A stretch of 22,128 nucleotides of DNA from a virus: positions 1 through 22,128 of IMG/VR virus record IMGVR_UViG_3300040801_003013; one strand, given 5' to 3'. The position numbers and the translations under genes are program-made. Below are positions 1-22,128 of this stretch, in pieces; within the stretch, counting starts at the first letter, position 1; each line of letters opens with the position of its first letter. Below the pieces are notes generated by a model. The model was not told the origin of the DNA, made no database searches, and was given only the letters and a program-made list of their open reading frames with translations.

Positions 1-23
1 GTTGCCAGATTGAGGATCGCCAT
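1..23 (-). CDS. Possible 5' end of a gene leaving the window
   Basis: A minus-strand ATG at 23 opens a frame reading MAILNLA before the window edge. It lies downstream of the terminator that closes the three-gene accessory operon, so it could be the start of the next gene. Purines (AGGGGA) precede the ATG, but closer than a good ribosome binding site should be. With only seven codons visible, no function can be given and the call may be wrong. Confidence 0.25.
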
Positions 24-49
24 GTCCCCTATTTTAGCCCTAGACGCAA

Positions 50-74
50 CAAAAAACGCCCTCACCGGGGCGTT
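50..74 (-). terminator. Rho-independent terminator of the 978-to-95 operon
   Basis: Read on the minus strand, AACGCCC (74-68) pairs with GGGCGTT (61-55) around a 6-nt loop and is followed by a run of six T (56-51). It lies about 20 bases after the stop of the last gene of the leftmost minus-strand operon. Confidence 0.8.
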
Positions 75-94
75 CGCTGTGGTGTGTCTAGGGA

Positions 95-322
95 TTAGTC
101 TTCCATCATATCGACAAAATGTTCCACGTCTGAAGGTAGCGGGGCGTTAGGCTTCCCGTCCATCTCGTTCACGACCTGCTCTGCGGCCTTGATGAAGCGG
201 TCAGCGGGGCGGCGGTTTGCGTACCACCGAAGGTAGCTTGGGTAGTTATCGGCAAGCCATCCGAGGGTCTTGCCCCGGTGTTTACCGATCTGCATACTAG
301 CGAGGCGGGGGTCATGTTTCAT
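95..322 (-). CDS. Small ExoX-C-like (DUF3820-type) protein
   Basis: The 75-residue product contains IGKHRGKTLGWLADNYPSYL followed by RWYANR. This resembles the 'GKhkGk.l.el...YL.W' motif of the exodeoxyribonuclease X C-terminal domain and of DUF3820 proteins. That small domain occurs alone in many phages; its role is unclear, though nucleic-acid processing is a common guess. The frame is open to 466, but ATG 322 is preferred: GGAG lies 9 nt upstream and the ATG overlaps the TGA of the zinc-ribbon gene (ATGA), implying coupled translation. The frame upstream of 322 duplicates the other gene's coding DNA and reads as low-quality protein. An alternative ATG at 355 lacks a ribosome binding site. 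Confidence 0.7.
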   Translation of the reverse strand: MKHDPRLASMQIGKHRGKTLGWLADNYPSYLRWYANRRPADRFIKAAEQVVNEMDGKPNAPLPSDVEHFVDMMED

Positions 323-579
323 CGTCTTGGTCTCCGTGTTTTTTTTCGTTTCCATGCTGCTTGAGCTTGTTGCTTGCGTTCCCGTGTATCCCCTTGGTAC
401 GCACGGGGGCGGCCCGGTGCGGCTGGTTTCGGCGTGAAGGCTTTCCCGCACGCCTTGGACGTGCATCTGTAGCGATGCTCCCCGCTGGGGGCGGGGCCAT
501 GCTTGCGGGTCTTGGTGCCGCAGTGGGGGCAGGGTGGGTTAGTCATTGGCGGGGTGGGTAGTGACAAGGGGCGATACAC
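319..579 (-). CDS. Small zinc-ribbon protein with basic tail
   Basis: The frame encodes CPHC, then about 18 residues, then C-x4-C (CTSKAC), then GKAFTPK. This is a two-knuckle zinc ribbon resembling the N-terminal domain of IS1 InsA-type and related transposase-associated proteins. It is followed by a very basic C-terminus containing GRPRAY and KRKKTRRPRR, which should bind nucleic acid. No catalytic transposase domain follows, so this is a stand-alone DNA-binding protein rather than an insertion sequence. The start is uncertain: GTG at 579 gives 86 residues, ATG at 546 (MTNPPCPHC) gives 75 and is at least as likely. Its stop overlaps the next gene by four bases (ATGA). Function unknown; possibly a phage regulator. 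Confidence 0.6.
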   Translation of the reverse strand: MYRPLSLPTPPMTNPPCPHCGTKTRKHGPAPSGEHRYRCTSKACGKAFTPKPAAPGRPRAYQGDTRERKQQAQAAWKRKKTRRPRR

Positions 580-594
580 GCGCCCGGTGGGCGA

Positions 595-978
595 TTATTG
601 ACGACGTGCGATTAGAATCGCCAACTCCTCCTCGATCTGAGGAATCATGCTTGATTCCGGTTCGAGATTACGATAAGCATCGAGCTTGGTTTTAACCATA
701 TCGATATTTGACTCTAACTCCATGTCCAATCGTGCGGTCATGTACCGCATTGTCGGACTTGCGTAATGGTCTACCTTGGTCAGAGGGTGATGGAAATCTT
801 CATCACTCTCTTCATCCATATAGGTTTCGCCCTCGTGGGAGTAAATCTCTCCCGCGATGTTGGCGATGTCGCATTCCGTAAATGTAGTGTAATTAAACCC
901 AAGACGGGATAGCGACGCACTGAAAGATTCAATGCTGACTCCTAGTTGGGTAGCGGCTTCGGCGGCGGTGAGTGTCAT
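595..978 (-). CDS. Hypothetical acidic protein, first gene of accessory operon
   Basis: I do not recognise this 127-residue protein. Its N-terminus (TAAEAATQLGVSIESFSASLSRLGF, about residues 3-28) has the pattern of a small helix-turn-helix or excisionase-like segment. The middle (about 45-70) is strongly acidic and the C-terminus is predicted helical. The ATG at 978 has a good ribosome binding site (GGAG, 8 nt upstream). It heads the three-gene minus-strand operon ending at the 50-74 terminator and diverges from the KilA/BRO-like gene at 1171, so it may be a small regulator, but that is inference from position and the weak N-terminal pattern. Confidence 0.65.
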   Translation of the reverse strand: MTLTAAEAATQLGVSIESFSASLSRLGFNYTTFTECDIANIAGEIYSHEGETYMDEESDEDFHHPLTKVDHYASPTMRYMTARLDMELESNIDMVKTKLDAYRNLEPESSMIPQIEEELAILIARRQ

Positions 979-1170
979 TTGATTTGCTCCGTGTGTGTCT
1001 CTTCATTTATCAATATAGCGGAGATAAAACCCTATGGCAAGCATCCAACGGGATTAATTTGGCAGGGGGTAGAATAGAGGGGAACCGCCCCCGTGCTGTG
1101 GGGTAAAATAAAGAAGCCCCCCGCGATGTTGCAAGCATCCGAGGGCAGTTAACCTACCATACAGGCCAAC
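979..1170. promoter_or_regulatory. Divergent intergenic region with candidate promoters
   Basis: This 192-base gap separates divergent transcription units. On the plus strand GGCAGGGGG is followed directly by TAGAAT (1061-1075), nearly matching a sequence just upstream of the tail-fibre operon (2451-2467). On the minus strand TATATT (1017-1012) could be the -10 for the gene at 978. The 10-mer GCAAGCATCC occurs twice, at 1037-1046 and 1131-1140. No convincing -35 boxes were seen, so exact promoter positions are inference. Confidence 0.4.
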
Positions 1171-1698
1171 ATGACTATTTTACGATCCGAACGCGCTACG
1201 GTGCGATTCTTTGATGGACTCTCCATTGATGGCTACCGAATGCCAGATGGAGAGTTTCGAGTTTCTTTGACGGGGGCGAGTGTCCTACTGGGATTTAGCA
1301 AGGAATGGCTAGGGCGCATCCTTTCCAAAAACGGCAACCCGGTCAAAGCCTTGCAGGGTATGGGGTTCACGGGACAGATCAAGAAAGCGGCAACCCGGTC
1401 TATTCGTGGAGGCGGTGATTCCGCTCAGACTATTTCGATCCGTGATCTCAATGCCTTGATTCTTTACGCGGCTACCAAGGGCAAACCCCAAGCGATCGCA
1501 CTTCAGATGGCCCTGACGGACATGGCCTTGACGGACTTTTTCCGCGATGCCTTTGGGATGCGTCCCCTTGATATCAATGAGAAGCGGGCGCGGTTCTATG
1601 CTGCCTTCGCTGCGACTCTCACCCCTGCCGATTGGCGGGCATGGGATCGGGATGATGTGACGGCGATCAATGAACACTTGATGATACTGGGGGAGTGA
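1171..1698 (+). CDS. KilA/BRO-like cyanobacterial mobile-element protein, short form
   Basis: The 175-residue protein has an N-terminal beta-rich stretch (YRMPDGEFRVSLTGASVLLGF, about residues 22-42), a helical part with WLGRILSKNG, then TISIRDLNALILYAATKGKP and an end containing LTDFFRDAFGM. This resembles a family common in cyanobacterial genomes and mobile elements, with a layout similar to KilA-N/BRO or antirepressor-like DNA-binding proteins; the function is unproven. It is homologous to the minus-strand gene at about 20.4-21.06 kb: both have GEF.V followed by the segment around the [FS]DAFG[ML] motif. The start has only a weak ribosome binding site (AGG, 6 nt upstream). Its stop overlaps the start of the HNH gene (TGATG), so the two are probably co-translated. 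Confidence 0.65.
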   Translation: MTILRSERATVRFFDGLSIDGYRMPDGEFRVSLTGASVLLGFSKEWLGRILSKNGNPVKALQGMGFTGQIKKAATRSIRGGGDSAQTISIRDLNALILYAATKGKPQAIALQMALTDMALTDFFRDAFGMRPLDINEKRARFYAAFAATLTPADWRAWDRDDVTAINEHLMILGE

Positions 1699-2087
1699 TG
1701 GGACGCAAGGCAATCAGCAAGCAAACAAAAGAGTTAGTGATCAAAAATAACGGCGGAGCGTTTTGCTGTAAATGCGGGCGGCGTGATGCGCTTCATTATC
1801 ACCACATCAAAGCTGTTCAATTTGGCGGCGAGGATACCCCGGACAATCTAGCCCTGTTGTGTCTTGGGTGCCATGCGGAGTGGCACTCAGTCAATGATGT
1901 CTCTCACCTTGCCTTTGATGAGTGGCGACAATTCCCCCCTGTCCATCATCTGATAATCGTACTCCAAAACTTTCATCAACTTGGCGATCATACTTTGACT
2001 GCTGGAGAGTTTGTAGAAGTGATTCGCGTTGCGGCGAAGGCAATGTTTGAGATGCGAAAGAATACCGAGGGGAAATCAAAAGAATGA
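1698..2087 (+). CDS. HNH endonuclease
   Basis: The product is 129 residues with a classic HNH/zinc arrangement: C23-x2-C26, then HYHH (33-36), N50 in the PDNLALLC segment, then C55-x2-CH (58-59) and WH (62-63). The paired CxxC motifs hold a structural zinc, and H36, N50 and H59 fit the catalytic ββα-metal triad. A GTG at 1695 would add one residue; ATG 1698 overlaps the upstream stop. In many phages an HNH protein next to head genes assists terminase-dependent packaging, but here it sits with a KilA/BRO-like gene and away from the portal, so a homing or recombination role is equally possible. The C-terminal half (about 75-129) is helical and not recognised. A strong terminator follows. Confidence 0.85.
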   Translation: MGRKAISKQTKELVIKNNGGAFCCKCGRRDALHYHHIKAVQFGGEDTPDNLALLCLGCHAEWHSVNDVSHLAFDEWRQFPPVHHLIIVLQNFHQLGDHTLTAGEFVEVIRVAAKAMFEMRKNTEGKSKE

Positions 2088-2113
2088 TTTACTAGAAAAG
2101 ATTCGACCCGATC

Positions 2114-2140
2114 GCCCCGCTCCCCCGGCGGGGCTTTTTA
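2114..2140 (+). terminator. Rho-independent terminator after HNH gene
   Basis: GCCCCGC (2114-2120) and GCGGGGC (2128-2134) form a perfect 7-bp GC stem around a 7-nt loop, followed by TTTTTA. It insulates the KilA/HNH unit from the tail-fibre operon. Confidence 0.9.
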
Positions 2141-2488
2141 GTGTGCCCCCATTCTCAATAGCATCGTCTATTGCCTACTGTCATCAATGACAGCCCCTTT
2201 GTCAGTGACAGCCAGGACAGCCGCCCCGCATAGGTTCTAAGCACTGTCACCACTGTCACCGCCATTAGAGAGAATAAATACAATCGCCCCCTAGGGGTAC
2301 AAATCGGATCATCGGTACCAAGGGGGAGTTTCAGAGGGGTTGCAAAAGTTGGTGACAGTGGTGACAGTAGCCAGGGCATAGGCTCTGTATAGGTTCTAGC
2401 TGTCACCAAGAAAGGGGCTGTCACCGTGACAGCGGGTGACAGTGACAATGGGCAGGGGGGATAGAATGGGAATAAATGGTAATCATTC
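2141..2488. repeat. Non-coding region with GGTGACAG repeat array
   Basis: No gene is supported in this gap. The 8-mer CTGTCACC (or its complement GGTGACAG) occurs seven times: 2244-2251, 2253-2260, 2351-2358, 2360-2367, 2400-2407, 2418-2425 and 2435-2442. Two tandem pairs form a perfect 18-bp inverted repeat (2243-2260 against 2351-2368, GGTGACAGTGGTGACAGT on the right). Further TGTCA/TGACA palindromes lie at 2178-2193 (CTGTCAT-CA-ATGACAG), 2200-2210 and 2418-2432 (CTGTCAC-C-GTGACAG). ATAGGTTCTA is repeated directly at 2230-2239 and 2389-2398, each time just before CTGTCACC copies. The layout suggests a multi-site binding region for a regulator, replication protein or transposase. Confidence 0.85.
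2451..2467 (+). promoter_or_regulatory. Candidate promoter of tail-fibre operon
   Basis: GGCAGGGGGGATAGAAT ends 21 bases before the ATG at 2489. TAGAAT is a good -10 match, and almost the same sequence occurs at 1061-1075 upstream of the KilA/HNH unit. The rightmost GTGACA of the repeat array (2442-2447) lies where a -35 region would be, though the 14-base spacing is short. A repeat-binding protein could therefore control this promoter. Confidence 0.4.
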
Positions 2489-2824
2489 ATGCCTGGAATA
2501 TTTGATCTAGAGATATATCGGAACGACTCTACTGATCCGATTAATTTCACCTTCACCGCACTCCCTGGGAACATCACCGCAATGAAGATGGAGATCCGAC
2601 CTTTCCGGGGTTCCGATACCATCACTCGCACCCTATCAAGCACAGGGGGCGAGTTTGTGATCACAGACCCAGCAGCGGCCACCGCCACCCTCAACTCTTA
2701 CCAGTGGACAGACCCGGCGGGGACATACGTCCACGACATTGAGTTAACCCTCACAGGGGCGCAGCCCACCTTTACCATCCTCACCGGATCATTCACTGTC
2801 ACCCAGGACGTTACCAACGCATGA
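2489..2824 (+). CDS. Small beta-rich tail/baseplate protein (BppU-like)
   Basis: The 111-residue protein is almost wholly beta-strand in character (YRNDSTDPINFTFTALPGNI, MEIRPFRG, AGTYVHDIELTLTGAQ, FTILTGSFTVTQDVT). This is the pattern of N-terminal immunoglobulin-like or BppU-type domains that attach receptor-binding proteins to a tail tip, in which a strand reading 'Y.yDieLt...g...tl..G.f.v..dVT' is typical. It lies directly before the tail fibre and overlaps it by ATGA (2821-2824), consistent with a fibre adaptor. No strong ribosome binding site is visible at ATG 2489. Confidence 0.6.
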   Translation: MPGIFDLEIYRNDSTDPINFTFTALPGNITAMKMEIRPFRGSDTITRTLSSTGGEFVITDPAAATATLNSYQWTDPAGTYVHDIELTLTGAQPTFTILTGSFTVTQDVTNA

Positions 2825-4119
2825 GCAACTACACCGTAATCATTGAGACCGGACCCCCGATCAATGTCACTACCTTCCCCGCCAACATTGGCCCCGCTGG
2901 CCCCCAAGGTGACCCCGGCCCCCAAGGTATTCAAGGTATTCAAGGGGAGCCGGGGGTGGACTTTATTCGTTCTCTGGCAGACCTCCCCTCGCCCGTAGGG
3001 AATGTCATCACCCTCGATACTGCCACAGATAGCCGCGCATTCAGTGGCACGGTGGATCTCCTTGGTAACCGGATCGTTGTTGGCACGGGTTACACCATCC
3101 GGGGCACAGGGGCGGAGTCAGCTTTTATCACCAGCACCGGATTACCCGTCGGGGAATGGCTGATCTCTTCGTCAGGCGCGGCGGATATGCCAGTGCAGAA
3201 CATCACGATCAAAGATGTGGCCAAAGGGGTATCCTTCGACTCGACTTCCACCTATGCAGCGGATTGGCAACTCGTCAACTTCCGCAACGTCGCTGAACCA
3301 CTGGAGATCGGAACCTGCTCTAACTTCGTTGCCACTACCTGTGGATTTTTAGATGGTAGCGGTGGCGTGAAACTCACGGGGACGGTGGGAACGCTGCGCC
3401 TTAACTTCTGTTTTTGGCTACTCGGATCGGGGGCGATCGGTCTAGATATCGCAGCCACGGCGATCGCTGAGCGGCGGGTCTTTTTGGAGTCTAGTGCCAT
3501 GGTTGTGCTCACGGGGGGAACGGGGGTTAATGTCGCAGCCGGGGCAACGATTCCAGATAGTCAGCTGATCCTGGGTAGTAACAGTTTCAGCGGGGCGGGC
3601 ACTTACCTATCAGGGGTGACGGTGGAAAGTGCGATCGCTAACTTCATCGATAACACAGGCATCACCAACAGCGCTGCCGTCGGGGCCATGAGCCTACACG
3701 ATAACGTCGCAGTGACGACGATCAACGCCGTCAGCACGCCCGTTAAGGTTGTGGCTGCCACGGTAGCCGGTGTTCCCTCTCTGGGCATTGTTAATCAGGC
3801 ATTCACCCACACATCCAATCGCCTCACCTATACCGGGGGGCGGCCCATCCTTGCCCGCGTGACGATCGTGATCAGCATATCCGGGGGCAATAACCAGAAT
3901 ATTGGGGTATACATTGCCAAGAACGGAACCCCGATCCCAGAGTACGAAGCCTACACCACCACCGGGGGCACGGGGCGATCCACATCCCTAAACGTAGAAG
4001 GCATCGTCCCCCTTGTCGCAGGGGATTATGTGGAGACCTGGGTAGAAAACGTGACCAGCACAACCAGCCTCACCGCCAGTGATCTAAGCGTGTTCGTGCG
4101 TGAGAGCGCGAGTAATTAA
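2821..4119 (+). CDS. Tail fibre / receptor-binding protein with collagen-like stem
   Basis: The protein has 432 residues in three parts. Residues 1-23 are a short N-terminal strand region. Residues 24-45 are uninterrupted G-x-y collagen-like triplets (GPAGPQGDPGPQGIQGIQG and onward), which trimerise fibres. Residues about 50-310 are short repetitive strands typical of a right-handed beta-helix. From about 320 on, a domain reading AFTHTSNRLTYTGGRPILAR to SVFVRE resembles the C1q/TNF-like jelly roll at the tip of many phage fibres. It probably recognises the cyanobacterial surface. It is on the plus strand, opposite to and converging on the other tail genes, as if carried as a separate host-range module with its adaptor. 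Confidence 0.85.
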   Translation: MSNYTVIIETGPPINVTTFPANIGPAGPQGDPGPQGIQGIQGEPGVDFIRSLADLPSPVGNVITLDTATDSRAFSGTVDLLGNRIVVGTGYTIRGTGAESAFITSTGLPVGEWLISSSGAADMPVQNITIKDVAKGVSFDSTSTYAADWQLVNFRNVAEPLEIGTCSNFVATTCGFLDGSGGVKLTGTVGTLRLNFCFWLLGSGAIGLDIAATAIAERRVFLESSAMVVLTGGTGVNVAAGATIPDSQLILGSNSFSGAGTYLSGVTVESAIANFIDNTGITNSAAVGAMSLHDNVAVTTINAVSTPVKVVAATVAGVPSLGIVNQAFTHTSNRLTYTGGRPILARVTIVISISGGNNQNIGVYIAKNGTPIPEYEAYTTTGGTGRSTSLNVEGIVPLVAGDYVETWVENVTSTTSLTASDLSVFVRESASN

Positions 4120-4134
4120 CTCCGACCCTCCACC

Positions 4135-4162
4135 GCCACCCCTAGCCGGGTGGCTTCATTTT
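4135..4162 (+). terminator. Terminator after tail fibre
   Basis: GCCACCC (4135-4141) and GGGTGGC (4148-4154) form a perfect 7-bp stem with a 6-nt loop, followed on the plus strand by TTCATTTT. It ends the tail-fibre operon just before the converging 3' end of the minus-strand tail operon. On the minus strand there is no T-run, so that operon is not clearly terminated here. Confidence 0.75.
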
Positions 4163-4164
4163 CC

Positions 4165-4704
4165 CTACGCATCCTCCGTCACCTCCACTAGTGCCAACTC
4201 ACGCGCCGCCAACTTCACTTTAAACAGGTCATTACTGGGCCGCGAATACCATTCGAGCAAGTCCGATCCCGCCTCTAGGATCACATCAAACTGAGGCCAG
4301 AAAAAGTTAAACCCCGTGGGCGGTGTCCCGGTGAACGTCCCAACCTTGGCACGGGTGCGGGGGGTTCGCTCCATTAACACCAACCGCTGATCCAACAACC
4401 GGATCGCCGTGTCGGTTTGCTGCGTCTTAATCCGGTGTTGCTGTTCTTCCCAGAGGGCGATCAACGGATAGAGTTTGTCCGGTAGCAATTGCAGCCCCCA
4501 AGCGAACTGATACCGCGCTGCGAAGAATGGCCCCTCAAAGTAACTCGCCCCGTAGAACGATTCCCCCGCCGTCATCTGTTGCGCCACATCTTTAAACCGC
4601 TGATAACCCAGCCCCCCGTATTGGCTCCCATCGAAGTCCTCCGCTGTCAGGGTGAGAGACAGCGATCCGATGTTTAGGGTTTGGGTTGTTCCGATGGGGA
4701 TCAT
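4165..4704 (-). CDS. Putative distal/minor tail protein
   Basis: I do not recognise a named family in these 179 residues. The N-terminus (IGTTQTLNIGSLSLTLTAED) is beta-rich, the middle has an aromatic stretch (SFYGASYFEGPFFAARYQFAWG, about residues 49-70), then a helix (LIALWEEQQHRIKTQQTD) and a beta-rich end (GTPPTGFNFFWPQFDVILEAGS). This mixed composition and its position as last gene after the tape measure fit a tail-tip or minor tail protein, like distal tail proteins in other siphophages. ATG 4704 follows the stop of the upstream gene by three bases. Confidence 0.6.
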   Translation of the reverse strand: MIPIGTTQTLNIGSLSLTLTAEDFDGSQYGGLGYQRFKDVAQQMTAGESFYGASYFEGPFFAARYQFAWGLQLLPDKLYPLIALWEEQQHRIKTQQTDTAIRLLDQRLVLMERTPRTRAKVGTFTGTPPTGFNFFWPQFDVILEAGSDLLEWYSRPSNDLFKVKLAARELALVEVTEDA

Positions 4705-4707
4705 GGG

Positions 4708-4917
4708 TTAGTCTAGTCCGCTCAATAAAAGGGCGTTGATGCGATCGCGGATCTGGTTGATGCGTTGCTGGGGGGTGGGGGCGGCTGGTAGATAAGCGGC
4801 GTATGGTTTATACCGTCGCAGGGTAGGCATAACCTCCGCTTGGATGGCGTTAAATTGGGCGTAAAGATAATCGATCTCAGTTTGGATGTCGTTCATGGTT
4901 CTCCCCTTACTTGTCAT
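4708..4917 (-). CDS. Small helical protein after tape measure
   Basis: This 69-residue product (62 if it starts at 4896) is predicted helical at both ends: IQTEIDYLYAQFNAIQAEVM and QQRINQIRDRINALLLSG. ATG 4917 overlaps the tape measure stop (ATGA). ATG 4896 has GGGGAG four bases upstream and may be the true start. No family recognised. Position suggests a tail component or small assembly factor. Confidence 0.6.
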   Translation of the reverse strand: MTSKGRTMNDIQTEIDYLYAQFNAIQAEVMPTLRRYKPYAAYLPAAPTPQQRINQIRDRINALLLSGLD

Positions 4918-7900
4918 AGTCCACCCCCCGCAATCATCAACCGGCCTACATCGGCATTGGCTGCCGCTGCATTGTTCCCCACATTGATCGTGGTGTTGCC
5001 GGTGGCGTTCGCCATGATCGCCGCCAAAGTTTGGAAATCTTGGCGCAACCCTTCAAGGTTCTGATTCATCGGGTTATCGGGGTCAATTTCTACAGGTGGA
5101 ATTACCAGCGGGGGAACCTCTAGCGGGGGGATATTTAGGTCGGGGATTGCTGCACCACTTAACGAGCTTCCTACTTGCTGCACTTGCCCAGCTATCCCCA
5201 CCCGCTCAAAATCTGATGACTGGATATCCCCCGCCGTTGCCAACGCCGTCGCATTCATTAGCCCCTGTCCCGCCAACTCACGCGCCTGATCCATCTGTCG
5301 GAATCGTTCGTCTTGTTGGGCTTGCTCTAACGCCGCCTGCTGCTGTAGTGCCAACAATTCCCGCTGATTCGCCGCGCTCTCTTCCTGGTTAGCTAAGTCC
5401 TGCTCAGCATTCGCCGCCCCTTGGTTAGCGAGTTCCACCCCTTGTTTAGCCAGGTCAATCTGAGCCTTGAGCAGTTCGTTATTGGGGTCTTGGGCGAGGG
5501 CGAGTTCAGCTTCGGCCAGGTTTTGCTGTGCAGCCAACGCCGCCGCCCGCGCCTGCAATAGGTTCCGCTCTGATGCTAACTTGTTGCGCTGAATGTCCAA
5601 CTCTAGGGCGATCTGCTGTTGTTTCTGTTCGTTCTGCAATGCCTCGAATTTCTTGCGGGCCAGTTCGTCCTCAGCCGCCTGCTTGGCCTTGATGATGTCA
5701 ATTTCGCTGGCATTGGCATCAAGTCCCAAACCGGCCAACTCTTCACGCCGCTGCCTCTCCTCAGCGGCGGCGATCTCCCCTTGTTTCTTGGCCTCTAGTT
5801 GTGCCTCTTTAGCTTCCTCTATTTCTTTTTGTTTGGCCGCCATCTCTTCTTTTGCGGCTTCAATTTCTTCCTGCTTGGCGGCGACCTCCTCTTTTGATAA
5901 CTCTTGTAATAATGCTTTTTCTAGACTGGCCTGCTCTTGTGATCCCTCCTTGGCTAGTGCTAACTGAGCCTGAATAACCCCGCTCCGCTTGCCCGTCACA
6001 GCCGCCAGTTCGCGCTCGGCGGCCAGTGTCGCTTTTGCCCGTTTCCGCTGTTCTGCCTCAAGATCTTTCTCTAGATCGATCCGCTTCTTACTACCTTCCT
6101 CTTCTTTTGCAATTAGAGATTCTAAGAATCGTTCTCGACCACTGGCGACATTTGCCTGGTCACGCTCTGCCCGAAGTATGCCCTCTTGAAGATTCTTGAT
6201 ACCCTCCCGCTCGGTCTTTTCAATGCCCTCTTGCTTGACTCGAATATCATCTATAAGCCCTATACTTTTTTGATCCAGTGCATCGATTTCCTTTCGGGAC
6301 TGTAACGCCCGATTGAATCCATCGATCCGATTCTGTCCGATATTCTGAGCCAAGGCATTCTGTGCCACGAATAGATCGTTCTGGGATTGGATTAGCTCAG
6401 TTTGCCGTGCCAGGCTGCGCTCCAATTCCTCACCCGCCGCCACCTGCTTCTCAACCCCCATGGTGGCGACTTGCACCTGAAGATCGATCGCCTCCCGAAT
6501 CTTCTCGCGAGCCGCCTCCTCTTTGGCGATCTGGTTGTCGAGTAAGTCCCCTTCTATTTGCGCCGTCTCTAGGGCTGCGTCCCGCTTGGCTTGCTCAGTT
6601 TCTTCATTGAATTTCTTGCGGATCTCGGCTTCTTCCTTTGGTGAAGATGCCAGCTTTAACTCTTCTTTTAGTAGGTTGCGTCGCTCTTTTAGTCGCTCCT
6701 TGCTGTTTTCACGGGCAAGTTTCAACTCCTCTTGTAGTCGATCGCTCTCTTGATCTAACTGTTGCTGCTTAACCTCAGACTCACCCGCCAACCCCTCAAG
6801 TTGTAACCGCTTGAGCGCGTTCTGTTGATCAATCTGGGCCTGCTCTAAAATTTGCCGCGCCTTGTCTTGCTCTTCCTCAAGTTCTTGTAGTCGTAGTTCT
6901 GAAATCTTCTGAGCCGATTCGAGGGCGATCTTTTCGGCATCAGCGGCCAACTCTTTCAGGTTCTGCCGAATCTCGTTTGCTTCATCACCATCACCCCGCC
7001 CCAATCCCTCAAGCCGTGCGAGGGCTTCTTTTCGGGCCGCCGTCTCTTCTGCGATCGCCCCCAGCTTGCTTTTTGTTACAGCCTTTTCGCCCTCGATCTC
7101 ATTAACACGCCCCGCCTCTAGATCCGCCTCAATCTCAGACTGGGCATTTTCAAAAGCCTGCAACCGTTTCTCTAATTCCTTCTCTTTGAGTTCGGTTAAC
7201 TTTTCCTCAGCCTCTAACTGCTGTTCTGCCGATAACGTGGTATTGCTGGCAATACTCTCTAAATTCTTAGCGTATTCCTCCGCCGTAATTTCCCCTAGGG
7301 CGACTTGCTGTTCACCAACCTCCATCAGGGTACTGGCCGCCTCCTCTAATTCCTCAGTCGTACCCGTGCCGCTGTTGAGCTTATCGAGAGCGCCCGCCGA
7401 CTTCTGTGCGAATTGTTCTGTGGCCGTCCCTAAGTCTGTCGCGGCTTTGGCGTTGATTTCCAGAGCTTCACTGTTCTCGCCTAGTAACTCTGTGCTTTCC
7501 TCTAACCCCTCGATCTGAGCGTCAAGGGCTGCTTTCTGTCCTTCGATCGCCTCTCGGTTTGCGCCCCCCGTGATTGCCGCCTCTTCGAGTTCTTTCCGCT
7601 GTGCCCTCAGTGCATCTAGTGTTAACTCGGTCGTGGCTAACGCCGCCTTTTCCGCCTCCAGTTGCTCCTCTGTGAGCTTCGTCCCGTTCTCTTCAGCATC
7701 CGCCCGCGCCTCGATCGCATCCTGTAGATCGCCGTTTCGTTGCGCCGCCTCATTCATCAGCGTTTGCAGCACATTGGAATAGCTCTCCACCGCCTCCTCT
7801 GATTCCTGGATCGGAGACTTCAGGGAACCCGCCAACAGGTTAGGCATTCGTCCGAGCACCTCTTCCGCCCCGCCGTACAAGACAGCGACCCCGCGCCCCG

Positions 7901-9668
7901 CCGCCGCCACAGTTGCCCCGATCGCTTGAGCAATGGGGCCAACTAATTCAGCGATCCGACCAATCACCGCCCCCAGTCCTTGGAACGTCTTCACCAGCAC
8001 CGGGCCAACCTCTTGACCGGCTTTTAACTGTCCAACGATTAAAGGGAGCAACACTTCCCCGATATCAATCAAGGCGACGCCCACCACTTCGGCAACCTTC
8101 AAAAAATTATCCACCCTATCGAGGGCGAAATCTAGCAGCCCCTCAACGTTCCCTGTTAGCATCCCCACCGTGTCGCCTAGGGCAGCCATGAGGTTCCCCG
8201 CCACGGCTTGAAATCGTGACGATACCTCCGTACCAAATTCAAGAAACGCCGCCTTGTTTGTGTTCAAAAAGTCAATCACCTGCTTTAATCCATCAACCAA
8301 GGGCTGCAACAGATCCGCCCCCACCTGTCGCCCGATATCTTCAAAGAGTGACTGGATGTTACTCGTCACACCCGCGATGGAATTTGCAGCAAGGGCATTA
8401 CCGGCCTTAAATGTCTCGAATCGCTTGTTAAGTTCATCGACCAACACACCCTGAGACTTCCAACCCTGCACCATCTGATTGTTAATGCCAAGGGATTTAG
8501 CGACGATGGAATCACTGGTGATCTGCCCCTTGATTAAGTCTCCAACCTCAGAGCTCGCCTGATCAATGGGAACGCCTAACGTTCCCAGTGTCGCCACTAA
8601 CCCCGCGCTCAATTCGGTGCTCGCCTCGATCGCGTTTCCAAATTCCTTGGATTGCCCCGTCAAGGCCGCCGTGTTCTGTAACAGCACTTGGAAAACGCCC
8701 TGCACGTCCGCATCGGTCACGCCCACCAAGTCCTGAGTCTTAATTTCTAGATCCTTGAGGGCTTGCTGTAACGCCCCCTGAGAAGCCAGGATCTTTTCCG
8801 TGGGGTCTGTGACCTCCTTCCCATTTAGGCTGATGTCAGCAGTGGCGGCGATGTTAGCTTGGCTGGCGAGTAATTGCTGATTTAATTTTTCGTTGGAGCC
8901 GATCAGGAATTCGTAGGCAGGCCCAAGACTGGATAGCAGCAATTGTCCCGCGCCCACAATCTCATTAATGCCATTGGCTACCCCGGTGATCGATCCCAAC
9001 GCCTCACCGAAACCGCCCCCCGCCTCTTCCCCCGCGTTAGCAAGATCGTCCCCTACCCCTGCCGACGCATCCCTCGCCCGGTTCGCAGCAGCGGACAGTT
9101 GCGAATACTGATCCGCCGTGATATCAAGCTCACGACTAAGCGCGGTGAACACCTCTTCCTGAGTTGCCCCCGCGCCCGATAATTGCTTCATCCGCGAGAA
9201 CGCCTCGCTCGCCTCATCCGCTGTCAGTCCCAGCGCGTCGGCAAACTCTTTCGCCCCGCCTAAATTCGTCCCTAGTGCAGACGACAATCGGGCTAGGCTG
9301 TCGGTGTTGCGCTTCTCAATCCGTCCAAGGGCCGCGTTTAAAGCGTCAAACTCCTCAGCCGTCAGACCGCTAGCCTGTCGCAATGATTCGAGGTCATCGG
9401 CGGTCGTCGCTGCATTTGCCCGAAGCTCCGCTAATAGGCGAGACACCACGGGTAAATTCATGGGGGCGGCCCCGTCAATTTGGAATGTTTCAGCTAATTC
9501 CTGAAGCTGTCGGGTTGTGGCTCCAATGGTTTCTTGTGCGCTCTTGAAGCTACTCCCGTCAAAGTTCACTCCCTCTAGTTGGTCTTGCACCGCGCCAACC
9601 GCCCGCGCCGTCTGTTCGGCTCCGTCCGCTTCGATCTCAATGCCGAGCCGTAGGTTATCCGCCGCCAT
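4914..9668 (-). CDS. Tail tape measure protein
   Basis: At 1584 residues this is by far the longest gene and lies just downstream of the tail tube and a chaperone-like gene, the usual place for a tape measure protein. The N-terminal part (1-250) is helical and Ala/Gln rich. Residues about 440-480 (VTSNIQSLFEDIGRQVGADL and onward) match a segment common in tape measure proteins. Residues about 530-605 are hydrophobic and Gly/Ala/Val rich. Residues about 640-1460 are a very long Glu/Ala/Lys/Gln/Leu coiled coil. Residues about 1508-1530 hold a short PP repeat (IPPLEVPPLVIPPVEI). The protein sets tail length; at about 0.15 nm per residue the tail would be near 235 nm, an estimate only. Start overlaps the previous gene by 14 bases. 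Confidence 0.93.
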   Translation of the reverse strand: MAADNLRLGIEIEADGAEQTARAVGAVQDQLEGVNFDGSSFKSAQETIGATTRQLQELAETFQIDGAAPMNLPVVSRLLAELRANAATTADDLESLRQASGLTAEEFDALNAALGRIEKRNTDSLARLSSALGTNLGGAKEFADALGLTADEASEAFSRMKQLSGAGATQEEVFTALSRELDITADQYSQLSAAANRARDASAGVGDDLANAGEEAGGGFGEALGSITGVANGINEIVGAGQLLLSSLGPAYEFLIGSNEKLNQQLLASQANIAATADISLNGKEVTDPTEKILASQGALQQALKDLEIKTQDLVGVTDADVQGVFQVLLQNTAALTGQSKEFGNAIEASTELSAGLVATLGTLGVPIDQASSEVGDLIKGQITSDSIVAKSLGINNQMVQGWKSQGVLVDELNKRFETFKAGNALAANSIAGVTSNIQSLFEDIGRQVGADLLQPLVDGLKQVIDFLNTNKAAFLEFGTEVSSRFQAVAGNLMAALGDTVGMLTGNVEGLLDFALDRVDNFLKVAEVVGVALIDIGEVLLPLIVGQLKAGQEVGPVLVKTFQGLGAVIGRIAELVGPIAQAIGATVAAAGRGVAVLYGGAEEVLGRMPNLLAGSLKSPIQESEEAVESYSNVLQTLMNEAAQRNGDLQDAIEARADAEENGTKLTEEQLEAEKAALATTELTLDALRAQRKELEEAAITGGANREAIEGQKAALDAQIEGLEESTELLGENSEALEINAKAATDLGTATEQFAQKSAGALDKLNSGTGTTEELEEAASTLMEVGEQQVALGEITAEEYAKNLESIASNTTLSAEQQLEAEEKLTELKEKELEKRLQAFENAQSEIEADLEAGRVNEIEGEKAVTKSKLGAIAEETAARKEALARLEGLGRGDGDEANEIRQNLKELAADAEKIALESAQKISELRLQELEEEQDKARQILEQAQIDQQNALKRLQLEGLAGESEVKQQQLDQESDRLQEELKLARENSKERLKERRNLLKEELKLASSPKEEAEIRKKFNEETEQAKRDAALETAQIEGDLLDNQIAKEEAAREKIREAIDLQVQVATMGVEKQVAAGEELERSLARQTELIQSQNDLFVAQNALAQNIGQNRIDGFNRALQSRKEIDALDQKSIGLIDDIRVKQEGIEKTEREGIKNLQEGILRAERDQANVASGRERFLESLIAKEEEGSKKRIDLEKDLEAEQRKRAKATLAAERELAAVTGKRSGVIQAQLALAKEGSQEQASLEKALLQELSKEEVAAKQEEIEAAKEEMAAKQKEIEEAKEAQLEAKKQGEIAAAEERQRREELAGLGLDANASEIDIIKAKQAAEDELARKKFEALQNEQKQQQIALELDIQRNKLASERNLLQARAAALAAQQNLAEAELALAQDPNNELLKAQIDLAKQGVELANQGAANAEQDLANQEESAANQRELLALQQQAALEQAQQDERFRQMDQARELAGQGLMNATALATAGDIQSSDFERVGIAGQVQQVGSSLSGAAIPDLNIPPLEVPPLVIPPVEIDPDNPMNQNLEGLRQDFQTLAAIMANATGNTTINVGNNAAAANADVGRLMIAGGGL

Positions 9669-10284
9669 AATTGCCCCCGTAAAGTTGTTCTTGGATTGCT
9701 TTCAATGCGTCTTGTGCCTTGGCCTGCGATTCGCGTTTCTCGCATTCTTGGGCGTAGGACTTGTCTGTTTTGCGCCGCTGCTTTTCCATTAGCTCAGACT
9801 TAGCCCGGACGATGCTCATTAACTCCCCGTGGGGATGTTCCTTAGCGAGAGCGATCGCCTTTTCCATCGACTCCACGTAGGTACTGAGGGCCGCCACAAC
9901 TTGGGCGTAAGACTGTGGATCGCCCTTGAGGGCATTCTTCGCAGGGCGTGGGAAGTTGAGGTCAATCAGCCAGCCCCGCTGTGGGTTCCCATCTTCATCC
10001 TTGCGAACAAACAGCAAGGCGGTGAGGTGTGCGACCCCTACCCATTTGGGCTTAATTCCGCACAACTTGAGGGCGCGATCGCACCAATACTTAAACTGTC
10101 GATCCCGGTCGTATAGGTTCCCGATTGTCCAGCCAATCGGAGCATCCTTGACCGCCCGACTGAGTTGGTCAAAACGGGATTTCAATTCCTCCCTATGAGC
10201 GAGGGAGCATTGGCGGATCGTGTGGATCTTGCCGTCCGCTCCCTCAAATTCAATCACATCAAATTCTACGGATTGAATCTCCAT
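9655..10284 (-). CDS. Pre-tape-measure protein, possible tail assembly chaperone
   Basis: The 209-residue protein lies between the tail tube and the tape measure, where tail assembly chaperones lie in long-tailed phages. It begins with a strand-rich segment (SVEFDVIEFEGADGKIHTIR), continues with helices and ends in a charged helix (EKQRRKTDKSYAQECEKRES) and LYGGNYGGG. ATG 10284 is chosen; a TTG at 10287 is also in frame immediately after the previous stop. I looked for a frameshift producing an extended second form and found only GGGGGC near the 3' end, whose -1 product does not enter the tape measure frame. Function is inferred from position. Confidence 0.6.
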   Translation of the reverse strand: MEIQSVEFDVIEFEGADGKIHTIRQCSLAHREELKSRFDQLSRAVKDAPIGWTIGNLYDRDRQFKYWCDRALKLCGIKPKWVGVAHLTALLFVRKDEDGNPQRGWLIDLNFPRPAKNALKGDPQSYAQVVAALSTYVESMEKAIALAKEHPHGELMSIVRAKSELMEKQRRKTDKSYAQECEKRESQAKAQDALKAIQEQLYGGNYGGG

Positions 10285-10287
10285 CAA

Positions 10288-11082
10288 TTAAGCCACGAGC
10301 GTTTCCAGATTAACCAGTTCAAACGGGGAACGTTTGCCCGCCGGGACAGTGCATTTAAAGGTAGTCGAGAGGGTGGGAACCCCGTCGTTAACCTCTAAAT
10401 TTGCTTTGCTTGTCCGCTGCATCGAATAGATGTGCAGTCCGATACCCGACGGCATCCCGCCCATGTAGATCAACCCGTAAAATTCCAGGTTACCAAAGGT
10501 GTCGTAGGTGCTTTCGCGCCCCAGGGTCTCCCCGCTGGTGTAAGACAGCGGAACTTCATAGGCGATCGTCTGCCCTTCGTTGGCAGCATTAAAGACGATT
10601 TTCGTGCCCGTCTCCGTAGCAAAGAACGTATCAACCGCAGGCGTGGCAATGCCCTTTTTAAACGGCATCCCATTGCGCCCGTCATTGTCCCCGGTTCGGT
10701 ACACCTGGATCGCGTTTTTATTCAGGGCGGTGATATTGGTGTCCACGATTTCAAAGGGAGTACCGGGGATGGTCACGCCGTCAACGTACACAGGCCAGGG
10801 CAGTGCTGATGAGACTTGTGGAAGCTCATCCATCACGAAGAACCCCATCTCCCACCAATCAGCTACCTGAGCTTCAATGGTGGCGGTCACAGTTTCCGCG
10901 CCGATGGCACTGTAAACGTCTTTGAGCTTCCCATCAACTAGGGCTTGGGCTAGCTTTTCATCTGAGGAAATGTCAAGACTGATATTTGTTAGCCGACCGG
11001 GTAGGACGATGTTCTCGCCAAACGTACCAAGATCAAGGGTGGTGGTTTTGATGCGGGTCTGACCCGCTCCAAAGATTGCCAT
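10288..11082 (-). CDS. Major tail protein (tail tube) candidate
   Basis: The 264-residue protein is mostly beta-strand, with regions such as TRIKTTTLDLGTFGENIVLP, TVTATIEAQVADWWEMGFFV and TIAYEVPLSYTSGE. Length and composition fit a siphophage tail tube protein, and the gene is in the right place: after the connector genes and before chaperone-like and tape measure genes. Mu has both sheath (L) and tube (M) here; this window has only one such gene, arguing for a non-contractile tail. The ribosome binding site is good (AAGGAG, 9 nt upstream), lying within the end of the preceding small gene, whose TAG directly abuts the ATG. A sheath protein is less likely at this length. Confidence 0.65.
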   Translation of the reverse strand: MAIFGAGQTRIKTTTLDLGTFGENIVLPGRLTNISLDISSDEKLAQALVDGKLKDVYSAIGAETVTATIEAQVADWWEMGFFVMDELPQVSSALPWPVYVDGVTIPGTPFEIVDTNITALNKNAIQVYRTGDNDGRNGMPFKKGIATPAVDTFFATETGTKIVFNAANEGQTIAYEVPLSYTSGETLGRESTYDTFGNLEFYGLIYMGGMPSGIGLHIYSMQRTSKANLEVNDGVPTLSTTFKCTVPAGKRSPFELVNLETLVA

Positions 11083-11247
11083 CTATTTAGTCTCCTTCGT
11101 GGGGGTGGTCTTGGCGGCGGGATCGATCACGTTACCGGCCGAGAGTTGATTGGCGGCGATCGCATCAGACAGGGGAACAGTTTCGCCCTTGCCATACTGC
11201 TTGCCTTTGTGGATAAAAACTTGGCAGTTTACGGTGTAATTTTTCAT
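11083..11247 (-). CDS. Small gp35-like head-tail protein, second copy
   Basis: This is a 54-residue gene. The product begins MKNYTVNCQVFIHKGKQYGK, then GETVPLSDAIAANQLSAGNVIDP and a TTPTKETK tail. It resembles the 72-residue protein at 11677-11895 in layout: a short strand ending in an [NK]GK.Y..G[DE]TV turn, then a helix, a GA[IV]-type end and a charged Thr/Lys/Pro tail. This suggests duplicated connector-associated proteins. ATG 11247 overlaps the stop of the DUF1834 gene (ATGA) and its TAG abuts the tail tube ATG, so it sits tightly inside the operon. Confidence 0.7.
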   Translation of the reverse strand: MKNYTVNCQVFIHKGKQYGKGETVPLSDAIAANQLSAGNVIDPAAKTTPTKETK

Positions 11248-11702
11248 CGAGTCAACATCCGAAAGTTTGCATCAACAGTTACTTGGTAATTCCAGATTTT
11301 GGCGGCTTCGCTCTTTGCCACAGGCCGCGCCCCCCGGTAAACAAACCGGGTTAAAGCAAGGGGGGACGGTGGGGAAGCCGCCGCCACACCAGAGACAGCA
11401 TCCCGAATTTTCTTGATCACCGCCCGGATACCGTGGGGGCCACGGAGTTCTTTCACATACAGGTCAAGATTGAAACTGTATGAGCCAGACTGAGCAAGGG
11501 AGCCGCTCATGAATCGGCCGTCCGGGTCGCCTAAGCTGTCCCCCGCGTCCCCTACGATGACCAAGCCGTTTCGCTTGACACCAGGGAACGTGTTCGACTC
11601 AGGATATGCAATCACATCAATATCTTCGAGCGTCCCCTCTAAGAGAGCGATCAAAGCCATTTCGAGATCGTCATATTCAGCCGTCGCTGTCACTGTCGGC
11701 AT
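11244..11702 (-). CDS. DUF1834 / Mu gp37-like head-tail connector protein
   Basis: The 152 residues match the layout of Mu gp37 (DUF1834): an N-terminal helix (LEMALIALLEGTLEDIDVIA, about residues 12-31), a central strand (SYSFNLDLYVKELRG) and a helix (GIRAVIKKIRDAVSG), then a strand-rich end (FVYRGARPVA, NYQVTVDANF). Members are thought to act at the head-tail joint or tail terminus. Position between small connector genes and the tail tube fits. Interestingly the DUF1320 gene, which directly precedes gp37 in Mu, is here on the other strand 10 kb away. The start overlaps the upstream gene by 26 bases. Confidence 0.7.
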   Translation of the reverse strand: MPTVTATAEYDDLEMALIALLEGTLEDIDVIAYPESNTFPGVKRNGLVIVGDAGDSLGDPDGRFMSGSLAQSGSYSFNLDLYVKELRGPHGIRAVIKKIRDAVSGVAAASPPSPLALTRFVYRGARPVAKSEAAKIWNYQVTVDANFRMLTR

Positions 11703-11895
11703 CTTTCTTGCGGGTGGTGCGGGTGGTCTTCTTAGGTTCTGTCTCCCCTGTTGGGGGCGGCGGCGGAACAGGCGCGATTACGATCGCCCCGGCTCCCACT
11801 AACTCCGCCTCCTGCCCTGGGGACAATCCAGGGACGGTATCACCGGGGCGATACCGTTTTCCGTTTAGTCGAATCGTTTGGATTGCTTTAACCAT
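11677..11895 (-). CDS. Small gp35-like head protein
   Basis: The 72-residue product has an N-terminal strand-turn-helix (IQTIRLNGKRYRPGDTVPGL, SPGQEAELVGAGAIVIAP) followed by a disordered Pro/Thr/Lys/Asp tail (PPPPPTGETEPKKTTRTTRK). Short proteins of this kind with a 'G..Y.pGd.v.l...qa..L...gai' core follow the major head gene in Mu-like phages (gp35 position). Role unknown, probably head completion. Its ATG overlaps the capsid stop by one base (TAATG), so translation is coupled to the capsid gene. Confidence 0.65.
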   Translation of the reverse strand: MVKAIQTIRLNGKRYRPGDTVPGLSPGQEAELVGAGAIVIAPVPPPPPTGETEPKKTTRTTRKKDADSDSDG

Positions 11896-12899
11896 TACGC
11901 CACCGCGTTTTTGATCAGATAAGCACTGATGAACTTGCCCGCATCATTGACCCCGGTGGGGACGACAGCACTGGTGAGCTTGATACCCCAGACATAAGAC
12001 CGCGTGGCGCGATCGTATTCCTGAGCCAACGCCAACGGGTGACCCGGTAGGCAGTAGGTGAATGCGCTGGCCGCCGTATAGACATCAATTTGCTGATTGA
12101 CCGAATACGGAATGGGGCCGGGGGTTCCACCACCTTGAACCGTGGAAATGATGTCTTCGGGCAGGTAAGCCAAGATGATATCTTTACCAAAGACAAACCC
12201 ACGACTCCCCGGTGTCGCAAAGGTAGAGACCACCGCCTCAGCTTCTAGGGCGAGGCTAACCTCAGCAAATTCAGCAACCTGATCAAGGCTGATCGTCTGG
12301 CTGTTCGACTGGTGATACTGCGCCAAAACTTCATGGTTTCGGCGCAGCCCACGCATGGCAGAAAACCCACCGAAAATCACATTCGGGCGCTGTCCTGATT
12401 CAGTCAGGATCGCCTCACGCGCTTCATCAATAATCGTGCGGGGGGACGATGCGGGGTCGCTGAATTGGTCTGTACCTGCGAGGGTCTGAGTCGTGACCCC
12501 GGTGATGTAATTGGCTGCCGTGGTGTACAGTGTAGCCACTCGCATCTCGTGATCGAGTGTAGCCTTTTCCATGTTGGAGACAGCCGCCCGCATCGCCCAG
12601 TCAAACCCTTGGCTCAACCCGTTGGTGTACTGGTTTTCGTCTTTGACAAAATCGAGGTCAAAGTCGCTCATGGTAAAAGGCAAACCCTTGTACCCTTGCG
12701 ACCATTGCTTGACCGTGCCATTTTCCCCGCGCCCGCCGTCAAGGTAGGTGGTGTCGTTGGAAAACTGGATGATTTGTCCTCCGGTTTCGGGGTGTTCAAC
12801 CATGGGGGCGACAATGTTCCCGATGCGTCCGGCGTTGCGATAGTCCTGGGCGAACCCAGACGCGATCGGACTGTAATTTGGAAGGATGCCTTGGGGCAT
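11895..12899 (-). CDS. Major capsid protein
   Basis: The 334-residue protein lies after protease/scaffold and decoration genes and before connector genes, the canonical major capsid position. Sequence features fit an HK97-fold capsid: an N-terminal extended part (residues 1-40), a strand-rich E-loop-like region (QIIQFSNDTTYLDGGRGENG, about 42-61), a long helix (LSQGFDWAMRAAVSNMEKAT) and a C-terminal strand/helix region (YVWGIKLTSAVVPTGVN). It has the strongest ribosome binding site type in the window (AAGGAG, 7 nt upstream), as expected for the most abundant virion protein. Similarity to Mu gpT itself is not obvious to me, so the family is left open. Confidence 0.85.
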   Translation of the reverse strand: MPQGILPNYSPIASGFAQDYRNAGRIGNIVAPMVEHPETGGQIIQFSNDTTYLDGGRGENGTVKQWSQGYKGLPFTMSDFDLDFVKDENQYTNGLSQGFDWAMRAAVSNMEKATLDHEMRVATLYTTAANYITGVTTQTLAGTDQFSDPASSPRTIIDEAREAILTESGQRPNVIFGGFSAMRGLRRNHEVLAQYHQSNSQTISLDQVAEFAEVSLALEAEAVVSTFATPGSRGFVFGKDIILAYLPEDIISTVQGGGTPGPIPYSVNQQIDVYTAASAFTYCLPGHPLALAQEYDRATRSYVWGIKLTSAVVPTGVNDAGKFISAYLIKNAVA

Positions 12900-12913
12900 G
12901 ATCTAACTCCTTT

Positions 12914-13258
12914 CTAGTTGGGGATGATGATGAATAAGATGTTGTCGCCATCGGCAGCGGCGGCAGTGACAGCCCGGCCAACGGTAACGCCCGTTGCCTT
13001 CGTGATCACCCGCCCGGAAGTGCCGACTTCCAACAATGCCCCAACAGCCACCGCCGCCCCAGCCTTTGCAGTGGCAACGCCACCGAGACCTAGGCTGGCA
13101 TTCTCGCCCGTCAAGGCATCAGTGTGGCAAGGGTAGCCATAGATCCCGGCAGTGGATACCGTACCCGCCAGGGTGCAGAGTTGCCCCGCCGTCAGGTCAG
13201 CGGCCGCCGTCACTTTCTGAGAGACGCTGATCGATTCGTAAAATTGAAATGGTTCCAT
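12914..13258 (-). CDS. Capsid decoration protein (DUF2190-like)
   Basis: The 114 residues are beta-rich and Ala/Gly/Val/Thr rich (SVSQKVTAAADLTAGQLCTL, ATAKAGAAVAVGALLEVGTS, GRAVTAAAADGDNILFIII), with little charge. This is the composition of DUF2190 or head-stabilising decoration proteins, whose genes commonly precede the major capsid gene. The ribosome binding site is near consensus (AGGAGG, 7 nt upstream), implying high expression. It lies 14 bases from both neighbours, in one operon with scaffold and capsid genes. Confidence 0.7.
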   Translation of the reverse strand: MEPFQFYESISVSQKVTAAADLTAGQLCTLAGTVSTAGIYGYPCHTDALTGENASLGLGGVATAKAGAAVAVGALLEVGTSGRVITKATGVTVGRAVTAAAADGDNILFIIIPN

Positions 13259-13272
13259 AAGGGAGCCTCCTA

Positions 13273-14646
13273 TTAGTTCTTGATAGCGGTGTAAGCGGTG
13301 CGGAAGTCTTCGCCCGTCTCGTTCATCCGATTACGGATGGCGCGATGGGTCTCGATTTCGGTCGCAGATGCGGCGTACCCACGGGGGGCTTTTGCTCGTG
13401 GAGTGGATGCGTTAGTCGGTGAGCCGCCCGCATCAATCGCAGACATATCCACCAAGGGAGCGCGATCGCTGTAGGACTTCATCAGGATCTCGCGTTGAGA
13501 CTGTTCGGGCGCACCAGCCGCGTAGCGGCGCTTGGTCTTGTGATCCGCCGATTCAATCATGGCTGCTACCGTCTCTTGCTCATTGGGGCGAATCTTGAGA
13601 TCCGTCACCAACTGAGCGCAAAACGCCCGGATTTTGCCCCGTTCAATTTCTTGGCGTTCGGCTTGCAGTGCCTTGTGTTCGGCTGTGACAAATGCGCTGA
13701 ACCGTTTCAGTTCTTGCTCTTGCTTAGAAAGCCGCGCCGCAAACTCTTTTGTCTTTTCCATTTCGTCTTCATCCATATCTGCTGAGAACATTTCACCGCT
13801 GAACAGTGCATCCATCACGGCGGCTAGGTCTTCCTCTGGGAGAGGTTCGCCGCCCGCGATCGCTTCATTGATCAGGTCTAGCCCGACGCCGCTAGAGTCT
13901 GATGCCGCCGTCAGGTCTAGCCCCGCCCGCACCATTAGCTCATCAATGAAAGGGTTCGCCATGGGTTCGGTGGGGAGATCCATCATGAGATCGTCCCCCA
14001 TCTCGCCGGGCATATCCTCAGCGGCGAATAGTTCGGGATCTTCCTCTTCCATGTCTTCCGCCGCGAATAATTCGAGGTCTTCCTCTTCCTCATCCATCGG
14101 GGGTGCTGCAAATTCTTGTTTCCCCATCTCTAACTCCATGGTTGCGATTTGGGCTTTGAGTTCTTCTAGTTGTTCCTGTGGGGTCATGGCATTGGCTGCA
14201 TAGCTGTAAGTTTTTAATGGGGACAAAAGGGCTGCATATCGAAACGGCACGACAGGCGGCCCGCCCGCAATCGCAGGCGGAGCCGCCCCCAAAAGACAGA
14301 TCCGGGCTAGGTTCCACTTGCCGGGCTTCGGGTTGCTGAGATGGTCGGGGGGGAACACCTCGATCGAGACCTTGTTATAGAACTTTTTCTTAAGCCAGTG
14401 CTTGACCTCATCAACGCAGTCCCCGACATCTGCAAAGAGGCGATCGCCCTCGACCCAGAGGCGTTTAGCCCAACCATAGGCCGGGCTGCTAGAGTCCACA
14501 TGACCCACCGCCAGAGGGCAGGATAACTTCGGATCGAAGCTCTCCACCATCTGTTGCAGGTCATCGACGGAGTACGCATCAACCGAGCCATTCTCGTCCT
14601 GATGTTGCCCCGCTCTGAATATCTCAAGCCGCCGTAGGTCGCCCAT
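13273..14646 (-). CDS. Mu gpI-like head maturation protease with scaffold domain
   Basis: The 457-residue protein starts with a phage protease domain (1-140): RRLEIFRAGQH, LSCPLAVGHVDSSSPAYGWA, then GDRLFADV, then YNKVSIEVFPP. H49 and S94 align with the His and Ser of Mu gpI-type serine proteases; the usual GHP is GHV here. From residue 154 (MTPQEQLEELKAQIA) to about 345 the protein is acidic and helical with two near-identical ELFAAEDM units, a scaffold-like part. In Mu the scaffold Z is made from an internal start within I; ATG 14187 (M154) could be the analogue, but no ribosome binding site supports it. The C-terminus is basic. [FY]AA occurs eight times, possibly processing sites. Confidence 0.87.
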   Translation of the reverse strand: MGDLRRLEIFRAGQHQDENGSVDAYSVDDLQQMVESFDPKLSCPLAVGHVDSSSPAYGWAKRLWVEGDRLFADVGDCVDEVKHWLKKKFYNKVSIEVFPPDHLSNPKPGKWNLARICLLGAAPPAIAGGPPVVPFRYAALLSPLKTYSYAANAMTPQEQLEELKAQIATMELEMGKQEFAAPPMDEEEEDLELFAAEDMEEEDPELFAAEDMPGEMGDDLMMDLPTEPMANPFIDELMVRAGLDLTAASDSSGVGLDLINEAIAGGEPLPEEDLAAVMDALFSGEMFSADMDEDEMEKTKEFAARLSKQEQELKRFSAFVTAEHKALQAERQEIERGKIRAFCAQLVTDLKIRPNEQETVAAMIESADHKTKRRYAAGAPEQSQREILMKSYSDRAPLVDMSAIDAGGSPTNASTPRAKAPRGYAASATEIETHRAIRNRMNETGEDFRTAYTAIKN

Positions 14647-14722
14647 TTTGGTCTAAAAGGTTTCCCTTATGCTATCCCTAGCACATAGGCTAGAATGGGC
14701 TTGTTGCGAACCTCGCCACAGA
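14647..14722. promoter_or_regulatory. Divergent control region of the two structural operons
   Basis: This 76-base gap lies between the divergent protease and XRE/portal operons. On the plus strand TAGAAT (14691-14696) could be a -10 box, 26 bases before ATG 14723; the same hexamer occurs upstream of two other plus-strand operons. Around it lies an imperfect dyad: CTATCCCTAG (14672-14681) and CATAGGCTAG (14685-14694), a plausible operator for the adjacent XRE protein. No clear -35 box is visible. If the XRE gene starts at 14669, this region would be partly coding. Confidence 0.4.
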
Positions 14723-15046
14723 ATGACACGAACGAACCCCGCCCCGAATGTGCGACTAACTGAGCAACGTAAAATAGCAGGGATAAGCCTGCGAAAATTG
14801 GCGCTATTGCTGCCGGGTTATTCATGCTATTGCATCTACAGATGGGAGCATGGCCAGTCCATCCCGGCAGAGGCGATCGCGCTAATTGAAGAGGCTCTGA
14901 ACATACCCTACGGATCTCTTCTTTATGGCACTCTCCGCGCACCTCATCCACTCGATCCAAGCGTCTCAAACCAACATCGGAGCGGGGCTCTTCACCTTCC
15001 GAGAAACGGGATCGATCCTCAACGGGATTACGCTTTCACGGATTGA
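14723..15046 (+). CDS. XRE-family helix-turn-helix regulator
   Basis: Residues 11-66 form a Cro/CI-type helix-turn-helix: RLTEQRKIAGISLRKLALLL, then a longer turn, then YRWEHGQSIPAEAIALIEEA and LNIPYGSLL. The W-E-x-G block is typical of helix 4 in XRE proteins. The product is 107 residues. An ATG at 14669 adds 18 unusual residues but has AAAAGG 8 nt upstream, so the start is unsettled. The 3' part (residues about 68-107) overlaps the portal gene by 122 bases out of phase and looks like shadow sequence. It lies at the divergent promoter and probably regulates one or both structural operons. Confidence 0.7.
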   Translation: MTRTNPAPNVRLTEQRKIAGISLRKLALLLPGYSCYCIYRWEHGQSIPAEAIALIEEALNIPYGSLLYGTLRAPHPLDPSVSNQHRSGALHLPRNGIDPQRDYAFTD

Positions 15047-17063
15047 GAATGACCCGCATATCCGCGCCGTATTAGAGAAGCGATACAGCGGCGTCGCCAA
15101 TAAACGAATTGAGGTAATCGCCCGCTCCCATGCCGATGCTGAGGCAAAGGGCGAAACCCTAGGGGAACTGGACTACGAAGAAACGCGGGGCGTGGACATC
15201 GTTGAGGCGGCCTTGACTTATTCCAATATCTCCAAGGCGCGGGCTTGGCTAACGCGATCGCGGTTGGCGGGGGTGGCGGTGGTGGTGGTGGACTGGGTGA
15301 TTCGGGATGGGTTGATCATCCCGTGGTTCCGTCCCGTTGATTTTGATTGGATTGGCTTCAGGCAAGTGAAGCCGGACGAAGAGTGTAGCCGCCTCGGTTC
15401 ATTCGGTATTGTCATTAACCGGGGCGGTATGGGGCAGCCTGTACCGCCGATGCGGGCGATCGCCGTCAATTATGGCCAGCGGTCTGACAACCCATGGGGC
15501 TGGGGATTGGGTGAGACACTGTATTACCTGAAGGAGATTCGCTCCGAGATGTTGAAGTTTGGGCTAATCCATGGTGATCGCTATGCCAGCCCCGTCACGG
15601 TTACTGAGGAAAGCCAAGGGAACACCCTCAGCGCAGAGGATCGCAATTCCCTGGTGCAATGGTTGGATACTCTCACTCAGCAAGCCTACGCAGTCTTGCC
15701 CCCCGGCGTGAGTGCCAAGACGTTGGCAGGGGAGCGGAGCGGTGGTGACTTCTTTTTAGAGAGCTACGCCCGGATTGCAGATGAGATCAGCCGCCTAATT
15801 CTAGGGGAGACGGGGACTACTGACCAAAGCGGGAGCGGTGGATCTCGTGCCCGTGATGAGGTGGCGGCGGGGCAGCAAGAAGGCATCTTGGCGGCGGATT
15901 GTGACGATATCGACAACATCCTAAGCGAGACCCTAGCCCACTGGGTTACTGAGCTAAACGCCCCCGGTGCCACGCCCCCGATCATCCGCACCCGTTGGGC
16001 CAAAAACAAAGAAGCCGAAACGACCCAGAGGAAAGCTAACGAAGATGCCCTCAAGGTGGCGATCGAAAACTACAAGGCCTTGACTGAGATGGGATTCACG
16101 AAAGAAGATCCGGAGATCTCCCCGTTCGAGGGTTGGGAGCCTGCGAAGGCGGCAGCCAGTGAAGACGGCGAGGAACAGTCAGTACAGGCGGCAGCGCTCA
16201 ACGGGGCGCAAATCACCAGCTTGCAAGGCATTATCGAGGCGGTGTCAGAGGGGCGTGTACCACCCGATACGGGTAAATATCTGATCAAGGCAGGGTTCCC
16301 CGCTCTGTCTACTGCGTTGATTGATCGGATGATTGACCCCGTTAAGAAGAAAATCGAGGAGCAATCCGGGCCGTCCCGATGGGATAAGGCATTGGGGGCG
16401 GGGGAGACACCGGCCGAAGGTGAGGAGCCGTCGGAGTTTAGCACGGCACCGCTGGAGACTCGATACGCTCACATCGACACCACGCCCCCCGATGCGGTCA
16501 AGGAATCGGTGCGGGCTGCAATCGAAAAGCGTAAGGCGATCGCATTCAAAGATCGCGCCGCTGATTCCCACCTCCAAACCGCGCTCCGTCTCATGGGTGG
16601 TCGCACCCATCCCGATGAGCTTCGCACCCTGTCGGATTGGTTCAACCGCATGGAATCACGGGGACAACACAAGGGGGGTAAGGGGGCGCAAGCCTGGGCA
16701 TTGCGAGGGGGTGACGTGGCCCGTGATTGGTTAGCGGGTATCACTGAGGCATTCGAGCAAGCCGATCTCGGTATTGAGCCGGAGCCGCCGCCCGATGAGT
16801 CCCCGCTAGAGTTTGCCGCCGATGATGACAGCGAAACCCCCGACAGCCTAAAAAAGGCGATCGCCCCTGCTGCTGATCAATCCTTTGCCGCCTTCACTCA
16901 AGAGGTGGGTAAGATTGTCGCAGGCGGGGGCAACCTGGAGGATATGCGAAAGCAGCTCGACGGGGTGGCGTATTCGCCCGCGTTGGGTGTGCTACTGGGG
17001 GGCGCGATGTCAGCGGCCCATGTTTTAGGGATTAATGAAGTAAAAGCGGAGATCAATGACTAA
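14925..17063 (+). CDS. Portal protein (DUF935, Mu gp29-like)
   Basis: The 712-residue protein carries DUF935 hallmarks: ENDPHIRAVLEKRYSGVANK and RIEV (residues 41-64), TGTTDQSGSGGSRARDEV (about 295-312) and NGAQITSLQGIIEAVSEGRV followed by PPDTGKYLIKAGFP (about 425-458). It forms the dodecameric DNA entry/exit vertex. After the normal core (to about 475) there is an extra region; residues about 545-606 (RLMGGRTHPDELRTLSDWFN, then AWALRGGDVARDWLAGI) resemble the 'vkrM..yF.RH....aw.LWGG..g..Wa' module attached to various phage head proteins, function unknown. The last 100 residues are acidic then helical. No in-frame alternative start exists downstream of 14925 near the N-terminus, so overlap with the XRE gene is genuine if both are real. 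Confidence 0.92.
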   Translation: MALSAHLIHSIQASQTNIGAGLFTFRETGSILNGITLSRIENDPHIRAVLEKRYSGVANKRIEVIARSHADAEAKGETLGELDYEETRGVDIVEAALTYSNISKARAWLTRSRLAGVAVVVVDWVIRDGLIIPWFRPVDFDWIGFRQVKPDEECSRLGSFGIVINRGGMGQPVPPMRAIAVNYGQRSDNPWGWGLGETLYYLKEIRSEMLKFGLIHGDRYASPVTVTEESQGNTLSAEDRNSLVQWLDTLTQQAYAVLPPGVSAKTLAGERSGGDFFLESYARIADEISRLILGETGTTDQSGSGGSRARDEVAAGQQEGILAADCDDIDNILSETLAHWVTELNAPGATPPIIRTRWAKNKEAETTQRKANEDALKVAIENYKALTEMGFTKEDPEISPFEGWEPAKAAASEDGEEQSVQAAALNGAQITSLQGIIEAVSEGRVPPDTGKYLIKAGFPALSTALIDRMIDPVKKKIEEQSGPSRWDKALGAGETPAEGEEPSEFSTAPLETRYAHIDTTPPDAVKESVRAAIEKRKAIAFKDRAADSHLQTALRLMGGRTHPDELRTLSDWFNRMESRGQHKGGKGAQAWALRGGDVARDWLAGITEAFEQADLGIEPEPPPDESPLEFAADDDSETPDSLKKAIAPAADQSFAAFTQEVGKIVAGGGNLEDMRKQLDGVAYSPALGVLLGGAMSAAHVLGINEVKAEIND

Positions 17064-17118
17064 TCAGATTCAGCCTCGCATCGATTCGATTCGGACTCAG
17101 TTGGCAACCTTAGGATAA
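17056..17118 (+). pseudogene. Orphan leader peptide (broken N-terminal tag)
   Basis: A 20-codon frame reads MTNQIQPRIDSIRTQLATLG and stops. RIDSIR recurs exactly in the protein starting at 18247 (IQERIDSIRQAV), and the overall pattern matches the leaders at 19471 and 22016. It overlaps the portal stop by 8 bases and ends 7 bases before the MutS-like gene, in a different frame. DNA from 17112 on is homologous to an internal part of the 19471 gene, so this appears to be a leader cut from its body by a deletion. It might still be translated. Confidence 0.6.
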
Positions 17119-17125
17119 AACGAAG

Positions 17126-18196
17126 ATGACGAAAACACAGAGAGCCGAATCGTCCGTAACGGTATCCCCTGAGATGCAAAAGCGTGTTGATGCAAAAATA
17201 GCCGAAGCCTACGGCCCACGGGGAAACTCGAAAACACGATCGACGATGGATGAAGTCGAAAACATCCCCTCCAGTGAAATACGCCCCGTGCTTTCTCAAT
17301 ATATGGACGCTAAAAAATCAGCGCCACCGGGGGACATTGTTTTAGTGAAGTCTCAAGACGGGGACTTCTACGATACATTCTTTGATGATGCTGTTAAATT
17401 CAGTGAAGCCGGGGACACTGGTGCTGTCGTGTCTTTTGAAACTTCGGGAGATCCCGCCGGGCCAATCGTGCCCATGGTGGGCGTTCCGGCTCATGCAATC
17501 GAGCGATTCGCACGGAACACTGTTAACAATGGTTTCTCTTTAACAGTTGTCGAACCGGGGGATGCTCCGAAGACCTCAAAGAAAAAAACCACCCCACCAC
17601 CCGTCGCCAAGAAGACTGACACCCCGCCGCCTGCCGCCAAGTCTCCGTCTGAACCCAGAGACCCGGTGTTTGTCAAGAGGGAAGAGCAAGAAACACGAAT
17701 AATTAATGAGGCAATCTCAGACACAGAGTTATCCATTAAACGTCAGCAGTCCATTGTTGACACTACCTACGACCCCATCGAAAAAGAATCGAGGCAAAAA
17801 CGATTAGACAGCAAAAAGCGAACACTGAAAACATTGAACGGTAAGCGAGATGAGATCGTCAATAAAATTCGCGGTATTGAGCAGGTATCTAAATGGGTCA
17901 ATGAGGGCGAATCGGCAAAAACCAAAAAAGGCAAGCTCAATCGCAAAACCGACGGACGAACGCTCCCGCCGGTTTCGGGTCGTGACCATGGCGATGGCGT
18001 TTTTGTTGGAGACAATGGCTCTGTTTTCCTTGACGGGTACGCCGTCGCCAATAGCACAAGCAAGAAAAGCGCGGCAGGCATAGCAGCGGCGTTGAAAAAT
18101 CTCCCTGGGAAAAGCGGAGACATTGACGCACTTTCGCCAAGCGAAAGAAAATCCGTAACGGCGGAGATCAAACGCCGACTAGATCTATTCAAATAA
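17126..18196 (+). CDS. Stand-alone MutS domain I-like protein
   Basis: Of 356 residues, about 56-145 align with MutS domain I, the mismatch-reading domain: QYMDAKKSAPPGDIVLV, then DGDFYDTFFDDAVKFSE, then PIVPMVGVPAHAIERFA, then GFSLTVVEPGD. E. coli MutS has the same order (GDFYELFYDDAK, PIPMAGIPYHAVENYL, SVAICEQIGD). The mismatch motif F-x-E reads F81-Y82-D83. No clamp, connector or ATPase domains follow, so it cannot be a working MutS. Residues 150-177 are a Pro/Lys linker (KKKTTPPPVAKKTDTPPPAA), 185-265 a charged coiled coil, and 275-356 an unrecognised domain. TKTQRAE and KTTPPP.AKKT are shared with the 19471 protein. It lies between portal and MuF genes. AGGA lies 10 nt before the ATG; an in-frame TAG excludes an upstream start. 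Confidence 0.8.
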   Translation: MTKTQRAESSVTVSPEMQKRVDAKIAEAYGPRGNSKTRSTMDEVENIPSSEIRPVLSQYMDAKKSAPPGDIVLVKSQDGDFYDTFFDDAVKFSEAGDTGAVVSFETSGDPAGPIVPMVGVPAHAIERFARNTVNNGFSLTVVEPGDAPKTSKKKTTPPPVAKKTDTPPPAAKSPSEPRDPVFVKREEQETRIINEAISDTELSIKRQQSIVDTTYDPIEKESRQKRLDSKKRTLKTLNGKRDEIVNKIRGIEQVSKWVNEGESAKTKKGKLNRKTDGRTLPPVSGRDHGDGVFVGDNGSVFLDGYAVANSTSKKSAAGIAAALKNLPGKSGDIDALSPSERKSVTAEIKRRLDLFK

Positions 18197-18240
18197 CCCC
18201 CACCGGGCGCACCCTCTCGCCCCGATACCACTACCCCATT
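18194..18240 (+). repeat. Intergenic cassette repeat, copy A
   Basis: From the stop codon of the MutS-like gene, TAACCCCCACCGGGCGCACC and onward to ACCACTACCCCAT matches 20389-20440, which begins at the stop of the 19471 gene (TAACCC, CCACCGG, GCACC, TCGC, ACCACTACCC in the same order). Similarity is roughly three quarters of positions with small gaps. Both copies follow genes that also share coding segments, so the spacer moved with its gene. Confidence 0.7.
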
Positions 18241-18246
18241 AAAACA

Positions 18247-18585
18247 ATGACCGCAACCTACTCCAAAGAAATCGCCCGCATTCAAGAACGGATCGACAGC
18301 ATCCGGCAGGCAGTCAAGTCGCCCCCGCGTCAGTATGCCGGGCTCACGGCTGCACAGCTACCAGAGAACCCCAACCCCGCCCAACTCCGCGCCGTGTTCG
18401 CCCTCACCATTGAGAGCGTCTACCTCGATGGGGTGGATGAGATCCTAGAAGGCCCCACGCCAAAAGGTAAGGCAATCACCGGCAAATTCCGAGAAGGCCG
18501 AAAGGTCTTTGATGTGAAGATCGTCAATGGCGAGATCATGTTTCAGCCGTCCGCTGAGATGACCGACGAAGAGTTCGGGGGTTAA
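18247..18585 (+). CDS. Hypothetical leader-tagged protein
   Basis: The 112-residue protein begins with the shared leader (YSKEIARIQERIDSIRQAV, then SPPRQY, about residues 5-30), like those at 19471 and 22016. The rest (about 36-112) is unrecognised: a helix (AQLRAVFALTIESVYLDGVD), then GKAITGKFREGRKVFDVKIV and a small strand pair. It lies two bases before the MuF gene, so it is co-translated with a minor head protein. TTAAAAC precedes the ATG here and at the 19471 gene. A virion or capsid-associated role is plausible from location only. Confidence 0.65.
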   Translation: MTATYSKEIARIQERIDSIRQAVKSPPRQYAGLTAAQLPENPNPAQLRAVFALTIESVYLDGVDEILEGPTPKGKAITGKFREGRKVFDVKIVNGEIMFQPSAEMTDEEFGG

Positions 18586-18587
18586 TT

Positions 18588-19466
18588 ATGGTGAGTCCCA
18601 TCGTTGCCGCCGTCCTGAAGTTAAAGGCATCCGTCCCTACCGAATCCTGGCGCGACCTTGCCGCCGGGGAACACCTGAGTGCGTTCATGGTAGCAGGGGC
18701 GGCCAATGAATCGATGCTTAGTGAGATTCGCACCGCGTTAGATACCTCGATTCTGGAGGGGCGATCGCAGGATGAGTTCCGGCGTGAGTTTGTCAAGATC
18801 GCGGGGCGGTACGGTTGGGACTACACCGGCGATCCCCTGTGGCGTACCGATATTATCTACGGCACGAATATCAACCAAGCGGTGCGATCGGGGCGGTGGC
18901 GACAAATGACCGATCCCGACGTGCTCAAAAAACGCCCGTATTGGCAAGTAACCGAAGGCGAGGCACAGTTTGATCCGCGCCCGGATCACAAGGCATTAGA
19001 GGGGAAGGTGTTCCCTGCCATGCACGAATTTTGGAACTCGTACTTTTTCCCCGTGGGGTTCGGTTGCACGCATCGGGTCGTGTCGGTATCCCGTGGGGAT
19101 GTCGAGCGTGAAGGGCTGCGGGTGGAAGAACCGCCCGCGATCGGTGACGACGTGGGGGGCGTGACATTGGCCGTAGAGCCAGGATGGAGCGCCAGCCCCC
19201 CGGTGATCACGACTGAGGAGCGGATGCGGAGCCTCAATACGATCGCCGATCGCCTGCCCCCTGAATCTCAATCCCGACTCACTCAGTACGCCGAAGAGCT
19301 ACAGCAGCCCCTAAGCCGTTCTGACGCTGAGAGCTTCATACTAGAGTTATTCGAGGCGCTGGACTACGAGCCATCCCCCGACGAATTGGACGCAGTGATC
19401 GCCCGCGCCCGCAACATGACCCGCCCTGAACTGGCCGCCGCCATCTGGGATACTTTTGAGAATTAA
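18588..19466 (+). CDS. MuF-like minor head protein (Mu gp30)
   Basis: The 292 residues carry the MuF/SPP1 gp7 signature: LWRTDIIYGTNINQAVRSGR followed by WRQM (84-107), YWQVTEGEAQFDPRPDHKAL and EGKVF (118-142), and FWNSYFFPVGFGCTHRVVSV (148-167), equivalent to the usual 'R..H..l.G.v......fW....P..g..CrC.v'. Members bind the portal inside the procapsid and are present in few copies. The C-terminal third (about 210-292) is helical and acidic and may carry an extra function. It follows the 18247 gene by two bases and precedes the 19471 gene by four, so both leader-tagged proteins are made together with it. Confidence 0.9.
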   Translation: MVSPIVAAVLKLKASVPTESWRDLAAGEHLSAFMVAGAANESMLSEIRTALDTSILEGRSQDEFRREFVKIAGRYGWDYTGDPLWRTDIIYGTNINQAVRSGRWRQMTDPDVLKKRPYWQVTEGEAQFDPRPDHKALEGKVFPAMHEFWNSYFFPVGFGCTHRVVSVSRGDVEREGLRVEEPPAIGDDVGGVTLAVEPGWSASPPVITTEERMRSLNTIADRLPPESQSRLTQYAEELQQPLSRSDAESFILELFEALDYEPSPDELDAVIARARNMTRPELAAAIWDTFEN

Positions 19467-19470
19467 AACT

Positions 19471-20391
19471 ATGGATATTACCCAAGCTCATATCGATGCA
19501 ATCCGCCGCCATATCGAAGTCTTGAGGAGGATGTACGCACCCCCACGACGGTACAGGGCGGGGCGTAACTGTAGGAAAGGGTACAACTGCGGTGGGTCGT
19601 GCATTAACCGGGGCTACGGCTGCCGCAAGGCCCTACAGGGTGAGGCTAAGAATTTCAGTGAGTGGATGGTCAATAAGATGTCCGCTGATATCGGTAAGGT
19701 CGTGGGGGATGCTCCCAAGGATAAGGTGAAGACAACAAAAACACAGAGAGCCGAACCCAAGGCAGAACCCATGAGCGACGAAATGAAAGAGGGTATCCGC
19801 ATCGGGGAAGAGATGAGGAAGCGGGACGAGCAAGCCAAGACCACCCCGCCGCCCGCCGCCAAGAAGACCACTAAGCGCAAGGCAAAACCAAAGGCAGAAT
19901 CTAAACCCAAGGCAGAACCGAAAGCACCCGCTAAGGCAGTAGAGAAGCCCCCTGAGCCAAAGGCTAAAGCCAAGCCCAAGGCAGAGCCGAAAGCACCCGC
20001 CGCCGCTAAGCCCAAACCACCCGCCGGCAAGAAACCCAAGAATCAGAAGGAATTCAATAAAGGCGTACAGGATCGGCTGAAGTCTGGGCCTGTTGATGTC
20101 TTGGGATTACAGGATGAGATGGGGATGGACGATAAGCAATTCGCTAAGTTTGTGAATGACGGGATTGCGGCGGGTCAGTTCAATGCCAACCGAAAAGGGG
20201 ATAGCGGGTTTAACCCCCGCAAGGCAGCACAAGACACATTCGGCAAAGACTTCGCACAACTCACCGGCCCTGAGAAACAGCGACTATTCAAGCAACGAAA
20301 CGACAAGCAAAAGGCCGACGCAGAACGCCGCCGACGATTAGCTGACGCAGGGCTACCCCCTGACAAACAACTGATCGTAGGCGGTCGATAA
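19471..20391 (+). CDS. Leader-tagged Cys-knuckle protein with histone H1-like tail
   Basis: Chosen ATG gives 306 residues; a TTG at 19456 would overlap the MuF gene. Residues 1-23 are the shared leader (ITQAHIDAIRRHIEVLRRMY), 24-33 read PPRRYRAGRN, and C34-x5-C40-x3-C44-x6-C51 forms a four-Cys knuckle (CRKGYNCGGSCINRGYGC). Residues 86-131 hold KTTKTQRAE and AKTTPPPAAKKT, shared with the MutS-like protein. Residues 125-190 are Lys/Ala/Pro/Glu repeats (KAEPKAPAKA type) as in histone H1-like DNA binders. Residues about 195-250 (DRLKSGPVDVLGLQDEMGMD and onward) look like a small winged-helix-type fold. The C-terminus is basic. Function unknown; DNA or capsid-interior association is inferred. Confidence 0.7.
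   Translation: MDITQAHIDAIRRHIEVLRRMYAPPRRYRAGRNCRKGYNCGGSCINRGYGCRKALQGEAKNFSEWMVNKMSADIGKVVGDAPKDKVKTTKTQRAEPKAEPMSDEMKEGIRIGEEMRKRDEQAKTTPPPAAKKTTKRKAKPKAESKPKAEPKAPAKAVEKPPEPKAKAKPKAEPKAPAAAKPKPPAGKKPKNQKEFNKGVQDRLKSGPVDVLGLQDEMGMDDKQFAKFVNDGIAAGQFNANRKGDSGFNPRKAAQDTFGKDFAQLTGPEKQRLFKQRNDKQKADAERRRRLADAGLPPDKQLIVGGR
19906..20000 (+). repeat. Internal 26-bp direct repeat in Lys/Ala/Pro tail
   Basis: A 26-bp unit at 19906-19931 (CCCAAGGCAGAACCGAAAGC then ACCCGC) recurs at 19975-20000 with one difference (A to G). It encodes PKAEPKAPA. Related shorter units occur at 19757 and 19889. The length of this tail could change by slippage or recombination. Confidence 0.8.
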
Positions 20392-21059
20392 CCCACCCCA
20401 CCGGCTGCACCGTATCGCGCCACTAAACCACTACCCGCATCCCACGGGTTAATCCCGCACTCCATTAGGGTAGTGAGTCGCACTTGCACCCGGTTCAGGT
20501 TTACAAGGGTAGCGGCGGGGACTGTATCGCGCTCTCCACTCTTGACCCCTGCCTTGCTTTGCATGGCCCAGACAAATCGCTGATAATCACGGGATGAGGT
20601 GAACCCATGCGCCTTAAGTTGATCGGTGAGGGGGCGGAAATCGTGGCGCGTTGCCAGCCGTTCCACTAACCACCGCTGGCGATCGTCTGCCTCAAATTTC
20701 AGCCCAAAGGCATCCGAGAAAAGTTGATGCAGGGATAGACCGAACATTGACCGGACAAATTTACGGGCCGCCGGATTGCCCCGCTCTGACATAGCCAGCA
20801 CAATCTGAGCAAACGCTTCAAGGGTGACAACGTTGACCGCTTTGGGATGGATAGGGGTTTTCCATTTTTGGATCTCGTTGGTTTGGAAAGCCTCACCCGT
20901 CAAGGCTTTCAGTGCTTTTGCAGACCGATTTGATGGGATTAAATCGAGGTCTGCCATCTGTGGAATCGCTACGCCAAACTCGCCATTCTCGGACATCAAG
21001 CCCTTTATGCTGACGGGGCCGATCTTCACATCCGTAACCGATGCCTTTAAAATGCTCAT
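20175..21059 (-). CDS. KilA/BRO-like cyanobacterial mobile-element protein, long form
   Basis: From ATG 21059 the protein reads MSILKASVTDVKIGPVSIKG, then GEFGVAIPQMADL, LIPSNRSAKALKALTG, VVTLEAFAQIVLAMSERGNP and LHQLFSDAFGLKF. Order and motifs match the 1171-1698 protein, so the two are paralogues. An extra C-terminal part (DFRPLTDQLKAHGF, YQRFVWAMQSKAG, to MECGINPWDAG) follows. Beyond about 20436 the frame runs to a stop at 20175 antisense to the 19471 gene, giving low-quality sequence; the natural end of the protein was probably near 20436. It is the only minus-strand gene in the portal operon. TACAAT (21129-21124) and TAGAAT (21123-21118) suggest its own promoter. It looks like a moron or inserted gene. 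Confidence 0.65.
   Translation of the reverse strand: MSILKASVTDVKIGPVSIKGLMSENGEFGVAIPQMADLDLIPSNRSAKALKALTGEAFQTNEIQKWKTPIHPKAVNVVTLEAFAQIVLAMSERGNPAARKFVRSMFGLSLHQLFSDAFGLKFEADDRQRWLVERLATRHDFRPLTDQLKAHGFTSSRDYQRFVWAMQSKAGVKSGERDTVPAATLVNLNRVQVRLTTLMECGINPWDAGSGLVARYGAAGGVGYRPPTISCLSGGSPASANRRRRSASAFCLSFRCLNSRCFSGPVSCAKSLPNVSCAALRGLNPLSPFRLALN
20389..20440 (+). repeat. Intergenic cassette repeat, copy B
   Basis: This is the second copy of the spacer at 18194-18240, again starting at the stop codon of a cassette gene (TAACCC ... CCACCGG ... ACCACTACCC). After copy A comes TTAAAACAATG, the start of a leader-tagged gene; here that is missing and the sequence runs straight into the 3' part of the minus-strand KilA/BRO-like gene. 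The minus-strand gene seems to have been inserted at this point. Confidence 0.65.
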
Positions 21060-21117
21060 ACTGCCTAGTTGGTTTAGGTGGTCACGCCTCCCGGATGTTT
21101 GCGCATCGCGGGGGGGC

Positions 21118-21129
21118 ATTCTAATTGTA
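21118..21129 (-). promoter_or_regulatory. Candidate promoter of inserted minus-strand gene
   Basis: On the minus strand GTACAATTAGAATG offers two overlapping -10 candidates, TACAAT (21129-21124) and TAGAAT (21123-21118), about 60 bases before ATG 21059. No strong -35 box is visible. An own promoter is expected for a gene opposing the operon in which it sits. Confidence 0.35.
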
Positions 21130-21159
21130 CCCTAGAGATAGAGACTCGCGGGCACACCC

Positions 21160-21576
21160 ATGATCAACATCAACGTCAACGTCCAAGGCGATCGCCGCGT
21201 CCTATTGAACCGCCTCAACAACCTCAAGCCCGCGTTCAAGAACATCGGCGAACACTTGACCCGCACCACGGATCGCCGTTTTGCCCAGGAGGGGGGCGCG
21301 TTGGACTGGAAGCCCCTCAAGCCTGAGACGATCGCAGAGAAGCGACGCAACCGCCGCCGCATGAAAATCCTCCAACGGAGCGGCCCCCTGCGAAATACCA
21401 TCACCTACTTTGTGACAGAGCGGGGGCTAGTCTTCGGGTCTAACCAGGTCTATGCTCCCACTCATCAATTTGGGGACGAGGATCGCGGTATTCCTGCCCG
21501 CCCGTTCCTTGTGATCACGGATGAGGATCGGACAGCGATCGCTGAGATTATCGATAACCACCTATTCAATATTTAG
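21160..21576 (+). CDS. Mu gpG-like virion morphogenesis protein
   Basis: The 138-residue product matches the phage virion morphogenesis family (Mu gpG): LTRTTDRRFAQEGGALDWKP and LKPETIAEKR (residues 33-63), ILQRSGPLRNTI (70-81), GLVFGSNQVYAPTHQFGDED (about 89-108) and IPARPFLVIT (110-119). The HQFG and PARPFL blocks are near-universal in this family, which helps join or complete head and tail. It follows the divergent inserted gene and comes three bases before the DUF1320 gene. In Mu, G directly follows the MuF gene; here accessory genes lie between them. Confidence 0.9.
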   Translation: MININVNVQGDRRVLLNRLNNLKPAFKNIGEHLTRTTDRRFAQEGGALDWKPLKPETIAEKRRNRRRMKILQRSGPLRNTITYFVTERGLVFGSNQVYAPTHQFGDEDRGIPARPFLVITDEDRTAIAEIIDNHLFNI

Positions 21577-21579
21577 CCC

Positions 21580-22014
21580 ATGCCCTACGTCACCTTGCAA
21601 CAAATGATTGATCGCTTTGGTGAGCAAGAAATGATCGAGCTTACCAACCTACACAGCCCCGACAATACGGCGATCAATATCGCCGCGTTTAATGCAGCGA
21701 TGTTGGATGCTGAATCGGAAATGAATTCCTACATCGGGATCGCCGCCTCGCTCCCCCTTGCCTCGGTGCCGGTGGTGCTGAATGGTAAAGCCGCCGATGT
21801 AACCCGATATTACCTCGACACCATCGACCCCCGCGCCGATGTTCGGCAACGGTATGAGGACGCGATCGAGTGGCTGAAAATGTTGGCCAATGGACAGGTC
21901 AGTATCGGGCTAGACGACGCGGGGGACAGTGTAGCGGGCGGGGGGCTGCTGCGGGCCTCGACTAACGCCCCGATGTACACCCGGAGTACCATTGACTCTA
22001 AGGTGTGGAGCTAA
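21580..22014 (+). CDS. DUF1320 / Mu gp36-like head-tail connector protein
   Basis: The 144 residues show the DUF1320 pattern: VTLQQMIDRFGEQEMIELTN (4-23), a helix with AFNAAMLDAESEMNSYIG (about 36-53), LPLASVPVVLNGKAADVTRY and YLDTIDPRADVRQRYEDAIE then WLKMLANGQVSIG. These proteins adopt an adaptor fold related to connector proteins such as HK97 gp6 and attach beneath the portal. In Mu it lies after the head gene and before gp37; here gp37 is on the opposite strand, so the connector genes are split between two operons. Confidence 0.88.
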   Translation: MPYVTLQQMIDRFGEQEMIELTNLHSPDNTAINIAAFNAAMLDAESEMNSYIGIAASLPLASVPVVLNGKAADVTRYYLDTIDPRADVRQRYEDAIEWLKMLANGQVSIGLDDAGDSVAGGGLLRASTNAPMYTRSTIDSKVWS

Positions 22015-22015
22015 G

Positions 22016-22128
22016 ATGTTAACTAAAGCCGAATTTCAGATCAAACTGTTCTCGCTACGACTGCAATTTATCCGGCTGCAGATTCCTACACCGCCACGAA
22101 GATATCGGGCTGGGCGGAACTGTCGGAA
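22016..22128 (+). CDS. Leader-tagged Cys-knuckle protein, cut by window end
   Basis: The first 37 codons read MLTKAEFQIKLFSLRLQFIR, LQIPTPPRRYRAGRNCR and then leave the window. PPRRYRAGRNCR is identical to residues 24-35 of the 19471 protein, and 28 of 35 bases match between 22094-22128 and 19543-19577. So this is another leader-tagged gene that should continue into the four-Cys knuckle. Its ATG is two bases after the DUF1320 stop, again tightly coupled to a virion gene. Confidence 0.8.
   Translation, partial: MLTKAEFQIKLFSLRLQFIRLQIPTPPRRYRAGRNCR

What the first reader, a model, noticed from the sequence alone, without database searches (positions are those of the whole stretch)
2141..2488. 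Dense GGTGACAG array with an 18-bp perfect inverted repeat upstream of the tail-fibre operon
Seven perfect 8-mers plus at least four degenerate ones in about 270 bases, as tandem pairs 9 bp apart, an 18-bp inverted repeat with arms about 90 bases apart, and three short palindromes. ATAGGTTCTA is directly repeated as part of a larger unit. This density cannot be explained by coding or HIP1. Candidate roles: operator array or enhancer for phage promoters, transposase internal activation sequence, replication iterons, or a recombination site for tail-fibre exchange. The rightmost copy abuts the candidate promoter at 2451-2467.
Basis: partly seen in the sequence, partly recalled or inferred. Interest (0 to 1): 0.68.

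Follow-up and report, generated by a model that had tools for sequence, protein, structure and literature searches.

The report
Phage replication origin beside tail-fibre genes
The repeat cluster is very probably a replication origin of the kind used by phage P4 and related elements, where two rings of a phage-encoded helicase are thought to assemble; it is a well-formed new example in a cyanobacterial phage, unusual mainly because its matching helicase gene is not on the same DNA fragment.

Summary
Seven exact GGTGACAG copies lie at 2244-2442, with four further TGACAG cores, and the 18-bp inverted repeat is at 2243-2260/2351-2368. The array is one large dyad centred near 2305.5: 10 of 11 sites pair with a mirror site within 1 bp. 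Independent two-strand arrays of this word sit next to VapE, D5/DUF5906, AAA_25 or DUF927 primase-helicase genes in phages and bacteria of several phyla. The reverse test agrees: viral loci chosen only for their VapE-type helicase carry iteron arrays, usually just 3' of the gene, with a similar layout even where the word differs. Phage P4's annotated origin repeats (GGTGAACAG) are the nearest characterised relative. Best explanation: an iteron replication origin for a self-loading hexameric initiator helicase. Caveats: no initiator gene was found on this 22-kb fragment, the central spacer is only mildly AT-rich, no close relative of the phage was found, and nothing has been tested at the bench.

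The parts
2114..2134 (+). intrinsic-terminator-like hairpin with T run after the HNH gene; left border of the intergenic region
2178..2442 (.). whole dyad iteron array (candidate replication origin), centre near 2305.5
2178..2183 (-). outer left TGACAG core (degenerate, ATGACAG); mirror of 2427 (off by 1)
2188..2193 (+). TGACAG core; mirror of 2418
2205..2211 (+). GTGACAG iteron; mirror of 2400
2244..2251 (-). inner left iteron (GGTGACAG); mirror of 2360
2253..2260 (-). inner left iteron (GGTGACAG), 9 bp from its partner; mirror of 2351
2261..2350 (.). central spacer, 90 bp, 48% GC; most AT-rich 25 bp (32% GC) at its left edge: candidate melting region
2351..2358 (+). inner right iteron (GGTGACAG)
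2360..2367 (+). inner right iteron (GGTGACAG), 9 bp from its partner
2400..2407 (-). flanking iteron, opposite strand
2418..2425 (-). flanking iteron, opposite strand
2426..2432 (+). GTGACAG iteron; forms a short palindrome (2417-2433) with the preceding iteron
2435..2442 (+). outermost right iteron; the only site without a mirror partner
2210..2239 (+). direct repeat copy 1 (contains ATAGGTTCTA), unexplained accessory element
2369..2398 (+). direct repeat copy 2 (contains ATAGGTTCTA)

Best explanation
The array is a replication origin of the P4 / VapE / phage-inducible-island type. The 8-bp iterons would be bound by the DNA-binding domain of a phage-encoded hexameric initiator helicase (usually fused to or paired with a primase). 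The two mirror-image halves, each a tandem pair next to the spacer plus flanking iterons of both orientations, would each nucleate one helicase hexamer; the two hexamers would melt the ~90-bp spacer (AT-rich edge at about 2261-2285) and leave in opposite directions. SHOWN here: word, dyad, layout, and its recurrence beside such helicase genes. INFERRED: binding, double-hexamer assembly, melting, and that this phage encodes or uses a cognate initiator located off this contig.
For: Dyad: 10 of 11 sites mirror within 1 bp. Forward test: among loci found only by GGTGACAGnGGTGACAG, 14 of 35 loci with a two-strand array (at least 5 sites; window included) have a VapE/D5-type helicase within the locus, against 5 of 123 sparse loci (Fisher p = 3e-7) and 0 of 16 one-strand repeats; six further array loci carry AAA_25 or DUF927 proteins at or next to the array, and in 7 of 8 others examined as whole records a VapE, DUF5906 or AAA_25 gene is present within about 2 kb of the array. 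Reverse test: among 80 loci chosen by VapE-type protein alone, 31 distinct arrays of related words (GGTGACA, GTGGGAC, TTGGGAC, TGGTGCA, TGGGACA) were found, many starting within about 300 bp after the gene. Layout match: sites relative to centre are -57- -48- 48+ 58+ 97- 120+ 130+ in L261 and -58- -49- 49+ 58+ 98- 123+ 133+ in the window (all-random null 0.003). Named phages checked: Marinobacter phage PS3 shows the sign order -+--++-+ with the word GGTGACC just after its primase gene; Pseudomonas phage LPPA36 shows --+--++-+ with GGACAG. P4 record: 'ori type 1 repeat' GGTGAACAG, tandem and on both strands, at ori and crr. Literature: SaPI Rep helicases recognise iterons directly downstream of rep, apparently as two hexamers (PMC7581432); PICI origins always have two iteron sets flanking an AT-rich region (PMC6092414).
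Against: No initiator helicase or primase among the proteins of this 22-kb contig that were scanned, whereas in the other records the array is next to its helicase; the contig is probably a fragment, so absence is weak. The spacer is 48% GC against 55% for the window, a weaker dip than in the VapE loci (29-51% in loci of 54-71%). With the inner four sites fixed, the match of the outer sites to the VapE layouts is not significant by itself (0.11). Some head genes resemble those of Leptolyngbya phage Lsp-JY19, which has a DDE transposase, so replicative transposition cannot be excluded. P4 itself has the same kind of iterons but not the same spacing.
Confidence: 0.85

Rival explanations
1. Operator or enhancer array: a phage repressor or activator binds the repeats and controls the tail-fibre operon.
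For: The array ends 46 bp before the ATG of the 2489-2824 gene and contains palindromes.
Against: No sigma-70-like promoter found at 2050-2560 (consensus scan only). The same word and a similar layout recur beside helicase genes. A dyad of about 260 bp with a 90-bp empty centre is not a usual operator design.
Confidence: 0.05
2. Transposase binding sites or internal activation sequence of a Mu-like transposable phage.
For: Head genes are distantly Mu/B3-like (Mu F, Gp36, Gp37), and Lsp-JY19, a distant structural relative, carries a DDE transposase.
Against: Lsp-JY19 has no GGTGACAG at all. Array association elsewhere is with initiator helicases. There is no second cluster in the window.
Confidence: 0.03
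3. A recombination site for tail-fibre exchange (Din/Gin-like or homology-based).
For: It lies beside a fibre gene, and inverted repeats are present.
Against: No recombinase among the proteins scanned. The fibre gene is not flanked by a second copy of the array. Layout is shared with VapE-associated arrays.
Confidence: 0.02
4. A decoy or borrowed origin: the phage carries the array without its own initiator and uses, or titrates, an initiator of a satellite, plasmid or host element.
For: No initiator found on the contig; array is next to late genes instead of a helicase gene.
Against: The contig is probably incomplete; P4 also has an origin distant from its alpha gene.
Confidence: 0.05

Closest known systems
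Bacteriophage P4 ori/crr with type I iterons (initiator: alpha protein)
   Same: Near-identical word (GGTGAACAG versus GGTGACAG), tandem copies at about 9-11 bp, copies on both strands, array of 100-300 bp; one P4 origin lies away from the initiator gene.
   Different: The word here is one base shorter; P4 arrays lack the 97-bp dyad gap and the exact mirror layout; initiator of this phage not seen.
SaPI / PICI origins (Rep, a VapE/D5-type self-loading helicase)
   Same: Two sets of iterons flanking a spacer, recognised by the initiator helicase, apparently as two hexamers (PMC6092414, PMC7581432).
   Different: Those lie directly 3' of rep; here no rep is on the contig, the spacer is only mildly AT-rich, and this is a phage with head and tail genes. 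SaPI sequences were not compared directly.
Iteron arrays 3' of VapE-type primase-helicase genes, e.g. viral loci L261/L263 and Marinobacter phage PS3
   Same: Same or related word, similar sign order, spacings within about 1-3 bp for seven sites in the best matches.
   Different: Next to the helicase gene there, next to a tail-fibre gene here.

Membership tests
P4/VapE/PICI-type iteron replication origin | short iterons (about 8-9 bp) in tandem and on both strands | tested here: met
   7 exact 8-mers plus 4 cores at 2178-2442
P4/VapE/PICI-type iteron replication origin | two iteron sets flanking a central spacer | tested here: met
   mirror dyad about 2305.5 with 90-bp iteron-free spacer
P4/VapE/PICI-type iteron replication origin | spacer is AT-rich | tested here: inconclusive
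   48% GC versus 55% overall; 32% GC in the best 25 bp
P4/VapE/PICI-type iteron replication origin | word and spacing shared with arrays next to initiator helicase genes | tested here: met
P4/VapE/PICI-type iteron replication origin | cognate initiator helicase/primase encoded by the element | tested here: inconclusive
   none among the contig proteins scanned, but the contig is probably a fragment
P4/VapE/PICI-type iteron replication origin | drives autonomous replication; initiator binds the iterons | not testable with these tools
   needs bench work
Mu-type transposase end or activation sites | motif clusters at genome ends or in the early operator region | tested here: inconclusive
   single cluster in the window; genome ends not held; motif absent from Lsp-JY19
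Phage operator array | overlaps or abuts a promoter of the regulated operon | tested here: inconclusive
   no sigma-70-like promoter in 2050-2560, but this is a consensus scan only

The most novel reading that the evidence does not exclude
One origin architecture (mirror order - + -- | ++ - +, about 95-100 bp gap) is shared by phages and elements of many phyla and by helicases of different families (SF3 VapE/D5, AAA_25, DUF927), while the iteron word drifts (GGTGACAG, GTGGGAC, TTGGGAC, GGTGACC); and this cyanobacterial phage carries it in its late region, away from any initiator, as a remote, borrowed or decoy origin.
Probability: 0.3. Interest if true: 0.6.

Novelty: new member of a known kind. 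Interest (0 to 1): 0.45.

Why it matters
It turns an unexplained repeat cluster into a testable origin of replication in a probable cyanobacterial phage with no near relative in the collections searched, and it gives a sequence-plus-layout rule (word about GGTGACAG, mirror order, about 97-bp gap) by which origins of VapE/P4-type replicons can be recognised even where the initiator gene is missing from a contig. The shared layout with drifting words also offers a natural data set for working out how the helicase's binding domain reads its iterons.

Tried and rejected
Relatives of the phage: close-relative scans of viral contigs with the 2489-2824, 4165-4704 and capsid proteins found none; DNA searches of phages and plasmids with the region found no origin-like relative, so conservation among sister phages could not be tested. 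The capsid is 25-28% identical to Nodularia phages, Lsp-JY19 and RcapMu-like phages; portal relatives in cyanobacterial genomes are at most 34% identical. The tandem pair is rare in cyanobacterial genomes (2 of 386). Two cyanobacterial loci found by the motif have it inside DUF3987 primase-helicase genes, but scans for viral relatives of those genes found none. ATAGGTTCTA is not shared with other arrays. Looking only at the outer sites, the layout match to VapE loci is not significant (0.11). One-strand runs of the motif in other genomes show no SF3 helicase hit and were set aside as probably coding repeats. Corynebacterium phage Adelaide and an Oscillospirales phage have repeats after the VapE-type gene, but with other words and no clear mirror order.

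Full report
OBSERVATION. The window is a 22,128-base virus record. It holds a phage structural module: head protease, cement protein, major capsid (capsid relatives include Nodularia phages and Leptolyngbya phage Lsp-JY19), portal, Mu F-like and Gp36-like proteins, tape measure and a collagen-like fibre. HIP1 (GCGATCGC) at 0.86 per kb and the capsid relatives point to a cyanobacterial host. Between an HNH gene (1695-2087, followed by a terminator-like hairpin at 2114-2134) and the fibre-side gene at 2489 lies the reported array. Seven exact GGTGACAG copies lie at 2244-2442 (chance 0.67 in the whole window), and the 18-bp inverted repeat is exact.

Nearly all the repeats belong to one dyad. The 18-bp and the 31-bp inverted repeats share the centre 2305.5. 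Base by base, the positions 45-129 steps from that centre match 53 of 85, the best of any centre in the window (next 39, mean 21, sd 4.2). Of 11 TGACAG sites, 10 have a mirror partner within 1 bp; 3000 random placements never exceeded 8. Sign order is - + + - - [90 bp] + + - - + +.

FORWARD TEST. Collection scans for GGTGACAGnGGTGACAG gave 232 other loci; 34 of them, from several phyla, have a two-strand cluster of at least 5 sites in 400 bp. Fourteen of 35 such loci (window included) carry a VapE- or D5-type helicase in the stretch held, versus 5 of 123 loci with sparse sites and 0 of 16 with one-strand repeats (Fisher p = 3e-7). Others carry AAA_25 or DUF927 proteins at the array. For eight viral array loci without such a hit the whole record was searched: seven have VapE, DUF5906 or AAA_25 genes within about 2 kb of the array; the eighth is a 9.5-kb fragment.

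REVERSE TEST. Eighty viral loci were chosen by VapE-type primase-helicase protein only. Iteron arrays were found in many of them, often starting within about 300 bp after the gene; the word varies (GGTGACA, GTGGGAC, TTGGGAC, TGGTGCA, TGGGACA) while the layout stays similar. The window's inner and right-hand sites are nearly superimposable on L260/L261/L263. Against fully random placement the best match has a chance of 0.003; with the inner four sites fixed it is 0.11. Annotated phages agree: Marinobacter phage PS3 (- + - - + + - +, GGTGACC) and Pseudomonas phages U5 and LPPA36 (GGACAG) have arrays soon after the primase-helicase gene.

KNOWN KIND. The P4 record annotates 'ori type 1 repeats' GGTGAACAG at ori and crr. 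PICI origins have two iteron sets flanking an AT-rich region (PMC6092414), and SaPI Rep helicases bind iterons just downstream of rep, apparently as two hexamers (PMC7581432). A VapE initiator found here matches a solved VapE structure (7pds), and a D5-type one weakly matches D5-family primase-helicases (7ola among them).

MECHANISM. Best explanation: iteron origin for a self-loading hexameric initiator helicase; each half nucleates one hexamer, the spacer melts, forks leave in both directions. Word, dyad, layout and gene association are shown; binding, melting and the identity of the initiator are inferred.

WEAK POINTS. No initiator was found among the contig proteins scanned. The spacer is only mildly AT-rich. 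No sister phage is available. The head genes are distantly related to those of transposable phages, so the replication mode of this phage is not proved.

VERDICT.

Noticed in passing
window 17126-18196 (+): A phage protein among the head genes carries a MutS domain I match (PF01624, 1.3e-11), also seen as phrog_8439; function in a virion-gene setting is unclear.
   Followed up: no
window 1171-1698 (+) and 20175-21119 (-): The 1171-1698 protein (phrog_32599) is 45% identical to Planktothrix phage PaV-LD ORF068; by eye the protein at 20175-21119 shares its motif pattern, so the phage may carry two paralogues.
   Followed up: partly
window 2210-2239 and 2369-2398: ATAGGTTCTA-containing 30-bp direct repeat inside the array, each copy running on into CTGTCACC; not found in other arrays.
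   Followed up: partly
L129 576-2288; L158 1990-3909: In two cyanobacterial genomes GGTGACAG-type sites cluster inside DUF3987 primase-helicase genes, suggesting origins embedded in the initiator gene.
   Followed up: partly
L260-L339: Iteron words near VapE-type genes differ between loci (GGTGACA, GTGGGAC, TTGGGAC, TGGTGCA) with the layout largely kept: a natural set for decoding initiator specificity.
   Followed up: partly
window 319-579 (-): Small ORF with a weak match to Lar-like restriction alleviation proteins (phrog_6422, 1e-4), overlapping the ORF at 95-466 on the same strand.
   Followed up: no
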